This document shows positions 1 through 64,000 of a stretch of DNA of 64,000 nt, piece after piece. How positions within the stretch are numbered: position 1 is the first letter of the stretch; every line of letters starts with the position of its first letter. The stretch lies in assembly GCF_025813715.1 (NCBI RefSeq), contig NZ_CP107532.1, forward strand, positions 2,232,001-2,296,000, given 5' to 3'. The position numbers and the translations under genes are program-made. Origin of the DNA: Methylobacterium sp. FF17. GTDB taxonomy: Bacteria; Pseudomonadota; Alphaproteobacteria; Rhizobiales; Beijerinckiaceae. Under the pieces are notes generated by a model. That model searched no databases and was not told where the DNA came from. It saw nothing but the letters and a program-made list of their open reading frames with translations.

Positions 1-234
1 CCCAGTGCGCAGATCGTCCATGGCCTCTTTGATCTAACGCCAGCCGAGGCCCGAATTGCCCGTGACATAGCCACAGGGGCCAGTGTGCCGGAAGTTGCTG
101 CACTCCTCGGTGTTGCTGCGAGCACGATCCGCACTCAGCTGCAAGCGGTTTTCGCCAAAACGGGCACCTCGCGTCAGTCAGAACTCGCAGCGCTGCTCAA
201 TGGCCTGGCGATGCCGGATATTGCTCAGCAGTAG
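1..234 (+). CDS. LuxR-type HTH regulator, C-terminal part (truncated by window edge)
   Basis: The reading frame is open from the first base and ends in TAG. The 77 visible residues form a LuxR/GerE helix-turn-helix: the pattern LTPAEARIARDIATG, then VAALLGVAASTIRTQL and VFAKTGTSRQSEL is the usual four-helix DNA-binding unit at the end of such regulators. The sensory or receiver part lies outside the window, so the signal it answers cannot be named. The protein stops about 15 residues after the last helix, which is normal for the family. It is probably a cytoplasmic transcription factor. The next 286 bases hold no convincing gene. Confidence 0.8.
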   Translation, partial: PSAQIVHGLFDLTPAEARIARDIATGASVPEVAALLGVAASTIRTQLQAVFAKTGTSRQSELAALLNGLAMPDIAQQ

Positions 235-285
235 CTGATCAGCGCCTTGTAGGGTTTGCCGCCTCAGGCGACCCTTGCAAGTGCT

Positions 286-360
286 CAAGCATGCGCCGTG
301 GGGAGCTCCGTCACCCGCGTGGTGTCGCGCGGGCTGCCCATCTCGAACTTCGTCGACCCG
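286..360. repeat. Diverged repeat, copy 1
   Basis: This 75-base stretch resembles 1707-1781, roughly two thirds identical by eye. Read on the plus strand, both encode a peptide of the form ACA-(V/I)-GSS followed by a basic stretch and then (S/A)NFVD. The conserved peptide in one frame suggests both descend from the same coding or mobile sequence. It lies in the 286-base gap after the LuxR fragment, where nothing else was recognised. The parent element is unknown to me. Confidence 0.45.
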
Positions 361-520
361 GTGCGCTTCGCCATCAGCCCTGCCCGAGCCGGCACGCCAG
401 CTACCGAAGCGCTCGCGCCGACGACCTGCGTCAACTTTCGCGGCAGAAGAGCCATTGTGGTACGATGCCGTCTGTTCACCTGAAGGCGAAGAGCTATCTG
501 GAATGAAGGCGGAGGCTCGT

Positions 521-814
521 ATGCACGAAGACACCCCAGACATTGATCGAGTGGCCCGAACGATCGCTGAAAACGTGTACGCAGCCTACTCGCGCGATGC
601 CGAGGGACCGATCCACTCACAACCGGACCCGCCCATCTTGGCGCGCTTGACCGAAGCCATTCGGGCCGAGGTTCCTGGCGGCACGCCGCGAGACATCATC
701 GATGCCGCCAACGCTGTCCTGGACGCGTGGGAACGGCAGAATGCACAAATTCGGGGACCGCGGATCAGCGCCCTTGATCGTGCCGACGGCTCCGTGGCTG
801 TGGCAGCGCAATGA
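521..814 (+). CDS. Small hypothetical protein (97 aa)
   Basis: A soluble 97-residue protein beginning MHEDTPDIDRVART. I chose the ATG at 521 because GGAGG sits at 511-515, five bases ahead; an in-frame ATG at 503 has a poorer ribosome site. No signal peptide, membrane segment or known domain is visible. Its middle part, with a conserved-looking PGGTPRDIIDAANAVLDAWE, has the amphipathic look of a helical bundle. Its stop overlaps the next start as ATGA, so the two genes are probably translationally coupled. The family was not recognised. Confidence 0.5.
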   Translation: MHEDTPDIDRVARTIAENVYAAYSRDAEGPIHSQPDPPILARLTEAIRAEVPGGTPRDIIDAANAVLDAWERQNAQIRGPRISALDRADGSVAVAAQ

Positions 815-1107
815 AGGCAGGTGCGCAGCCCTCGGTCGGCAAGTCCCACCAGACGGAACGCTTGTCGGAGGTCGCTCGCCTTTCGGCGCTTCTCGCCGAT
901 CAGGTGCTGGTGGCTCAAGCCGCCGGCCACCCCGCCCCGAAGCCTCACATCAACGCTCTGATCGACGCGGCCATCATTCTGGATAAGTATGAGGTCGACC
1001 TTCCGGCGCCGCTGGGTCACGTGATCGATCAGATCGGCGATGCCGAGGATGAGGGCGCCGGCCGGCTCGCGTGGCTGTTCCGCCCATTCCAGGGATCGAA
1101 GGAGTGA
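811..1107 (+). CDS. Small hypothetical protein (98 aa)
   Basis: This 98-residue protein starts inside the stop of the previous gene (ATGA at 811-814), which argues for co-translation. It is predicted to be soluble and mostly helical, with an alanine-rich first half (LLADQVLVAQAAGHP) and an acidic patch DAEDEGAG before the C-terminus. No motif that I know is present. The following secreted-protein gene begins only eight bases after its stop, so 521-1549 is probably one small operon of unknown role. Confidence 0.5.
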   Translation: MKAGAQPSVGKSHQTERLSEVARLSALLADQVLVAQAAGHPAPKPHINALIDAAIILDKYEVDLPAPLGHVIDQIGDAEDEGAGRLAWLFRPFQGSKE

Positions 1108-1114
1108 CGCTGTT

Positions 1115-1549
1115 ATGCCGCGTGGTCAGACTTTTGCGGCGCTGCTGATCGGAATAGCGGCGGGGTCGACTTCGTCCTGGGCTCAACCCGCACCCTCCTC
1201 ATCCGCGGTCAATAACTGGTCCGAGCTTCGGACAGCGTTCGCATCTTGCTGGACGGTCCCTCCTGACACCGAAGGTTCGCTGATCGCTTTCCGCTTCGGC
1301 CTGGACAAGACCGGGGGCATGCGTGGTCAACCACTGGTCACCTCACGTCAGTTCATGGGTGACCGGGATGCGGGCAAGCGGTTCGAGGATGCTGCCCGCG
1401 AGGCTCTGTCCAGGTGCTTGCCGATACGAGTGACACCCGCCTTCGGTGCCATCCTGGGTGAAAGCCCCATCCGGTTGAGGTTCATCAATACGCCACCGAC
1501 TGCTGCCTACCAGCTCAACAGCAATATGACGATCTTCGCGCCACGATAG
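1115..1549 (+). CDS. Secreted protein with TonB C-terminal-like domain (144 aa)
   Basis: The protein starts at the ATG at 1115, with GGAG at 1101-1104. Residues 1-23 form a signal peptide ending near SSWAQP. The rest resembles the C-terminal domain of energy transducer TonB in layout: a paired-cysteine region (ASCWTVPP and SRCLPIRV), a strand-rich centre with FRFGLDKTG, and a final IRLRFIN strand. Similar free-standing periplasmic proteins occur in related bacteria without a defined role. The two cysteines could form a disulfide. It lacks the N-terminal anchor and proline-rich stalk of a true TonB, so it is unlikely to energise receptors itself. Confidence 0.6.
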   Translation: MPRGQTFAALLIGIAAGSTSSWAQPAPSSSAVNNWSELRTAFASCWTVPPDTEGSLIAFRFGLDKTGGMRGQPLVTSRQFMGDRDAGKRFEDAAREALSRCLPIRVTPAFGAILGESPIRLRFINTPPTAAYQLNSNMTIFAPR

Positions 1550-1706
1550 AGGGCTGGTCGCGGAGTGCTGTCGTTCACCCATCGTAGGGGCGCGACCGAC
1601 GTCGGCGTCATCGAACGAACGCAGAGGGTCCCCGTATACTCCTGCGGACGGTAGCTGGCGGAAAGGTTGGCGCTGACGGCCGAGCATCGATCCGCATCGT
1701 CTCAAT

Positions 1707-1781
1707 CAAGCGTGCGCCATCGGCAGCTCAGGCGCCTGCATCGTGTGGCGCGGGACCCGCATCGCGAATTTCGTGGATTGC
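1707..1781. repeat. Diverged repeat, copy 2
   Basis: This is the second copy of the element at 286-360, in the same orientation and about 1.4 kb away. The plus-strand peptide reads ACAIGSSG then TRIANFVD. It sits at the border of a decayed region, which supports the view that both copies are remnants of an old mobile or duplicated sequence. Confidence 0.45.
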
Positions 1782-1793
1782 GTACCTTCTCGG

Positions 1794-2187
1794 TCAGCCC
1801 CGCGCGGACGGGACCACCGCACCCTGGCCGAAGCGCGCGTCGCAAGCGTCCATGGCGACGATCCGCGGCACGCTGCGCTCACGGTCAAGCTGCCGCCGCT
1901 TCTCGCCCAAGCGCGTCGCATGGGCGGCGTCCGCCTGCTCCAGCGTCTCGCGTTCCGTATGCGGCAGGAGAACGGGCGGGCCACCGCGCAGCCCTTGCGC
2001 CGGCCCGCATCAGCTTGAGCGACAGACAGTCCAGCCCGCGCAACTCGTGGATGATGGGCTCGCCCGCCACCGTCATGGCCTTGCGCACCGGGCGCGGACC
2101 GAGGTCGCGCCGATCCGCTACCGCGTCGGCGTTGATCTCCATCCGTTTGGCGAGCGAGGCATCGGCCGATGCCCTAGATTTCGCCCT
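1794..2187 (-). pseudogene. Decayed coding remnant, family not recognised
   Basis: On the minus strand a protein-like reading begins near 2187 with ASLAKRMEINADAVADRR and continues through GEPIIHELRGLDCLSLKL. Near 1980 the protein-like sequence moves to another frame, reading LLPHTERETLEQADAAHATR and ending at a stop at 1794. The two pieces look natural in composition, yet no single frame spans them. I therefore read this as a frameshifted, inactive gene. Bases 1550-1790 and 2190-2340 around it show only short, implausible frames. Confidence 0.35.
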
Positions 2188-2339
2188 TGATCAGATCCTC
2201 AGCCGCAAAGGCCGGCAGGTCGGGATGGCCGGCGGCCTTCACGGACGTTCGACACGACCGTTCGAGCGCATGGACATCGAAAGGGCGGGTTGTGGAGGTT
2301 CCCGTACGGGAAGAACAACTCGTCAGTGCAGCCACTTGG

Positions 2340-2589
2340 CTACGCCTGCGCAAGCGTACGGATATAGTCAAGGCAGTTCACGCGCCTGGCGGGATCCGTG
2401 ATGGCAGCAAACAATCTCAGCATTTCCGCCTCCTGATGCAGTAGGTGGAATTGCCCACTCTGGCCGCAGCTTTGCTGCTCCCGGAATGCGCTCGTCCCGA
2501 CACCGAGCGCGTCAGCGATCTGCTCCAGCACACGTGAGGTTCGGTTATGGTCCACCTCTCGATGCCCTTCAGTGCCTAGCGGAACCATG
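2340..2589 (-). pseudogene. Truncated XRE-type (HTH) regulator remnant
   Basis: This minus-strand frame encodes a partial helix-turn-helix followed by a typical tail. EGHREVDHNR then RVLEQIADALGVGTSAF matches the second half of the HTH_XRE fold, and EAEMLRLFAAITDPARR followed by LDYIRTLAQA is the C-terminal helix pair seen in many small alphaproteobacterial XRE regulators. The first HTH helices are missing: only a short unrelated lead-in with TTG or ATG starts (2615 or 2589) precedes it. It is probably a broken regulator; a short functional form cannot be excluded. Confidence 0.45.
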
Positions 2590-2673
2590 GAGCGACCCAC
2601 TGAAATTGAATGCAAAATAGATATCAGTATTTATTCCGCGTTAATAGTTTTATCTCCAACGACATAAGTGAAT

Positions 2674-2691
2674 GTTCACAAATTCGTGAAC
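2674..2691. promoter_or_regulatory. Perfect inverted repeat, candidate operator
   Basis: GTTCACAAATTCGTGAAC has perfect six-base arms separated by six bases. It lies in an AT-rich region about 80 bases ahead of the PAS-protein gene and 13 bases upstream of a candidate EcfG promoter. That spacing would suit a regulator acting just upstream of the polymerase. The binding protein is unknown. Confidence 0.45.
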
Positions 2692-2703
2692 GAACCGATG
2701 ATG

Positions 2704-2728
2704 GGAACGACTGATTTTTCTCCGCGTT
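2704..2728 (+). promoter_or_regulatory. Candidate sigma-EcfG promoter (GGAAC-N16-CGTT)
   Basis: GGAAC at 2704-2708 and CGTT at 2725-2728 are separated by exactly 16 bases. This matches the published general-stress sigma EcfG consensus of alphaproteobacteria. Transcription would begin near 2735 and lead into the PAS-protein gene at 2772, which has a GGGAGG ribosome site at 2756-2761. Confidence 0.6.
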
Positions 2729-2771
2729 CGCTTGGGATCTCTAATAATAACGTGCGGGAGGATCGGATCGG

Positions 2772-3326
2772 ATGGGATCGATCGCGGAATCGGCACCCGC
2801 GTTGAAAGCTGCGGGTTTCATAGGCGTGTGGAGCACGAACGTTGTCGCCGGTCGAACTATCCTCGACGCGGGTGCGGCAGCGCTTCTTGCTGGCAATCCT
2901 GACCTCGTTGGTCATCCCATTCCCATGGAAATTGCACTCGGAGCCACGCATCCCGACGACAGAGCGTGGTTGTTTGAGCGCATCTTGCGTGTGCGCCAAA
3001 CTGGCGGACCCTTCTCGGCTGAATTTCGGATCGTTACTGCAGCCGGCGATGTTCGTTGGATTCTCAATCGGGGGCTCCTTGCGCCTGATGAGTCGGGAAA
3101 GCTGACGGGGTTGGGTGCGTACATCGATACAACCGACAGCCACGCCAGCCCCTTCATCTCGGCAGCCTCCCTGACTGAGCGCCTCGACGACCCGCTCGAG
3201 GCGGCCGCTGATCGCTGCCTGCAGGCGCATAGGCATCTGAAGCGCGGTGGATTTACAGATCTTCGTCGCGTCGCTGAAGTGCTGCTGACCGGGATTGGCC
3301 GGGCGCTGGCGGAGCGCAAGATGTAG
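2772..3326 (+). CDS. Single-PAS-domain protein (184 aa)
   Basis: The N-terminal 120 residues form one PAS fold of the PAS_3 type: ATHPDDRAWLFERI followed by FSAEFRIVTAAGDVRWI and a closing GLGAYIDTTD. In this family that layout is the standard sensory PAS plus PAC pair. No kinase, GGDEF or DNA-binding output follows, only about 60 residues of helical tail, so it may act by binding a partner. No membrane segment or signal peptide is present, hence it is cytoplasmic. The EcfG-type promoter and palindrome upstream suggest induction by general stress. Its 3' end overlaps by 74 bases with a convergent minus-strand frame. Confidence 0.7.
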   Translation: MGSIAESAPALKAAGFIGVWSTNVVAGRTILDAGAAALLAGNPDLVGHPIPMEIALGATHPDDRAWLFERILRVRQTGGPFSAEFRIVTAAGDVRWILNRGLLAPDESGKLTGLGAYIDTTDSHASPFISAASLTERLDDPLEAAADRCLQAHRHLKRGGFTDLRRVAEVLLTGIGRALAERKM

Positions 3327-3780
3327 CCGAGCATCCAGCGCAATGATTCGAGGCGCGGCGCCCTTCACGTCGTGATCCAACGAAAGGATCGCCCCGGAAG
3401 TTTACGAAAGCACTGCGGCCGTCGCTGTGCCGCCGAGCATTTCTATTTCCTCCCCGTCGCTTGGTCGCGCCGAAGGCTCCAGGGGCGGGTTTCCCGCGCG
3501 AAAGCCACTCCAACGCGCGTGGGTGACCATCTAGCAGATCGAGCGGCACTGGCGTCTTGGAGGTTCCACTCAGAATGATCTCGATGCTCATGCGCCGAGG
3601 TCGGGGGACCGTCGATTTCCGAGGCTGAGGTAATAGCCAAAGCCCGGAGAAAGCAAACAGGCAGATGAGGCCAGCGATGGTCGCGTCCCAGTTCGGCGTA
3701 TCCTGGATCATTAGAACGATGAGCCCGCCAACGGCGAAGGCTGCGGCGAAGGTTTTGTTCCTGGGCCGATCCGATTTCAT
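3253..3780 (-). CDS. Putative two-TM membrane protein
   Basis: After MKSDRPRNK come two hydrophobic segments, about residues 10-27 and 33-53 (TFAAAFAVGGLIVLMI and ATIAGLICLFAFSGLWLL), then a long basic, low-information tail. Only the first 55 residues look like conserved protein; the tail may be read-through of a decayed end, as it runs 74 bases into the convergent PAS gene. Its ATG overlaps the stop of the preceding minus-strand frame (ATGA at 3777-3780), which supports a coupled pair. Function unknown. Confidence 0.4.
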   Translation of the reverse strand: MKSDRPRNKTFAAAFAVGGLIVLMIQDTPNWDATIAGLICLFAFSGLWLLPQPRKSTVPRPRRMSIEIILSGTSKTPVPLDLLDGHPRALEWLSRGKPAPGAFGATKRRGGNRNARRHSDGRSAFVNFRGDPFVGSRREGRRASNHCAGCSATSCAPPAPGQSRSAALQRRDEDL

Positions 3781-4130
3781 AAACGATGGTCGCGCTGAAC
3801 TCTCGCCATTTCATGAAACAACACATTCAACTTGTCTTCATCGCAAACGAGCGCTATCGCGCCGGCGCTATGAGGGGCGGGAAACGTCGTGGCCGCGTGT
3901 CGCGCCAACGCCGACGTTCCGGGCGCCCGGAGATTGCGGCAGGGCCACGCGAGGGCTGCAAGGTCCAAGGCAACATGTCGGCCAACGGTGCGCGGATTGA
4001 CCACTCGCAGGGCTCGCGGGACGATGAGCGCGTCCGCATGAACAACAGGTCCGGCCAGCGGATGCTCTGCCGTGCGGACGAGGCGAAGGCCGCCGGATGG
4101 CGGGTTTCGCGGAGGCTGAGCTTCGTCCAA
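3777..4130 (-). CDS. Hypothetical protein, coupled to 3253-3780 (doubtful)
   Basis: This 117-residue frame starts with TTG and ends in the ATGA overlap with the next gene. The stretch HPLAGPVVHADALIVPRAL, later VGRHVALDLAALAWP and then LNVLFHEMA, looks mildly protein-like but matches no family I know. It begins 46 bases after the stop of the diguanylate cyclase gene on the same strand, so it could be co-transcribed with it. Other frames across this stretch are no better. The coupling to its neighbour is the main support. Confidence 0.25.
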   Translation of the reverse strand: MDEAQPPRNPPSGGLRLVRTAEHPLAGPVVHADALIVPRALRVVNPRTVGRHVALDLAALAWPCRNLRAPGTSALARHAATTFPAPHSAGAIALVCDEDKLNVLFHEMARVQRDHRL

Positions 4131-4176
4131 GCGTGGCGAGGAATCCCGTCACGCGTCTTCGCTGAACGCCAGGAGG

Positions 4177-5964
4177 CTATTCAGCCGCCACGCGGAGGCG
4201 GCCCTGTTGATTTGCAGGCACGTCGCTCTCGTCACGCGATCCTGATCGCACGGGAGCGATCGCGACTTGGTTTCTTCCGCCGTGCTTGGCGCGATAGAGC
4301 GCCGTGTCCGCAGCCTTGACGAGGTCGGCGCTGTTGCTCGACGTGCTCGGTACCGACGACACTCCGAGCGATGCTGAGACCTTTGCACCGTGGGTCCCGG
4401 AAAGAGCCTCGATGCGCTCTCGAATTTGCTCTGCCTTGACCGCGGCATCCTCAAGACTGCAGTCGGGGAGAAACACGATCATTTCTTCACCGCCGTAGCG
4501 ACAGGCCACGTCAGTCTCTCGAAGTGCGCCCACGATTGCCGCGGCTGCCTCACGCAAGACGGCGTCGCCCGTGGCATGACCGTGCTCGTCATTCAGACGC
4601 TTGAAGTGGTCGAGGTCGATCATGATGACCGAGACTTTCCGGCCCTCCCGCTGGGCGAGGCGGACATATCGGTCGAGACTGTCTTCCATATAGCGTCGGT
4701 TGTAGAGGCCCGTCAGCGGGTCGCGGAGCGCCTGGTTGCGCAGCTTCTCGCGCAGAGCGATGTTGGACAACGCCAGCGACATCGCGTCGCCAAGCGCCGA
4801 ACTCAGCGGCAGGATGGCAGCGAGGCGCGCTTCCGCGTCCGAGCCTTGAGCAAAAACCTGAAGAAGGCCAAGGTTCTCCCCCCGGGCCACCATTGGGATT
4901 TCGAGGGCGGCGAGACCGGAAGCATGATGCTCGCAGCAGAGGGCTCTGCCGCCGCTGTGGTTGATGTGCGGCTTACCGCGCTTCATCGCCCAGCACTGGT
5001 TGATCGCGATCGCCTCCGGAAGGTGTGAGCCCTCCTCGCAGGCCCACGAGGTCGATAGGACGAGCCGGTCTCGCGAGTTGTTGAAGACGTAGAGTGCGCC
5101 GCTGAAGCCGCCGATCAACTCGCCGGCAGTAGCCCGAAGGACCGCGTTGGCATCGTGATGATCGGCTGCGCTCTGAAGCATGTCCGTCATCTCGAACAAG
5201 TGGCGCACCTGCGTTCGAGACGCATCCATCTCCGTGATCGCCGTCGCTCGGGCCTGAGCATCTCGCGCGCTCGAACGGAATGCGAAGATCATCACTCCGG
5301 CAATGAGAAGCTGCGAAAGAAGCACGATACTTTTGCCGATCTCGATACGGGTCTCATGATCAGCAAAGTGTGAGTTCCAGTCCGCCAGGAAAACATCGAA
5401 CGCGTGACGCATCTTGCCGACCAGAGCCGCACTCCTGCGCTCCTTGAGCAGCGTGCGAGCCTCCTCGAGTTTTCCAGCGCGGACCAGTTCCAGGGCATCC
5501 GTCCAGATTGCTTCGAGACGCTTCAGGTTCGCGTCGGTAGATGTGCTCGTTCCGTCGGGCATCCTGAGGAATGGATCGAGGCGTGCGAGGTACGTATCCC
5601 GTCTACTGTGGAGAGCTTCGAAAGCACGACTGTATTCGCTGTACTCGCTATCCCGGTCGCCGACAGCTCTGTTGAGCACGTAGGCTTCGGCATCCATCAA
5701 GGCTTCCTGGGCGATGCGCATCTGCCGGCCACCCTCGCGCAGGTCGATGAGAGCCTGCTGGTGCCGGTTCGTGTAGAAGAAGCCGGAGAGCACGATCGTG
5801 ATCATGACCACGATGAGACCGACCTGAGCGGCGAGGCGATGCCGGACGTTGCTGCGCCGGGTGCTTCTCGTCGGCGTGCCTAGTTCGCGCTCGCTCAGTG
5901 CCATAGTCGGTCCCAGGATATCGGCGCCGACACGAATCGGCACGCCGGGACAGAAAGGCACCAA
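4177..5964 (-). CDS. Membrane-bound GAF-GGDEF diguanylate cyclase
   Basis: It probably makes cyclic di-GMP from two GTP at the inner membrane. Counting from the GTG at 5964, transmembrane segments lie at about 46-64 and 211-229. They flank a helical periplasmic sensor (66-210) like those of four-helix-bundle chemoreceptors. A GAF-type domain follows (255-405), then GGDEF (412-575) with GGEEM at 491-495, an accepted active-site variant. The inhibitory site RETD at 482-485 is intact, so product feedback is expected. An ATG at 5904 is an alternative start; the GTG has AGGAGG three bases ahead, which is tight. The gene stands alone upstream of two weak minus-strand frames. Confidence 0.88.
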   Translation of the reverse strand: MVPFCPGVPIRVGADILGPTMALSERELGTPTRSTRRSNVRHRLAAQVGLIVVMITIVLSGFFYTNRHQQALIDLREGGRQMRIAQEALMDAEAYVLNRAVGDRDSEYSEYSRAFEALHSRRDTYLARLDPFLRMPDGTSTSTDANLKRLEAIWTDALELVRAGKLEEARTLLKERRSAALVGKMRHAFDVFLADWNSHFADHETRIEIGKSIVLLSQLLIAGVMIFAFRSSARDAQARATAITEMDASRTQVRHLFEMTDMLQSAADHHDANAVLRATAGELIGGFSGALYVFNNSRDRLVLSTSWACEEGSHLPEAIAINQCWAMKRGKPHINHSGGRALCCEHHASGLAALEIPMVARGENLGLLQVFAQGSDAEARLAAILPLSSALGDAMSLALSNIALREKLRNQALRDPLTGLYNRRYMEDSLDRYVRLAQREGRKVSVIMIDLDHFKRLNDEHGHATGDAVLREAAAAIVGALRETDVACRYGGEEMIVFLPDCSLEDAAVKAEQIRERIEALSGTHGAKVSASLGVSSVPSTSSNSADLVKAADTALYRAKHGGRNQVAIAPVRSGSRDESDVPANQQGRLRVAAE

Positions 5965-6131
5965 CCTCCTGTCTCCGCGTGAAAGAAGATGGCTAAGAAA
6001 TCGGTACCGTAGCAGCCAGACTTCAGCGGGCTGGCTAGGTTTCGCTCATATTCGATTGAAGCGGGGTTCTGCCTACCGTTCACTCTGAACGCACGGCGAG
6101 AGTGAGCGTCGGATTCCTTCTCCGGGCACGA

Positions 6132-6166
6132 CGAAGCCCCGCGCTGGGGAGGGCTGCGGGGCTTCG
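6132..6166 (-). terminator. Hairpin downstream of mucR-like gene
   Basis: CGAAGCCCCGC (6132-6142) and GCGGGGCTTCG (6156-6166) pair perfectly over 11 bases with a 13-base loop. The hairpin begins 21 bases after the stop of the minus-strand MucR-like gene. No U-tract follows, so it may be a weak terminator or an RNA-stabilising structure. Confidence 0.5.
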
Positions 6167-6186
6167 GATCGCGCAGATTGCGGAGA

Positions 6187-6654
6187 TCAGGCTGCCGTCT
6201 TGCGGCCCTTGGCCCGGGGCTGCGCGTCCTCGCCACGATCGACGATCCGGCCGAGACCAATCGACTTCGCGAGCTCGGAGCGTCGCGCTGCGTAGGCTGG
6301 CGCGACCATCGGATATTCGGCCGGCAGGCCGAAGCGCTGGCGGTAGCTCTGCGCGTCCAGACCATGCGCTCCGAGGTGGCGCTTCAGGGTCTTGTAGGTC
6401 TTGCCGTCCAGGAAGCTGACGATGCCGTCGGACTGCACCGACTTGCGAACCTGCGAAGCGGTCGGCTTCTCGACCTCGTCTTGCGCCGGCGCTTGCGTGC
6501 CGCCGCCGGCGAGCCCGTTCAGAGCAGCGTGGACGGTACGGATCAGGTCGGCGAGATCTGTGATCCGGACAGGGTTGTTCGACACGTACGCAGAGACGAT
6601 GTCGCCGGTCAGGTCCACAAAATCCGTCGCGTGTGTTTCAATGATTTCAGACAT
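6187..6654 (-). CDS. mucR: Ros/MucR-family regulator lacking zinc ligands
   Basis: MucR proteins bind AT-rich DNA and silence surface-polysaccharide, motility and cell-cycle genes in Rhizobiales. I use the ATG at 6654 (MSEIIETHATDFVDL), the normal family start; a longer frame reaches 6678. The helical N-terminal oligomerisation part is followed by the Ros-type finger: DGKTYKTLKRHLGAHG, then RQRFGLPAEYPMVAPAY, which is the family hallmark. The usual Cys pair before DGK is missing; the sequence there reads SDGIVSFLDGK. Zinc-free Ros homologues are known from Mesorhizobium, so function may persist. An inverted repeat downstream may end the transcript. Confidence 0.85.
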   Translation of the reverse strand: MSEIIETHATDFVDLTGDIVSAYVSNNPVRITDLADLIRTVHAALNGLAGGGTQAPAQDEVEKPTASQVRKSVQSDGIVSFLDGKTYKTLKRHLGAHGLDAQSYRQRFGLPAEYPMVAPAYAARRSELAKSIGLGRIVDRGEDAQPRAKGRKTAA

Positions 6655-6899
6655 AGCGCATTTCACTTTCGGACTCACGTTCTTTGCGGATGAAGCAAAT
6701 TCCGGCGATAAGCAAACGAATAAGCTGTAATCGTTCGCGTGACATACCAGGCATGCGCCAAAGCGATCAGTCGTAGGCGTGCGCTGCCTATACCGAAGAA
6801 CTGCGTATCTTGTCGGGCACTTTGGCTTCTCGGAGCCATGCGACGATAGCCTGCATCGAACCGAACGTGTGGTCGATCCTGCTGAACGGGGGTGGCCGC
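6655..6899. other. Intergenic region upstream of mucR-like gene
   Basis: This stretch must hold the promoter of the minus-strand MucR-like gene. The first hundred bases are AT-richer than the surroundings, which would suit autoregulation by a MucR protein that prefers AT-rich DNA. No gene is supported here. Confidence 0.4.
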
Positions 6900-7043
6900 T
6901 TCCGAGCGGCGTGCCTGAACGCCTCGTGGTTCCTGTCGCTGGCGGATGCTCGCGAGCGCATCGAGGACGGGAGGTGCCACGACAACGAAGATCGACCCCA
7001 CACGGCCCGGGGCGGCTCGACGCCCCGAGCCTTCGCCGACCAA
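6900..7043 (+). mobile_element. IS3-family transposase remnant (OrfB C-terminus)
   Basis: The plus frame reads ACLNASWFLSLADARERIE, then RPHTARGGSTPRAFAD. This is the end of the DDE integrase domain of IS3 elements (IS407-like), where intact copies read NWFxSLxDAR and later RPHSALGxLTP. Only about 48 residues remain. The flanking frame sequence is unrelated, the upstream catalytic residues are gone, and no inverted repeats could be placed. It is an inactive fragment marking past insertion between the MucR-like gene and the metallophosphoesterase. Confidence 0.75.
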
Positions 7044-7565
7044 GCAGTCACAGCCCGACAACTTGCATGGGTCGTGAACCGCAAACGGGGTCAACGCCGC
7101 TGAGGCTCGAAAGCCAGACCTGGGGGAGGACCAATTCTCAGGGGCAGGCCAAGATCTCGGGGACGATGCAACCCGGGAACTGAGCGACGAGGCGCCCGGT
7201 CAGAGCCGAACTCACCCGATCGACAGGGCCATGTCCGCGGGCGTCGATCACGTCGGACGTTTTCCCCGCAGACCCGTTGGAAGGGCGCCCATCACCGGGA
7301 CCGGTTGAAACAGGAAACAGCGGATACCAACGGCAAGACTGCCGATGCCTGCGCGAAGCCGGCGACCGCGTTTCGGGAAACGTCGCAGAGGGCGGACGGG
7401 AAGGCCCGGGCCGCCGAGAAGAAGGGCAAGCAGGCCGCCTTTCGCGGGCGCTCCGAGCTTCTCGGACAGGCCGTGAAGGCGCTTTCCGTTAAGGTCTCGA
7501 ATCTGTGTAGGACGTTGGCGTGAGCTCACCCGGCCGCTCGGCTAAATGCCCGAACTGCTCACCGA
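7044..7565. other. Region without a supported gene
   Basis: A Lys/Ala-rich frame starting with TTG at 7305 and ending at 7523 is the only candidate. It lacks a ribosome site and any domain, so I do not call it. The rest of the region appears to be debris around the IS3 fragment. Confidence 0.4.
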
Positions 7566-8723
7566 CTAAGGTCTGGGCTTTACCCTGAGCGTGATCCGCG
7601 TCAGTTCGGATGGCGGCCCGAGCCTCAGGGCGAAGCCCGGCCACAGCCCCGTGCCGTTGTTGACGTAGAGCGTCATGCCACCGACCGCGTAGGCGCCCGA
7701 GACGAAGCCGTTGTTCGCCCGCGCGACCAGCCGGTCCAGGCCCACGATCATCCCCCCATGGGTGTGACCGGACAGTTGGAGCGCCACGCCCTTCGCGGCC
7801 GCCCTGCCCGCATCCCTCGGCTGATGGTCCAGGAGAACGATGGGCGCGCCCGGCGGCGAGCCCGCCAGCGCCGCGTCGAGGTCGTGGGGCGGCTGGCCGG
7901 AATGCGAGGCCGACAGGTCGGTCACGCCCGCCAGGACCAGGCCGCCGCCGCCGCGCCTGAGAACCGTATGCCGGTTCTCAAGCACCTCCATCCCCAGCTC
8001 GGCATAGTGGCGCATCCACGCCGCGTATTCGAAGAAATATTCGTGGTTGCCGGGGATCACCCAAACCCCGTCCGCAGCGTGGAGATCACGCAGCGGCTCG
8101 ACGTCCGCGCGACGCGAAGCGAGTGAACCGTCGATCAGGTCCCCGGTGACCACGACGAGGTCGGCACCGAGTTGGTTGGATCGCGCCACGACCTCGCGCG
8201 CCCATCCCGCTGAAAACAAGCGGCTGAGATGCAGATCCGTCAGCTGGAGAAGGGTGTAGCCGTCGAACCCGGTCGGGAGGTTTTCGATCTCGACGGTGAC
8301 ATCCTTGAGGGGCGGCACCCGTACGGCTTGCTGGACCGCCACCGCAGACAAGACCAGCGCCGCGGCGGCCTCCGCGTAGCGCAATTCCGCAGGGATCGCC
8401 CACCCACCGCCGGGCAAAAGCCTGGAGGCCAAGGCCACGACGTCGAAGGCCAAATGCATCGCCGCAACGAGGAAGATGGCACCGAAGGCCCAGTTGAACA
8501 GCACGATCAACGCACGCGGGAATTCCGGCGCGAAGACCGAGCCGGACGAGAGGCGGCTCCACAGGTGGTATTGCGACGCGATCAGCAGGAGGATGGCGAC
8601 GGCGGCCTTCAGCGCCAGCGGCCACGGAAGCGGCCACAGCACCCGGGCGATGACGTACAGGCAGGGTAGACCGAAGATCAGGTGGAACATGCGTCCGTTT
8701 CGGCGACGGTGGACCATTGGCAC
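7566..8723 (-). CDS. Membrane-anchored metallophosphoesterase (YaeI-like)
   Basis: The C-terminal two thirds is a calcineurin-like phosphoesterase with all metal-binding blocks in order: [22 protein letters not shown] and SGHTHGG. Residues 10-150 contain about four hydrophobic segments, so the enzyme is anchored in the inner membrane. This layout matches the YaeI/UDP-diacylglucosamine-diphosphatase-like branch, whose members hydrolyse phosphodiester or pyrophosphate bonds; the substrate here is unknown. The 385-residue length is usual. The annotated start is at 8723; an in-frame ATG at 8690 (MFHLIFGLP) would also leave the first hydrophobic segment whole. It is transcribed divergently from the CorA gene. 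Confidence 0.85.
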
Positions 8724-9085
8724 GAAGCCGATCCGGCATTCGGATCGGCCAAGGCAGTATCACCGGCCGCCTTCCAGGGGAGGCGTTGATCCGCTTCCCA
8801 AACGTCGTCAGGTGCTTCCGAGCACATCCGCCTCCACGGTTAAGGGATGCCAGCCGTACTTGGAGCAAGTGCGGACAACGCTTCTCCCGATCGCGAACCC
8901 CGTGGAGTGGTGAATGACCAACCGTCGACCCGGCCTGTCCGACGAGGGATCTGTCCACTGGACGAGGGCGTTACGATGCCGCCAAGCTGGACCTTGGCCG
9001 GGGTCGCCCACTCGGCCGAACGGAGCGCATACGGATGCCGACCTCATCGATCCCGGTCGCACAGCCCCATAGGCCGGGAGTCGTG
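8724..9085. other. Divergent intergenic region (phosphoesterase / CorA)
   Basis: This region should carry both outward-facing promoters. Several short frames cross it, but none has a ribosome site or protein-like composition. I see no repeat or hairpin worth naming. Confidence 0.35.
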
Positions 9086-10042
9086 ATGTCGGCAGCCTAT
9101 GCCAACGGCCAGCGTGTCGCCGACGTGCCGATCGACGAAGCCGGTGGATGGGCGCGCCGTCCCGGACACCTCGTCTGGATCGGCCTGTACGAACCGTCCG
9201 CCGAACTGCTCGGCGACATCCAGGCCCAGTTCGGCTTGCATCCGCTCGCCATCGAGGATGCCCGGGCGGCGCACCAGAGGCCAAAGCTCGAACGCTATGG
9301 CGATTGCCTGTTCGTGGTTGCCCGTACCGCGCAGCGCGTGGACGGTCGCATCACGCTCGGCGAAACGCATCTGTTCGTCGGACGCGGCTTCGTGGTCACC
9401 GTTCGCCACGGTGCCTCCGTGTCGTACGCCCCCGTGCGCGAGAAGACCGAAGCCTGTCCCGACCTCCTCGCACATGGCGAGGACTACATCCTGCACGCTG
9501 TGCTCGACTTCATCGTCGACAACTACGGTCCCGTCATGGAGACCGTCCTTTCCGAAGTCGAGGCCATCGAGGACTGCATTCTCAAGCGAGAGCTTCGACC
9601 GGACGAGGTCGAGCGGCTCTACCTGCTGCGGCGCGACCTCTTGAGATTGCGAACGGCCGTCGTCCCGCTCGTCGAGGTCTGCCGCAAGCTGGAGCACGGC
9701 GACATGGTCGCGATCGACGAGGAGATGCAGCCTCTGTTCCGTGACGTCTCGGATCACCTGCTACGCGTCCAGGACGAAATCGATGCCATGCGTGAGGTCC
9801 TCGCCTTCGCCTTCGAGGCGAGCGTGATGCTGGGCCAGGCCCAGCAAACCGTCATCACCCGTCGCCTCGCCGCATGGGCGGCCATCCTCGCGGTCCCGAC
9901 GGCCATCGCGGGCATCTACGGGATGAACTTCGAGGTGATGCCGGAACTCAAGTGGCGCTACGGTTACTTCATCGTGCTTGCAGGCATCTTCACCGCCTGC
10001 GCCGTTCTGTACTGGCGCTTCCGCAAGAACGGCTGGCTCTGA
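9086..10042 (+). CDS. corA: CorA-family divalent cation transporter
   Basis: CorA proteins are pentameric inner-membrane channels for Mg2+ and sometimes Co2+, Ni2+ or Zn2+. The start at 9086 (MSAAYANGQRVADVP) has GGGAG five bases ahead; the frame extends upstream to 9035 without better support. A long cytoplasmic alpha/beta and helical funnel (residues 1-255) is followed by the two C-terminal membrane helices. The first ends in the signature YGMNF, the GMN selectivity loop, and the second carries a basic tail (WRFRKNGWL). The usual acidic loop after GMN reads EVMPELKWRYG. The gene stands alone. Confidence 0.9.
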   Translation: MSAAYANGQRVADVPIDEAGGWARRPGHLVWIGLYEPSAELLGDIQAQFGLHPLAIEDARAAHQRPKLERYGDCLFVVARTAQRVDGRITLGETHLFVGRGFVVTVRHGASVSYAPVREKTEACPDLLAHGEDYILHAVLDFIVDNYGPVMETVLSEVEAIEDCILKRELRPDEVERLYLLRRDLLRLRTAVVPLVEVCRKLEHGDMVAIDEEMQPLFRDVSDHLLRVQDEIDAMREVLAFAFEASVMLGQAQQTVITRRLAAWAAILAVPTAIAGIYGMNFEVMPELKWRYGYFIVLAGIFTACAVLYWRFRKNGWL

Positions 10043-10399
10043 ACGGCCTCGGGCCACCGCAGGAGGCAGGCCACAGGGACGATGTCCGCCATGAGGATCC
10101 TATCGGCTTGGACAGCGGACCTGCCATTTCGGTGTTCGCGAGTGCCCCGATCCGGTCGGTGAACCCGACATCCTGGATTCTACAGCGCGCCACCTCCGTG
10201 ACGAGTGGCCGATCGAAGCCTGCAAGGTCGATTTGAACGCGCTGCCGGGCGATCCCGATCAACGGCTGAATCTATAAATAGGAATATAAACATATTGTGG
10301 CGCGATGCTCGTTCAGTTCGCCGCAGATGGCATCGAACTTGCTGACGTGCTTTCCAGGTTCTCGTGAGCTGCTCACATGACGATCGTGGGGCCATCAGT
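10043..10399. other. Intergenic region upstream of gntR operon
   Basis: This gap of about 357 bases holds no supported gene. A short AT-rich stretch near 10270-10295 (ATAAATAGGAATATAAACAT) stands out against the GC-rich surroundings and is the likely promoter or operator of the GntR-led operon. Confidence 0.4.
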
Positions 10400-11164
10400 A
10401 TGTTGAACGCGCTTGAGGACGAACCCGTCCTGTTGAAGTCCAATGTTCTGGCCGTGCCGCCTTCGACGCTTCGGGCCAATCAGGCCTACGATCTGATGCG
10501 CCGCGCGATCGTTTCCTGCCGGATCCTGCCCGGCACGCGGTTCACCGAAGCCGAAGTCATGGAGCGCTACGAACTCGGCAAGGCAAGTTGTCGGATCGCG
10601 CTGCAGCGCCTCATTCAAGAAGGCTTCGTCATATCGATACCGCGTCAGGGTTATCGCGTTGCGCCTGTCACCGTACGAGATGTCGATGAGGTCTTTGCTC
10701 TTCGCGTCGTGCTCGAGCCGCTCGCCGCGCGCGCTGCAACGGGCCGAGTGAACCGGGCTCACCTTGAGCGACTCGAGCGAGCTTGCCGCGACCGCGTCGT
10801 GGTGGATGTCGGCAATCAGATCGATTTCTTTCTCGAAGCAAACCGTAGCTTCCACATGGCGATCGCCGTGGCTGCCGGAAACCAGCGACTGTGCCGGACG
10901 CTCTCCGGTCTCCTCGACGAGATGACGCGTCTCGTTGCCCTCGGCTTCGGCGTGCAACAGGTGCGGCCCAATATCGAGAACGACCATACCCAGATCATCG
11001 ACTGTCTCGTCGCGGGCGATGCGGACGGCGCCGAATTGGTCGCGCGCCGTCATGTCGAGACGTTCCGCGAGATGACGATGCAGAAGGTTGTTCAAAGCTT
11101 GCGCGACACCGCTGCCCTCGTCCCCGTCGGTGCGAAGTCACGGACGGATGGTGGTATCGCATGA
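10400..11164 (+). CDS. GntR/FadR-family (FCD) transcriptional regulator
   Basis: An N-terminal winged helix (about residues 25-85, with YDLMRRAIVSCRILPG and RIALQRLIQEGFV) is joined to an all-helical FCD ligand-binding domain (95-225). Such regulators respond to an acid or related metabolite of the operon they control. The wing reads PRQGYRVAPVT, normal for the family. I prefer the ATG at 10400 (MLNALEDEP); the frame opens at 10364. The stop overlaps the ABC ATPase start as ATGA, so the regulator is the first gene of the operon and probably controls it. The inducer would be the transported substrate or its first product. Confidence 0.88.
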   Translation: MLNALEDEPVLLKSNVLAVPPSTLRANQAYDLMRRAIVSCRILPGTRFTEAEVMERYELGKASCRIALQRLIQEGFVISIPRQGYRVAPVTVRDVDEVFALRVVLEPLAARAATGRVNRAHLERLERACRDRVVVDVGNQIDFFLEANRSFHMAIAVAAGNQRLCRTLSGLLDEMTRLVALGFGVQQVRPNIENDHTQIIDCLVAGDADGAELVARRHVETFREMTMQKVVQSLRDTAALVPVGAKSRTDGGIA

Positions 11165-11931
11165 ACACCGTCGAAGTTAAGTGCGTCAGCAAATGGTTCG
11201 ACCGGCGCGACGGCGACCAGCTTGAAGTCCTGCGCAAGATCGACTTTGACGTCCCTTCGCAGGCGATTGTCGCGCTACTGGGCGCGTCGGGCTGCGGCAA
11301 GAGTACGCTTCTCAATATCATTGCGGGCCTGATCAAGCCGGACCGGGGAGCCATTCTCCTCGACGGTGTTTCTTCCGCCGACTTTCGTAATTGGCGCTCG
11401 ATGACGTACATGTTCCAGGAAGACAGGCTGCTGCCCTGGCGAACCGCGGCTCAGAATGTCGCCTTCGGGTTGGAAGCCGAGAGCCTCCCACAAGCCGAAC
11501 GTCGACGCCGTGCGTGCGAGACGCTGTCGTTGGTCGGGCTCGAGGGCTTCGAGGACGTGTATCCGCACGAACTGTCGGGCGGCATGCGCAGCCGCGTTGC
11601 GCTTGCGCGCAGCCTCGTCACGGAACCGACGATCCTCCTGATGGATGAGCCATTCTCCAAGCTCGATCCGTCCATTCGCGCGCAGATGCATGCCGAAGTG
11701 CTGCGCCTCGCTGCTCTGAGGAAGATGACGGTGATCTTCGTCACGCACGACGTGGAGGAAGCAATCGTACTCGCCGACTATGTTGTTGTGCTCCATCCGA
11801 GACCCGGCCGCGTTGGTGAGACGCGTCGGATCGAGTTGCCATACCCCCGTGATCCGCTGTCCGCGGACGTTGCCGAGGAGGTGCGCAACCTGCGCCTGAG
11901 CCTCGCTGGCGCGAGGCCCGTCCCATGCTGA
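11161..11931 (+). CDS. ABC transporter ATP-binding protein (SsuB/TauB-like)
   Basis: This 256-residue ATPase powers the importer made with the next two genes. The Walker A motif GASGCGKST is at residues 41-49, followed by a Q-loop (MFQEDRLLPW), signature LSGGM near 138, Walker B LLMDEP near 160, and the switch HDVEEA. The family is the nitrate/sulfonate/taurine group, where the Q-loop phrase QEDRLLPW is characteristic. It starts in the gntR stop codon (ATGA) and its own end overlaps the permease start by seven bases, so the three genes are tightly coupled. Confidence 0.92.
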   Translation: MNTVEVKCVSKWFDRRDGDQLEVLRKIDFDVPSQAIVALLGASGCGKSTLLNIIAGLIKPDRGAILLDGVSSADFRNWRSMTYMFQEDRLLPWRTAAQNVAFGLEAESLPQAERRRRACETLSLVGLEGFEDVYPHELSGGMRSRVALARSLVTEPTILLMDEPFSKLDPSIRAQMHAEVLRLAALRKMTVIFVTHDVEEAIVLADYVVVLHPRPGRVGETRRIELPYPRDPLSADVAEEVRNLRLSLAGARPVPC

Positions 11932-12743
11932 CGCAGACGCCTCAATCCCTGCGCCTCAGCTCAAGGCGGACTCAGATCCGTTGGCGGCAGATGCGTACCG
12001 TCCTCATGCGCGTCGGACTGCTCGCCGGTGCGCTGGCGGCATGGCAAATCGCCTCGCTCCAGGCCCCGAGCTTCGTTCTCCCGAGTCCTGCTCGCGTCTG
12101 GAGCGCCTGGACGACACTTGTGTCTTCCGCGAGCTTCTCGACTGATCTCGGGATTACGTTTGGCCGCATATCCGCTGGCTTTCTCCTGGCCGCCCTCGTC
12201 GGGCTCCCTCTTGGCCTTGCGCTCGGCGCGAGCCGGACGCTCGGAGAGTTCTTCGAGCCAGTCCTGACGGTCGTTAATACGGTTTCATCCACGATCTGGG
12301 CAATATTTGCGCTGATCTGGTTCGGTCTGTCGAACTGGACTACGATCTTCGTGGTGTTCATGACTGCTATGCCGCTGATCCTGACCAACGTTTGGCAGGG
12401 CACACGCACGGTCAACACAGAATTCCTTGAGCTTGCTCGCACGTTCCGGATGCCTCGCCGCAAGGTGCTTCTCAAAATCTACTTGCCGACGATCTTGCCG
12501 CTTTTTTTCTCCGGAGCACGCCTTGCCTTCGGCTTCGGGGCCCGCGTCAGCCTCGTCGCCGAGTCTTTGGGAGCGAGCAGCGGCATCGGCTACCGCCTTC
12601 GCCAAGCGGCTGATCTTGTCCAGACCGATCAGGTCTTCGCCTGGACGCTCACGCTGGTCACCCTGATGATCGGCCTCGAAGCTCTGGTGCTGAAGCCCCT
12701 GGAACGGCGTCTCTTCGCCTGGAAGCGGGCGACAGAGACCTGA
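11925..12743 (+). CDS. ABC transporter permease (SsuC/TauC-like)
   Basis: A 272-residue inner-membrane permease with about six helices. The coupling loop facing the ATPase is clear: TEFLELARTFRMPRRKVLLK followed by the YLPTILP turn, the EAA-type motif of BPD_transp_1 proteins. The region ESLGASSGIGYRL before the last helices is typical of sulfonate/taurine permeases. The start overlaps the ATPase gene. Together they would form a homodimeric permease with two ATPases, fed by the binding protein encoded next. Confidence 0.92.
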   Translation: MLTQTPQSLRLSSRRTQIRWRQMRTVLMRVGLLAGALAAWQIASLQAPSFVLPSPARVWSAWTTLVSSASFSTDLGITFGRISAGFLLAALVGLPLGLALGASRTLGEFFEPVLTVVNTVSSTIWAIFALIWFGLSNWTTIFVVFMTAMPLILTNVWQGTRTVNTEFLELARTFRMPRRKVLLKIYLPTILPLFFSGARLAFGFGARVSLVAESLGASSGIGYRLRQAADLVQTDQVFAWTLTLVTLMIGLEALVLKPLERRLFAWKRATET

Positions 12744-12797
12744 CCACCTTTGCTGGTTGAAATCCCCCAACTGCAGTCTGAAGATAGGATAACAGCC

Positions 12798-13781
12798 ATG
12801 TCGAAACGGTTCAGTCTGTTCATCTCGGCCGTTACATGGATCGTCGCTGGGACATATGCCGCGCAGGCTGAGACGGTTCGGATCGGTTATTGGAGTTCTG
12901 GCGTAAGCCTCGGGTTTGGAGCCGTGCTTGAGGCCGGAAAATTCATGGAGAAGGAGGGACTCACCGTTGAGTACCTCAAGTTCCCTGATGTGAACGCCCC
13001 GACCAAGGCCATGGCCGCCGGTGCCATCGACTTTGCAATCGGTGCAAGTGCGGGAACGGCCTTCAGCGTCGCATCCGATGGGCTACCACTCAGCATCATA
13101 CTCTCGACGCAGGTGGCGGATCTCGACTTTGTCGTCCCCGAGGCCTCGCCGATCCGGACGATGTCCGACCTCAAGGGCAAGAAGATCGGGACATCTCCGG
13201 CGGGCAGCGCCACCGCTGCGATTACCTCTGCGATCTTGGAGAAAAACTACGGCTTCAAGCCCTCGCATTATGAGGGTGTGCCCGGCAACGATCCGCGATT
13301 GGCCCAATTCCTTGTACAGAAGGATATCGATGCGGCTGCACTTCGCACCGTAACGCTGGCGCTCCTGCCAGATGTCAAGCTGCGCAAGCTCGCCTCGTTT
13401 CGCACTGAGTGGAAGACGCTCACTCAGCAGGATGCTCCACCCGTCCTGGGTGTAGGCCTCATGCGTAATGACTGGCTCAAAGCCAATCCTGCCGGTGCGG
13501 CCAAGGTCGTCGTCGGTATGCGCAAGGCCTACGAGTTCGGCAAAGCCGACAAGGCGGCGGTGGCTAAGGCCCTGATGAGCTCGGCCAATCTCAGCGAAGC
13601 CGATGCCAAAGCCTACGCAGCACTTTGGGACAACATCTATACCGTCAGCATGGAGCCGGCTGATCTCGCCTCCCTGCGCAACGAATTTGCCGTCTTCAAG
13701 GCCGTCGGTGTCGTCAAGGGCGAACTGCCCGAGACAGCGCTGATGACGGGCCCCTACGAGGCATCGAAGGCGATGAAGTAG
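12798..13781 (+). CDS. ABC transporter substrate-binding protein (NMT1/SsuA-like)
   Basis: The protein has a signal peptide (residues 1-24, cut after AAQA) and the fold of the NMT1/SsuA group: ETVRIGYWSSGVSLGFGAV, the AAGAIDFAIGAS hinge, then MSDLKGKKIGTSPAG. Members bind sulfonates, taurine, thiamine precursors or aromatic acids in the periplasm; the ligand cannot be read from the sequence. Start choice rests on the signal peptide and on AGGA about eight bases ahead. It follows the permease by 54 bases and precedes catabolic genes, so the ligand is presumably their substrate. Confidence 0.9.
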   Translation: MSKRFSLFISAVTWIVAGTYAAQAETVRIGYWSSGVSLGFGAVLEAGKFMEKEGLTVEYLKFPDVNAPTKAMAAGAIDFAIGASAGTAFSVASDGLPLSIILSTQVADLDFVVPEASPIRTMSDLKGKKIGTSPAGSATAAITSAILEKNYGFKPSHYEGVPGNDPRLAQFLVQKDIDAAALRTVTLALLPDVKLRKLASFRTEWKTLTQQDAPPVLGVGLMRNDWLKANPAGAAKVVVGMRKAYEFGKADKAAVAKALMSSANLSEADAKAYAALWDNIYTVSMEPADLASLRNEFAVFKAVGVVKGELPETALMTGPYEASKAMK

Positions 13782-13831
13782 GCCGCATCGGCTGGCCAAC
13801 CCCCTCCCACTTTCACAAGCGGAAGAGAACC

Positions 13832-14848
13832 ATGTCTGAGACCATGAAAGCCCTCGTTCTGGAGCAGCACGGCGAGGTCGGCGACCTGAAGGTCGTCCAC
13901 GACTATCCCAAACCCAAAGCAGGTCCCGGCGAGGCGGTGATCCGCGTCGGTGCGTCCTCCTTCAACTACCACGATGTCTTCACCGTGAAGGGCATGCCCG
14001 GCATCAAGGTGCCGTTCCCCGTCGTCATCGGGCTCGACATGGCCGGGCAAATCGTCGAGCTCGGCGCCGGCGTCGATCGCTGGCAAATCGGCGACCGGGT
14101 GCTCGTGAACCCGCTCAACAAGGCCAAGGGCCTGATGGGCGAGATGATGGACGGCGGCATGGCCGAGTATTGCCGCGTCTCGGTCGACCAGCTTATCGCG
14201 ATGCCGCCGGACGTGAGCTATGCGGACGCTGCGTCGCTGCCCGTCGCCTATGGCACGGCGCACCGGATGCTGATCACGCACAAGACGGTCAAGGCCGGCG
14301 ACCGGGTGCTGATCCTCGGCGCCAGCGGCGGCGTCGGCACCGGCTGTGTGATGCTCGCCAAGCAACTGGGCGCTGAGGTCATCGCCTGCGCAGGCAGTGC
14401 CGACAAGATGGCGCGCCTGAAGGAACTCGGCGCCGACCATGTCGTCAACTATCGGGATACGGACTTCTCGAAATGGGCGATTCAGACCTACGGCAAGCCT
14501 CAACGCCGAACCTATGAGGGCGGCGTGGACGTGGTGATCAACTTCACCGGTGGCGACACCTGGGTGCCCTCGTTGAAGTGCCTGAAGCGGGGCGGGACCT
14601 TGCTGGTCTGCGGCGCCACCGCCGGCCACGATCCCAAGGAGGACCTGCGCTACATCTGGAGCTTCGAGCTGAAGGTGATCGGCTCCAACAGCTTCTACGA
14701 CGACGATCTCTCGGCGCTCATGGACATGATCCAAGCCGGCACCCTCAAGCCCGTCGTCGACAAGGTGCTCACACTCGAAGAGGCCGCCGAGGGCCTTCGC
14801 ATGATCCAGGACCGTGAGGTCATGGGTAAGATCGTCGTCGCTCCGTAG
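13832..14848 (+). CDS. MDR-family (zinc-type alcohol dehydrogenase-like) oxidoreductase
   Basis: A medium-chain reductase of 338 residues. The GroES-like half includes VIGLDMAGQIVELGAGV and GDRVLVNP; the Rossmann half has GASGGVGTG for NAD(P)H and INFTGGDTWVPSL. The C-terminal phrase DPKEDLRYIWSFELKVIGS resembles the MDR subgroup that includes acryloyl- or crotonyl-CoA reductases and quinone oxidoreductases. The usual catalytic zinc ligands are not evident, which suggests double-bond reduction instead of alcohol oxidation. GGAAGAG lies ahead of the ATG. Its place between the transporter and CoA-related genes implies reduction of a pathway intermediate. Confidence 0.85.
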   Translation: MSETMKALVLEQHGEVGDLKVVHDYPKPKAGPGEAVIRVGASSFNYHDVFTVKGMPGIKVPFPVVIGLDMAGQIVELGAGVDRWQIGDRVLVNPLNKAKGLMGEMMDGGMAEYCRVSVDQLIAMPPDVSYADAASLPVAYGTAHRMLITHKTVKAGDRVLILGASGGVGTGCVMLAKQLGAEVIACAGSADKMARLKELGADHVVNYRDTDFSKWAIQTYGKPQRRTYEGGVDVVINFTGGDTWVPSLKCLKRGGTLLVCGATAGHDPKEDLRYIWSFELKVIGSNSFYDDDLSALMDMIQAGTLKPVVDKVLTLEEAAEGLRMIQDREVMGKIVVAP

Positions 14849-14863
14849 GGCTCAGAAAGCATC

Positions 14864-15286
14864 ATGTCAGAATCATCACTCGATAAAGATCAAGTCGAAG
14901 CACTGCTGCTGCGCGGCCCTTTCCACCAATGGCTCGGCCTGAGCGTCGTTGCCGTCGGTGAAGGCACGATTGAGCTTGGTGCAACCTGGAGACCCGAATG
15001 GGTCGTCAACGCCGAGCGCGGCTACACGCATGGCGGCATTCTCGCGACGCTTGTCGACTTAACGGCCGATTGGGCGCTTGTGTCGAAGACTGGTCGCGGC
15101 GTGCCAACAGTGGACCTGCGCGTCGATTATCACCGCGCGGCCATGCAGGGAAATCTGCGCTGCCTCGGGAAGGTCGTGAAGTTCGGTGGCCAGATCTCGG
15201 TTGCCGAGGCTCAGATTCTCGATGAGGAAGGCCGCCTGCTCGCCAGCGGGCGCGGCGTCTATATGACGGCCCCGCCCAAGCCATGA
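14864..15286 (+). CDS. PaaI-type hotdog-fold thioesterase
   Basis: A 140-residue hotdog protein with the family signature YTHGGILATLVDLTADWA and a second block TVDLRVDYHRAAMQGNL. PaaI enzymes hydrolyse acyl-CoA thioesters, often to free CoA trapped in dead-end intermediates. It may remove products made by the acyl-CoA synthetase encoded two genes downstream. It begins 15 bases after the MDR gene and its stop overlaps the next start as ATGA. Cytoplasmic; no signal peptide. Confidence 0.88.
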   Translation: MSESSLDKDQVEALLLRGPFHQWLGLSVVAVGEGTIELGATWRPEWVVNAERGYTHGGILATLVDLTADWALVSKTGRGVPTVDLRVDYHRAAMQGNLRCLGKVVKFGGQISVAEAQILDEEGRLLASGRGVYMTAPPKP

Positions 15287-16092
15287 AAAACGCTGTGAGC
15301 CGGTCCACCTTCGGCGGCTTGGACCACGTCGTCATCAACACGATGCGGGATATGGATGCGGCCGCGGTCGCCTTCACGATCTTGGGGTTCCGGCTCACAC
15401 CGCGCGGGCATCACTCCCTTGGTTCCATCAACCATTTGATGATGACGCCAGGACCTTATCTTGAGCTTGTCGGAGTTCCACCCGAAGGGTTGCAGCGCCA
15501 GGACGTCGTAGACTCGCCCTTCGGTCTGAACGGTCTCGTCATAGCCTGCGCGGATGCGGATGCGACCTTCGCCAGCTTAGAACAAACCGGCCTCCCCGTT
15601 GAGCCACCGGTCGCGTTCTCCCGGCCGGTGACTTTCTCTGGCCAGACCGAAGTGGCTGAGTTCCGTACGGTGCGGTTCCCGGCTGCGTGCTTTCCGGCGG
15701 GGCGTATCTACCACTGCGAGCACCTGACGCCCGATCTCATCTGGCGTCCGGAATGGCAGGTGCATCCGAATGGGTTTTGCCGGATCAGCAAGCTGGTCGT
15801 CACCAGCCCGGACCCGGCGATGGATGTCGATCGCTACGCCGCGGCCTGCAACGCCGTCGCGCATCAGGATCGGGAGGGATGGTTCGTCCCCCTCGGCGAC
15901 TTTCGCCTGGACGTCGTTCCCGGGCCGGTCGCACGCTTCATGGAGCTCGACCTCCTCTTCGGCACCCTGGATGAGATCGAGCGACGCGCCGTAGCCATGC
16001 CGAACGTGGTCTGGGTTCGACAGGCAGCGACCTGCGCGACGCTGAGGCTCGCCGAATTCAATCTGTCACTTACCTGCCGGAGTCCCAGATGA
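15283..16092 (+). CDS. VOC-superfamily protein (glyoxalase-like domain)
   Basis: This 269-residue protein opens with GGLDHVVINTMRDMDAAA and a block NHLMMTPGPYLELVGVP, which is the glyoxalase-like (PF13468-type) start of a vicinal oxygen chelate fold. A second module follows from about residue 135. VOC proteins use a metal to open rings, isomerise or epimerise; racemases of acyl-CoA and ring-cleaving dioxygenases are members. The reaction here is unknown. The metal ligands are probably the early His in LDHVV and Glu in LELVG. It shares ATGA overlaps with both neighbours. Confidence 0.8.
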   Translation: MKNAVSRSTFGGLDHVVINTMRDMDAAAVAFTILGFRLTPRGHHSLGSINHLMMTPGPYLELVGVPPEGLQRQDVVDSPFGLNGLVIACADADATFASLEQTGLPVEPPVAFSRPVTFSGQTEVAEFRTVRFPAACFPAGRIYHCEHLTPDLIWRPEWQVHPNGFCRISKLVVTSPDPAMDVDRYAAACNAVAHQDREGWFVPLGDFRLDVVPGPVARFMELDLLFGTLDEIERRAVAMPNVVWVRQAATCATLRLAEFNLSLTCRSPR

Positions 16093-17615
16093 GCGGCGCC
16101 TCAACCACGATCGACAATCTGGGCGCCCTTGTCGATCGTCGCGGCGATCCGGATCGCCCCGTCTTCGTCGGCTTTGGACCCGACGAAGCCGAAGTGGTCC
16201 TGACCCGCGCTGACCTCGACGCAACGGCCGATGCCTTCGCTCGCGGCCTGCTGCGCGGCGGCTTGGTGCGAGGCGACCGTATCGCCATCCTGGCGACCAA
16301 CCATCCGAAAACCATCGCTTTGCTGCTTGGAGCGATGCGGGCGGGGCTCATCCCAACGCCGATCAACCACAAGTTCCCGGTATCGACCGTCACGCAGGTG
16401 ATTGCCGACTGTGGTGCACGCCTCGTGGTCTGTGATGCCGCCCAGTACCTGCGGCTTCCAACCGGCCTCGCCGCAACCATCCGCATTGCGGTGTTCGACC
16501 GCGAGGGGGCGGATGGGCTCGACGCTTGGCTTGATCCCGGTCCGTTCGAGGCGATCCGCCCAGCGGACGACGAGGCGGCGCTCTGCCTCTATACCTCGGG
16601 ATCGACCGGTCGCCCGAAGGGCGTGATGCTGGGTCACGCCGCTCATCTCTGGGTCGTGCGTACCCGGAGGGATGAAGCGGAGTTGCGGAGTGAGCGTCTG
16701 CTCATCGCCGCCCCGCTCTACCACATGAACGCGCTCGCCTTGGCGCTGCTCGTCTGTGCCAGCGGATCGAGTGCGGTGCTGTTGCCGCAGTTCGAGGCTC
16801 GCCGCTACATCGCGGCGATCGAGCGTTACGGCTGCACGTGGCTCACGGCCGTACCGCCGATGATGGCGATGATGCTGCGTGAGAAAGACGCTCTCGCCCA
16901 AGCCGACCTGTCGAGCGTGAGAACCGTGCGCATGGGGTCGGCACCGGTCAGCGACGCGCTCGCGGCCGAAATGCGGATGCTCCTCCCCAATGCGCGCATC
17001 ATCAACGCATACGGTACGACGGAGGGAGGGCCGATCGTCTTCACCGACGATCCTTCCTTCGGAGTGATCCCGCCGGGCTCTGTCGGCCGTCCGCACCCAG
17101 AAGTTCCCATCCGGCTCGTTGGTCCGGACGCGCCCGACCTCGGCGAGCTGCAGTTGAAAAGCCCGGCCATCATGCTGGGTTATCTCAACCGACCGGACAC
17201 CCCCTCTCCGATCACACCGGACGGATACTACAGGACCGGTGATATATTTCGCTGCGACGCGGAGCGGTTCTATACCTTTGTCGGTCGCGCCGATGACATG
17301 TTCGTCTCAGGGGGCGAGAACATCTTCCCCGGCGAGGTGGAGACCGTCATCGAGACCCATCCGGATGTTCTTCAGGCCTGTGTCGTGCCGGTGGCGGACG
17401 TGATCAAAGGGACCAAGCCTGTCGCTTACGTCGTGCGTCGACCCGGTGCTACGGTCACAGAGTCCGAAATCAAGCAACACGTGCTTGCCAATGCGCCAGC
17501 CTATCAACATCCGCGCCACGTCTGGTTCCTCGACACCATGCTGCTGGCTGCCAGCAACAAGATCGACCGTAACGCCTTGCGAGCCCGCGCCGAGATGGAG
17601 CTCGAAGCCCGATGA
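16089..17615 (+). CDS. AMP-dependent acyl-CoA synthetase/ligase
   Basis: A 508-residue adenylate-forming enzyme that would activate a carboxylic acid to its CoA thioester with ATP. Motifs appear in order: P-loop [30 protein letters not shown], and the catalytic-lysine end [10 protein letters not shown]. The size suits the medium/long-chain or aryl-acid ligases. The substrate pocket cannot be assigned by eye. It overlaps both neighbours by ATGA. Within the operon it is the likely entry step after uptake, with the thioesterase and MDR protein acting on CoA-linked intermediates. Confidence 0.9.
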
Positions 17616-18682
17616 GCCGCCTGACACCAGCGGATCGTGCCTGGGTTTCCCAAGCGATCCGGCGGATCGAGGCCGATATCAATCGGTCGGCCGACACCCA
17701 CCTGATCCGCCTCGCGCTGCCGCGTGTGCCGGGAATAGAGCTTTATCTGAAAGACGAGTCGAGTCACCCGACCGGTAGTCTCAAGCATCGCCTCGCTCGG
17801 TCGTTGTTCCTCTATGCCCTGTGCAACGGTTGGATTGGACCACGGACCACGATTGTCGAGTCCTCGAGCGGGTCGACGGCGATCTCAGAAGCCTACTTCG
17901 CCCGATTGCTGGGTCTGCGCTTCGTTGCCGTCATGCCTCGCTCAACATCGGCCGAGAAGGTTGCGGCGATCGCTTTTCACGGTGGCGAGGCGCACCTTGT
18001 CGATGGCGGCAACGTGAGTGAGACAGCGTGCCGGCTCGCCCGTGAACTCGATGGGCACTACATGGATCAATTCACCTTCGCCGAGCGCGCGACAGACTGG
18101 CGTGGCAACAACAACATTGCCGAATCGATCTTTACACAGATGTCTCATGAGCAGGAACCAGTACCAGTCTGGGTCGTCTGCGGCGCCGGCACCGGTGGGA
18201 CCTCAGCAACGATCGGCCGCTACATTCGTTACCGTCAGTTCGCAACACAACTCTGTGTCGCTGATCCACAGGGCTCCGTGTTTCACCGTCATTTTGCTGA
18301 TAGGCAGGTCCGCGCAGTTGATCTGTGCGGAAGCGTCATAGAAGGTATTGGCCGACGGGAGGTGGAGCCTTCCTTTATGCCCGAACTGATCGACCGCATG
18401 ATCGCAGTGCCAGATGTTGCCAGCATTGCAGCAGCTCGACTCGCGAGCAGCCTGCTCGGTCGCCCTTGTGGTGGATCGACGGGGACAAGTCTTTGGGCAT
18501 GTCTTGAACTTATCGAGGAGATGCGTGCATCAGGCGCCCGCGGCTCCATCGTCACTCTGTTGTGCGATTCCGGCGAGCGTTACCGTTCGACGCTCTTCAA
18601 TGATGACTGGCTGAGTCAACGCGGCATCGACCTTTCTCCCGCGCGTGAGCGCCTGCAAACGACGTTCGGCTGCTCGGCCTGA
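17612..18682 (+). CDS. PLP-dependent cysteine desulfhydrase (Cds1-like)
   Basis: The protein belongs to the fold-type II PLP enzymes and closely resembles Cds1-type L-cysteine desulfhydrases, which split cysteine into pyruvate, H2S and ammonia. Visible features are NRSADTHL near residue 24, the PLP lysine at about 58 in [11 protein letters not shown], the substrate loop SSSGST (85-90), MPRSTS, and the phosphate cradle GAGTGGTS (191-198). The 356-residue length is usual. A cysteine-synthase-like activity is the main alternative. It is fused to the operon by an ATGA overlap and suggests that the pathway releases a cysteine-like or beta-substituted alanine intermediate. Confidence 0.85.
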
Positions 18683-18720
18683 CCATTTTCACACTGCTCT
18701 CGTCGGAGGGAACCCATTTC

Positions 18721-20340
18721 GTGACGCCGTTCAACTGGACCACCGGCTATCCCTCCGTGCGGATGCCGATCTTCGGCCGCAACATGGTCTCGACCTCGCA
18801 CGCGCTCGCGGCCCAGGCCGGTATCCGCATGCTCTGGCAGGGGGGCAACGCGGTGGATGCCGCCATCGCCACGGCGGCGGCCAAGACCATCACCGAGCCC
18901 TGCAGCAACGGGTTGGGCTCGGATGCCTTCTGCATCCTCTGGGACGGCAAGGAACTGCACGGCCTCAACGCCTCGGGTGGCGCCCCGGCGGCCTGGACCC
19001 CCGACTACTTCCGCGCCAAGTACGGTGCGGCCGCGCGGCCGCCCATGCGGGGCTGGGATTCCGTCACGGTGCCGGGCGCCGTCGCCGCCTGGGTCGCGTT
19101 GAGCGAGCGCTTCGGAAAACTGCCCTTCGCCGACCTGCTGCAGCCCGCCATCGAAATCGCCGAGCGCGGCTACCTTGCACCGGTGGTGGTGCAGCAGAAA
19201 TGGGCGGCTGCCGCGAAGGTCGCCGACCTCGTCCGCCAGCCCGGCTTCGCCGAGACCTTCCTGCCCCACGGGCGTGCGCCCCACGTGGGCGAGCGCGTCA
19301 CCCTGCCGGGCATCGCCCGCGCCCTGCGGGCGATCGGGGAGACGAAGGGGCGCGCCTTCTACGAGGGCGAGATCGCCGAGGCCATGGCGCGCCACGCCGC
19401 CGCCCATGGCGGCGCGATGACGGTGGCGGACCTCGCCGCCTTCCGGCCCGAATGGGTGACCCCCACGGCCAAGGACTATCGCGGCTACACCCTGCACGAG
19501 ATCCCGCCGAACGGGCAGGGCATCGCCGCCCAGATCGCCCTCGGCATCCTCGAGAGCTTCGATCTTGCCGGCCTGCCCGTCGACGGCCCGGAGGCGCAGC
19601 ACCTCCAGATCGAGGCGATGAAGCTCGCCTTCGCCGACACCTACCGCTACGTCGCCGACGCGCGCACCATGGCGGTGACCCCGGAGGCGATGCTCGACCC
19701 GGGCTATCTCGCGACACGCGCCAGGCTGATCGACCCCCGCCGGGCGCAGGATTTCGGCGCCGGCAACCCGGTGCGCGGCGGCACCGTCTACCTCACCGCG
19801 GCCGACGAATCCGGTATGATGGTGAGCTTCATCCAGTCGAACTTCATGGGCTTCGGCTCGGGCGTGGTGGTGCCCGAATGGGGCCTATCCCTGCAGAACC
19901 GCGGCTACGGCTTCGTGCTGGACGAGGCCAGCCCCAACGTCGTGGCGCCGGGCAAGCGCCCGTTCCACACCATCATCCCGGGCTTCCTCACGCAGGGCGG
20001 CGCCCCGGTGATGAGCTTCGGCGTGATGGGCGGCAACATGCAGCCGCAGGGGCACATGCAGACCCTGGTGCGGATGATCGACCACGGCCAGAACCCGCAG
20101 GCCGCCTGCGACGCGCCGCGCTGGCGCTTCAATGCCGGCCTGGAGATCAACGCCGAGGCGACCATGCCGGCGGCGACCCTCCAGGGGCTGAAGGACCGGG
20201 GCCACCGGGTCGACGTGATCGAGGACAGCTACCAGGATTTCGGCGCCGGCCAGTTCATCTGGCGGATGGGCGATCCCGCAACCGAGGGCTACGTCGGCGC
20301 CAGCGATCCCCGCCGCGACGGGCAGGTGTCGGTGTGGTGA
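18721..20340 (+). CDS. ggt: Gamma-glutamyltransferase family protein
   Basis: An Ntn-hydrolase of 539 residues that cleaves gamma-glutamyl bonds, for example of glutathione or its conjugates. The auto-processing nucleophile is Thr355 in VRGGTVYLTAADESG, followed by SNFMGFGSGVVVP. HTIIPGF and MGGNMQPQGH are the family blocks downstream. The start is GTG with GGAGGG ten bases ahead. No signal peptide is seen, so unlike E. coli Ggt it appears cytoplasmic. It begins 38 bases after the cysteine desulfhydrase gene, but its GC content and codon use look richer than those of the preceding operon, so it may be a separately acquired member. Confidence 0.9.
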   Translation: MTPFNWTTGYPSVRMPIFGRNMVSTSHALAAQAGIRMLWQGGNAVDAAIATAAAKTITEPCSNGLGSDAFCILWDGKELHGLNASGGAPAAWTPDYFRAKYGAAARPPMRGWDSVTVPGAVAAWVALSERFGKLPFADLLQPAIEIAERGYLAPVVVQQKWAAAAKVADLVRQPGFAETFLPHGRAPHVGERVTLPGIARALRAIGETKGRAFYEGEIAEAMARHAAAHGGAMTVADLAAFRPEWVTPTAKDYRGYTLHEIPPNGQGIAAQIALGILESFDLAGLPVDGPEAQHLQIEAMKLAFADTYRYVADARTMAVTPEAMLDPGYLATRARLIDPRRAQDFGAGNPVRGGTVYLTAADESGMMVSFIQSNFMGFGSGVVVPEWGLSLQNRGYGFVLDEASPNVVAPGKRPFHTIIPGFLTQGGAPVMSFGVMGGNMQPQGHMQTLVRMIDHGQNPQAACDAPRWRFNAGLEINAEATMPAATLQGLKDRGHRVDVIEDSYQDFGAGQFIWRMGDPATEGYVGASDPRRDGQVSVW

Positions 20341-20686
20341 AGAGGGCTTGTCGATCCGGGTGAGCCGTCGAACCCCATCGGCTTTGTCGATCACCCGGTC
20401 GCGCGCAGGGGAGCACCTGCGCGCCGCTACGCTCGCAGCTGGGCTCGAGGCGGCCGGCGGATGTCGGTCTCAGAATTCGAGCCGAGGTCAGAGTCGGGGG
20501 GGCAACTTATTGTGTATCGTTATCTGTAAATCAAAACACCACAATCTAATCAGTATTTGAAGCCTATCGGTGGCCGTGAGCGGCGATTCCTTCAGTTTAG
20601 ATGCGGAAATTTACCCTCATCGTCCGCTTAGAAAGCGGTCCTCGTTTCGCAAGTCCTGCGCTGTCAGCCCGATGGGACAGTCGATT
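20341..20686. other. Convergent intergenic region (ggt / tadE-like)
   Basis: No gene is supported. An AT-rich patch lies near 20510-20570. A near-perfect hairpin (GTCCGCTT at 20622-20629 with AAGCGGTC at 20633-20640, one mismatch) sits about 45 bases beyond the stop of the minus-strand TadE-like gene and might end its transcript. Confidence 0.35.
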
Positions 20687-21334
20687 TCACCGCACCGGGC
20701 AGGACGCTCCGTTCGCGATGACGATTTCCGGGCTCTGGCTGGCGAAGCGCCGACCGTAACGGATCGGCCACAAGGTCTTTCGGGACATGGTGAACCCCGC
20801 GGATCCGTTCGGCAGGAACGCCGATCCCGTCACCGGCTTATAGGTGGCGGAAACCTCGACAAGGAGGAGACGGGTCCCTTTCACCTGCAAGCTGTCGGCA
20901 GCGTCGACCGGCGCGAGGGAGCCGGGCATTCGGATCGGTGATCTGGGGGCCGCCGCACTCGAGCAGATCTGCAACGGACCCATCTGCGCGTCGCCCACGA
21001 CACCCACCGCGCTCACCGTCATCTTGATCGTGGTGCTGTCGAAGGGCAGCATCACCATCGGAGCCATCTTGAAGATGTCGCTGACCTCCAACGCGGTCGG
21101 CGCGTTACGCTGCGAGAACGTGTCCCCCAAGGTCCGGGACAGCAGATCGATCTTCCGGGCCTGACGCATGGCCGTGGCCAGTTCCACGGTTCCAAAATAC
21201 AGCAGCAGCAGGATCGGGGCGATCAGGGCGAATTCGAGAACGGCGACGCCGTCCTCGGCCCGCTGGAAGCGAGCGCAGCCTCGCCATCCTGCGGAATCGC
21301 GCCTCGAACGTACTCTGGGAAAAGCGCCGATCAT
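20687..21334 (-). CDS. TadE/TadG-like pilus assembly protein
   Basis: One membrane anchor follows a short cytoplasmic leader: AEDGVAVLEFALIAPILLLL is the TadE signature, with the conserved Glu five residues into the hydrophobic part that prepilin peptidases recognise. The remaining 150 residues are an extracytoplasmic domain with two cysteines (ICSSA and ASCPVR). TadE pseudopilins help assemble Flp/Tad pili used for surface attachment. The gene begins four bases after the stop of a second TadE-like gene, so they are co-transcribed. No tadA or flp gene is in the window. Confidence 0.82.
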   Translation of the reverse strand: MIGAFPRVRSRRDSAGWRGCARFQRAEDGVAVLEFALIAPILLLLYFGTVELATAMRQARKIDLLSRTLGDTFSQRNAPTALEVSDIFKMAPMVMLPFDSTTIKMTVSAVGVVGDAQMGPLQICSSAAAPRSPIRMPGSLAPVDAADSLQVKGTRLLLVEVSATYKPVTGSAFLPNGSAGFTMSRKTLWPIRYGRRFASQSPEIVIANGASCPVR

Positions 21335-21338
21335 GCTG

Positions 21339-21965
21339 TTAGCAATCGGTGCGGCGCGTCGCGTTGCCGTCGAGTTGCAGGATCGCCGTGGCGAGGATCA
21401 GCTGACTGCCGTCCTTGAACGGACTCTTGACGATGCCGAAGCCTTGGAACGTCTGCTGCGCCAACGCAGCCTGAACCACCACGACGCTGCCCTTCGTCAG
21501 ACAACCATGCTGGTCGCCGAAACCTGCCCGCCACGTCCCGGTGGACGCATCGACCGGGCTCGACTTGTCGATGCTCCCGAAGCTTCGGTAAGCCGCGATG
21601 TCGACCTTCAGGTTCTCGCACTTCACGAAAGGCGACACCTGGCGGCACAATTCACCCCGCACCGCCTGTGCCAACGTCTTCGACGATGCTTCGGCCTGGA
21701 CGTAGAACTGCCGCATGGACGCCTCGACGCCATGGTCGAGCGCTGACGCGATCCAGTAGATCAGCGCCGTTTCCAGCACGAGAAAGATGAGGATGCAGAG
21801 CGGAAACAGGATCATGGCGAATTCGACCGCCATCGCCCCGCCCTGATCGCGCTCGAAGCGTCCTGCCGCCTGGATCAGGCGACGGCGACCCGGATTCAGG
21901 AGCGAGTGAGGCTGCACCCCGTCCGTCAACGACGGGAGTCGACCCGCAACAATCCGAGCTTGCAT
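21339..21965 (-). CDS. TadE-like pilus assembly protein
   Basis: The 208-residue protein (ATG at 21965, MQARIVAGRL) carries the TadE anchor DQGGAMAVEFAMILFPLCIL with the conserved Glu. The periplasmic part has an elongated helix-rich region with cysteines at ELCRQVSPFVKCE, which resembles the known TadE layout where subunits form disulfide-stabilised pseudopilins. A longer frame starts at 22037. It is the first gene of a two-gene minus-strand operon and is divergent from the hybrid kinase gene, 213 bases away. Confidence 0.82.
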   Translation of the reverse strand: MQARIVAGRLPSLTDGVQPHSLLNPGRRRLIQAAGRFERDQGGAMAVEFAMILFPLCILIFLVLETALIYWIASALDHGVEASMRQFYVQAEASSKTLAQAVRGELCRQVSPFVKCENLKVDIAAYRSFGSIDKSSPVDASTGTWRAGFGDQHGCLTKGSVVVVQAALAQQTFQGFGIVKSPFKDGSQLILATAILQLDGNATRRTDC

Positions 21966-22178
21966 TCTAAGCTCGCACACGCCGTTCGAGGGAAGCAGAC
22001 CGTAACAAGGACAACCGAGCTCAATCGGCTTCAGCAATCGCCGAGTACGTTCGGTACAAGCGTCCGCTTAATTTTGTGCCAACACAGGGGGCTGGAACGA
22101 CAGCCCGGCAGCGAATGCCTTTCGAGGCCGCCGGACAGTTAAGGGGCTTCCAACGATCTGCCGCTATGCTGCGCGGCG

Positions 22179-24956
22179 ATGAGCGATCCAAGCGTCACTT
22201 TCCATCCCGTGCAAGGTCGCAGGGAGCCCCGTGTGCGCCTTGCCCGCTCGCTCGCCACCCGGCTCGCCCTGGCGGTCTTCGGCTCCGTGGTCCTGGCCCT
22301 CACGGTGGCGACGGCCTTCTCGCTCTGGCAGGAAGTGAATCGATACGCGCAGACCAAGCGCGAGTCGCTGAGCACCGTGGCGGAGATCTTCGCGGCCGCG
22401 AGCGCGCGATCCGTCGATGCCGGAGACGCCGCCGCGGCCGCCCGCGCCCTCAACGCCATCGGACGGCGCTCGGACCTCGTCTATGCCGGGATCGAGCGTC
22501 CCGACGGTTCCGTCCTGGCCGACCGGGGCCTCGCCATCCGGCTTGCGAGCGACCTCGACCTCGGCGAGGCCGGATCGCCCTTCGCCCTCCTGTTCAGCCA
22601 TACGGCGCAGGTGCAGGTGCCCATCCTGGAAGGGGGGCGTCGGGTCGGCACCCTCGTCCTCGTCGCCGATACCACCGATCTCCTCGACCGGGTCCTAGAC
22701 TTCCTCCGGATCTCCGGTCTGAGCTGGCTCGTCGCGCTCGCCCTCGGCCTCGGCCTGTCCTATGCCCTTCAGCGTGCGATGACCCAGCCGATCGCCGCGC
22801 TGGCCCAGACCATGGACCGGGTGCGCGAGGACCAGGATTACGCCCAGACGGCCCGGATCGTCCGCGACGACGAGGTCGGAAGCCTTGCCCGCTCCTTCAA
22901 CGCCCTCCTGTCCGCGTTGCGCGAGCGCGACGCCCGGCTGGCACGGCACATGGAGCGATTGGAGGCCGAGGTGGCGGAGCGCACCATCGACCTGCACGAG
23001 GCCAAGGATGCGGCGGAGGCGGCCAATCACGCGAAATCCACCTTCCTCGCCACCATGAGCCACGAGATCCGCACGCCGCTGAACGGCATGCTGGTCATGG
23101 CCGAACTCCTCGCGGAAGCGGACTTGCCGGAGCGTCAGAAGCGGCACGCCGAGGTCATCGCCCGGTCGGGGCAGAGCCTGCTGGCCATCATCAACGACAT
23201 CCTGGACTTCGCGAAGGTCGAGGCCGGCAAGCTCGAACTCGAGCGCATCGCCCTCGACCCGGCCGAGGTCGTCGACACCGTGGTCGCGTTGTTCGCCGAG
23301 AAGGCGCGCGCGCGCGGCCTCGACCTCTCCGCGACGGTGACCCCGGACGTTCCGGCCGCCATTCAGGGCGACCCGGTGCGCCTCGGCCAGATCCTGGGCA
23401 ACTTCGTCAACAACGCCCTGAAGTTCACCGAGACCGGCTCGGTGCGCGTGCGCCTCGAGCGCGGCCAGGCCGGCACCCTGCGGCTGAGCGTTCAGGATAC
23501 CGGGATCGGGATCGCGGCCGACACGATCGACAGCATCTTCTCGGCCTTCTCGCAGGCGGACCAGACGACCACGCGCCGCTTCGGTGGCACCGGGCTCGGG
23601 CTGTCGATCGCCCATCGCCTCGTGATCGCGATGGGGGGACGGATCGGCGTGGACAGCCGCCCGGGCGAAGGCTCGACCTTCTGGACCGAACTGCCCCTGG
23701 ACGCCGCCGGTCCTTCGCAGCGCATGGGGCTCGCGCGGAGTGCGGCCGTCGCGTCCCACGTCGTCGTGGCGACCCAGGGGCCGGCCACCGGGGACACCCT
23801 GCGCGAAGGTCTCGCGGCGCGCGGATTCCTCCCCGTCGGTCTGGAGGGCCGCGAAGCGCCCGGCGCGCACTGGATCGCCGACGCGGGGACGATCGAGGCT
23901 CTCGGACGCCGTCCCGGCACGGCGGGCCGCGTCCTGGCCCTGGCCCGCTTCGGCGAGCCCGCCGCCGCCACGATCCTGCGGGCGGGATGGGCCGATGCGC
24001 TCCTGACTTGGCCGATCGTTCAGGCGGAATGGTCGCGAGCGCTCGACGCGCTGGCGCAGGGGACGGACTTCGTCGGCCATGGACCGGCCCTGGACGCGCC
24101 TGCGCTGCCGCAGTTCCCGTCCGCGCGGGTGCTCGTGGCGGATGACTCCGCCGTCAACCGCGAGGTCGCCAGCGCCGCGCTCGCGCGCTGCGGCATTACG
24201 GCGATCACCCAGGTGGAGGATGGACAGGCGGCTGTCCTCGCCTGCCGCACCGGCGGGTTCGATCTCGTGCTCATGGATGGCAGCATGCCCGTCCTCGACG
24301 GCTACGCGGCAGCCGCGGCGATCCGGGCCGAGGAGACGGAACGCGGCGCGGCACCCCTCCCCATCGTCGCCCTGACGGCACACGTGGTGGGCTCCGCGGC
24401 GGAGGCCTGGCGCATGGCGGGCATGAATGGAACCCTGACGAAGCCCTTCACCCTCGCGGGCCTCGCGGACATGCTGCTGCGGTTCCTGACCCCTGAACCC
24501 GGGACCGTCGCGGCCGCGCCTGGAACCGGCTCCGAGCCTCTCCCGTCCCCCGACACGGCGTCCGACGCCGATCTCCTCGACGGGGACGTGGTCGACGGCC
24601 TCGCCGAGATGGCGCAACAGGCCGGCTCCGGCTTCGCCGCGCGTATCCTCGGCCTCTACCGGGAGAACGCGCCGGTGGCCCTCGATGCGCTGCGGATGGC
24701 CACGACGGCCGACGAGGTCGCCCGGGCGGCACACGGCCTGCGCTCGATGAGTCTCAACATCGGTGGTCGCGCGCTCGCGCGGGTCCTCGGAGACATCGAG
24801 GACGCGGCCCGGACCGAGGCACGCCTCCCGAGACCGGCGATGATCGAAAGTCTCGCGCCCCTGGTTGCACGCACGGCGGCCGAGGTCGCTACGCGCCTGG
24901 GGCTCGGGCCGGCGTCGGACGACGAGGCACGCGAGCGGCGGCAGCGCGCGCTCTGA
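22179..24956 (+). CDS. Hybrid sensor histidine kinase (HAMP-HisKA-HATPase-REC-Hpt)
   Basis: A 925-residue inner-membrane phosphorelay kinase. Membrane helices at about 26-48 and 179-197 enclose a periplasmic sensor of roughly 130 residues. HAMP follows (198-250), then HisKA with His295 in TMSHEIRTPLNGM, a HATPase with DTGIGI and GGTGLGLSIA, a degenerate receiver-like segment (515-640) that lacks the Asp motif, a true receiver with Asp700 in LVLMDGSMPVLDG, and a C-terminal Hpt domain with His852 in AAHGLRSMSLNIGG. Phosphate would flow His to Asp to His and then to an external regulator. The HD-GYP gene that begins 49 bases downstream on the same strand is the obvious partner. Confidence 0.92.
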   Translation: MSDPSVTFHPVQGRREPRVRLARSLATRLALAVFGSVVLALTVATAFSLWQEVNRYAQTKRESLSTVAEIFAAASARSVDAGDAAAAARALNAIGRRSDLVYAGIERPDGSVLADRGLAIRLASDLDLGEAGSPFALLFSHTAQVQVPILEGGRRVGTLVLVADTTDLLDRVLDFLRISGLSWLVALALGLGLSYALQRAMTQPIAALAQTMDRVREDQDYAQTARIVRDDEVGSLARSFNALLSALRERDARLARHMERLEAEVAERTIDLHEAKDAAEAANHAKSTFLATMSHEIRTPLNGMLVMAELLAEADLPERQKRHAEVIARSGQSLLAIINDILDFAKVEAGKLELERIALDPAEVVDTVVALFAEKARARGLDLSATVTPDVPAAIQGDPVRLGQILGNFVNNALKFTETGSVRVRLERGQAGTLRLSVQDTGIGIAADTIDSIFSAFSQADQTTTRRFGGTGLGLSIAHRLVIAMGGRIGVDSRPGEGSTFWTELPLDAAGPSQRMGLARSAAVASHVVVATQGPATGDTLREGLAARGFLPVGLEGREAPGAHWIADAGTIEALGRRPGTAGRVLALARFGEPAAATILRAGWADALLTWPIVQAEWSRALDALAQGTDFVGHGPALDAPALPQFPSARVLVADDSAVNREVASAALARCGITAITQVEDGQAAVLACRTGGFDLVLMDGSMPVLDGYAAAAAIRAEETERGAAPLPIVALTAHVVGSAAEAWRMAGMNGTLTKPFTLAGLADMLLRFLTPEPGTVAAAPGTGSEPLPSPDTASDADLLDGDVVDGLAEMAQQAGSGFAARILGLYRENAPVALDALRMATTADEVARAAHGLRSMSLNIGGRALARVLGDIEDAARTEARLPRPAMIESLAPLVARTAAEVATRLGLGPASDDEARERRQRAL

Positions 24957-25005
24957 CACTCAATCTTCCTGAATCCTGCCGACGTCCCAACCGGAAGTGG
25001 CCGCG

Positions 25006-26121
25006 ATGTTTGTGCTCATCCTCGATGATGCCCCGCTGAACAACATGCTGATGGCCGAGGCGATCCGCGATCTGCCCGGCTGCGAGATCCGCGAGTTCAC
25101 CGCCCCCGCCGACGCCTTGGCCTTCGTGCGTGCGAACGCCGAGGCGATCGGCGTCGCGGTCACGGATTTCGAGATGCCGGGCATGAACGGGATCGAGTTC
25201 ATCCGCAGTGCCCGGGCTGTGCCGGGCTTCGCGCACGTGCCCATCGTCATGGTGACGAGCCTCGACCAGCGCAGCCTGCGCCGGGAGGCGCTGGCGGCAG
25301 GCGCCACGGACTTCCTCGGCAAACCCTTCGATCCCGTCGAGGTCCGGGCGCGCGTCGGGAACCTCTTCGCCCTGAACCGGAGCCGCCTGGAGCAGGTCGA
25401 CCGCGCGGCCTGGCTCGACCGCGAGGTCAAGGCCGCCACCGCCCTCATCGTCGCGCGCGAGCGCGAGATCATCATGATGCTGATGAAGGCGGCCGAGCAT
25501 CGCGACACCGAGACCGGCAACCACGTGGGACGCGTCGCCGGGTATGTCGGCCAGATCGCCGAGGGACTGGGGCTTTCCCCCGATGAGGCCGAGCGGCTCA
25601 GTCTCGCCTCCACCATGCACGATGTCGGCAAGATCAGCGTTCCCGACAAGATCCTGCTGAAGCCCGGTAGGCTCTCGGAGGAGGAGCGCCGTGAGATGGA
25701 GGAGCATGCCGATCGCGGCCGGCGCATCCTGGAGGGGAGCGACTCGGCCCTGATCCGGCTCGCGGCCGAGATCGCCGCGACCCACCACGAGCGCTGGGAC
25801 GGAGGCGGCTACCCGAAGGGTCTGCGCGGCGAAGCCATTCCCCTCTCCGGCCGCATCGTCGCCGTCGCCGACGTCTACGACGCGCTGACCTCCGACCGCC
25901 CGTACAAGACGGCCTGGTCGCAGGCGGATGCCGTCGCCCACCTTCGCGCCCATGCGGGCACCCACTTCGATCCCGCCTGCGTGGCGGCCTTCCTCGCCGG
26001 CCTCCCCGCCTCGGGGCCGACCGGAGCCGTCGACGGCGGGCACACGGAATCCGACAGCCGCCAACGGGTCCATAACCATAACGATTCTAAAGTTGGGGAT
26101 CGCGAAACCGATATGGCTTAG
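25006..26121 (+). CDS. REC-HD-GYP response regulator (c-di-GMP phosphodiesterase, RpfG-like)
   Basis: The receiver (residues 1-120) has its phospho-acceptor Asp54 in AVTDFEMPGMNG. The HD-GYP domain follows, with HD in TMHDVGKISVPD at about 205-206 and the signature HHERWDGGGYPKG near 260-272, complete for hydrolysis of cyclic di-GMP to GMP. The linker is helical. I prefer ATG 25006, with GGAAG eight bases ahead, over the GTG at 24997. As in RpfC/RpfG, the hybrid kinase encoded just upstream would phosphorylate it. Its output opposes the GGDEF proteins encoded elsewhere in the window. Confidence 0.9.
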   Translation: MFVLILDDAPLNNMLMAEAIRDLPGCEIREFTAPADALAFVRANAEAIGVAVTDFEMPGMNGIEFIRSARAVPGFAHVPIVMVTSLDQRSLRREALAAGATDFLGKPFDPVEVRARVGNLFALNRSRLEQVDRAAWLDREVKAATALIVAREREIIMMLMKAAEHRDTETGNHVGRVAGYVGQIAEGLGLSPDEAERLSLASTMHDVGKISVPDKILLKPGRLSEEERREMEEHADRGRRILEGSDSALIRLAAEIAATHHERWDGGGYPKGLRGEAIPLSGRIVAVADVYDALTSDRPYKTAWSQADAVAHLRAHAGTHFDPACVAAFLAGLPASGPTGAVDGGHTESDSRQRVHNHNDSKVGDRETDMA

Positions 26122-26159
26122 GTGAAGGTCCGGACAGACTCTCCTGCCACAAAGGCCGG

Positions 26160-27545
26160 ATGGGTATTCGTCATTGGCTTGCCGCGGGGCGGCGTCTTCA
26201 ACGGAACCAGGGCGGTGGCGTTCTCGTCCTCTTCGCCCTGCTGACGCCGATCCTGATGGGGTTGAGCGCGGCGGCGATCGAGTATGCCAGCCTCGTCAAG
26301 CGCCGGACCGAGCTCCAGCGTGCCGCCGACAGCGCGAGCATAGCGGGCGTCAATCAGTTCAAGCTCGCCAATGCCGACGATGCGGCCGCGATCAGCGTCG
26401 CGACATCGATGGTGCAGGCGCAGGCGCGCAACGCGGGCGGAGGCACCCCGCAGGTGACGGCCCGGGTGCTCGGCAACCATTCCGGCGTGGAGGTGAGCGT
26501 GGCCGAGACGGTGCCGCTGACGTTCGGCAAGCTCCTCAACATGCCGAGCATAGACATCTCCGTCCGCTCGACGGCAAAGCTCACCGGAACCACCCGCCTC
26601 TGCCTGCTGGCGCTCGATCCGCTCAGCGCAGGCGCCTTCCACCTGGAGAGCGCCGCGCGGATCACCGCCTCGGATTGCTCGCTCTATTCGAACTCGCTGA
26701 GCCCGGCCGGCATCCAGGGCGACAACGCCGCCGTGGCCAAGGCGCTCTCCATCTGCACGGCCGGCGGCTACACGGGGTCGAGCACCATCTTCACGCCGCC
26801 GCCGGCCAAGAATTGCCCGCCCCTGCGTGATCCGCTGATCGACAAGCGGGGACCGATCCCAGGATCCTGCATCCACCTCGGATTCTTCGTCGATCCGAAG
26901 AAGCTCATCGAAGGCATCGACGATCCCGCCTACGGTTTGAACGTCGTCAGCGGGAACGTCACGCTGGAGCCGGGCACCTATTGTGGCGGGCTTCACATCA
27001 CCAAGGGCGCGCAGGTCACCCTTCAGTCCGGTATCTACATCATCAAGGACGGTCCGCTCGTCGTCGACAAGAACGCGAGTTTGACGGGGGTGAACACGGC
27101 CTTCTACTTCACCGGCGTCCGCGGTGGCTTGCTCTTCGACGAGAAGAGCACCATCAGCCTCACCGCGCCGAAGGACGGTCCGATGTCCGGCCTGCTGTTC
27201 TTCGAGGACCGTCTGAGTCCGCCCGACCTCCTGTCGCTCCTGCCCCTCGGTGGAAAAGGCAAAGCCAAGCCGGCGCCCGGCGGATTCATCGCACGACGCG
27301 AGTACCGGATCATCAGCGATAACGCGCGGACCTTGCTCGGGACGATCTATCTGCCTGTTGGCCGCCTCATCATCGATGCCAAGAAGCCCGTTGCGGACCA
27401 TTCCGCCTACACGGTGATCATCGCGCGCATGATCAACCTCTATGACGGACCCGACCTGATCCTGAATGCCCGCTATGGCTCGACGGACGTACCGGTCCCC
27501 AATGGCGTTGGCCCGAGCTCCGCCGATACGCAACTGACGCAGTAA
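26160..27545 (+). CDS. TadG-like pilus assembly/secreted surface protein
   Basis: A 461-residue protein with an N-terminal TadG-type anchor (QGGGVLVLFALLTPILMGLS followed by EYASLVKRRTELQRAADSA), which is the pattern of TadG_N proteins. The exported part has no von Willebrand domain. Instead it is rich in short strands and turns (VVSGNVTLEPGTYCGGL, ITKGAQVTLQSGIYIIK), like a right-handed beta-helix with polymer or adhesin character. It follows the HD-GYP gene by 38 bases on the same strand. With the TadE genes at 20.7-22 kb it suggests a surface-attachment function tied to this kinase system. Confidence 0.78.
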   Translation: MGIRHWLAAGRRLQRNQGGGVLVLFALLTPILMGLSAAAIEYASLVKRRTELQRAADSASIAGVNQFKLANADDAAAISVATSMVQAQARNAGGGTPQVTARVLGNHSGVEVSVAETVPLTFGKLLNMPSIDISVRSTAKLTGTTRLCLLALDPLSAGAFHLESAARITASDCSLYSNSLSPAGIQGDNAAVAKALSICTAGGYTGSSTIFTPPPAKNCPPLRDPLIDKRGPIPGSCIHLGFFVDPKKLIEGIDDPAYGLNVVSGNVTLEPGTYCGGLHITKGAQVTLQSGIYIIKDGPLVVDKNASLTGVNTAFYFTGVRGGLLFDEKSTISLTAPKDGPMSGLLFFEDRLSPPDLLSLLPLGGKGKAKPAPGGFIARREYRIISDNARTLLGTIYLPVGRLIIDAKKPVADHSAYTVIIARMINLYDGPDLILNARYGSTDVPVPNGVGPSSADTQLTQ

Positions 27546-27699
27546 TTACAAAGAGATTTTACAATAAAAAATCAGTAAGTGTGGTGATTTTTGATCATTG
27601 TTATTCAGGGTGATGGATTGGAGACTTTTCGGTAGATCTGCCTCTCTTCCAGCCGCGGCGAAGAAGTTGGCGTACCCGATCATGCGCAGCACCTGTTCA
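27546..27699. other. Intergenic region downstream of tadG-like gene
   Basis: The first 60 bases are AT-rich and show no clear terminator. No gene is supported. Confidence 0.3.
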
Positions 27700-28019
27700 G
27701 AGGTTCTGCTCGCACCCAAAGGGGCGTCCACACGTGGGCGTGCGGCATGCCCGAGCGCAGGCGGGCGCGCATCTCCTCGAGCATGATGTCACCCCTCTCG
27801 GCAATCAGGCTGCACAGGACGACCTCGAAGGATTGAGCTTCGACCGGCGTGCCCACCCCTGAGGGCGCGTCGCCACCGTCCCCGTCGTCGTGAGCGCAGC
27901 CCTCCAGCGGATCGTCGTGGCGACACCGACCCCGAAGCGGACGGCTGCCTGCCGACGCCATGTCATTCCGGCTGCGTCGGCCACGCGTTCGCGGAGATCC
28001 GCGCTGCGGAGTCGACCAT
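27700..28019 (-). mobile_element. IS630-family transposase remnant (N-terminal part)
   Basis: On the minus strand the piece DLRERVADAAGMTWRRQ then AAVRFGVGVATTIRWRAAL and TTTGTVATRPQG matches the N-terminal helix-turn-helix of IS630 transposases. After a frameshift near 27840 the similarity continues in another frame as VVLCSLIAERGDIMLEEMRARL. The start codon is degenerate and the whole DDE catalytic part is missing, so this is an inactive 5' fragment. It lies between two surface-signalling genes and marks a former insertion. Confidence 0.75.
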
Positions 28020-28251
28020 TGTTTCGCTCTTCGTCCGGAACGCGCGCTGATTCAGCACCATGGCTGCGCGTGGATCCCAGCCATCCGATTCAGTCCACAC
28101 CGAAATCGCTCTAGCTGATCCTCGCAATCAGCGGGTTCATCGGCGAGAACGTCAGGTCAAGTACACTAACGTACCCTTAAAAACTACACTGAATGTTAGC
28201 ACTTCGCCAGCATGACTCGGTCTCAAGCTGACCGCTTTCTGGACCGGTACT
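28020..28251. other. Upstream region of the large GGDEF/EAL gene
   Basis: The stretch around 28150-28200 is AT-richer and likely holds the promoter. A short plus-strand frame from ATG 28212 is out of frame with the GGDEF/EAL gene and has no support. Confidence 0.3.
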
Positions 28252-31200
28252 TTGTTGACCCGCTCGCACAAGCTGCAATCTGGGCGCACCATTCACCTGA
28301 CCCGTGTGGTGACTGGGTTCGGCGTAGCGGTCGTGCTGGTTCTCTGCACCATGACTGGCGCCGTGATCCTCAACATGCGCGCGCATGCCTGGAGCCAGGC
28401 GACACTCAAATCGGAGAGTCTGCTGCGCAGCGCGGAACGGACGCTGGATCGGGACCTCGAACTCTATGACCTCTCGCTCCAGGCGGTCGTCGAGCGTCTG
28501 CGATCCCCCGCGTTGGAAGGCGTTTCCCCCGAGGTCCGGCGGCTCGCGCTTTTCGACCGGTCTGCCTCGGCGCCCGGCTTTGGCTCGATCTTCATCCTCG
28601 ACCAACATGGACAAGCCTATATCGAGTCCGGCTCGGTGACGCCGAGGCAGCTGAATGCGTCAGACCGGAAGTACTTTCAGGCCCATCGGGACCGGTCGGA
28701 TCTCGGGCTCCATATCGGCCGGCCGATGAAGTCCAACGTGAGCGGCAGGTTCGTCGTCCCTCTGAGCCGCCGCGTCGAATATGCCGATGGATCATTTGCG
28801 GGCGTCGTCATCGGGACCATCGAAGTCGCCTACTTCACGGAGATCTTTCAGCGCCTCAACACCGAATCGGATGCCGCGATCAACCTCTTCCACGAAGACG
28901 GGGTCCTGCTCGTCCGCACGCCGGCCGATTCCCTCGTGCCGGGGCGTGATATGTCATCGGTTCCGAGCGTTCAGCGCTTCATTCGGGATGAGTCGGGCCA
29001 GCTCACCGCGTCCTCGGCCATGGACGGCGTCGACCGCCTCTATACGTTCCGGCGTGTCGGGCGTTGGCCGCTTCGCATCAACGTTGCCGTCAGCCTCGAC
29101 TCGATTGCCGCCGCGTGGCGCACGAAGGCGCTTGCCCTCGTTCTCGCCTTGAGCCTCATGTGCGGCGGCACGGGCGTTCTGTCGATCTCACTGCTGCGTG
29201 AGCTTCGTCGCCGGATGGAGGCCGAGCAGGCCGCGGAGGCCGCGCGCCTGGAACTGCTGCACCTCGCGACGACCGACGCGCTCACGGGATTGGCGAACCG
29301 CCGCCTCTTCGATGAGGAGTTGAGCCGCGTACGGTCGGAGACCGATTGTCCGACAACGGCTCTGCTGCTGTTCGATACGGATCGGTTCAAGCGCTACAAC
29401 GATCTCTATGGCCACCTCGCCGGCGATCGCGTGCTGAGGGTCATCGCGCGCATCCTGCAGCACGAAGTCCGGGGGGCCTCGGACCACGCGTGCCGGATCG
29501 GCGGCGAGGAGTTCGCCCTGATCCTTTCGGGGACGACCGAGGCGGAGGCCCTCGCATGCGCCGATCGCGTTCGCCAGGCCGTCGCCGCCGAGAGCATTCC
29601 GCATGCCGGCCAGGATCACGGCGTCGTCACCGTCAGCTGCGGCGTCGTGCACACCGCGCACTATCCCGATCTGACGACGCAGCACTGGTTCGAGGCGGCG
29701 GACAGATCCTTGTACGAAGCCAAACGACGGGGCCGCAATCGGGTGGAGGTTGCGAGAGGGATCGTCGAAGACGCGCAATCCGGTCGGACGGCGCCGGCAA
29801 CGCCCCCCGGGTCATACGAAAGCCTCCCCGGTGCGGAGGACGACGGCGAGATGCGACGGATCCTCAAGCGCTACGAAGCGCTGATCGATGCGAGTGCCTC
29901 GACCGTCTGGCGGGCCCACCCGGATGGCCGCATCATCGACAGCGGGGGCTGGAAACAGCAGACGGGTCAATGCCAGGCCTCCGCCGAGGGCGATGGCTGG
30001 CTCGACGTCGTGCATCCCGACGACCGCGAGCACGCCCTGACCGCGTGGCGCAGGATTACGGCGTCGGAGGCGGTGGGCGTGGTCGAGTACCGGGCACGCC
30101 ACGCCGATGGCGGTTACCGCTGGATCCTCGCGCGTGCCGTTCCGCTGAAGGACCAGTTCGGACGCCTCGTCGAGTGGGTGGGTGTCGCGACGGACGTCCA
30201 CGAGACCCGTCAGGCGACGATCGCCTTGCGCATCCAGGAAGAGCGCCATCGCTTGGCCGTGCTCGCGACGCAGGACGCGATCTGGGACTGGGATCTGGCG
30301 AGCGACGAGACCGAGTGGAACGAGGCCGCCACGCATTTCTTCGGTCGGGAGACGTCCGGGGTCGACCAAGGGGGTGGATGGTGGACCAGCCGGATCCATC
30401 CGGATGACCGGGCGCGCGTCCTCGCCTCCATCCAAGCGACGATCCAGGGGCAGGAGACCCGTTGGACGGACGCGTACCGCTTCCTGCGAAGCGACGACAC
30501 CTACGCGGAAGTGGTCGATCGCGGCTTCATCATCCGGGATGCCGCCGGGCGCGCCGTCCGCATGGTCGGTGCGATGCATGATGTCAGCAAGCAGAACGAG
30601 GCCAGCTCCGCCCTGCGGAGCAGCGAGGAACTCCTGCGCCTGGCCCTTCAGGCGGGCCGGATGGTCGCGTGGGAACGCAACCTGCAAACCGGCGTGGCGA
30701 CCCGCTCCTCGAATTCGATGTCGCTCCTCGGTATCGGCTCCGGATCCATCTCCCTGCTGATCGACCAGGTCCACCAGGCCGACCGTGCCGAGGTCGAGAA
30801 CTTCGTGGCCTATGGCGGAACGGCGCATTCGGTCGAGTTCCGGTTTCATCATCCGGCCGGCCCGCTGATGTGGCTCATCATGCGCGCCGAGCGCATTACC
30901 GAGGACCGGATCGTCGGGATCACCTTCGACATCACGGACCGGAAGTCGGCTGAGGAGCATGCCTGGTCTGCGGCCCATCATGATGCTCTGACGGGTCTCG
31001 CCAACCGCAGCTTCTTCCTCCAGCAGTTCGAGGATGCGCTGAACCGCGCGGAGCAGGACAACACCTGCGTCAGCCTCCTGTTGATCGACCTCGATGGCTT
31101 CAAAGACGTCAACGAGATGGTCAGCCACGATGTCGGCGACGCGGTGCTCATCGAAGTCGCTCACCGTCTCCAGGTCGGGCTGCGTCCTCAGGATACGGTG

Positions 31201-32301
31201 GCCCGCCTCGGAGGCGACGAGTTCGCGCTTCTCCTGACCGACCCATCGACGCTCGAACACGCCAAAGGGTTCGCGGCGGACTTGTTGAACCGACTTGACG
31301 CGCCGTTTACGCATCGAGGCCGCGCCCTCACCTGCGGCGCAAGTATCGGCATCGCGGCCTTTCCCGACCATCATCGGGATGGCCGCGAACTCCTGAAGGA
31401 TGCGGATATCGCGCTGTACCGGGCCAAGGCGACCGGCCGTCACCGCGCCGTCCTGTTCAGCCCGGATATGCGGGCGGAAACGGAACGGCGGCTGGGGATC
31501 ATCGAGGAAGTTCGCGCGGGGATCAATGCCGGCGAGTTCGTACCGTTCTATCAGCCGAAGGTCTGCCTCAGGACGGACAGGCTGGTGGGTTTCGAGGCGC
31601 TGGCGCGCTGGCAGCACCCGACGAAAGGCCTCGTGACACCGGGTTACTTCGGGTTGGCGTTCGAAGACCCCGAGCTCGCCACAGCCCTGGGCGATTGCCT
31701 ACTTCAGCAGATTGCCGTCGACATGCGCGACTGGCACCGGACTGGACTCGACTTCGGGCGCGTCGCGGTGAATTTCGCCTCCGCCGAGTTCCAGAAGCCG
31801 GATCTGGCGGGTCATGTCCTCGCTCTTCTCGACAGGACCCAAGTTCCCGCCTCGTTGTTCGAGTTCGAGATCACCGAGACCGTCTTTCTCGGCCAAGGGT
31901 CCCATTGCGTGCCGCAGACCCTCCAGCGTCTCAGCGACGCCGGTGTTCTGGTGACGCTCGATGATTTCGGAACGGGCTATGCTTCCCTGACGCACCTTAA
32001 GCAGTTCCCGGTCGGCCACATTAAGGTCGATCAAACGTTCGTACGCAACATGGAGAAAGATCGAGATGATGCGGCGATCGTGGCTGCCGTCATCGGTCTC
32101 GGTCACAGCCTGGGACTGCAGGTCACGGCGGAAGGCATTGAGACCGAGGGGCAAGCCGAGCAACTGATCCGGATGGGCTGCGACTACGCGCAAGGCTACC
32201 TGTACGCGAGACCGATCATCGGCTCGAGCGTCCCGGGGCTCATACGGCAGTGGGCTGCCGTCAGGGAGACGAGCGGCTCGGCGCAGCGCGCAACCGCATA
32301 G
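28252..32301 (+). CDS. Double-GGDEF, triple-PAS, EAL membrane signalling protein (1349 aa)
   Basis: Order of parts: membrane helix (19-41), periplasmic Cache-like sensor (45-285), second helix (291-315), GGDEF-1 (341-500, GGEEF at about 416), PAS-1 (545-655), PAS-2 (660-780), PAS-3 (790-900), GGDEF-2 (911-1075, GGDEF near 986), and EAL (1090-1335) with EALARW, ITETVF and DDFGTG intact. GGDEF-1 lacks the inhibitory RxxD site; GGDEF-2 has RPQD. Both cyclase sites and the phosphodiesterase look active, so the protein may both make and degrade cyclic di-GMP according to periplasmic and PAS signals. The TTG start is weak, so the true N-terminus is uncertain. A second GGDEF ahead of the PAS array is unusual. 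Confidence 0.9.
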   Translation: MLTRSHKLQSGRTIHLTRVVTGFGVAVVLVLCTMTGAVILNMRAHAWSQATLKSESLLRSAERTLDRDLELYDLSLQAVVERLRSPALEGVSPEVRRLALFDRSASAPGFGSIFILDQHGQAYIESGSVTPRQLNASDRKYFQAHRDRSDLGLHIGRPMKSNVSGRFVVPLSRRVEYADGSFAGVVIGTIEVAYFTEIFQRLNTESDAAINLFHEDGVLLVRTPADSLVPGRDMSSVPSVQRFIRDESGQLTASSAMDGVDRLYTFRRVGRWPLRINVAVSLDSIAAAWRTKALALVLALSLMCGGTGVLSISLLRELRRRMEAEQAAEAARLELLHLATTDALTGLANRRLFDEELSRVRSETDCPTTALLLFDTDRFKRYNDLYGHLAGDRVLRVIARILQHEVRGASDHACRIGGEEFALILSGTTEAEALACADRVRQAVAAESIPHAGQDHGVVTVSCGVVHTAHYPDLTTQHWFEAADRSLYEAKRRGRNRVEVARGIVEDAQSGRTAPATPPGSYESLPGAEDDGEMRRILKRYEALIDASASTVWRAHPDGRIIDSGGWKQQTGQCQASAEGDGWLDVVHPDDREHALTAWRRITASEAVGVVEYRARHADGGYRWILARAVPLKDQFGRLVEWVGVATDVHETRQATIALRIQEERHRLAVLATQDAIWDWDLASDETEWNEAATHFFGRETSGVDQGGGWWTSRIHPDDRARVLASIQATIQGQETRWTDAYRFLRSDDTYAEVVDRGFIIRDAAGRAVRMVGAMHDVSKQNEASSALRSSEELLRLALQAGRMVAWERNLQTGVATRSSNSMSLLGIGSGSISLLIDQVHQADRAEVENFVAYGGTAHSVEFRFHHPAGPLMWLIMRAERITEDRIVGITFDITDRKSAEEHAWSAAHHDALTGLANRSFFLQQFEDALNRAEQDNTCVSLLLIDLDGFKDVNEMVSHDVGDAVLIEVAHRLQVGLRPQDTVARLGGDEFALLLTDPSTLEHAKGFAADLLNRLDAPFTHRGRALTCGASIGIAAFPDHHRDGRELLKDADIALYRAKATGRHRAVLFSPDMRAETERRLGIIEEVRAGINAGEFVPFYQPKVCLRTDRLVGFEALARWQHPTKGLVTPGYFGLAFEDPELATALGDCLLQQIAVDMRDWHRTGLDFGRVAVNFASAEFQKPDLAGHVLALLDRTQVPASLFEFEITETVFLGQGSHCVPQTLQRLSDAGVLVTLDDFGTGYASLTHLKQFPVGHIKVDQTFVRNMEKDRDDAAIVAAVIGLGHSLGLQVTAEGIETEGQAEQLIRMGCDYAQGYLYARPIIGSSVPGLIRQWAAVRETSGSAQRATA

Positions 32302-32761
32302 CGCCAACGGAAAGCCACCCCGTTCGGTCGTCGAGCGGCCGGGCTCTGAACCGAATTCGTGACCTCCCGTCCTTTGAAGGCGGTCCGTGAGGAGACATCT
32401 GTCGCGCCGCGGTCGCGATGGGTCCACGACCACTCCTCGAACCGAGTCACCCCCACCCCCTAGGACGGTTTGTCGGCAAGGTGCTGGGACAGGCGGTCGA
32501 CATGCGTTGCGCTCAGGATGGCGTATCGAGCGAAAGTATCGCGCGGAGAGCCATTCCCGCCGCCCACCGGGAAAGTCTCCGCCTCGACATGGACGTTCGC
32601 CGGCTGCGATCACTTCGTCCCACCGAGGCGCGGAGGGCGGCCGCCTGGTTCTCGCTCCGAAACCGCTGTCAGTCAGGGGCCGCCCGTATGCGGGGCGGCC
32701 CCAACGGGCCGTTGGACAGCCTTGCAGGCTCCTTCGCCGAGATCCGACGTTCCGCGAACGC
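32302..32761. other. Convergent intergenic region without a supported gene
   Basis: This gap of about 460 bases lies between the large plus-strand GGDEF/EAL gene and the minus-strand secreted-protein operon. Overlapping frames here are GC-driven and lack ribosome sites. The one clear structure is the hairpin at 32676-32702. Confidence 0.4.
32676..32702 (-). terminator. Strong hairpin downstream of the secreted-repeat operon
   Basis: GGGGCCGCCC (32676-32685) and GGGCGGCCCC (32693-32702) pair over ten bases with a seven-base loop. It lies about 60 bases past the last stop of the minus-strand operon. A U-tract is absent on either strand, so termination is plausible but not certain. Confidence 0.4.
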
Positions 32762-33199
32762 TTACTGGCCGACCGTCGAGCCGGTGGTGGTCGTCGACTT
32801 CACCGGCTTCGAGCCGGGCTCATGCGACATCGTCTTGGTGCGGGACTCGACGCTTTCACCGTCGCGAACCTTGGTCTTGGTCTGCGACTTCGAGAAGGTG
32901 CCGCCGTCATGGGCCATCGCCTTGGCCTGACCGTTCAGGCCGCCGTTGCCGGTCTCGTTGACGTGCGAACGGTCCATGGTCTTGCCGCCAGCGGCGCTTC
33001 CACCCGTCGCGAGCGAGGAACCCGTCGTGCCGTTCGCACCCGTCGAGGTGCCGCCGGTTCCGACCGTGGAAGCGGAGGTACCACCGACGGCGGCGGAACC
33101 GGCACTTCCGCCGGTCGCGCTGCCGCGGGTCTGGGCCTCGGCGAAGGCGGGTGCAAGCAGCAGCCCGATGGCGGCGAACGCGAAAAGTCTCTTCGTCAT
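32762..33199 (-). CDS. Secreted low-complexity protein (Gly/Ser/Thr-rich)
   Basis: Signal peptide MTKRLFAFAAIGLLLAP with cleavage near FAEA, then about 120 residues rich in Gly, Ser, Thr and Ala. The early part contains STVGTGGTSTG, the same unit repeated in the protein at 33660-34055. The C-terminal half is charged (SKSQTKTKVRDGE and SRTKTMSHEPG). The start at ATG 33199 is fixed by the signal peptide and by AGGTGAGG ahead of it; the longer frame to 33319 is not used. It begins seven bases after the previous gene on the same strand, so it is the last of three operon members. Function unknown; a disordered periplasmic or surface protein. Confidence 0.7.
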   Translation of the reverse strand: MTKRLFAFAAIGLLLAPAFAEAQTRGSATGGSAGSAAVGGTSASTVGTGGTSTGANGTTGSSLATGGSAAGGKTMDRSHVNETGNGGLNGQAKAMAHDGGTFSKSQTKTKVRDGESVESRTKTMSHEPGSKPVKSTTTTGSTVGQ

Positions 33200-33206
33200 G
33201 TCTGCC

Positions 33207-33587
33207 TCACCTCTTGTCCCTGGGAACGGTGACCACGCAGTCGCCATCGCTCGTGGTGGTCGTCGTGGTCCCATTGCTGGAGCTCGAACTCGAAGCCGAG
33301 TTGCTCGTCGTGCCAGCACTGGATCGGCTGGTCACCGACGGTCCGCCGGTGGTGGAACTCTTCACACCCTCCGGACCGGCCGTGACCGAACTCGACAGCG
33401 CGCCCGTGTTTTTCGCGTCATCGGAATGGACGACCCTGCAGGGCTTGCCGTTCGACCCGGTGGGGACCGTCGTCCCCCCCGAGACGCCGTTCGGGCCTGC
33501 GGTGACCGTGCTGGTTTGTGCGTGGCTCGTGGCCAACCCGGCGATCACGAGGGCGCCGCCGAGAAGCGGCAGGATCAGGCGCGCCAT
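33207..33587 (-). CDS. Secreted Ser/Thr-rich protein with paired cysteines
   Basis: A signal peptide (MARLILPLLGGALVIAG, cut near SHAQ) leads into a Ser/Thr-rich chain. Two similar blocks, VTAGPNGVSGGTTVP and VTAGPEGVKSSTTGG, indicate an internal duplication. Single cysteines occur at KPCRVVHSDD and GDCVVTVPRDKR, one near each end, and could form a disulfide loop around the disordered middle. It is the middle gene of the three-gene minus-strand set, 72 bases after the first and seven before the last. No known family. Confidence 0.7.
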   Translation of the reverse strand: MARLILPLLGGALVIAGLATSHAQTSTVTAGPNGVSGGTTVPTGSNGKPCRVVHSDDAKNTGALSSSVTAGPEGVKSSTTGGPSVTSRSSAGTTSNSASSSSSSNGTTTTTTSDGDCVVTVPRDKR

Positions 33588-33659
33588 GGTGCAATCTCCT
33601 CGGGAGCGGGACGGGCGCGGCTCCAGGGGAGCGCGCCCGAAGTTGAGGCCCGTATGGGC

Positions 33660-34055
33660 TCAGCGCTTGTTGTGGCCCGGCGCGTTCTCGGAGTTGCCCG
33701 GACCGCTCTTGTCGTGGCCAGCGGCGCTTCCGGACTTGCCGGCAGACGCGCCGCCGGTCCCGGCGGTCGAACCCGAGCCGGTTCCCGCTCCAGCGGACGA
33801 GCCACCCGTGCCGACGGTGGAGGAGCTCTTGCCGCCACCCGCCGACGAGCCACCGGTACCGAGCGTCGAGGACGTGCCCGAGCCGCTACCGGAACCGGCC
33901 GACGAGCCCCCCGTACCGACCGTCGAGGAACTGGTGCCGCCGCCCGCGGAGGAACCGCCGGTTCCGACGGTGGACGAAGACTGCGCGACGGCCAGGGCCG
34001 CGCCGCCGAGGACGAAGGTGGTTGCAAGGGCGGCAACGCGAAGGTGCTTCAACAT
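33660..34055 (-). CDS. Secreted repeat protein (five STVGTGGSSAG units)
   Basis: Start ATG 34055 (MLKHLRVAAL) has GGAGA ahead and begins a signal peptide ending near AVAQ. The mature 107 residues consist of five imperfect repeats of core S-S-T-V-G-T-G-G-S-S-A-G separated by Gly/Ser/Lys spacers, then a tail with GHDKSGPGNSENAPGHNKR-like composition. It should be disordered and flexible outside the inner membrane. A perfect EcfG-type promoter lies 39-64 bases ahead of the start codon, so it and the two genes downstream are probably general-stress products. No homologous family is known to me. Confidence 0.75.
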   Translation of the reverse strand: MLKHLRVAALATTFVLGGAALAVAQSSSTVGTGGSSAGGGTSSSTVGTGGSSAGSGSGSGTSSTLGTGGSSAGGGKSSSTVGTGGSSAGAGTGSGSTAGTGGASAGKSGSAAGHDKSGPGNSENAPGHNKR

Positions 34056-34093
34056 GGGGTTTCTCCAAGAGTGTGGGTCTGTACGGAGCAACA

Positions 34094-34119
34094 AACGGAG
34101 ACCCAGGAAAGACCGTTCC
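34094..34119 (-). promoter_or_regulatory. Sigma-EcfG-type promoter of the secreted-repeat operon
   Basis: On the minus strand GGAAC (34119-34115) and CGTT (34097-34094) are separated by 17 bases, matching the alphaproteobacterial EcfG consensus exactly. Transcription would start near 34087, giving a leader of about 30 bases to the ATG at 34055. Confidence 0.65.
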
Positions 34120-34762
34120 CAATAAAATGCTGCCTATCGAAGCAAATTGCTTATCTGAACGGCAGATTAATGCAGGCTATCTATTTGCCTTAGGCGCGAC
34201 TGGACCATCAGGGTCATGCCCTGTTGAAAAATCCATCGTTCGGGCAGGACCCGAGCAGCCCGGAATTCTGTCCCGTTCACCGCCAATCTGAACCAGGGGG
34301 CGAGCGGCGTGAGCCGCTAGAAACGGCGACCCCTGTTTGACCGTTCCCACGCGATCCCCGGCAAGGTCGCGACCGGTTTCGGTGCCGAACGCGATGCCGG
34401 CGGCGAGGGGGAGGGCGGGACGGGTCGTTGCCTCGGGCCGGGCTCGACTGTCGGACCGGAATGAGTCTGGCGAGCTTCGCGGGGTGGCGATCGCGCGGAT
34501 CGCATGACCCCAGGGTTCGCCCGCCGGTACTGGCTGCGGCCTTCGGGCTCGGCCTCGTCCCGGCGGGGGAGGGCCTGTTCGGGGAGCCATTCCGACCCGT
34601 CGTTGGAAGCAGCGGAGACCGCATTGCGGGATTCACCACGGGGAGGCATCCGGATGGTGCCGCCCCGTCGCCGTTCAGCGAAACCGAGCGCCTCCTGCCG
34701 ATGATCGCAGCAGGCGCGGTGGAGCTACGCGTCAACAGAGTTCGCGTCGAGCCAACGCCGAT
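34120..34762. other. Region without a supported gene
   Basis: This stretch of about 640 bases lies between the EcfG promoter and the 3' end of malate synthase. The first 80 bases are AT-rich. Several overlapping frames of 60-150 residues exist on both strands, but all are Arg/Pro/Ser-rich shadows without ribosome sites. Confidence 0.4.
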
Positions 34763-36925
34763 CTACCGGGCCGCCTTGGCCGCCCGGCGGCGCTCGGTCA
34801 GGATCCATTCCGTGTACCCGTTCGGCTGCGTGCGGCCCTTGAAGACGAGATCGCAGGCCGCCTGGAAGGCCGGACCGTCGAAGTCGGGAGCCATGGCCCG
34901 GTAGAGCGGATCGCCGGCGTTCTGGCGGTCGACCACCTTCGCCATGCGCTTGAGCGCCGTCATCACCTGCTCCTCGCTGACCACGCCGTGGTGCAGCCAG
35001 TTCGCGATGTGCTGGGACGAGATCCGTAAGGTGGCCCGATCCTCCATCAGCCCGACATCGTGGATGTCCGGCACCTTGGAGCAGCCCACGCCCTGGTCGA
35101 CCCAGCGGACGACGTAGCCGAGGATCCCCTGGACGTTGTTGTCGATCTCCTGGGCCACGTCGTCGGGGGCGAAGTTCGAGCGGGCCAGGGGAATCTCGAG
35201 GATCTCGTCGAGGGCCGAGCGCGGCCGGCGGGCGAGTTCCGCCTGACGCGCCCGCACGTCGGTCTCGTGGTAGTGCAGCGCGTGCAGGGTCGCGGCGGTC
35301 GGCGACGGCACCCAGGCGGTGCTCGCACCGGCCTTCGGGTGCGCGCCCTTCTGCATCAGCATGTCGGCCATGGCGTCGGGGGCCGCCCACATGCCCTTGC
35401 CGATCTGCGCCCGGTCGAGCAGCCCGCAATCCAGACCGACATCGACGTTGTTCTCCTCGTAGCCCTTGATCCAGGGCGTCGCCTTCATGTCGTTCTTGCG
35501 GATGACCGGGCCCGCCTCCATCGCGGTGTGGATCTCGTCCCCGGTGCGGTCGAGGAAGCCGGTGTTGATGAACACGACCCGCTCCGCCGCGGCCGCGATG
35601 CAGGCGGCGAGGTTGACCGTGGTGCGGCGCTCCTCGTCCATGATGCCCATCTTGAGGGTGTTCGCCTCGAGGCCCAGCATGGCTTCGACGCGCCCGAACA
35701 GCTCGACCGCGAAGGCGACTTCCTCGGGCCCGTGCATCTTCGGCTTGACGATGTAGACCGAGCCCTTGCGGCTGTTGCGCAGGCCGGAATCGCCCTTGAG
35801 ATCGTGGATCGCGATCATCGCGGTCACGGCGGCGTCGAGCATCCCTTCGGGGATCTCCCGCCCCTCGGCATCGAGCACCGCGTCGGTGTCCATGTGGTGG
35901 CCGACATTCCGCACCAGCATCAGGGAGCGGCCCGGCACCACCACCTCGCCGCCGTTCGGCGCGATGTAGTGCCGGTCGGGGTTGAGGCGCCGTTCCAGCG
36001 TGCGGCCGTCCTTCTCGACCGAGGCCGTCAGAGTGCCCTTCATCAGGCCGAGCCAGTTGCGGTAGACGACGACCTTGTCCTCGGCATCGACGGTCGCCAC
36101 GGAATCCTCGAGATCCATGATCGTCGAGACAGCCGATTCCAGCAGGATGTCGGCGACGCCGGACGCATCGAAGCGGCCGATCCGATGCGTCCGGTCGAGG
36201 ACGACCTCGACGTGCAGCCCGTTGTGCCGCAGGAGCAGGGAGGCGGGCATGCTGGCCCGGCCGCGGTAGCCCACGAACAGGTCCGGTCGCGCGAGCGGCA
36301 CGGTCTCGCCGGTGTTCATGTTGCCGACCAGCCCCCCGTGCTCCACCGCATAAGTGACCACGTCGGCATGGCGGCCACCGGCCAGAGGCACGAAGCGATC
36401 GAGATAGCTGCGGGCGCGGGTGACGACCCGGGCGCCGCGGGTGCGGTTGTAGCCGCCGCTGCGGATCGCGCCGCCTTCCTCCGAGATCACGTCGGTGCCG
36501 TAGAGGGCATCGTAGAGCGAGCCCCAGCGGGCATTGGCGGCATTGAGGGCGTAGCGGGCGTTCGAGACCGGCACGACGAGCTGCGGCCCGGCGATGCGGG
36601 CGATCTCGTCATCGACGTTCTCCGTCCGCACCGCCACCGGGCCCGGATCGGGCAGGAGATACCCGATCTCCCGCAGGTACGCCTTGTAGGCCGCGGGATC
36701 GTACGGCTTGCCGGCGCGCTCCCGGTGCCAGGCGTCGAGCTGCCCCTGGAACGCATCGCGCTTGGCGAGCAGGGCCCGGTTCCTCGGCGTCAGGTCGCGC
36801 ACGATCGCACCGAGGCCGCCCCAGAACACCTCGGGCGAAATGCCGGTGCCGGGCAGCGCCTCGTCGGCAACGAAGTCGTAGAGCACGCGGGCGACCGCGA
36901 GGCCGCCGATATCCATTCGATCCAT
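34763..36925 (-). CDS. glcB: Malate synthase G
   Basis: Condenses glyoxylate with acetyl-CoA to malate in the cytoplasm. The 720-residue length is right for the G isoform. Signatures include [18 protein letters not shown], the block [19 protein letters not shown], and [14 protein letters not shown]; the C-terminal domain with [19 protein letters not shown] is also complete. I chose ATG 36925 ([17 protein letters not shown]); the frame opens at 36964. Downstream of allA on the same strand with a 247-base gap, it would consume the glyoxylate released from ureidoglycolate. It also serves growth on C2 compounds. Confidence 0.95.
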
Positions 36926-37172
36926 CTTCAATCCATTCCAGGAAGGCGTGCGGCGGAATACCATCTGGGGTGCTCATGCCAACCGCCGATGGCGATCAAC
37001 CGGTCCGAGGACAAAACGCGCGGTCGCGCGCTGCACGGGAGCCGCCCAAGCAACGGCAGGACCACCGTCTCACCGAGAGCCGCGAGACACCGAGGCCCCG
37101 CGAAGATCTACCTAGGGCGGACGATGCCGTCTGGCCCGTGCGTCGAGCCCTCCAGCACCCGAGCGAAAGGCA
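36926..37172. other. Gap between allA and glcB
   Basis: This gap of 247 bases holds no gene and is long enough for a separate promoter for glcB. I see no clear operator. Confidence 0.3.
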
Positions 37173-37679
37173 TCACCCCGGCTGTCGTATCCGTATCGAC
37201 CAGGGCGTCTCGAACGTGAATTCCTCCAGATTCGTGCCGGGGCCTCCGCGATCGACCACGAGGAAGTCCTGGGGGGCGCCGAACGGGGTCAGCACGCCGT
37301 GCCACGTCCCGATCGCGTAGCAGATTCCCTGCCCCGGTGCGGTGACGAAGGCGCGCGGCCGGCCGGGGCGGCCGTCCGCGTCGGGGCAGACCACCACGAG
37401 GAACGGCGCGGCGTTCAGGGGCAGGAAGGCCTGCGCGCCCAGCGGATGGCGCTCCACGAGGCTCACCGCGAGGGGCAGGCCATAGGGCTCGGCCTCGACG
37501 TAGCCGATCACCACGTGCCCGTCCTCGCCCGCCACCCGCACCTGCGCGAGGTCGTGAAAGCGGCGGGCTTTGCCGGCATTCATCGGGCGCGGCGCGACGG
37601 CGTCCTTGTCGATCACCGTGCCGAACGGGGCGAAGGCCTCCGGCGTCAGCGGCTCGGCGACGATCAGGCGCTCGCTCAT
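37173..37679 (-). CDS. allA: Ureidoglycolate lyase
   Basis: Splits (S)-ureidoglycolate into glyoxylate and urea, the last step of purine-ureide breakdown. The 168-residue protein has the cupin-type family blocks PEAFAPFGTVI, ERHPLGAQAFLPL and GTWHGVLTPFG, which carry the active-site histidines. ATG 37679 overlaps the allE stop (ATGA), so the two steps are translated together. Its products fit the neighbours: glyoxylate for malate synthase G. Urea handling genes are not in the window. Confidence 0.92.
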   Translation of the reverse strand: MSERLIVAEPLTPEAFAPFGTVIDKDAVAPRPMNAGKARRFHDLAQVRVAGEDGHVVIGYVEAEPYGLPLAVSLVERHPLGAQAFLPLNAAPFLVVVCPDADGRPGRPRAFVTAPGQGICYAIGTWHGVLTPFGAPQDFLVVDRGGPGTNLEEFTFETPWSIRIRQPG

Positions 37680-38515
37680 CGGGCGGCCCGGAACGGCGCG
37701 AGCGCGGCGTGCCGATTGACGTCCTTGTAGAGCAGGTAGCGGAAGGGGCCGGGGCCGCCGGCGTAGCAGGCCTGCGGGCAGTAGGCGCGCAGCCACATGA
37801 AGTCGCCGGCCTCCACCTCGACCCAGTCGCGGTTGAGCCGGTAGACCGCCTTGCCCTCCAGCACGAACAGGCCGTGCTCCATCACATGCGTCTCCTCGAA
37901 CGGGATCGAGGCGCCCGGGCGCATGGCGACGATGTTGACGTGCATGTCGTGGCGCACGTCGTCGGAGGCGACGAAGCGGGTCGTGGCCCAGGCTCCGTCG
38001 GTGCCGGGCATCGGCGTCGGCGTGACCGCGGATTCATGGGTGACGAAGGCCGGCGGCAGCTCGATGCCCGGCACCCGCGCGTAGGCCTTGCGGATCCAGT
38101 GGAAGCGGGCGGGGCCCGTCCCGTCGTTGCGAAGGCTCCAGGCGGTGCCCGGCGGCAGATAGGCGTAGCTGCCGGGGACGAGGTCGTGCGCCCGACCGTC
38201 GAGGACGAGGCGGACCTGTCCCTCCACCACGAACAGCACGCCCTCCGCCTCCGGATCGGGCTCCGGCCGGTCGCTGCCGCCGCCGGGCGCGACCGCCATC
38301 AGGGATTGCGCGAAGGTCTCGGAGAAGCCCGAGAGGGGCCGCGCCAGCATCCAGGCCTGCGTGCCTTCCCAGAACGGCAGCACGGAGGTGACGATGTCGC
38401 TCATCACGCCCCTGGGGATGACCGCATAGGCCTCGGTGAACACGGCTCGGCCGGTCATCAGCGCGGTCTGGGGCGGCAGGCCGCCGCAGGGCGGGTTGTA
38501 GGGCGATGAGGTCAT
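37676..38515 (-). CDS. allE: (S)-ureidoglycine aminohydrolase
   Basis: A 279-residue bicupin that removes ammonia from ureidoglycine to give ureidoglycolate, using Mn2+. Both cupin halves are visible: the N-terminal one with EGVLFVVEGQVRLVLDG and GSYAYLPPGTAWSL, the C-terminal one with EETHVMEHGLFVLEGKAVY and EAGDFMWLRAYCPQACYAG. Start MTSSPYNPPCGGLP at 38515 has GGAG ahead; the frame runs on to 38578. It is coupled to allA by ATGA overlap and lies 137 bases after dctA. Confidence 0.92.
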   Translation of the reverse strand: MTSSPYNPPCGGLPPQTALMTGRAVFTEAYAVIPRGVMSDIVTSVLPFWEGTQAWMLARPLSGFSETFAQSLMAVAPGGGSDRPEPDPEAEGVLFVVEGQVRLVLDGRAHDLVPGSYAYLPPGTAWSLRNDGTGPARFHWIRKAYARVPGIELPPAFVTHESAVTPTPMPGTDGAWATTRFVASDDVRHDMHVNIVAMRPGASIPFEETHVMEHGLFVLEGKAVYRLNRDWVEVEAGDFMWLRAYCPQACYAGGPGPFRYLLYKDVNRHAALAPFRAAR

Positions 38516-38652
38516 CGAGCGTCTCCGGTGATCCGGCTTGTACCGCGGAACCCGGGCGGGGCAGCCGCGGAACCGCATCGGTCAGGTTTCGAGTGCAGAG
38601 TTCGGGGGCAGGTTTCGGGCCAGATGCCGGTCCGTGTGGCGAAGCGCCCCCG

Positions 38653-39963
38653 TCAGGCGGAGCGCGGTGCCGCGATCGGCCCTTCGAGGATCGCGGCCGT
38701 ATCCGTCGTGACCTCGCCATCGAGGACGCGCCGAGCCTGCGCGTGATCGATGTCGCCTTCCCAGGTCGCGATCACCACCGTCGCCACGCAGTTGCCGATC
38801 AGGTTGCCGAGGGCACGGGCGATGCCGACGAACCAATCGATCGACAGCACCAGCACGAGGCCGATCACCGGGATTTCGGGGACGGCCGACAGGGTGGCGG
38901 CCAGCACGACGATGGCCGAGCCGGGCACGCCGTGCGCGCCCTTCGAGGTCAGGAGCGCGATGCCGAGGATCAGCATCAGGTGCCCGAAGGAGAGATCCGT
39001 GTTGGTGGCCTGGGCGATGAAGACCGTGGCGAGGGTCAGGTACAGCGAGAAGGCATCGAGGTTGAACGAGTATCCGGTCGGGATCACGAGGCCGACGGTC
39101 GAGTCCTTGATGCCGAGCCGCTCCAGCTTGCGCATGACCTGCGGCAGCACGCAGTCCGAGGAGGCGGTGCCGGCCACGACGGTCAATTCCTCGCGCAGGT
39201 AGGCGAGCAGCTTGAAGATGCTGAAGCCGGCCAGCCTCAGGATGCCGCCGAGCACCACGAAGACGAAGAACGCGACGCCCGCGTAGAAAAGCACCACCAG
39301 CATGCCGAGCTGCTTCAGCGAGCCGACGCCGTACTTGCCCACCGTGAAGGCGACGGCGCCGAGGACGCCGAGCGGCGCGAGCCTGACGATGAAGCCGATG
39401 ATCTTGAACAGGACCTCGGTGATGCGCCCGATGCTGTCGGCCAGGGGCTTGCCGCTCTCGCCCAGGAGCGAGAGACCGGCGCCGAACAGGATCGCGATGA
39501 TGAGGACCTGAAGGATTTCACCCTTGGCGAAGGCGTCCACCAGCGTGGTCGGGATGAGCTTCATCAGGAAGTCGACCGTCCCGGTGACCTGACCGACCCG
39601 GTCGGTGTAGCCGGCGATCGATTTCGCGTCCAAGCTCGCCACGTCGACGTTCATGCCGTGGCCCGGTGCGAAGACGTAGGCCAGAACCAGACCGAGCACG
39701 AGGGCGAGGGTCGTGACCGCCTCGAAGTAGATCAGGGACTTGAGGCCGACGCGACCGACCTTTCGCAGATCGCCGGCGCCGACGATGCCATGGACGACGA
39801 CGCCGAAGACGAGCGGCGCGATCGCCATCTTGATGAGCTTGATGAACCCGTCGCCCAGCGGCTTCAGCATCACCGCCACGTTCGGCCAGAGCATGCCCAC
39901 GACGATGCCGAGGACGAGGGCGGCGACCACCTGCCCGAACAACGAACCGAAGAACCGCTTCAT
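38653..39963 (-). CDS. dctA: C4-dicarboxylate:cation symporter (DctA-like)
   Basis: A 436-residue inner-membrane carrier of the DAACS family with eight helices and two re-entrant loops. The signature blocks GTASSDCVLPQVM (the serine-rich loop) and IPTGYSFNLD are present, and the N-terminus MKRFFGSLFGQVVAAL is typical. DctA takes up succinate, fumarate and malate; some homologues also carry other small anions such as orotate. Here it is the first gene of a set leading into ureide and glyoxylate metabolism, so it may import a ureide-related acid. A divergent LysR gene begins 208 bases away. Confidence 0.92.
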   Translation of the reverse strand: MKRFFGSLFGQVVAALVLGIVVGMLWPNVAVMLKPLGDGFIKLIKMAIAPLVFGVVVHGIVGAGDLRKVGRVGLKSLIYFEAVTTLALVLGLVLAYVFAPGHGMNVDVASLDAKSIAGYTDRVGQVTGTVDFLMKLIPTTLVDAFAKGEILQVLIIAILFGAGLSLLGESGKPLADSIGRITEVLFKIIGFIVRLAPLGVLGAVAFTVGKYGVGSLKQLGMLVVLFYAGVAFFVFVVLGGILRLAGFSIFKLLAYLREELTVVAGTASSDCVLPQVMRKLERLGIKDSTVGLVIPTGYSFNLDAFSLYLTLATVFIAQATNTDLSFGHLMLILGIALLTSKGAHGVPGSAIVVLAATLSAVPEIPVIGLVLVLSIDWFVGIARALGNLIGNCVATVVIATWEGDIDHAQARRVLDGEVTTDTAAILEGPIAAPRSA

Positions 39964-40118
39964 CACACACCCGTCCGTCGTTGCGCCGTTCCGTGCCGGG
40001 ATCAGCCGGTTCACCGCGGGCAGGACCCGCGCCGCAGGCGCCGCGCAGGGGCGGCGTTATCCTGCAGGTCGTCGCATGCCTTCAACACGCGGTGGCACCA
40101 TGTTGCGTGACAATCTAG

Positions 40119-40152
40119 ACGTCAAATATTTCATATATCTCGTTTGAGACGT
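40119..40152. promoter_or_regulatory. Imperfect inverted repeat, candidate LysR operator
   Basis: ACGTCAAA (40119-40126) and TTTGAGACGT (40143-40152) face each other across an AT-rich spacer. The repeat lies 20 bases ahead of the LysR start and about 155 bases ahead of dctA. LysR proteins usually bind such imperfect dyads in the divergent region and control both genes. Confidence 0.45.
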
Positions 40153-40171
40153 TTTCGATATTAGTTGGTCT

Positions 40172-41068
40172 ATGGAACTCCGACATCTCCGCTATTTCGT
40201 GGCTGTCGCCCGGCATCTCAGCTTCACCGCGGCCGCCGAGAGCCTCGGTGTCGCCCAACCCCCACTGAGCCAGCAGATCCGCGATCTCGAGATTAAGGTC
40301 GGGACTGCGTTGTTCGAACGGACGACGCGTCGGGTGTCGTTGACGCGGGCGGGGGTCGACTTCCTGGCGCAGGCGCTCGACATCCTGGAAAAGTCCGGCG
40401 AGGCCGTCGCGCGGGCGCGCGCCATCGGCGCCGGTGCGGCCGGGATCGTGAATGTCGGCCTGACGGGATCGATGCTGGCCGGACCTCTCGGAAGTGCCAT
40501 CCGGAACTTCTCGATCACCTATCCGGGTGTCGATCTGCGCATCCACGAGATGTCGCCGGATCGCCAGATCTCGATGCTGAAGGCCGGACAGACCGACATC
40601 AGCTTCCTGCGCAGCCCACCACAGGATCTCGATCTCGTCAGCGAACGTGCCTGGTGCGAGACCGTCACCCTCGTTTTGCCGAAAGGCCATCGCCTGTCGC
40701 GAATGGCGGCGATCGACCTCGCCGATCTGAGCCAGGAACGGTTCGTGTTCCTGCGGCTCTCCGATTCGCTGTTCGCCAAATACCTGTGGGATTGCTGCGT
40801 CGGTGCCGGGTTCGTCCCGACCATCACGCATCAGGTCGTGGAGGCCGCGTCGTTGACGAGCCTCGTCGCGGCGGGGCTCGGGATCGCCATCATTCCGGAA
40901 TTCGTTGCCCGGCTGGCGCATGCGGATGTGGTCTACAAGCCCCTTAAGGGGAAACCGATCCACGCCGACGTCTATGCTCTGTGGTCCAAAGAGAAGGCCG
41001 GGCCGTTGATCGGCAACTTCCTGACCTTTTTCGCCCCGGGAGAAGCGCGGACGCAGCACGGCTTCTAA
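40172..41068 (+). CDS. LysR-family regulator divergent from dctA
   Basis: Standard LysR layout over 298 residues: winged helix-turn-helix at 1-60 (MELRHLRYFVAVARHLSFTA, then LGVAQPPLSQQIRDLE), linker helix, and a two-lobed effector domain from about 90. Closest in style to CatR/BenM-type regulators of acid catabolism. Its position suggests that it controls dctA and the ureide genes, with a ureide or dicarboxylate as co-inducer; that is inference. The ATG is preceded by only a weak ribosome site. Confidence 0.9.
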   Translation: MELRHLRYFVAVARHLSFTAAAESLGVAQPPLSQQIRDLEIKVGTALFERTTRRVSLTRAGVDFLAQALDILEKSGEAVARARAIGAGAAGIVNVGLTGSMLAGPLGSAIRNFSITYPGVDLRIHEMSPDRQISMLKAGQTDISFLRSPPQDLDLVSERAWCETVTLVLPKGHRLSRMAAIDLADLSQERFVFLRLSDSLFAKYLWDCCVGAGFVPTITHQVVEAASLTSLVAAGLGIAIIPEFVARLAHADVVYKPLKGKPIHADVYALWSKEKAGPLIGNFLTFFAPGEARTQHGF

Positions 41069-41302
41069 CCGGGATCTGGCCATCGGCCGGCTTCGCAGGA
41101 GGCATCAATCCGAGCAACGCGTTGGACCGTTCGCGCGCGCTGCCTGGGGCGATTTGGCGAATATCCGCTCGATGTACCCTGTAGTTGTACGCGACGCAGC
41201 AAAAGAAATTTTGCATGCCAGCGAAGTCCGCTTAACGTTTTTCTGCGATCTTCAGTCCGACGCCGGCTCTATCTGCTTGCATGACCGGACTGAGGACTCA
41301 TC

Positions 41303-42991
41303 GTGTCGACGCGAAACCTATCCATCCGCGCAAGGCTCGTCGCGGCTTTCTCGATCCTGACGCTCCTCGCCCTCGGATTAGGCCTGCTGGGCCTCATCGG
41401 AACACAGCGGATGCGGGACCAGGCTCTCAACATCGAGACCAACTGGCTGCCGAGCATGCGTGTTCTCGGCGAGATCGATACGCTGACCGCACGGACGAGC
41501 GCCCTCGTCCTCCGGCACACACAGGCCACCGATCCGGCGCTCGTCGCCAGCATCGAGAAGGACATGGGTCGCTTCGGTCAAACGCTCGCGGCGAAGAAGA
41601 CGACCTACGAACCGATGATTGCCTCTCCGGAGGAGCGCACGCTCTACGAGACGTTCACGCGTGAAGCCGGGAACTTCGAAACGGTACGCCAATCCATTCT
41701 CGAACTCTCGCGCGCCGGTCAGAAAACCCAGGCCTACGAGCTTTATGAGCAGAAGGGTATCGTCCCGCGCCGTGCGGCCTCTGCGGCCCTCGATAAGCTC
41801 ATTGCCATGAACAACGACGGGGCTGCAGAGGCGCAGGCCCGCAGCAAGGCCGTCTTCGAGGACACCCGCACGTGGGACCTAGCTGCCATGGGCTTCGCGG
41901 TCGCCCTGTCGGCGATCTCCGCGATCCTCATCATTCGCGGCATCACGCAGGGCATCGGCGCCGTCGTGCAACCCATGCAGGCACTAGCCGGGGGCGACCT
42001 CTCCGTGACCATCCCGCATCAGGGCGCCCGCACCGAGATCGGCACCATCGCGGACGCCGTGCAGGTGTTCAAGGACAGCCTGATCCGGATGAAGGGGCTG
42101 GAAGAGGAGACCGTGCTGGCGCGGGCGGGTGCCGAGACGCAGCGCAAGGCCGCGATGCGGGCCATGGCCGACAGCTTCGAGGACGCGGTGGGCGGCATCA
42201 TCAGCATGGTGACGAGCTCGGCCACCGAGCTGCAGGCCACGGCCCAGAGCATGGCCGGAACCGCGACCCAGACCGCCAACCAGACCGCCAGCGTTGCGGC
42301 GGCCGCTGAAGAAGCCGCTTGCAACGTCAACACCGTCGCGGCGGCCGCCGAGGAACTCGGCTCCTCCGTGCAGGAGATCGGCCGCCAGGTGAGCACGTCG
42401 GCCACGATGGCGCACGGCGCCGTCCAGGAAGCGGCCGAGACGGCTGAGTTGGTGCAGCAGCTGAGCACGGCGGTCGCCCGCATCGACGACGTGGTCGCGA
42501 TGATCACCTCGATCGCCGGCCAGACCAACCTCCTGGCGCTCAACGCCACCATCGAGGCGGCGCGCGCCGGCGAAGCCGGACGCGGCTTCGCCGTGGTCGC
42601 CGCGGAGGTCAAGGAACTCGCCAACCAGACCGCCCGGGCCACGCAGGAGATCGGGGGGCACATCAGCCAGATCCAGGGCTCCACCGCCCGCGCCGTCTCA
42701 TCGATCGGAAGCATCACCGCGCGTATCCAGGACATCAGCGGTGTGGCGACGACGATCGCGGCCGCCGTCGAGCAACAAGGGGCGGCCACCCAGGAGATCG
42801 TCCGCAACGTGGCTCAGGCCGCGACGGGGACGAGCGAGGTCACGAGCAACATCTCGGGCGTGGCGGGAGCGGCCGAAGAGACCGGCGCCGCAGCGAGCCA
42901 GGTGCTCGGCGCGGCCTCGGAACTGTCGCGGCAATCGGAGCACCTCAACGCCGAAGTGGACCGTTTCCTGGCGACGGTTCGTGCGGCCTGA
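41303..42991 (+). CDS. Methyl-accepting chemotaxis protein (transmembrane)
   Basis: A 562-residue chemoreceptor. The start is GTG at 41303 with GAGGA seven bases ahead. Helices at about 12-34 and 192-213 enclose a periplasmic four-helix-bundle sensor with [16 protein letters not shown], as in the MCP/4HB group. HAMP spans 215-265. The kinase-control hairpin near residue 405 is canonical ([20 protein letters not shown]). The protein ends in FLATVRAA without a CheR/CheB-tethering pentapeptide. Its signalling half is nearly identical in pattern to that of the receptor at 59.2 kb, so the two share a recent ancestor. Confidence 0.92.
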
Positions 42992-43155
42992 AACCGCCAG
43001 AGTGTGCGGGCGGGGCTCATCCCCTGGGCTCCCGCGACCGTTCAGACCCGCGCCGTCTCCCCTCTTCGCGATGGATCGCTCGGCCGGGAGACGGTAGGAT
43101 CGGGTGACCGGGCCGGGTTCGTCGGCCCGGGTGCCGAGCGGGTCTTTTTCGGTCC

Positions 43156-43929
43156 ATGACCATGATGTCCGTCGATCTGAACTCCGACCTCGGCGAAGGA
43201 TACGGCAGCTATCGCATCGGGGACGACGACGGCATGCTGGCCCTCGTCACCTCCGCGAACGTCGCCTGCGGCTTCCATGCGGGCGACCCGGAGATCATGG
43301 CGCGGACCTTCGCCGCCGCGCGCGGACGCGGCGTCGCCGTCGGCGCACATCCAGGGTATCCGGATCTCTGGGGCTTCGGCCGCCGGCGGATCCCGTACCG
43401 GGCCGACGAGATCGAGCGGATCGTCGCCTATCAGGTCGGCGCGGCCCAGGCGCTCGCGCGCTATGCCGGGCACCCCATCACCTACGTCAAGCCACACGGC
43501 GCGCTGGCCAACGTGGCCTGCCGGGAAGCCGATGTCGCGGATGCGATCGCGCGGGCCGTGCGGGCGGTCGATCCCGACCTGTCCCTCCTCGCCATCGCCC
43601 GGACGGAGCAGGTCCGCGCCGGCGAGCGCTGCGGGCTGCGGGTCTACCAGGAGGTCTTCGCCGATCGCGGCTACGACGACGAGGGACTGCTCATCGAGCG
43701 CGGTCTTCCCGGTGCCCTGCTGGAGGATGCGGAGGAGGCCGCCCGTCGCGCCGTCGCCATGGTCGGCGAGGGGGCCATCCTGTGCGCCTCGGGGCGGCGG
43801 CTGCGCACGCCGATCCACTCCCTCTGCGTGCACGGCGATACCCCCCATGCCGTCGACCTCGCCCGACGCGTGCGGGCCGGGCTCGAACGGGCCGGGATCG
43901 CGCTGTCGTCCTTCGGGGCGGGGGCATGA
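43156..43929 (+). CDS. pxpA: 5-oxoprolinase subunit PxpA
   Basis: First subunit of the ATP-dependent PxpABC enzyme that opens 5-oxoproline (pyroglutamate) to glutamate. The LamB/YcsF family block SVDLNSDLGEGYGSY and the following TSANVACGFHAGDPEIM are unmistakable, and HPGYPDLWGFGRR comes next. The length of 257 residues is slightly above E. coli PxpA. The gene order pxpA-pxpB-pxpC is canonical, with ATGA overlaps that support complex assembly. 5-Oxoproline forms spontaneously from glutamine and gamma-glutamyl compounds, so the complex is a repair and salvage system. Confidence 0.95.
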   Translation: MTMMSVDLNSDLGEGYGSYRIGDDDGMLALVTSANVACGFHAGDPEIMARTFAAARGRGVAVGAHPGYPDLWGFGRRRIPYRADEIERIVAYQVGAAQALARYAGHPITYVKPHGALANVACREADVADAIARAVRAVDPDLSLLAIARTEQVRAGERCGLRVYQEVFADRGYDDEGLLIERGLPGALLEDAEEAARRAVAMVGEGAILCASGRRLRTPIHSLCVHGDTPHAVDLARRVRAGLERAGIALSSFGAGA

Positions 43930-44657
43930 ACCCGCCGCCGACGCGTGCCCCGCGCCTGCTCGACGTCGGCGAAGCCGCCCTCGTGGTGGAGTTCGGGAGC
44001 ACGGTCGACCCGGCTACGAACGACCGGGTCGTGGCCCTCGACACCGCCCTCCGTGACGCCGGGGTCGCCGGTCTGCGGGAATGCGTCCCGACCTACCGCT
44101 CGCTGATGATCCACTACGATCCCCTGGTCATCGACCGGGCGCGACTCGGTGACGTCGTCACGGATCTCCTGGCCCGGGTGGGACCCTGCGCGCGGGCCGG
44201 GCGGCTCTGGACGCTGCCCTGCTGCTACGATCCGGCCCTGGCCGAGGATCTCGCGGCCGTCGCCGCCTGGGCCGGTGTTCCGGCGGCGGAAGTGGCCGCC
44301 CGTCACGCCGGATCGGATTACCGCGTCTACATGTACGGCTTCGCGCCGGGCTTTGCCTATCTCGGCGGTCTCGCCGCCGATCTCGGCATCCCGCGACGCG
44401 ACAGCCCGCGCGCGCCGCATCCGGCCAATGCCCTCCTGATCGGCGGTGGCTTGGCCGCCGTGGCGACCGTCCCGATGCCGACGGGCTGGTACGTGATCGG
44501 CCGGACTCCCGAGCGGCTCTATTCCGCGAGCCGCGAGCGGACCTTCCTGGTCGAGACCGGGGACACCCTGCGCTTCGAGGCGATCGACGCCGCGACCTTC
44601 GCGGCCCTCGACGGGCGGGCCGCCGGCGGCGAGACCGTCGCGCGGGTGGACGGCTGA
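43926..44657 (+). CDS. pxpB: 5-oxoprolinase subunit PxpB (KipI-type)
   Basis: The 243-residue subunit starts in the pxpA stop (ATGA). It shows the cyclophilin-like KipI/Ahs1 fold: ALVVEFGSTVDPATNDRV near the start, YMYGFAPGFAYLGGL in the middle, and GWYVIGRTPERLY near the end. In Bacillus KipI also inhibits KinA, but with PxpA and PxpC alongside it the enzymatic role is by far the more likely. Its stop shares one base with the pxpC start. Confidence 0.94.
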   Translation: MNPPPTRAPRLLDVGEAALVVEFGSTVDPATNDRVVALDTALRDAGVAGLRECVPTYRSLMIHYDPLVIDRARLGDVVTDLLARVGPCARAGRLWTLPCCYDPALAEDLAAVAAWAGVPAAEVAARHAGSDYRVYMYGFAPGFAYLGGLAADLGIPRRDSPRAPHPANALLIGGGLAAVATVPMPTGWYVIGRTPERLYSASRERTFLVETGDTLRFEAIDAATFAALDGRAAGGETVARVDG

Positions 44658-45667
44658 TGGCGGGGGCGACGCTGCGCATCCACGCCGCCGGTGCGGGCAG
44701 CACGCTCCAGGATGCCGGGCGCCACGGCTACCTGCGCTACGGCATCACGCCGGCGGGCCCGATGGACCCGCACGCCTTCGCCGCCGCCAACCGGGCCCTG
44801 GACAATCCGGACGGTGCGACCGCGATCGAGGTCTCACTGGGAGGCCTCTCGCTGAGCGTGGCGGAGGCCGCCGTCGATGTCAGCCTGGTCGGCGGCGGCT
44901 TTCGCATCGATTGCGACGGCCGGCCGCTGCCCGCTGCGACGGCCCTGACCCTGAGACCCGAGGCGCGCCTGACGATCCGGGCCGGCTCCGCCGGCGCCTG
45001 GTGCTACCTCGCGGTCGCGGGCCACATCGACGTGGCGCCAGTCCTCGGTTCGACCGCGACCCATACCCGCTCCGGGCTCGGCGGCCTCGACGGGCGCGCC
45101 CTCCGAGCCGGGGACACCCTGCCGATCGCACGGCCCCGCGCCACGATCGGTGAACCCTTGGCCCTGTCCATGCCCTGTCTCGACCGCGCGTCGGATCCGA
45201 TCCGCGTCGTCCTCGGCCCGCAGGACGATGCCTTCGATGTGGCGGCCCTCGCCGCCTTCCTCGCGCAGTCCTGGCGCATCGGGGCCCGGGGCGACCGCAT
45301 GGCCTGCTTCCTGGACGGGGAGCCGATCCGTGCGCGCAGCCACGACATCGTCTCCGACGGCATCGCCATGGGTGCGATCCAGGTGCCGGGCACGGGCCTG
45401 CCCCTCGTCCTGATGGCCGACCGGCAGCCGACCGGGGGATACCCGAAGATCGCCACCGTGATCGGCGCCGATCTCGGCCGCCTCGCTCAAGCTCGGGCCG
45501 GGGACAGCGTGCGCTTCGCCGCCGTCTCCGTCACGGAGGCCGTCGCCGCGCGGCGCAACGCCCACGCGGCGCTGATCGGACCCATCGCGCGCCAGCCCCT
45601 GGTACGGACCGACTTCACCTCGGAGTTCCTGCTGTCGCGAAACCTCGTCGGGGGGGTCGTAGGGTAG
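44657..45667 (+). CDS. pxpC: 5-oxoprolinase subunit PxpC (KipA-type)
   Basis: The 336-residue biotin-independent carboxylase-like subunit (Ahs2 domain). Family blocks are DAGRHGYLRYGITPAGPMD, then CYLAVAGHIDVAPVLGS, and RQPTGGYPKIATVIGADL. With PxpAB it hydrolyses 5-oxoproline using ATP in the cytoplasm. No transporter or regulator is attached to this operon. Between this gene and the next minus-strand gene lie 132 bases without features. Confidence 0.94.
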   Translation: MAGATLRIHAAGAGSTLQDAGRHGYLRYGITPAGPMDPHAFAAANRALDNPDGATAIEVSLGGLSLSVAEAAVDVSLVGGGFRIDCDGRPLPAATALTLRPEARLTIRAGSAGAWCYLAVAGHIDVAPVLGSTATHTRSGLGGLDGRALRAGDTLPIARPRATIGEPLALSMPCLDRASDPIRVVLGPQDDAFDVAALAAFLAQSWRIGARGDRMACFLDGEPIRARSHDIVSDGIAMGAIQVPGTGLPLVLMADRQPTGGYPKIATVIGADLGRLAQARAGDSVRFAAVSVTEAVAARRNAHAALIGPIARQPLVRTDFTSEFLLSRNLVGGVVG

Positions 45668-45799
45668 GCCTGCCACCGCGATCGTGCCCGTCCCGTGAAG
45701 GGTGCGCCAATCGGGTGGCCGGAGCGCCAACGCTTCGTGATCCGCCGTGAGCGCGTCTCCCGGGCCAGAATCACGGCGACGCGCGCCGTCGCTCCCGCG

Positions 45800-46168
45800 T
45801 CAGGTGTTGGAGGCGGGAATCGCCAGGGGCGGGGTCTGCTGATGCTGGATCACGCGCCAGACCTCGTGCGAGAGGCGCCGGTAGGTCGAGGTGCAGTTCG
45901 CTTCGTAGGATTCGTCCTCGCGCGCGGCCTTCGCATGGTAGGCGATCACGATCAGACCCTCCTGAGGGCGCGAGATCTGCTCCTGCGAGATCTCGACGCT
46001 CGACCAGCGCGGCGTGCCGGCAACGGCTTCGATCGCCTGCGTACCGCTCAGGACGAACGGCGGAAGCGGCAGGACCATCAGGCATTCCTCGTCCACCAAC
46101 TCGCGGTAGTGGTCGGCATCGCCGGTCCATAGGCTCTTCTCGAACGACCAAACGCGCTCATCGTCCAT
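45800..46168 (-). CDS. SnoaL/DUF4440-like NTF2-fold protein (122 aa)
   Basis: Starts at ATG 46168 (MDDERVWSFEKSLWTG) with GGGAGA ahead. The pattern WTGDADHYRELVDEECLMV followed by strands ending in TSTYRRL is that of small NTF2-like proteins of the DUF4440 or SnoaL type, which bind or convert small hydrophobic molecules, or have no enzyme activity. Cytoplasmic. It lies convergent to pxpC and upstream of a secreted-protein gene that is 190 bases away on the same strand. Confidence 0.65.
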   Translation of the reverse strand: MDDERVWSFEKSLWTGDADHYRELVDEECLMVLPLPPFVLSGTQAIEAVAGTPRWSSVEISQEQISRPQEGLIVIAYHAKAAREDESYEANCTSTYRRLSHEVWRVIQHQQTPPLAIPASNT

Positions 46169-46357
46169 CGGTGTCTCCCGGGTTGCATCAGGCTCGATGG
46201 ATGACGCTTTCCGGAGCGGCTTCGTTCCGCCCCCCGTCGCGCCCGCCAAGTCCGGGGACCAGCGACGCCGACGCCCTCGGTCACGTCCGGGCGCGGCGGT
46301 TGCCGCCGTGCCCGTCGCGGAGGCCCGCCGCGGTCGCGACCGGGCGGGCAGGGGCGG

Positions 46358-46723
46358 CTACTTCTTCGGGGTGAGCACCTCGTAGCCCATCCGCTTCTCG
46401 CCGTTGAAGGCCCAGACGCTCTTGTAGCCGCCCGCGTCGTCCTCCACGATCAAGGCGGTTCCGCTGGAGCCATCGCTGGTGAAGCTCGCGGCCATGATGC
46501 GGGCATCGCCGACGGCGTACCCGGTGTACTTGTCGCCTCCGATGTTCCAGCTCAGCTTGAACGTGTCCTTGCTGGTCTGAACGATCGACAGGGAGCCGGT
46601 ATAGTTCGTGCCCGGCTCACCGTTGCTGCCCTGCACGTTGTAAGTCCCCGCGCCTCCCGCGAGAACGGCCGTGTTCAGGCATAGGCCCAGTCCGAAAAGC
46701 CCAGCTGCGAACGCTTTCACCAT
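46358..46723 (-). CDS. Secreted small beta-strand protein (fibronectin-binding-like)
   Basis: Start MVKAFAAGLFGLGL at 46723 has a GGGGGG run seven bases ahead; an ATG at 46729 is too close to it. After a signal peptide ending near AVLAGG, the 100-residue chain is built of short strands: GTYNVQGSNGEPGTNYTG, later FKLSWNIGGDKYTGYAV and WAFNGEKRMGYEVL. This resembles small periplasmic proteins that are often labelled fibronectin-binding in related genomes, a label without proof of function. It would form a compact beta-barrel. Confidence 0.65.
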   Translation of the reverse strand: MVKAFAAGLFGLGLCLNTAVLAGGAGTYNVQGSNGEPGTNYTGSLSIVQTSKDTFKLSWNIGGDKYTGYAVGDARIMAASFTSDGSSGTALIVEDDAGGYKSVWAFNGEKRMGYEVLTPKK

Positions 46724-47099
46724 CGTCATCCCCCCAAAACTGATTGATTCAACGCATCCGAAAGATCGGATACGGCGTCGTACAGCAATCCTGCTAACGA
46801 ACGTTTGCGCTGTGCAGAACTGGCGCGCGGCGGCCGCAGGATCGGCGATCTGGGCGTCCGGGGGGCTACGGACCATCGAGCCCGCGATCCCACGCCCAAA
46901 AGAACGGGGAAAGCGTCGCGGAGCGGGCGATCGATGCCGAGGGTGCATCGATCCATTCACGAATTGAGTTGGACCCCGCTCGGAGGCGACCCGTAGGTTC
47001 GATCCTGCAATGGGCCACCACGGTTTCGCTCAGGAACCAGAGAATGGCCCATGTTCGCCACGGTCAGAGCCGGGCGGTACGCCATCAGGGAGAGACGCC
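46724..47099. other. Divergent intergenic region upstream of the glucarate genes
   Basis: About 370 bases between the minus-strand secreted protein and the plus-strand MFS gene. Promoters for both should be here. I saw no hairpin or EcfG motif. AGGGAGAGACG at 47088-47098 is the ribosome site of the MFS gene. Confidence 0.35.
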
Positions 47100-48422
47100 A
47101 TGAGCGCCGGTCTGGTCATGACCGCGGCGAAGCGGAGTCGTGTTCGGCTCCTCATCGTCACGATGCTGTTTTTTGCCACCACCATCAACTATGCCGACCG
47201 CGCGACGCTCTCCATCGCCGGTCCGTCGCTCGCCAAGGATCTCGGTCTCGACGCCGTCTCCATGGGCTACGTGTTCTCGGCCTTCGCCTGGTCCTACGTC
47301 CTGGCGCAGCTGCCGGGCGGATGGCTGCTCGATCGCTACGGGGCGAAATGGGTCTACGCCGCCGCGATCTTCCTGTGGTCGGCCTTCACGCTGCTGCAGG
47401 GGGCGGTCGGCTTCTTCACCGGGTTCACGGCGGTCGCCGTCCTCTTCAGCCTCCGGCTCCTGGTGGGGCTCTCCGAAGCCCCGGTCTTCCCGGCCAATGC
47501 GCGCATCACCGCCGCCTGGTTCCCGACCTCCGAGCGCGGCACCGCCTCGGCCTTCTTCAACTCCTCGCAATACTTCGCCACGGTGCTGTTCACCCCGATC
47601 ATGGGCTACGTCGTGCACCATTACGGCTGGCACCACGTCTTCACCCTGATGGGCGTGCTCGGCATCGCCTTCGCGCTCCTCTGGACGCAGGTGATGTACG
47701 GACCCAAGGAGCACCCGGCGATCAACAAGGCCGAGCGGGACTACATCGAGGAAGGCGGCGCCCTCCTCGACATGGACGGGCGGGGCGCGGCGGCGCCGGT
47801 GAATGCCGGCCGCACGATCCGCCAGCTTCTGTCGAACCGCATGCTGCTCGGCATCTATATCGGGCAGTACTGCATCACGACGCTGACCTACTTCTTCCTG
47901 ACCTGGTTTCCGGTCTACCTCGTCAAGGAGCGGGGCCTGTCGATCCTGCAGGCCGGCTTCGCGGCGGTGCTGCCGGCGCTCTGCGGTTTCATCGGCGGCA
48001 TCCTCGGCGGCTGGATCTCGGACATGCTGCTCAAGCGCGGCTACTCGCTGACGGCCTCGCGAAAGATCCCGATCGTGGGCGGCATGCTGCTCTCGATGAG
48101 CATCATCGGCTGCAACTACGTCCAGGCCGATGCCCTCGTGGTCGGGCTGATGGCGCTGGCCTTCTTCGGCAAGGGCATCGGGGCGCTGGGCTGGGCCGTC
48201 GTTTCCGACACCTCGCCCCGCGCCACCGGCGGGCTGAACGGCGGCCTGTTCAACACCTTCGGCAACACCGCCGGCATCACCACCCCGATCGTGATCGGCT
48301 ACATCGTCCAGCAGACCGGCTCCTTCAACGGCGCCCTCGTCTTCGTCGGCCTCAACGCGCTGGTGGCGGTGTTCTGCTATCTCGTCATCGTCGGTGAGAT
48401 CAAACGGGTGGAGCTGCACTGA
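47100..48422 (+). CDS. gudP: MFS sugar-acid:cation symporter (glucarate/galactarate type)
   Basis: A 440-residue, twelve-helix transporter of the anion:cation symporter branch of the MFS. The family phrases FFATTINYADRATLSIAG, QLPGGWLLDRYGAKW and SEAPVFPANARI are present. ATG 47100 follows a clear AGGGAGAG ribosome site. The downstream genes encode glucarate dehydratase, aldolase and reductase, so D-glucarate or galactarate is the likely substrate. The LysR gene between transporter and dehydratase lies in the same direction. Confidence 0.9.
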   Translation: MSAGLVMTAAKRSRVRLLIVTMLFFATTINYADRATLSIAGPSLAKDLGLDAVSMGYVFSAFAWSYVLAQLPGGWLLDRYGAKWVYAAAIFLWSAFTLLQGAVGFFTGFTAVAVLFSLRLLVGLSEAPVFPANARITAAWFPTSERGTASAFFNSSQYFATVLFTPIMGYVVHHYGWHHVFTLMGVLGIAFALLWTQVMYGPKEHPAINKAERDYIEEGGALLDMDGRGAAAPVNAGRTIRQLLSNRMLLGIYIGQYCITTLTYFFLTWFPVYLVKERGLSILQAGFAAVLPALCGFIGGILGGWISDMLLKRGYSLTASRKIPIVGGMLLSMSIIGCNYVQADALVVGLMALAFFGKGIGALGWAVVSDTSPRATGGLNGGLFNTFGNTAGITTPIVIGYIVQQTGSFNGALVFVGLNALVAVFCYLVIVGEIKRVELH

Positions 48423-48489
48423 TCGCGGCGCACGCCCGCTGGACCGTGGCCGTGGGCATCCGCCCGCGGCCATCGCTGTGCGAGGCGTG

Positions 48490-49374
48490 ATGCTCGATTT
48501 CGGTCAACTCCGCTGCTTTGCCGCCGTCGCGGAGGAACTGCATTTCGGGCGTGCCGCCGCCCGGCTGAACATGACGCAGCCGCCGCTCTCGCGGCAGATC
48601 CAGGTGCTGGAACGCGTCCTCGACGTCCAGCTCCTCGACCGGACCAGCCGCTCGGTCCGCCTCACCGCCGCCGGGCGCAGTTTCCTGCCCGAGGCCCTGC
48701 GAATCCTGCGGCTGGCGGAGACCGCCACCCATGTCACCCGTCAGGTCGCGGCCGGGCGTGCGGGGGTACTGAAGCTCGGCTTCACGGCCGCCTCCGCCTA
48801 TGACTTCCTGCCCCGCCTCGTCATCGCCTGCCGGACCGCGATGCCGGACGTGACCCTGTCCCTGCGCGAGATGGTGACGCGGGACCAGGTGGAGGCGATC
48901 CTTTCGGGCCAGATCGATGCCGGGTTCATCCGGCTCCCGGTGAACTACCCCGAACTGCAGACCGAGCGGGCCCTGGCCGAGCCCCTGGTGGTCGCGCTGC
49001 CCGAGGCGCATCCCCTGGTCGCGCGCAGTGTCCTGCGTCTCGCGGACCTGAACGACGAAGCGGTCATCGGCTACGCCCCGCACGAGGCGAGCTACTTCCA
49101 CGACCTGATGATCGGGTTGTTCTCCGGCGCCGGAGCCCGGCCCCGCATCGTCCAGCAACTCACGCAGATCCACTCGATCCTGGCGCTGGTGCGGGCCGGC
49201 ATCGGCCTCGCGCTGGTTCCGGCGGCGGCCGAGAGCCTGCGCTTCGTGGGGGTCGCGTTCCGCCCCCTCGACCTGGCGCAACCGCGTCCGGCGGAACTGC
49301 ACCTGGCCTGGCGGCGCGGGAGCGACGTGCCGCTCCTGGCCAGCCTGCGCGGGCTTCTGCGGGAAATGCCCTGA
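48490..49374 (+). CDS. LysR-family regulator of the glucarate cluster
   Basis: The 294-residue LysR protein starts at ATG 48490 ([20 protein letters not shown]); GTG at 48487 is an alternative. The HTH ([20 protein letters not shown]) and the effector domain are complete. It is embedded between the transporter and dehydratase genes in the same orientation, 67 and 136 bases apart, and so probably senses glucarate or a product and controls these genes. E. coli uses the unrelated CdaR for this task. Confidence 0.88.
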
Positions 49375-49510
49375 CGTCCGCAGCGATCGATGCGCGGCGC
49401 GCATCGATCAATCCAGCCTTTGGCTTGGACCGGCATCGGCGTGGTTTCTAGAAAGGGGGCAAGCAAGACGGCGCGCCAGACGCCGCTGCCCTCGATCCGG
49501 GAGAACGCCC

Positions 49511-50869
49511 ATGGCCTTCGATACCACCACCCCGCCGCGCGGTGCGTCGCGGACCCCCACCGTCACGGCCCTGAAGGTCGTCCCCGTCGCGGGGCGCGAC
49601 AGCATGCTGCTCAACCTCAGCGGCGCCCACGGCCCCTTCTTCACCCGCAACCTCGTGATCCTCACCGATTCCACCGGCGCCACCGGCCTCGGTGAAGTCC
49701 CCGGCGGCGAGCGCATCCGCGCCACCCTGGAGGAGGCCGGCGACCTCGTCATCGGCCGTCCCATCGGGGACTGGCAGGCAGTGCTCAACGCCATGCGCAC
49801 GCGCTTCGCCGACCGCGATGCCGGGGGGCGGGGCCTCCAGACCTTCGACCTGCGGGTGACCATCCATGCCGTCACGGCGATGGAATCCGCCTTCCTCGAC
49901 CTGCTCGGCCAGTTCCTCGACGTGCCGGTGGCGGCCCTCCTCGGCGAGGGCCAGCAACGCGACGCCGTCGAGATGCTCGGCTACCTGTTCTATGTGGGCG
50001 ACCGCCGCCGCACCGATCTGCCCTACCGCGCACCGGAGGCCCGCGACGGCTGGTTCCGCCTGCGCGACGAGGAAGCCCTGACGCCCGACGCGGTCGCCCG
50101 CCTGGCGGAAGCGGCCTACGAGACCTACGGCTTCAACGACTTCAAGCTGAAGGGCGGCGTCCTCGCCGGCGAGGACGAGATCGCGGCGGTCACCGCGATC
50201 CACGCGCGCTTCCCCGATGCCCGCGTCACCCTCGACCCGAACGGGGCGTGGTCGTTGCAGGAGGCGATCCGCCTCTGCAAGGGCCGGGGCGACGTGCTGG
50301 CCTATGCGGAGGATCCGTGCGGGGCCGAAGACGGCTTCTCCGGCCGCGAGATCATGGCCGAGTTCCGCCGCGCCACCGGCCTGCCCACCGCCACCAACAT
50401 GATCGCCACCGATTGGCGCCAGATGAACCACGCGATCCAGCTCGGTTCGGTCGATATCCCGCTCGCCGATCCGCATTTCTGGACGATGGCCGGCTCGGTG
50501 CGGGTGGCGCAGCTCTGCCGCGATCACGGCCTGACCTGGGGCTCGCATTCCAACAACCACTTCGACGTCTCGCTGGCGATGTTCACCCACGTGGCCGCCG
50601 CCGCGCCGGGCCGCGTCACCGCCATCGACACGCACTGGATCTGGCAGGACGGCCAGCGCCTGACGCGCGAGCCCCTGCGGATCCGGGGCGGACTCGTGGC
50701 GGTGCCCGAGCGTCCCGGCCTCGGCATCGAGCTCGACTGGGCCGAAGTCGAGGCGGCCCACGCCCTCTACCGAAGCCACGGCCTCGGTGCCCGCGACGAC
50801 GCCTCCGCCATGCAGTTCCTGATCCCGGACTGGACCTTCGACAACAAGCGCCCGTGCCTGGTGCGCTGA
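49511..50869 (+). CDS. gudD: Glucarate dehydratase
   Basis: Enolase-superfamily enzyme, 452 residues, that dehydrates D-glucarate (and L-idarate) to 5-keto-4-deoxyglucarate. The catalytic Lys pair is in NDFKLKGG, metal ligands in [16 protein letters not shown] and ATNMIATD, and the His in [10 protein letters not shown]. This matches the known GudD active site. The N-terminal capping domain is complete ([14 protein letters not shown]). GAGAACGCC precedes the ATG. The aldolase gene follows 25 bases later. Confidence 0.94.
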
Positions 50870-50894
50870 ACCCGACAGCCTCGGAGACGCGACG

Positions 50895-51659
50895 ATGACC
50901 GACATCCTCACCAACCGCTTCAAGGCGGCCCTGAACGCCGGCCAGCAGCAGATCGGCCTGTGGTGCAGCCTCGCCAGCCCGATCTCCACCGAGGTCGTGG
51001 CCGGCTCCGGCTTCGACTGGCTGCTCCTCGACATGGAGCACTCCGCCAACGACCTGCGCGACGTCTACGCCCAGGTCCAGTCCATGATGGAAGGCAGCGC
51101 CAACGCGATGGTGCGGATGCCGAGCGACGAGCCGATCGCCATCAAGCGCATCCTCGACACCGGCGTGCAGTCGCTGATGATCCCGAACATCGACGATGCC
51201 GACCAGGCCAGCCGCGCGGTTGCGGCGACCCGCTACGCCCCGCGCGGGGTGCGCGGCTTCTCGCAGGCGCCCCGCGCCGCCCGCTTCGGCCGCATCCCGA
51301 ACTATCACGCCCGCTGCGAGGCGGAGATCTTCGTGGCGGTCCAGATCGAATCGCGCCGCGCCCTGGACAACCTGGAGGAGATCGCCGGCGTCGAGGGCGT
51401 CGACGGCGTCTTCATCGGACCCGGCGACCTCTCCACCAGCCTCGGCTTCCTCGGCCAGCAGAACCACCCGGACGTGGTCAAGGTCGTCGAGGAGACGATT
51501 GCCCGCATCCGCCGCACCGGCAAGCACGCGGGCATCCTCACGGCCAACGAGGAACTCGCCCATCGCTACATCGAGGCGGGCACCCGCTTCACGGCGGTCG
51601 GCTCCGACATGGGCCTCCTCGCGCGCACCTCCGAGGCGCTCGCCGCCCGCTTCCGCTGA
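50895..51659 (+). CDS. garL: 2-dehydro-3-deoxyglucarate aldolase
   Basis: A 254-residue HpcH/HpaI class II aldolase that splits keto-deoxyglucarate into pyruvate and tartronate semialdehyde with a divalent metal. Key blocks are GLWCSLASPISTEVVAGSG, LLLDMEHSANDL with the catalytic His, VRMPSDEPIAIKRILDTG, and GVDGVFIGPGDLSTSLG. GGAGAC lies ahead of the ATG. It is the middle gene of the gudD-garL-garR trio. Confidence 0.93.
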   Translation: MTDILTNRFKAALNAGQQQIGLWCSLASPISTEVVAGSGFDWLLLDMEHSANDLRDVYAQVQSMMEGSANAMVRMPSDEPIAIKRILDTGVQSLMIPNIDDADQASRAVAATRYAPRGVRGFSQAPRAARFGRIPNYHARCEAEIFVAVQIESRRALDNLEEIAGVEGVDGVFIGPGDLSTSLGFLGQQNHPDVVKVVEETIARIRRTGKHAGILTANEELAHRYIEAGTRFTAVGSDMGLLARTSEALAARFR

Positions 51660-51686
51660 CGCCGCGATAAGACCCGGGAGACAGAC

Positions 51687-52571
51687 ATGAACGTTGGATT
51701 CGTCGGCCTCGGCATCATGGGCGCCCCCATGGCCGGACATCTCATCGCGGGCGGACACAGCCTCGCCCTCAAGACCCGCCGGCAGGTGCCGGAGAGTCTC
51801 GTCGCGGCGGGTGGGCGTGCCTGCGCCACCGCCGCCGCGGTGGCGGAGTGCTCGGACGTCATCATCCTGATGCTGCCCGATACGCCGGACGTCGAGGCCG
51901 TGCTGTTCGGCGCCGACGGCGTCGCGGAGGGCGCCCGGCGCGGTGCGGTGGTGGTCGACATGAGCTCGATCTCGCCCATCGCCACCCGCGACTTCGCCGC
52001 CCGCCTGAGCGAGCGCGGCGTGGACTACCTCGATGCGCCGGTCTCCGGCGGCGAGGTCGGTGCCAAGAACGCCGCCCTGTCGATCATGGTCGGGGGGCGC
52101 GCGGATGTCTTCGCCCGGGTGAAGCCGCTCCTCGACCTCATGGGCAAGACCGTGACCCATGTGGGCGAGACCGGTGCCGGTCAGGTCGCCAAGGTCGCCA
52201 ACCAGATCATCGTCGCGCTCACCATCGAGGCGGTGGCGGAAGGGCTGCTCTTAGCCTCGAAGGCCGGAGCCGATCCGGCCAAGGTCCGGCAGGCGATCAC
52301 CGGGGGGCTCGCCACCTCGCGCATCCTCGAGCTTCACGGCGCGCGCATGATCAAGCGCACCTTCGACCCGGGCTTCCGCATCGCCCTGCACCAGAAGGAC
52401 CTCAACCTCGCGCTGGACGGCGCGAAGTCGCTCGGGCTCGCGCTGCCGGGCACGGCGCTGGCGCAGCAGCTCTTCTCGGTCTGCGCCGCCAACGGCGCAG
52501 GCGACGCGGACCATTCGGCCCTCGTGCGCGCCCTGGAGATCATGGGCAACCACGCCGTCGCCGAGGCCTGA
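51687..52571 (+). CDS. garR: Tartronate semialdehyde reductase (2-hydroxy-3-oxopropionate reductase)
   Basis: A beta-hydroxyacid dehydrogenase of 294 residues. GFVGLGIMGAPMAGHL binds NAD(P)H, DAPVSGGEVGAKNAAL is the substrate loop, and the catalytic Lys is in GQVAKVANQIIVAL. It reduces tartronate semialdehyde to D-glycerate, finishing the pathway from glucarate. No glycerate kinase gene is in the window, so glycerate must be used by an enzyme encoded elsewhere; methylotrophs normally have one for the serine cycle. Confidence 0.93.
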   Translation: MNVGFVGLGIMGAPMAGHLIAGGHSLALKTRRQVPESLVAAGGRACATAAAVAECSDVIILMLPDTPDVEAVLFGADGVAEGARRGAVVVDMSSISPIATRDFAARLSERGVDYLDAPVSGGEVGAKNAALSIMVGGRADVFARVKPLLDLMGKTVTHVGETGAGQVAKVANQIIVALTIEAVAEGLLLASKAGADPAKVRQAITGGLATSRILELHGARMIKRTFDPGFRIALHQKDLNLALDGAKSLGLALPGTALAQQLFSVCAANGAGDADHSALVRALEIMGNHAVAEA

Positions 52572-52581
52572 GGCCGGTACC

Positions 52582-52610
52582 GGCTTCCCGCGCCGGTCCG
52601 GCGGGGAGCC
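52582..52610. terminator. Convergent hairpin after garR
   Basis: GGCTTCCCGC (52582-52591) and GCGGGGAGCC (52601-52610) pair over ten positions with one G-T wobble. It sits between the garR stop and the stop of the minus-strand zinc-ribbon gene and could serve both. There is no U-tract. Confidence 0.45.
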
Positions 52611-52619
52611 GTCGTGGGG

Positions 52620-52847
52620 TCAGACGCGGGAGCCGGAGCGAGCGGGGGCGGGCTCGATGTCGTCCCGCGAGGGCTCGTAGGTGCACCAGTTGCAATAGCC
52701 CTTGTCCGCCACCTTGGGCTCATTCTTCTGCGAGCAGCGCGGGCAGATCAGCAGGGACAGTCGTGTTCCCTGCAGCCGGGCGAAGCCACGGCCCCGGAAT
52801 GTGACGCCGTTCGGTTCCGTGGAACGCGGATGGGCGGTCTGGGTCAT
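52620..52847 (-). CDS. Small zinc-ribbon protein (75 aa)
   Basis: ATG 52847 (MTQTAHPRSTEPNG) follows GAGGA at the proper distance. The C-terminal half holds two CXXC knuckles, LICPRCSQKNEP and KGYCNWCTYEP, spaced like a rubredoxin-type or zinc-ribbon fold. No enzyme domain is attached. It may bind nucleic acid or a protein partner. A 57-base tandem repeat lies 71 bases upstream of its start. Confidence 0.7.
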   Translation of the reverse strand: MTQTAHPRSTEPNGVTFRGRGFARLQGTRLSLLICPRCSQKNEPKVADKGYCNWCTYEPSRDDIEPAPARSGSRV

Positions 52848-52917
52848 GCAAGGGTCCTCGTTACGCGGCACGGGGACCAACAGACGAAGCGGCCGGAGGT
52901 TCGGCCACGGGCCGATC

Positions 52918-52974
52918 AATCTTGGCCTTAACGCCAAATCTTGGCCTCGGCGCAAAACCGTGGCCTTGGCGCGA
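52918..52974. repeat. Three tandem 19-bp repeats
   Basis: Units at 52918-52936, 52937-52955 and 52956-52974 follow each other without gaps. The approximate consensus is AATCTTGGCCTTGGCGCAA; the core TGGCCT and the CGC four bases further on are kept in all three. Nineteen bases is close to two helical turns. They lie between the zinc-ribbon gene (minus) and a candidate small RNA (plus), the normal place for operators. Confidence 0.7.
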
Positions 52975-53012
52975 AACAATGGATGAAAGATCTGGCTTGG
53001 GCCGTCTATTGT

Positions 53013-53074
53013 GGACCTCCTGAAGCTTGGAGGCCGTCACCTTGACCGCCCGGCTCCGGCCGTGGCGGTTTTTT
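53013..53074 (+). ncRNA. Candidate small RNA B with terminator
   Basis: CCTCC (53016-53020) can pair with GGAGG (53029-53033) to form a first hairpin. A second hairpin follows: ACCGCC (53045-53050) with GGCGGT (53064-53069), running into six T, an intrinsic terminator on the plus strand. No plus-strand gene ends nearby, so the terminator implies a short independent transcript. A -10-like TATTGT lies at 53007-53012. From AAGCT to the T-tract it resembles candidate RNA A at 58843-58900. The 5' end is a guess. Confidence 0.45.
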
Positions 53075-53092
53075 GGTCGGTCCGGCGGGCAG

Positions 53093-53281
53093 TCACTGGG
53101 CCCGGTCGGTATCCAGTTGCTGAAGGAGTTCGGCCAGACGCGGATCCAGCGGCTCGTCGATGACGGGCTCGTAGAGGGCCTGCAACTGCCGTCCGAGCCG
53201 CAGGCGTGTCGCCTCGTTCAGGATCGGCCCGATGGACTCCTCGGGGAACGCTTGGGGATCGTGCGGGTGATCGCTGGCCAT
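53093..53281 (-). CDS. nepR: NepR-family anti-sigma factor
   Basis: This 62-residue protein has the two-helix NepR core: IGPILNEATRLRLGRQLQ, then ALYEPVIDEPLDPRLAELL. In alphaproteobacteria NepR binds and holds the general-stress sigma factor EcfG until phosphorylated PhyR titrates it away. NepR genes usually neighbour phyR or ecfG; here neither is in the window, so it is an orphan or a paralogue. Candidate EcfG promoters elsewhere in the window fit an active system. The 3' end lies next to the terminator of candidate RNA B, on the opposite strand. Confidence 0.8.
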   Translation of the reverse strand: MASDHPHDPQAFPEESIGPILNEATRLRLGRQLQALYEPVIDEPLDPRLAELLQQLDTDRAQ

Positions 53282-53472
53282 GGGACCTAAGTGGCGGACG
53301 ATCGGCTGTTGGCAATGGGCACCCCCCGGCCGCCTCCGGTCGCGTCCACGGCGTCCTGACCACCGGGCATTCGAAGAATATCACAGGTCAATCGAGCCGA
53401 GGAAAGTCTTCCGGCCGGAAAGATGAAGATCCGCGCGATTAAGGTATTTTCCTGAAGGACGGGCTTGGTCAG

Positions 53473-53498
53473 GGAACATGGGATTTCGAGGCGTTGTT
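53473..53498 (+). promoter_or_regulatory. Weak EcfG-like promoter ahead of DUF4142 gene
   Basis: GGAAC (53473-53477) is followed by TGTT (53495-53498) after 17 bases, a one-base departure from the CGTT box. A true CGTT occurs at 53492-53495, but with only 14 bases between. The start codon of the DUF4142 gene is about 70 bases downstream. Confidence 0.35.
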
Positions 53499-53565
53499 CT
53501 GGTCAGAGCGCTCTGTGCTGAGGCTCGTCCGCCGGGTGCGCTCCTTCTGATCCCGGAGTACTTCG

Positions 53566-54240
53566 ATGCATCGTCGTGATTTCGTTTTCGGTATGCTCAC
53601 CGCGACCGCCGCTCTGGCGGTCACCCGCACGGCGGTCGCCCAGCCCACCCCGGCGGGCGCGCTGCCGACGCCCGTCTATCTCAACATGGCGACCAAGGGC
53701 GGCCTGTTCCTCGAGAACACCGCGCGCGACGCCTACGACAAGACCCGCAATGCCCGGGTAAAGACCTTCGCCCGCGCGGAGGTCGTCGAGCAGGTCAACC
53801 TGTCGACGAAGCTGGCGCCCTATGCCACCGCGATGGCGCAGGGGGTCGCCTCCGGCGGCGCTCCGGGCCCCGGGGGCCTCATCGGCGGGCTCGTGGCCGC
53901 GCCCCTGGCCGTCGCGGGTGGCGTGGCGGGTGCCACCGTGGGGGCGGTCGGTGGTGTCCTCGGCGCACCGCAGGGCGCGGGCGGCATGACCACCGACGAG
54001 CAGAAGGCGCAGGTGCTGCAGCAACTCTCCGGAATGCCGCCGAGCCCGCAATACGACGCGACCTTCGTGGCGGCCTCCCTGCAGGGTCACCAGGAAGCCT
54101 ACGCGATTCACGGTTCCTACGCCGAGACGGGCGAGGATCCGGCCCTGCGCAGCATCGCGCGCGGCGCGCTGCCGCTCATACGCCTCCACATCTCCCAGCT
54201 CACCCGCATGCAGGGCATGATGGGCGGCCGGAACGGCTGA
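53566..54240 (+). CDS. Exported DUF4142 protein (Tat-type signal)
   Basis: The N-terminus [19 protein letters not shown] carries a twin-arginine-like motif, with cleavage near AVAQP. The mature protein has the helical DUF4142 pattern in two pieces ([20 protein letters not shown] and the final [19 protein letters not shown]), separated by a Gly/Ala-rich hydrophobic insert of about 40 residues. DUF4142 proteins are ferritin-like helical bundles in the periplasm, of unproved role. A NepR gene is divergent 285 bases away, and the upstream region has a weak EcfG-like motif. Confidence 0.75.
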
Positions 54241-54262
54241 GGTTTCTTCGGGTTCGGCGGAA

Positions 54263-54291
54263 GGGCGGCTCCGTCAGGTGCGGGGCCGCCC
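54263..54291 (+). terminator. Hairpin after DUF4142 gene
   Basis: GGGCGGC (54263-54269) pairs with GCCGCCC (54285-54291), 22 bases after the stop of the DUF4142 gene. No U-tract follows. Confidence 0.35.
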
Positions 54292-54360
54292 GTCTGGTGA
54301 GCAGGGAACGAAGGCCTCCGCCGCTGCATTGGTCGAGGGCGTATCGATCGGAGTATCCGG

Positions 54361-54537
54361 ATGAAGCTCTTCCAGGTCAGGCAGCGTTCGACGGGGGCGG
54401 TCCTCTGGGTCGGTCGGGCGACGGACGGCGACAACGCCCTCGATGCGATGGCCCGCGAGGCCGGATACCGGGACGCCGCCCACCTGCCCGCCCATGTCCG
54501 CAACGGCGGCTTCCGGACCGCGCCCCTCGGTCTCTGA
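54361..54537 (+). CDS. Small protein (58 aa), hypothetical
   Basis: A short frame beginning [18 protein letters not shown] and ending FRTAPLGL, with GGAG seven bases ahead of the ATG. The middle [19 protein letters not shown] is predicted helical, so the fold may be a beta-hairpin plus helix. The composition is clearly protein-like. It lies between the DUF4142 and purC genes on the same strand. No family was recognised. Confidence 0.6.
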
Positions 54538-54656
54538 ACGCCGCCAGCGCCGGCAAGTCGGGGAACCCGTGGCCGGACGACTGGAAATCGAGGCCTCTTG
54601 CGCGCACAAGGCGGACAGCCTTCCTGTCACCGCCTGAGCCGCATGGAGCGTCCCGG

Positions 54657-55640
54657 ATGGACATCGCCGACCTCACCCCGCATGCCCATCAGGTCCTGCG
54701 CGACGCGACGCTTCCCGAACTCCCCAACCATTACCGCGGCAAGGTCCGGGACAATTACGATCTGCCGGACTACCGGCGCATCCTCATCACCTCGGATCGG
54801 ATCAGCGCCTTCGACGTCGCGCTGGCCGCCATTCCGTTCAAGGGGCAGGTGCTGACCCAGACCGCCCGGTTCTGGTTCGAGCGCACCGCCGATCTCTGCC
54901 CCAATCACGTTCTGGCCTATCCCGACCCCAACGTCGTGGTCGGGCGTCGCCTCACCATCCTGCCCGTCGAGATCGTGGTGCGGGGCTATCTCGCGGGGAC
55001 GACCTCGACGTCGATCCTGACGCGCTACAAGGCCGGCGAACGGGCGATGTACGGCCACGTCTTCCCGGAGGGGATGCGCCCCAACCAGCGCCTGGATCGG
55101 GCGATCATCACGCCGACCACCAAGGCGTTCGACGGCGGGCACGACGCACCGCTCACCGAGGCCGACATCCTGGCCCAGGGGCTCCTCACCCCGGAGCAGT
55201 GGCGCACCGTCTCGGAGGCGGCGCTCGCTCTGTTCGCGCGCGGCCAGGAGGTCGCGGCGGCCCGGGGCCTGATCCTGGCCGACACCAAGTACGAGTTCGG
55301 CACCGACGCGCAGGGCCGCATCGTGCTCGCCGACGAGATCCACACCCCCGACAGCAGCCGCTACTGGTTCGCCGAGAGCTACGACGCGCGGTTTGCTGCC
55401 GGCGCGGCGCCGGAGAGCTTCGACAAGGATTTCGTGCGCAACTGGGTGGTCGCCCGCTGCGATCCCTACCGGGATCCGATCCCGGAGATTCCGGCCGAAA
55501 TCGTGCTGGAGACGGCTGCCGTCTATATCCGGGCCTACGAGACCATCACGGGCGAACGCTTCGTGCTGCCCGACCCGAACGAGGTGCCGCTCGAGCGCAT
55601 CCGGCGCAACCTCGCGGCCTATCTCGGCACCCCCGCATAG
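54657..55640 (+). CDS. purC: SAICAR synthase (phosphoribosylaminoimidazole-succinocarboxamide synthase)
   Basis: Joins aspartate to CAIR with ATP in purine synthesis. The 327-residue long form has the expected blocks: [54 protein letters not shown], and [16 protein letters not shown] with [15 protein letters not shown]. Start ATG 54657 ([12 protein letters not shown]) gives the usual N-terminus; the frame opens at 54297. It does not lie in a purine operon here, and the longer form often coexists with a short PurC elsewhere in such genomes. Confidence 0.94.
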
Positions 55641-55713
55641 GGCGCGGTGCTTCGTCGCCTCGCGCGCGAGGCGCGATCCGCTAACCTCATGGTGCCGACA
55701 TGAGGATGTGAGC

Positions 55714-55998
55714 ATGATCGCGGCCCAACTTCTCGGTCTGACGGCGCTGGCCTTCCTCGCGCCCGTTCCGGCCACGCGCTACGAGCCGCCGGACCCGCCG
55801 CGCGGGGTCGGCTGGGCGGTCAGCGCGGTATTCGCGCTCCTGCTGGTGGTGACGGTGGTGCCGCTCAGCCTCGCGCTCGCCGACAAGTGGGCGATGGACG
55901 CGCACGCGGCCGATTGCCGGGCGTCGGGCGGCCGCTTCGTGCCGATCCCCTCCGCGACGGGGCGCGGCGGCTATCGCTGCGAGACGCCGCGTCCATAG
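55714..55998 (+). CDS. Small membrane protein (94 aa)
   Basis: ATG 55714 follows GAGGA at eight bases. Residues 1-18 and 33-56 are hydrophobic (IAAQLLGLTALAFLAPV and GWAVSAVFALLLVVTVVPL), followed by a periplasmic or cytosolic tail with two cysteines (AADCRASGGRF and GYRCETPRP). The size and spacing suggest two helices with a disulfide-capable tail. Function unknown. It ends 28 bases before the 3' end of the convergent porin gene. Confidence 0.6.
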   Translation: MIAAQLLGLTALAFLAPVPATRYEPPDPPRGVGWAVSAVFALLLVVTVVPLSLALADKWAMDAHAADCRASGGRFVPIPSATGRGGYRCETPRP

Positions 55999-56025
55999 TG
56001 CCGGGCCGCCTGCAGGGAGATCGCC

Positions 56026-58143
56026 TCAGAAGTCGGCGTGGAGGCGCGTTCCGAAGAAATTGGCCGGTCCGCGATCCCGGTTATAGGCCGGGTTCACGAT
56101 GTGCTGGTAGTTGAAGGACACGGTCAGCGCCTTGCTCAGGCTCAGGGCGTAGTAGGTCTCGAAGGCCTGCTCGGGCGCATAGTTCAGGCGCCCGTCGCCG
56201 ATGAGGAGGCCGACGCCTCCGTTGGCGAAGAAGGCGCGGTGGCTCGCCGAGATGCCGTTGCGCGAGGTGCCGAGGCCCACCGTGTCGCCGGGGCGGCCCC
56301 AGGCGGAGCCCTTCAGCGAGACGCCCCCCGAGACGGAGTTGTCGATGTCGGTGAAGGACAGGCTCTCGGTGCGCCCGTCATTGGCGCTCACCCGCGCGAA
56401 CACCCCGAGATCCGGCGTCACCGCCTGTTCGAGGTTCAGGTAGAAGCCGGTCTTGCGTCGGGACGCCCGCGTCGCGGCGGCCGCGTCGTTGATGTCGGCG
56501 AACACGCCCGCCTGCGTCAGGGCGACGACCTCCCGGAAATCCGCGGTGTTGCCCACGTTCGTGAAGAAGCCGATGCGCAGCTTGCCGGGCTGGTCGAGGA
56601 TGGGCAGTATGTGCCGCTCCTCGAACTCGATCGTCGTGCCGGCGCGCCGGAACACGCGCGGGTCGAGCACGTCGCTGGAGGGCTCCTTCGGCACCTGCGT
56701 GTAGGCTGCGCGGATGGCGAATTCGGCGCGGTTGTACTCGACCATCACGCCCTGGGTGAAGCCGGGCAGGTTGGCGGGGAAGTCGTAGGCGCCCGACGCC
56801 CAGATGCCCCAGTTCATGAAGTCGACGCGGGGATCGTGAGCGTAGACGTTCCCGTCGAAGAAGTCGCCGAGCGCGAACTTGCCCGCCACCACGGTGATGC
56901 GCTCGATATCGCGCCGGGTCGCCACCTGGTTGGGGCCGTCGGGCACGTCCTCGGTCTCGCCGCCGAGGCCGAAGGTCTGGCGTACGAAGTAGCGGTTGGA
57001 GCGCAGCTTCGGGAAGGGCGCGCCGGCCTTCTGGGCCTCGCCGTTGACGAAGCCGGCCACGCCCAGCGTCCGGCTCAGGCCGAAGCCCTGGCTGAATTCC
57101 GGGTTGTAGTAGAGTTCCGTGCCCTCCAGGAGCTTGAGCCCGAGGAAGGCGGTCGCGGTGGTGGTGGCCTGGACCTGGCGGCCGATCAGGCTCGCGGGGC
57201 CGGTATAGGGCGCCCGGAACCCCGGCACACCCTGCGCCACGACGGTGGTTTGCCCGTGGAGCGAGAACCGTTCGTCGAGATTGGCTCCGGGAGCGTCCTC
57301 CGCCTCCGGCGGCAGGACGAGGCCGCCCGGGTGCCAGGACAGGCGCGCCATCATCTGATGCGCGCTGGCGGCAACCTGTGTCGCGACCGGGCCGCCCGCC
57401 GCACCCGGCACCGTGCCGAGGTCGAAGCGGCGGCTGCCCCCAAGATCGAGGTAGCGGTAATCGATTCCGAGGGCGATGTGCTCGCTCACCGCGAACTGCA
57501 CGCCGGCCCCGAGGGTGAAGCCGAGATACGAGAGGTCCCGGCGCGCCAGCGCCACCGCGCCGGTGTCGCGATCCGGGTAGGTCGCCAGGACGCGGGCGTT
57601 GGCGCCGCCGAGGCCGAACGTGGCGTAGACGAGCGCCCGGTCGAAGGCGTAGCCGAAGCGGCCGCGCAAGGTCCCGTAGAGGTCGGTCTTGACGCGGATC
57701 AGGCCGAGGTCCGAACCCGTGGTGTCGTCGCCGAATGCGCCCAAGGCCACCGGACGCTTGAGATTGGCCGCCGAGAGGTCGGCCTCGATGCCGTAGAGCC
57801 AGGGGCCATCCTGCCAGTTGTAGCCCCCGAACAGGCCGCCGACCGCTGTGGTCGCGTTGCGGCTGAGGTCGGCCCGCCCGGTGGCGTCCCCGGTCCGGAA
57901 TGACGGCAGCGAGCGTCCGCCGATGCTCGTGTTGCTGAAGTCGTAGGCGCCGTAGGCGTTGCCGGCGCTGCCCTGGATGCCGAGATAGCCTCCGGACCAG
58001 TCGACGAAGGCGGGGACGACGGCGCGTGGGGTGGCGAGGTCCGCGCTCCAGGCGCCGGTGCTGACGCAGAGGCTCGCCAGGGTCAGCATCGCGGGCGCGA
58101 CGGGGCCGCGGCGTGCGCGCTCGCCGCGATGCCTGCGTGTCAT
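56026..58143 (-). CDS. Omp25-like/OprB fusion porin (705 aa)
   Basis: After a signal peptide (MTRRHRGERARRG to GAWSA, about 34 residues) comes an eight-strand Omp25/31-type barrel (45-280; SGGYLGIQGSAGNAYGAYDF, VYATFGLGGANARV, GIDYRYLDLGG). A carbohydrate-selective OprB porin follows (300-705; ELYYNPEFSQGFGLSRTLG, SFNYQHIVNPAYNRDRG). The final residue is Phe, the usual outer-membrane sorting signal. OprB pores admit sugars; the fused first barrel may anchor it or bind ligand. ATG 58143 has AAGGGGGGC ahead; the frame runs on to 58413. Neighbours are unrelated. Confidence 0.85.
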   Translation of the reverse strand: MTRRHRGERARRGPVAPAMLTLASLCVSTGAWSADLATPRAVVPAFVDWSGGYLGIQGSAGNAYGAYDFSNTSIGGRSLPSFRTGDATGRADLSRNATTAVGGLFGGYNWQDGPWLYGIEADLSAANLKRPVALGAFGDDTTGSDLGLIRVKTDLYGTLRGRFGYAFDRALVYATFGLGGANARVLATYPDRDTGAVALARRDLSYLGFTLGAGVQFAVSEHIALGIDYRYLDLGGSRRFDLGTVPGAAGGPVATQVAASAHQMMARLSWHPGGLVLPPEAEDAPGANLDERFSLHGQTTVVAQGVPGFRAPYTGPASLIGRQVQATTTATAFLGLKLLEGTELYYNPEFSQGFGLSRTLGVAGFVNGEAQKAGAPFPKLRSNRYFVRQTFGLGGETEDVPDGPNQVATRRDIERITVVAGKFALGDFFDGNVYAHDPRVDFMNWGIWASGAYDFPANLPGFTQGVMVEYNRAEFAIRAAYTQVPKEPSSDVLDPRVFRRAGTTIEFEERHILPILDQPGKLRIGFFTNVGNTADFREVVALTQAGVFADINDAAAATRASRRKTGFYLNLEQAVTPDLGVFARVSANDGRTESLSFTDIDNSVSGGVSLKGSAWGRPGDTVGLGTSRNGISASHRAFFANGGVGLLIGDGRLNYAPEQAFETYYALSLSKALTVSFNYQHIVNPAYNRDRGPANFFGTRLHADF

Positions 58144-58471
58144 CGTAAAGCCCCCCTTGGCCGGTGCGCCGATATAAACGACGTTCGCTGAGAGGCAATT
58201 TGTCCGCATCCGGCGCATGCGGAAATCGAGGCGGATGTTGCCAAAACGACGCATCTCGGCCGCGCGTCGGCGCGTGCGGTCGGGCCTTCGCGAAGGCGGG
58301 CAGCCGCCATCCCCCAAAAAGGGGATGTGACCGGCCTTTCCGGCGGTTAGCGTCGGGGGCTCCAAGGTTTCGAAACACCTCTGCCCGCGCGACATCCGTC
58401 GGCGCGGGCTCATTTTATCGGGCTCGGACGATTCGCCCGACAGGCCACGCCCCCTTCACGGGCTTCGACGC
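58144..58471. other. Upstream region of the porin gene
   Basis: This gap of 328 bases holds the porin promoter. A hairpin with arms CATCCCC (58308-58314) and GGGGATG (58321-58327) lies about 165 bases ahead of the start codon and may belong to the leader. No gene is supported. Confidence 0.35.
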
Positions 58472-58690
58472 TCAGGCGTCCCCGCTCTCGATCTGCTCGA
58501 TCAGGCCCGTGAGCTCGCGGATGCGCAGGCGCAGGCCCTCCATCGTGCTCGCGGTGGTGTCCCGCAGCGCGTAGCCATCCGCGAACTGCCGCTCCTCCGG
58601 ATGCGGCTCGCTGCGAAGGGCCTCGAGTTCCCGGATCAGCCGGTCGCGCTCGCTGACGTACTGGCTCTTGCGGTCGTCCATCGCCGGCAT
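58472..58690 (-). CDS. Small coiled-coil protein (72 aa)
   Basis: ATG 58690 (MPAMDDRKSQYVSERDRL) has AGGAG seven bases ahead; MDDRKS at 58681 is an alternative. The chain is a charged helix pair, ERDRLIRELEALRSEPHPE and later MEGLRLRIRELTGLIEQIE, likely to dimerise as a coiled coil. No DNA-binding or membrane part is visible. It is upstream of the porin on the same strand and divergent from a candidate small RNA. Confidence 0.55.
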   Translation of the reverse strand: MPAMDDRKSQYVSERDRLIRELEALRSEPHPEERQFADGYALRDTTASTMEGLRLRIRELTGLIEQIESGDA

Positions 58691-58811
58691 CGGTGTTCTC
58701 CTGGGGGCCGTCGCAGCCCCGTGACGGTGGGCATCGGCCGCCCAACCCAACCGGCGAGGCCGCCTGCCGGTTCACCGCGTGACGGGCAGCCCCGTCGAAG
58801 CGGGATGCGCG

Positions 58812-58836
58812 GGAACCCGGCGGCCGCGAGCCCGTT
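58812..58836 (+). promoter_or_regulatory. Sigma-EcfG-type promoter (GGAAC-N16-CGTT)
   Basis: GGAAC (58812-58816) and CGTT (58833-58836) have exactly 16 bases between them. No protein gene lies downstream within 300 bases, but an intrinsic terminator does, 32 bases after the -10 box. The motif therefore predicts a short stress-induced RNA. Confidence 0.6.
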
Positions 58837-58842
58837 GACCCG

Positions 58843-58900
58843 GCGACCCAAGCTCGAAGACCTGATCACCCGCCCGGCTCACGCCGAGGCGGGTTTTTTT
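58843..58900 (+). ncRNA. Candidate EcfG-dependent small RNA A
   Basis: Transcription from the EcfG promoter at 58812-58836 would begin near 58843 and end at a strong terminator: ACCCGCC (58868-58874) with GGCGGGT (58888-58894), inner pairs CGGC/GCCG, then seven T. The predicted length is about 58 bases. The 5' part contains AAGCTCGAAGACC, similar to candidate RNA B (AAGCTTGGAGGCC). No open frame with a ribosome site lies inside. It would be a trans-acting regulator if it is expressed. Confidence 0.5.
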
Positions 58901-59200
58901 GATCGGTGCCCCGTTTTCAGGACCTGCAGCCGGTCGGACCCATATCCGTTGCGCCCGATTTTCGATCACATTCGCGGGATTGGCTCCACGTCTGGTCAAG
59001 ACATCCCGGACAGTGGCCGCGTATTCGTCCGGAAATATCGCTCCGATTCCCGTCCTGCAGAGCTGATATCACGTGGCGATGAAGGTGATATCCTGCATTG
59101 GCCTGGACGTTACGACGAGAGCATGGGGAAAACTAAGATCTTAGCTCGAATTTAAAGCATGCCTGCCAGAGAGGCATGACAGATCTTTCGGAGAACGGTT

Positions 59201-60892
59201 TTGCGCCTCCTCTCGCGATTCAGCATCCTCACCAAGCTGACCAGCGTCGTCGTCCTCATCGGCGTCATCGTCGGTGGGTGCCTGTGGTACGCCACGTCCC
59301 GCATGGCGGCGATCGACAGCGCCTATGCCCACTTCCTCAACCACGACACCAAGGCGATCGCGGACCTGCGGACGGTCAATCGGCTGATCTTCACGCTGAG
59401 CTACTTCAACGTCCGCAACATCGTGGAGACGACGCCGGCCGGCATGCAGAGGACCGACAAGGGCTTCGAGGAGGCCAGCGAGCGGCTGAACACGGTCCTG
59501 GCCTCCCTGCGGGACGAGGCTCCGAGCTTCGCGCCGCGCATCGATGCGCTCAAGCAGAAGGTCAACGGCTTCGTCGCCGACAGTTCGGAGGCCCGCACCC
59601 TGGCGAGCAGCGGCCTGAAGACGGAGGCCCTCGACCTGCTGCACCGGAACGTGGACCCGACCTTCGACGCCATGGTGGCGGAAGGGACGTCCATGGGCCG
59701 GGACATCCGCACCTTCGTCGACGAAGGCGCGCGCGACCTCGCGGAGATGACGGACCAGACCCGGCTCAACACCCTGCTCCTCGGGGGCTTCGGCCTGCTC
59801 GCGGGCTTCCTCGCCGCCGGCATCGTCGCGGTCTTCGGGATCACCCGGCCGATCCGCCGCTTGGTGGATGCCCTGCGGCGCATGGCGAGCGGGGACGCCG
59901 ACGCCACCATCGCGGGGCGCGAACGGCGCGACGAGGTCGGGGCGGTGGGACGCGCGGTCGAGGATATCCGGGCCCTCGTCTCCCGCAAGGCGACCGAGGA
60001 GGCCGAGCGCCAGCAGATCGCCGAGGCCGCTGCCGCGTCCGAGCGCCAGCGGACCCTGCACGAACTCGCAGACGGCTTCGAATCGGCCGTGGGCTCGATC
60101 ATCGCCACCGTCTCGGCCTCGGCGGGCGCGCTGCAGGTGACGGCCGAGACCATGAACGCGACCGCGTCCCGCACCACCGAGCAATCCGTGGCCGTGGCGG
60201 CGGCGGCGGAAGAGGCGGCCTCCAACGTCGGCACCGTGGCGGCGGCGGCCGAGGAACTTGGTTCCTCCGTGCAGGAGATCGGACGCCAGATCGACGGTTC
60301 CGCCAGCCTCGCCCGGCGCGCGGTGGAGGAGGCAGCCCAGACCGCCGGCCTCGTGCAGGATCTCAGCACGGCGGCCACCCGGATCGGCGACGTCGTGGCG
60401 CTGATCACCACGATCGCCGGCCAGACGAACCTGCTGGCGCTCAACGCGACCATCGAGGCGGCCCGCGCCGGCGAGGCGGGCCGTGGCTTCGCGGTGGTGG
60501 CCGCGGAGGTCAAGGAACTCGCCAACCAGACCACGCGGGCCACCCACGAGATCGAGGAGCAGATCGGGCGCATCCAGGCCTCGACCGGTCACGCGGTGGG
60601 GGCGATCCGCACCATCTCCGACCGCATCGGGGAGATCAGCCAGGTCACCACGAGCATCGCGGCGGCGGTGGAGGAGCAAGGGGCCGCCACCCAGGAGATC
60701 GTGCGCAACGTCGCGCAGGCCGCCTGCGGAACCAGCGAAGTCACCCAGAACATCACGGGCGTCGCCCACGCGGCCGAGCAGACCGGCGGCGCCACCGCCC
60801 AGGTCCTGACCTCGGCCGCCGACCTCGCCGCCCAGTCCGACGCGCTCAACCGGCAGGTCGGCCGCTTCCTGGCGACCGTCCGGGCGGCGTGA
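59201..60892 (+). CDS. Methyl-accepting chemotaxis protein (transmembrane)
   Basis: A 563-residue chemoreceptor starting at TTG 59201, with GGAGA six bases ahead. Helices at about 13-31 and 191-213 enclose a helical periplasmic sensor ([17 protein letters not shown], then [17 protein letters not shown]). HAMP follows, then a full signalling hairpin with [20 protein letters not shown]. It ends FLATVRAA, as does the receptor at 41.3-43 kb, and has no CheR/CheB pentapeptide. The sensors differ, so the two probably read different signals through the same kinase array. Its last 47 bases overlap the convergent glycosylase gene. Confidence 0.92.
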
Positions 60893-61496
60893 GGCTGACC
60901 ACCCCCGGCGTCGCATGGCGCGAGGGCGGGCGGCTCACCGCGCGGGAGCCCGCGAGCAGGAAGCGCCAGGGCGTCTCCACCCCGCGCGAAATGCCGATGC
61001 GCCGGTCGGCGATCCAGGCGGGGGCGAAGGCCGGACGCGTGAGCCGGAATGGCGGCGTGTCGAGGGGCGCACCGTCGAGCGCGCCGGTGATGCCCAGGGC
61101 CTGGCAGAGCCGCCCGGGGCCGGCGCAGAGCAGGCGGGGGTCCGGGGTGCCGCGCCGCTCCGCCATCGCCGCCGTCCCCGCGCGCGGCTCCAGGGCCCGG
61201 ATCAGCACGGCGCCGCCCGGTTCGCAGACGAAGTTCAGGCACCAGTGCATGCCGTAGGAGCGATAGACGTAGGCATGGCCGGAAGGGCCGAACATGCTGG
61301 CGTTGCGCCGGGTCGGCCCGTTGGCGCTGTGCGAGGCCGGGTCGGAGGCGTCGTAGGCTTCCGTCTCGACGATGATCCCGCCGATACCCGTCACCTGGAC
61401 CTCGCAGCCGATCAGGTCGACGGCCACCGCAGGCGCCGGGCGGGCGAAGAATCCGGCCGGGAGCCGCGCCCCGCTGTCCTCGCCCGGTTCGCTCAT
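60846..61496 (-). CDS. DNA-3-methyladenine glycosylase (AAG/MPG family)
   Basis: Removes alkylated and deaminated purines from DNA. The 216-residue protein has the AAG-type blocks [20 protein letters not shown] with the catalytic Glu, [16 protein letters not shown], and [20 protein letters not shown] 61496 overlaps the stop of rnhA (ATGA), so the two repair-related genes are co-translated. The C-terminal 30 residues ([16 protein letters not shown]) are an extra low-complexity tail that runs into the 3' end of the convergent chemoreceptor gene. Confidence 0.9.
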
Positions 61497-62278
61497 TCGG
61501 CGGCGCCGTTCCCTGTGGACTTCTTGGCCTCTGCAGACCCCTTGGCCTCCGCGCGGGCACGCTCGAACCCGTCCGCCCCGAGGTCGAGGGCCAGGCGCAC
61601 CGCCCGCTCGACATAGGCCTGCGGGGTCAGGCCGGCGGCCTTGGCCGCCCGCGAGACGTCCAGTCCGAGGCCGAGGTCGAGGGGGATCGCACTCGTGCGT
61701 GCCGGAGCCGCCGGTTCGGCTTCGGCCGGGGCCGTCGCCAGGGCGGCGGGCGATGCCCCCTGGGAGGCCGCTGCCCGCAGGGCGGCCGTGCCCCGCAAGG
61801 CGGCCGTGCCGGTCGGTGGTGTCGGCCCACCCTCCGCGCGCGGGGGCAGGCCGAGGGTCTCGCGCCGCCCCTGGGCCGCGAGGCGGTCGGCGCGCTCGTT
61901 GCCGACCTCGCCGGTATGCCCCCGGACCCAGGTCCAGCGCACGTCGCGGCGGGCGGCGAGCCCGTCGAGTTCCTGCATCAGCTCGACGTTCTTCACCGGG
62001 CCGGTCGCGGTGCGCCAGCCCTTGGCCTTCCAGCCGCGCATCCACTCGGTCACCGACTTGATGACGTACTGGCTGTCGCAGCGCATCTCGATCTGCGCGC
62101 CCTCGGGGAAGTGGCGCAGGGCGTTGATCGCCGCCGTCAGTTCCATGCGGTTGTTGGTGGTGGCGCGCTCGCCCCCGCAGAGCTCGATCCGGCCGCTCTC
62201 GGCCTCGATCACGACACCCCAGCCACCGGGGCCGGGATTGGGGTCACATCCGCCGTCGGCATAGACGATGGTTCGCAT
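61493..62278 (-). CDS. rnhA: Ribonuclease HI with long C-terminal extension
   Basis: Degrades RNA in RNA-DNA hybrids. The first 150 residues are a complete RNase HI: YADGGCDPNPGPGGWG, NNRMELTAAINAL, RCDSQYVIKSVTEWM and GHTGEVGNERADRLA provide the D-E-D-D metal site. Typical enzymes end here, but this one continues for about 110 residues: an Ala/Pro/Thr-rich linker, then a predicted helical segment (DVSRAAKAAGLTPQAYVER). The tail may bind a partner or DNA. ATG 62278 fits the family start. The downstream glycosylase gene overlaps its stop. Confidence 0.9.
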   Translation of the reverse strand: MRTIVYADGGCDPNPGPGGWGVVIEAESGRIELCGGERATTNNRMELTAAINALRHFPEGAQIEMRCDSQYVIKSVTEWMRGWKAKGWRTATGPVKNVELMQELDGLAARRDVRWTWVRGHTGEVGNERADRLAAQGRRETLGLPPRAEGGPTPPTGTAALRGTAALRAAASQGASPAALATAPAEAEPAAPARTSAIPLDLGLGLDVSRAAKAAGLTPQAYVERAVRLALDLGADGFERARAEAKGSAEAKKSTGNGAAE

Positions 62279-62383
62279 GGGGCTCGCTTCGACCTGTTCA
62301 CGACGCACCGCCCACAGGAATGGGCGGCACCGGGCTTCCGGGCGCCGCCCATAGCACGGGCGGGCGCCCCGGCGGCACCCGTC

Positions 62384-63055
62384 TCAGGCGCGGGCCGGGT
62401 CGATGCGGTAACGGATCGGCTTGAAGCTGTTGTTGTTGGATTGCAGCGCGGAGCAGGCGGTGAGCCCGATCACGAGGTCGCATTCCGCTTCGAAGGTGAC
62501 GTGGTCGCCGGCCCGGCTCAACGGGGGCTCGACCTTCAGTTCGCCCGTGCCGCCATCCACCGTGACGTTCATGAACACGTTGAAGGCCACCGGGATCCGG
62601 TCGGGGGCGACGCCGTAGGGCGCGAGCGCCGCCGCGAGGTTGCCGAAGCAGCCCCGATGCGGATGCGTATCGCCATAGATGATCCGGAAGGTGTCGGCCG
62701 AGCAGGGGGTGAGCAGGAAGTCGTGGCGCCCCACCGTGTCCGCGACGATGCGCAGCAGCACGTTCGAGCGGTTGGAGTAGATCGGGTCGCCCATGGTCAG
62801 GTAGATCCGGCTGGCGTAGTCGAGGGTCCGCCCCGACGAGATCACCTCGTCGAGGTCGCCGCGCACGAAGGCCAGGAGGTCGGCCACCTGCTCACCCTGC
62901 GGGTCGATCACGGTCAGGCGCTGACCCTTGTCGAGGGTGAAGGCGACGCCGGAACGCGGTGCGATCTCGTGGGTGACGGCGATCTCGTGGGTGACGGCGA
63001 TCTCGTGGGTGACGGGGGTCTCGTGGGTGACGGGGATCTCGGGCTCAGGCGGCAT
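62384..63055 (-). CDS. DUF1989 / urea carboxylase-associated family protein
   Basis: Starts at ATG 63055 inside the preceding gene. After an odd repetitive leader (PVTHETPVTHEIAVTHEI and further copies) the DUF1989 domain begins near residue 40: TLDKGQRLTVIDPQGEQV, then LTMGDPIYSNRSNVLLRI, and FGNLAAALAPYGV with cysteines (TPCSADTF, HRGCFGN) that may bind metal. DUF1989 proteins are cupin-like and accompany urea carboxylase or YqcI/YcgG heme proteins. The overlap with the YqcI/YcgG gene suggests that the two act in sequence on a guanidine or urea-like compound. Confidence 0.85.
   Translation of the reverse strand: MPPEPEIPVTHETPVTHEIAVTHEIAVTHEIAPRSGVAFTLDKGQRLTVIDPQGEQVADLLAFVRGDLDEVISSGRTLDYASRIYLTMGDPIYSNRSNVLLRIVADTVGRHDFLLTPCSADTFRIIYGDTHPHRGCFGNLAAALAPYGVAPDRIPVAFNVFMNVTVDGGTGELKVEPPLSRAGDHVTFEAECDLVIGLTACSALQSNNNSFKPIRYRIDPARA
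62963..63042. repeat. Four and a half tandem 18-bp repeats inside the DUF1989 gene
   Basis: Units of GATCTCGTGGGTGACGGC and close variants occur at 62963-62980, 62981-62998, 62999-63016 and 63017-63034, followed by a partial copy. On the minus strand each encodes a six-residue unit of the type VTHEIA. Copy number may vary by slippage without shifting the frame. Confidence 0.85.
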
Positions 63056-63743
63056 CGCGGCTCTCCGTGCTGCGGCCCCGGAAGGGGCAGACCCAGTCCT
63101 CGGCCACGGCGCGGCCGCTGTACTGGCGCGCCTCCGAGGCGTCGCCGTGCCGGGCCAGCATGGGGTTGACGGAGCCCGCCAGCGCCTCGTCGCGGGAGAG
63201 GATCGCGGCGCGCAGCTTCTCGTAGCGTCCCTCCGCCCGCAGCTGCTCGAACTGGGCGCGCAGGTTGAATACGAGGACCGGGTGCGCGAAGCGCCGGGCC
63301 GGGCGGCTCGCGCCCGGATGCATGCCGACGACGAAGAAGGCCTCGCCGCCGAAGGACAGCGAGAAGTGCGGATCGTTCGGGTCCGGCGCCACGCGCGCAT
63401 CGTAGCGCTGCCCCAGGAACGCGTCCTTGTCCGACAGGGATTGCAGACGGTCCCAGAGATACCGCTCGAAGGCCTCCTCGCCGATCTCGGTGGGACCCTC
63501 GAAGACCACGGCGAAACTCTGGAACAGCTCGGGCTTGGCGCGGTAGCGGCAGATGAAGGCGAGGAGCGCGGGGTAGAGGCGTAGATCGTCCCAGCCCGAC
63601 GCGATGCTGCGCGCCACCACGATCTTCATCTGGCCCTTCGAAAGGGCGGATTTCGCGCCGACGCACGGGAAGGGCTGGCTGCGGATGAAGTCCTGGAACG
63701 CCAGAGCCAGCGGATGTCCGCTGTCGTCGGTGGGGAGGTGCAT
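63045..63743 (-). CDS. YqcI/YcgG-family heme protein (guanidine N-hydroxylase-like)
   Basis: A 232-residue protein with both family hallmarks: RSQPFPCVGAKSALSKGQ near residue 20, and HPGASRPARRFAHPVLVFN followed by QFEQLR near 145. Characterised relatives (GntA of guanitoxin synthesis and, as I recall, DcsA of cycloserine synthesis) are heme enzymes that hydroxylate guanidine nitrogens of arginine-type substrates. The substrate here is unknown. It overlaps the DUF1989 gene by 11 bases. A weak EcfG-like motif lies about 50 bases upstream. Confidence 0.85.
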   Translation of the reverse strand: MHLPTDDSGHPLALAFQDFIRSQPFPCVGAKSALSKGQMKIVVARSIASGWDDLRLYPALLAFICRYRAKPELFQSFAVVFEGPTEIGEEAFERYLWDRLQSLSDKDAFLGQRYDARVAPDPNDPHFSLSFGGEAFFVVGMHPGASRPARRFAHPVLVFNLRAQFEQLRAEGRYEKLRAAILSRDEALAGSVNPMLARHGDASEARQYSGRAVAEDWVCPFRGRSTESRDAA

Positions 63744-63790
63744 GGAAACTCAACGCTGTGGCCCACCCCGGAACGCAGGGTGCCGGCGTG

Positions 63791-63815
63791 AACCGGGGAG
63801 CGGGGGCCGGGTTCC
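63791..63815 (-). promoter_or_regulatory. Weak EcfG-like motif ahead of the YqcI/YcgG gene
   Basis: On the minus strand GGAAC (63815-63811) and GGTT (63794-63791) are 16 bases apart. The -10 box differs from CGTT by one base, so this is only suggestive. Confidence 0.3.
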
Positions 63816-63952
63816 GTCCGCGCGACGGCTTGGCGCGCCCGGTCCACAGCTCCGTGATCGTCCTGTCGTCCGGTGGCGCGACGGGCCGAACCTTCGTCGG
63901 CCCCGAGCATTGAACCCGCACGAGCGAGGCCGCAACCGATGACGACGAACCG

Positions 63953-64000
63953 ATGACCACGCGACGGGGAACCGCCCGCCTCGCCAAGGGCGCCCTGCGT
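63953..64000 (+). CDS. Possible 5' end of a gene (cut by window edge)
   Basis: An ATG at 63953 begins MTTRRGTARLAKGALR and stays open to the last base. Sixteen residues are too few to assign a family, and the ribosome site is weak. A tiny frame at 63939-63956 (MTTNR) ends in an ATGA overlap with this ATG, which gives slight support to it as a start. Confidence 0.25.
   Translation, partial: MTTRRGTARLAKGALR

Follow-up and report, generated by a model that had tools for sequence, protein, structure and literature searches.

The window, a 64,000-nucleotide stretch of the Methylobacterium sp. FF17 genome, raises the question of what is imported and broken down by ten genes at positions 10400–20340, which lie all on the + strand and join an ABC importer with acyl-CoA enzymes, a relative of the cysteine desulfhydrase Cds1 and a relative of gamma-glutamyltransferase (GGT). 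Pfam and NCBIfam profile searches recovered all of the families that had been named for these genes:

10364..10376, strand not assigned: palindrome GTGAGCTGCTCAC, candidate operator (exact site, 23 bp 5' of the chosen GntR start)
10400..11164, +: GntR/FCD transcriptional regulator (PF07729, 85.4 bits; PF00392, 39.0 bits)
11161..11931, +: ABC importer ATPase, NitT/TauT/Ssu superfamily (PF00005, 114.1 bits)
11925..12743, +: ABC importer permease (PF00528, 77.6 bits)
12798..13781, +: periplasmic substrate-binding protein (SBP), NMT1/THI5/SsuA-like (PF09084, 60.1 bits)
13832..14848, +: zinc-type MDR oxidoreductase, quinone reductase/enoyl-CoA reductase-like (PF00107, PF08240)
14864..15286, +: hotdog acyl-CoA thioesterase, PaaI-like (TIGR00369, 88.6 bits; cut-off 36.6)
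15283..16092, +: two-domain VOC protein (PF13468, Glyoxalase_3)
16089..17615, +: class I adenylate-forming acyl-CoA ligase (PF00501, 241.4 bits; PF13193, 58.6 bits)
17612..18682, +: Cds1-like PLP cysteine desulfhydrase, optional tail (NF052478, 538.3 bits; profile 1–346 of 354)
18721..20340, +: GGT-family Ntn amidohydrolase, QNRG type, optional tail (PF01019, 484.6 bits)

Spacing at the nine junctions, read 5' to 3', is −4, −7, 54, 50, 15, −4, −4, −4 and 38 bases; five junctions overlap, four by 4 bases and one by 7, which bears out the initial annotation's description of a co-directional set with overlaps at most junctions. Scanning positions 10000–20700 uncovered two terminator-like sites against 6.2 expected in shuffles, both intragenic (in the permease and VOC genes), and none at the gene junctions or 3' of the last gene. 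One compact catabolic-type operon is supported, and the grouping exceeds chance because the eight-gene order GntR-ATPase-permease-SBP-MDR-hotdog-VOC-CoA ligase recurs, complete, in 24 of the 25 distinct loci with the operon, the window's locus counted. These eight genes are a fixed core, and the Cds1-like and GGT-like genes an optional tail. Behind the ligase, both tail genes follow in 10 of the 25 loci, GGT alone in three and neither in 12; Cds1 without an adjacent GGT was observed in none. The expected linkage of the desulfhydrase to the importer and ligase therefore holds in part: the ten loci carry it, and in the tree the Cds1 proteins encoded in the operon group as a single clade (support 100/97), whereas 12 loci link neither tail gene. 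Because of these 12 loci, and because no Cds1 match at E 1e-60 was obtained in any of six Methylobacterium genomes searched, the desulfhydrase is not required by the core pathway everywhere, and the core chemistry is tied to cysteine release only indirectly.

The hosts of the operon include Methylobacterium, Methylopila, Xanthobacter, Aquabacter and Caballeronia, with methylotrophs among them; Methylobacterium plasmid matches (H1, H3 and H4) and many remoter VOC matches stand outside the count of 25. MDR identity across the core loci is 76%–91%, the broken L087 excepted, and GntR identity is 66%–79% in the alphaproteobacterial-type loci and 57% in L067 and L079. The window joins Methylobacterium in the GGT tree and the core tree alike. 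Since a second copy of the operon in the same genome groups inside Methylobacterium in the core tree, the operon seems to be mobile, and we infer from this phylogeny that it has been transferred between genomes. The CorA-like protein to its left had no match at E 1e-60 in five same-genus genomes, in a search run without a positive control, so that an empty insertion site could not be shown. A hotdog search of a phylum sample gave matches in 8 of 398 genomes at E 1e-22; L075 and L076, from this search, have the hotdog gene with the core absent, and L077 has MDR and hotdog genes beside Dpp-type genes, without a VOC match. No paper on this gene set was found among open-licence papers, and the pathway looks undescribed, though assembled from known parts.

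The regulator offers a first indication of how the operon may be controlled. Its start was set at the ATG at 10400; the open frame itself begins with the GTG at 10364, within the palindrome. The palindrome GTGAGCWGCTCAC recurs close upstream of GntR, with some mismatches, in 14 of the 22 relatives examined, and 17 of the 23 upstream regions, counting that of the window's own locus, match a 15-letter extended consensus at 12 or more of 15 positions; besides the window's locus, the comparison took in every core locus but L055 and L087 (22 of 24), with shuffles preserving single-base content only. The six regions below 12/15 are those of L031, L038, L041, L053, L056 and L057, and the best site lies 141 bp away in L051 and 227 bp away in L059. 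Among 26 genomes scanned for the exact palindrome, 21 with the operon and five without, it precedes the operon's GntR in only six of the former, the window's included (about 227 bp away in G245, within 50 bp in the other five), and was found in none of the latter. The exact palindrome also stands before the GntR of L067 and L079, despite their divergent regulator. Three exact copies occur off the operon and may be due to chance: those in L100 and L101 fall inside predicted genes, and the one in L102 is 11 bp upstream of a probable ATG. Inside the window, matches with up to two mismatches are not enriched (one found, 1.76 expected). The palindrome is likely to be the operator of the operon's own GntR, a function that we infer from its position and recurrence; GntR would bind it until the substrate, or a product formed early in the pathway, causes its release.

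The MDR, hotdog, VOC and ligase genes also recur beside other importers, some of the names being assigned by eye: L061 and L062 have Dpp-type genes, L068 a DppA-type protein, L043 NMT1 together with Liv-type genes, and L060 NMT1 together with UbiD. Such recurrence with differing importers suggests that the four enzymes constitute a biochemical unit, to which importer and tail may be interchangeable additions. The MDR protein falls below the TIGR02824 cut-off (190.3 vs. 296.8), the nearest solved structure of the hotdog protein is the uncharacterised 3e29 (130.9 bits), and the nearest solved relatives of the ligase are fatty-acyl/feruloyl-CoA synthetases (8weu, 8wev) and also coumarate-type enzymes. 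The VOC protein, for which a sequence search up to E 0.1 gave no relative of solved structure, was tested for traits of 4-hydroxyphenylpyruvate dioxygenase (HPPD). The two-domain VOC fold is present and resembles HPPD/hydroxymandelate synthase and S. aureus 3p8a, but at 10%–16% identity, and the invariant His/Glu residues of the window's VOC family, read from conservation, lie within residues 1–163, whereas HPPD carries its iron in the C-terminal domain. The likeness being limited to the fold, we rejected it as a guide to the substrate. VOC relatives in L070 and L072 have a luciferase-like monooxygenase, a CMD protein and Dpp genes alongside.

The ten-gene operon probably imports and breaks down an acid, and the core most likely imports an organic acid and handles it as a CoA ester. 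For the whole, we tentatively favour, with somewhat less than even confidence, a catabolic operon that is controlled by its own regulator, has passed from genome to genome, and in which core and tail form one pathway acting on an organic acid or amide conjugate. The importer would take up the acid or its amide conjugate; judging from family membership, the ligase would form the CoA ester, the MDR enzyme would reduce a thioester-adjacent C=C bond or a quinone-like product, the VOC enzyme would perform a metal-dependent step and the thioesterase would free CoA from dead-end or final acyl-CoAs. In tail-bearing loci, the imported conjugate would be split at an amide or peptide-like bond by the cytoplasmic GGT-fold hydrolase, and the cysteine so freed would be converted by Cds1 to sulfide, pyruvate and ammonia.

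A serious competitor, which we would nonetheless sooner expect to be wrong than right, is that the substrate of the core is a free carboxylic acid, probably an aromatic or unsaturated one, degraded through CoA ligation and reduction, with Cds1 and the GGT-like protein as passengers that share the promoter and serve general sulfur and peptide turnover. The 12 tail-less loci fit this proposal, as do the feruloyl-, coumarate- and fatty-acyl-type ligase relatives, the HPPD-like VOC fold, the UbiD decarboxylase in the neighbouring variants L034 and L060, a homogentisate-dioxygenase-like cupin in L060 (HgmA_N, 23.0; cut-off 20.2), and genes in L062 resembling a benzoyl-CoA epoxidase set (PaaA_PaaC, 27.9, just under the cut-off of 28.5). 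It is at odds, however, with the nesting of the tail, whose Cds1 is a single operon-specific clade, and with the distribution within one genus, where all 10 operon genomes have GGT at 72% identity or more (G616 in pieces) and none of three others does.

In the GGT-like protein, no export signal was seen on inspection by eye. The autoprocessing Thr is in place as the T of GGTVYL (residue 355), and five solved small chains align to the query from 355, their residue 1; together with the PF01019 match, this places the protein in the GGT superfamily of Ntn hydrolases. The family is shared with 2e0w, the E. coli GGT, and with the QNRG-type proteins 2nlz and 2i3o, the small chain being predicted to start with the same Thr. 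The nearest solved relative is 2nlz (514.1 bits), with E. coli GGT far behind (172.4 bits). The entry title of 2nlz is cephalosporin acylase, an activity of which we know of no test for this protein. Changed specificity has precedent in HpxW, a member of the GGT superfamily that hydrolyses oxamate. QNRG-type GGT genes elsewhere stand alone or beside Dpp importers, a point against the favoured explanation.

The initial annotation had named the protein a gamma-glutamyltransferase and proposed that it removes glutamate in the breakdown of an S-substituted cysteine or glutathione-conjugate compound. Only the superfamily part of that name survives: the score is below the TIGR00066 cut-off (323.2 vs. 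357.85 bits), and E. coli Arg114, Gln430, Asp433, Ser462 and Ser463 are replaced in the alignment by Ser, Arg, Gly, His and Thr, the surrounding stretches changing from DFREMAP to NASGGAP, LNNQMDDF to LQNRGYGF and PLSSMSP to PFHTIIP. These five residues are described as gamma-glutamate-binding, and the contacts as imperfectly conserved among the E. coli, human and B. licheniformis enzymes (PMC6769717). With these residues replaced, breakdown of a glutathione or gamma-glutamyl S-conjugate loses its first step as a reading, and we rejected it as the leading one. It is very unlikely: a GGT fold and a Cds1 family member are both present, and 5-oxoprolinase genes lie a few kb from the core in M. 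radiotolerans, but the binding stretches are altered and the three loci with GGT alone and 12 with neither gene argue against it.

Slimmer still is the chance that the importer takes up a taurine-like sulfonate to supply sulfur assimilation. 'Sulfonate/taurine-type' stands as a superfamily label, SsuA and TauA being among the nearest folds of the SBP, but evidence for sulfonate was not found: the SBP scores 85.0 against the SsuA-family cut-off of 163.5 and 32.8 against the taurine cut-off of 304.25, the sulfonate/taurine models listed all being far under cut-off, and the ATPase reaches no cut-off among the 25 NCBIfam models listed. In addition, Pfam gave no match to a desulfonating oxygenase family for any of the ten genes, and the only TauD gene encountered adjoins the divergent L043 module. 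The SBP model (pLDDT 91) shares the fold of SsuA, TauA, PqqT and THI5-like binding proteins (TM 0.68–0.77 by query length), but at 13%–21% identity, and Foldseek E-values for PqqT, SsuA and TauA are near-equal, a tie that left the fold indecisive as to substrate; by sequence, E 0.001 is reached among solved chains only by a thiamin-binding protein, PqqT and THI5. A role in salvaging redox cofactors or their precursors, for example PQQ or a thiamin/pyrimidine fragment, is very unlikely as well, for although PqqT tops the Foldseek list by a hair and matches weakly in sequence (E 2.5e-4), and methylotrophs are among the hosts, its identity is 18%–19%, its E-values are tied with those of SsuA and TauA, and a CoA ligase, thioesterase and desulfhydrase would be unexpected in such salvage. 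Neither the 'GGT' nor the 'sulfonate ABC' label should be taken as substrate evidence.

A cysteine-releasing conjugate, as in the preferred core-plus-tail pathway, is compatible with the tail. The Cds1-like protein covers nearly the full profile of the family that contains M. tuberculosis Cds1 (Rv3684), an L-cysteine desulfhydrase, and activity on cysteine is predicted here; unlike the latter, it scores below the curated cut-off of 600 (next family, 165.8) and is encoded in an operon with an importer and a CoA ligase. Its GSLKHR aligns with GSVKDR of cystathionine beta-synthase, conforming to the GSxKxR motif, the lysine of which binds PLP. The M. tuberculosis enzyme converts cysteine to H2S and pyruvate (PMC8389258). 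A more specific proposal, rather unlikely as a whole, is a mobile and undescribed pathway of plant-associated and methylotrophic bacteria, in which the conjugate of cysteine with an unsaturated or aromatic acid would be cleaved by a QNRG-type GGT-fold acyl-cysteine (rather than gamma-glutamyl) amidohydrolase, a dedicated Cds1 would vent sulfide, the modular ligase/MDR/VOC/thioesterase unit would process the acid, and importers would be swapped between lineages. With a candidate operator, two copies in one genome, and named hosts in which the core occurs naturally both with and without the tail, the operon is well defined and open to testing; once assigned, its substrate would give functions to a PF13468 VOC clade, the QNRG GGT type and the operon-borne Cds1 together, and would reveal the site of cysteine sulfur release in these bacteria. 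Elsewhere, Cds1-like genes occur, by context, within other catabolic-looking gene sets: in Shinella, the gene lies behind an ATC hydrolase and an M20 hydrolase, and in three of the nine records read, Cds1-like genes adjoin Rid proteins.

Ten genes on the + strand of the window almost certainly form one conserved, probably auto-regulated catabolic unit:

10364–10376: palindrome GTGAGCTGCTCAC, upstream of the GntR gene
10400–20340, + strand: ten genes, in order GntR/FCD regulator, ABC ATPase, permease, NMT1-type binding protein, zinc-type MDR oxidoreductase, hotdog thioesterase, Glyoxalase_3 (PF13468) VOC protein, AMP-forming CoA ligase, Cds1-like PLP enzyme and GGT-family protein

The gene families named in the initial annotation, which read the set as an operon for breakdown of glutathione conjugates or S-substituted cysteine with a sulfonate-type importer, were matched by Pfam and NCBIfam. 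With starts taken at ATG 10400 for GntR (the frame itself opens at GTG 10364) and ATG 12798 for the binding protein, the junctions measure −4, −7, 54, 50, 15, −4, −4, −4 and 38 bases, so that five of the nine are overlaps. No terminator-like site was found between the ten genes, or 3′ of the last one up to 20700. A search of open-licence papers returned no description of this gene set. The GC content per 2 kb is 0.60–0.67 in window positions 1–22000 and 0.63–0.75 in 22001–64000.

The VOC protein was used as the query in scans of genomes, order, phylum, genus, family and plasmids. It retrieved 20 loci from named genomes (11 with at least 54% identity in the best segment), any match at E 1e-10 in 103 of 249 genomes of the order sample, mostly distant relatives, 23 of 398 genomes of the phylum sample at E 1e-20, 10 of 13 genomes of one genus at E 1e-40 and, in the window's own family, 3 of 119 at E 1e-40, with identity above 50% in the window genome only. 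The places inspected were 14 from the order sample, 12 from the phylum samples, five more and two operon-bearing plasmid loci (L078 and L079); once duplicates were merged (L036 with L086, L037 with L054 and L042 with L061), 25 distinct loci in 24 genomes were counted for the core, which runs from GntR to the CoA ligase. All eight core genes keep the same order in 24 of the 25, the exception being the Aquabacter locus L034, where the hotdog gene is not in place; one of the 24, L087 of genome G616 (completeness 88%), has breaks in several genes that look like assembly error. Burkholderiales contribute two core loci, Caballeronia L079 and that of G470, the latter assigned solely by its likeness to L079.

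The palindrome occurs exactly at nine places in seven of 26 scanned genomes, 21 of which have the operon, and a reversed control pattern had no exact copy in the same 26. Six of the nine copies precede the operon GntR gene, within 50 bp in the window, G728, G729, G731 and G470 and at ~227 bp in G245, and the sequence is exact in L067 and L079 despite GntR proteins at 57% identity; the other three lie away from the operon, two of them inside predicted genes. Counting the window, 17 of 23 upstream regions have a best 15-letter match of at least 12/15, and 14 of the 22 relatives have such a match ~50 bp or less from the estimated GntR start. The other six regions score below 12/15, so the site, though frequent, is not found everywhere. 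At locus L102 (G470:C12), an exact copy at 8313–8325 stands 11 bp before a likely ATG; judged by eye, the gene that follows resembles an NMT1-type binding protein, ABC-like genes adjoin it, and a frame resembling an acyl-CoA thioester hydrolase also lies beside that gene.

The two genes behind the ligase are an optional and nested tail. Both are present in 10 of the 25 core loci (the window, two Xanthobacter and seven genomes of the genus of G076), GGT without Cds1 in three (G076, G034 and G215) and neither in 12 (the second copy in the window's own genome, seven Methylobacterium, Aquabacter, G245, G470 and Caballeronia), whereas Cds1 without an adjacent GGT was found in none. Within the genus of G076, GGT at no less than 72% identity is present in all ten operon genomes (fragmented in G616), Cds1 in seven of them, against none of the three other genomes for either gene. 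The six Methylobacterium genomes searched had no Cds1 match at E 1e-60, and all six carry an unlinked GGT (82–85% identity), its neighbours presumably being Obg-type and other housekeeping genes in L093–L096 and Dpp-type genes in L091 and L092. Unlinked GGT genes are also found in G470 (63%) and G245 (54%), and that of Aquabacter (56%) adjoins a second module. The linkage of desulfhydrase and GGT to the other genes therefore holds firmly in certain lineages and has broken down elsewhere, which goes part of the way towards the refutation that the initial annotation had set for itself, namely a lack of this linkage in relatives.

In one account of Escherichia coli GGT, the glutamate carboxylate is bound by Arg114, Ser462 and Ser463 and the amino group by Asn411, Gln430 and Asp433, contacts that are not perfectly conserved among other GGTs (PMC6769717). 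Aligned with that enzyme (2e0w), the window protein replaces DFREMAP by NASGGAP, LNNQMDDF by LQNRGYGF and PLSSMSP by PFHTIIP. QNRG is retained in 23 of the 24 GGT-like sequences examined, all but a 31% relative in L060, and all nine sequences of the genus of G076 have PFQTI against PFHTI in the window protein. The nearest solved protein, 2nlz, is named cephalosporin acylase. By its residues, the protein is not a canonical GGT, and with these replacements and the likeness to 2nlz it most likely cleaves some other amide. No export signal was apparent by eye.

Against the Cds1 model, the Cds1-like protein scores 538.3 bits across almost its full length, below the cut-off of 600; the Mycobacterium tuberculosis enzyme is described as converting cysteine to H2S and pyruvate (PMC8389258). 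In nine annotated records showing 4–5 kb on each side of Cds1-like genes, this operon was absent, and a Rid protein adjoins the gene in three. These neighbourhoods fit a putative terminal cysteine sink recruited by different gene sets. In another of the nine, plasmid pShin-04 of Shinella sp. HZN7 (L109, 2015–5068), an L-2-amino-thiazoline-4-carboxylic acid (ATC) hydrolase, an M20 hydrolase and a Cds1-like gene stand in a row, the two hydrolases upstream of Cds1 forming what would be a cysteine-releasing route.

Core chemistry can be assigned provisionally from the gene families. For the tail, cleavage of an amide by the GGT-like protein followed by removal of cysteine by Cds1 would best fit both the nesting and the residue changes, with the view that the tail genes are passengers nearly as likely.

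The ten operon-linked Cds1 proteins form a single branch against 11 other Cds1-like proteins, a same-genus gene of G218 at 71% among them (support 100/97). A tree of five core proteins, built from 24 rows without G616, places the window copy as sister (100/100) to a group made up of Methylobacterium and the genome's own second copy; that second copy nests within Methylobacterium alongside M. gregans and M. dankookense (100/100). The GGT tree joins the window protein to the unlinked Methylobacterium proteins (100/98). Most simply, the tail would be an ancient part of the alphaproteobacterial operon, with Cds1 lost and GGT relocated in Methylobacterium, although independent gains may instead account for the pattern. 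The operon is scattered within the window's family, and this, like the dissimilarity of the two copies, points to its transfer between genomes. It may lie in a wider acquired segment; for the CorA-like protein to its left, five genomes of the same genus gave no match at E 1e-60. The second copy (L051, C1:437200–457100) is a complete eight-gene core at 8079–15231 without Cds1, and three GGT fragments, 86–93% identical (query 1–43, 368–398 and 449–535), lie ~600 bases beyond its GntR gene.

The combination of MDR, hotdog, VOC and ligase genes is also found with different importers: Dpp-type in L061 and L062, a DppA-type protein in L068, NMT1 and Liv-type in L043, and NMT1 with UbiD in L060; L066 has all four enzymes on a contig giving just 1.3 kb upstream. 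Genes for UbiD and a second NMT1-type protein cluster next to the operon, or next to its variant, in L034, L038, L041 and L060 (Pfam identifies UbiD in L034 and L060), and an Asp/Glu racemase-family gene occurs in L034, L061 and L062 (by Pfam in L034 only). These genes hint, without proving it, that the substrate is unsaturated, aromatic or amino-acid-like. The second module of Aquabacter, divergent to the operon (L034, ~12463–20317, and L097, 7788–9518), comprises ABC genes, an NMT1 binding protein, UbiD, hotdog, MDR, a MarR-domain frame and an Asp/Glu racemase, and then the 56% GGT. On M. radiotolerans pMRAD01 (L078, 13563–17373), genes for 5-oxoprolinase subunits (PxpB, PxpA and a carboxyltransferase-family protein) and for a Zn-dependent hydrolase follow the core at a distance of a few kb downstream. 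VOC relatives in L070 and L072 have as neighbours Dpp-type genes, a luciferase-like monooxygenase and a CMD-domain protein (Pfam for L072).
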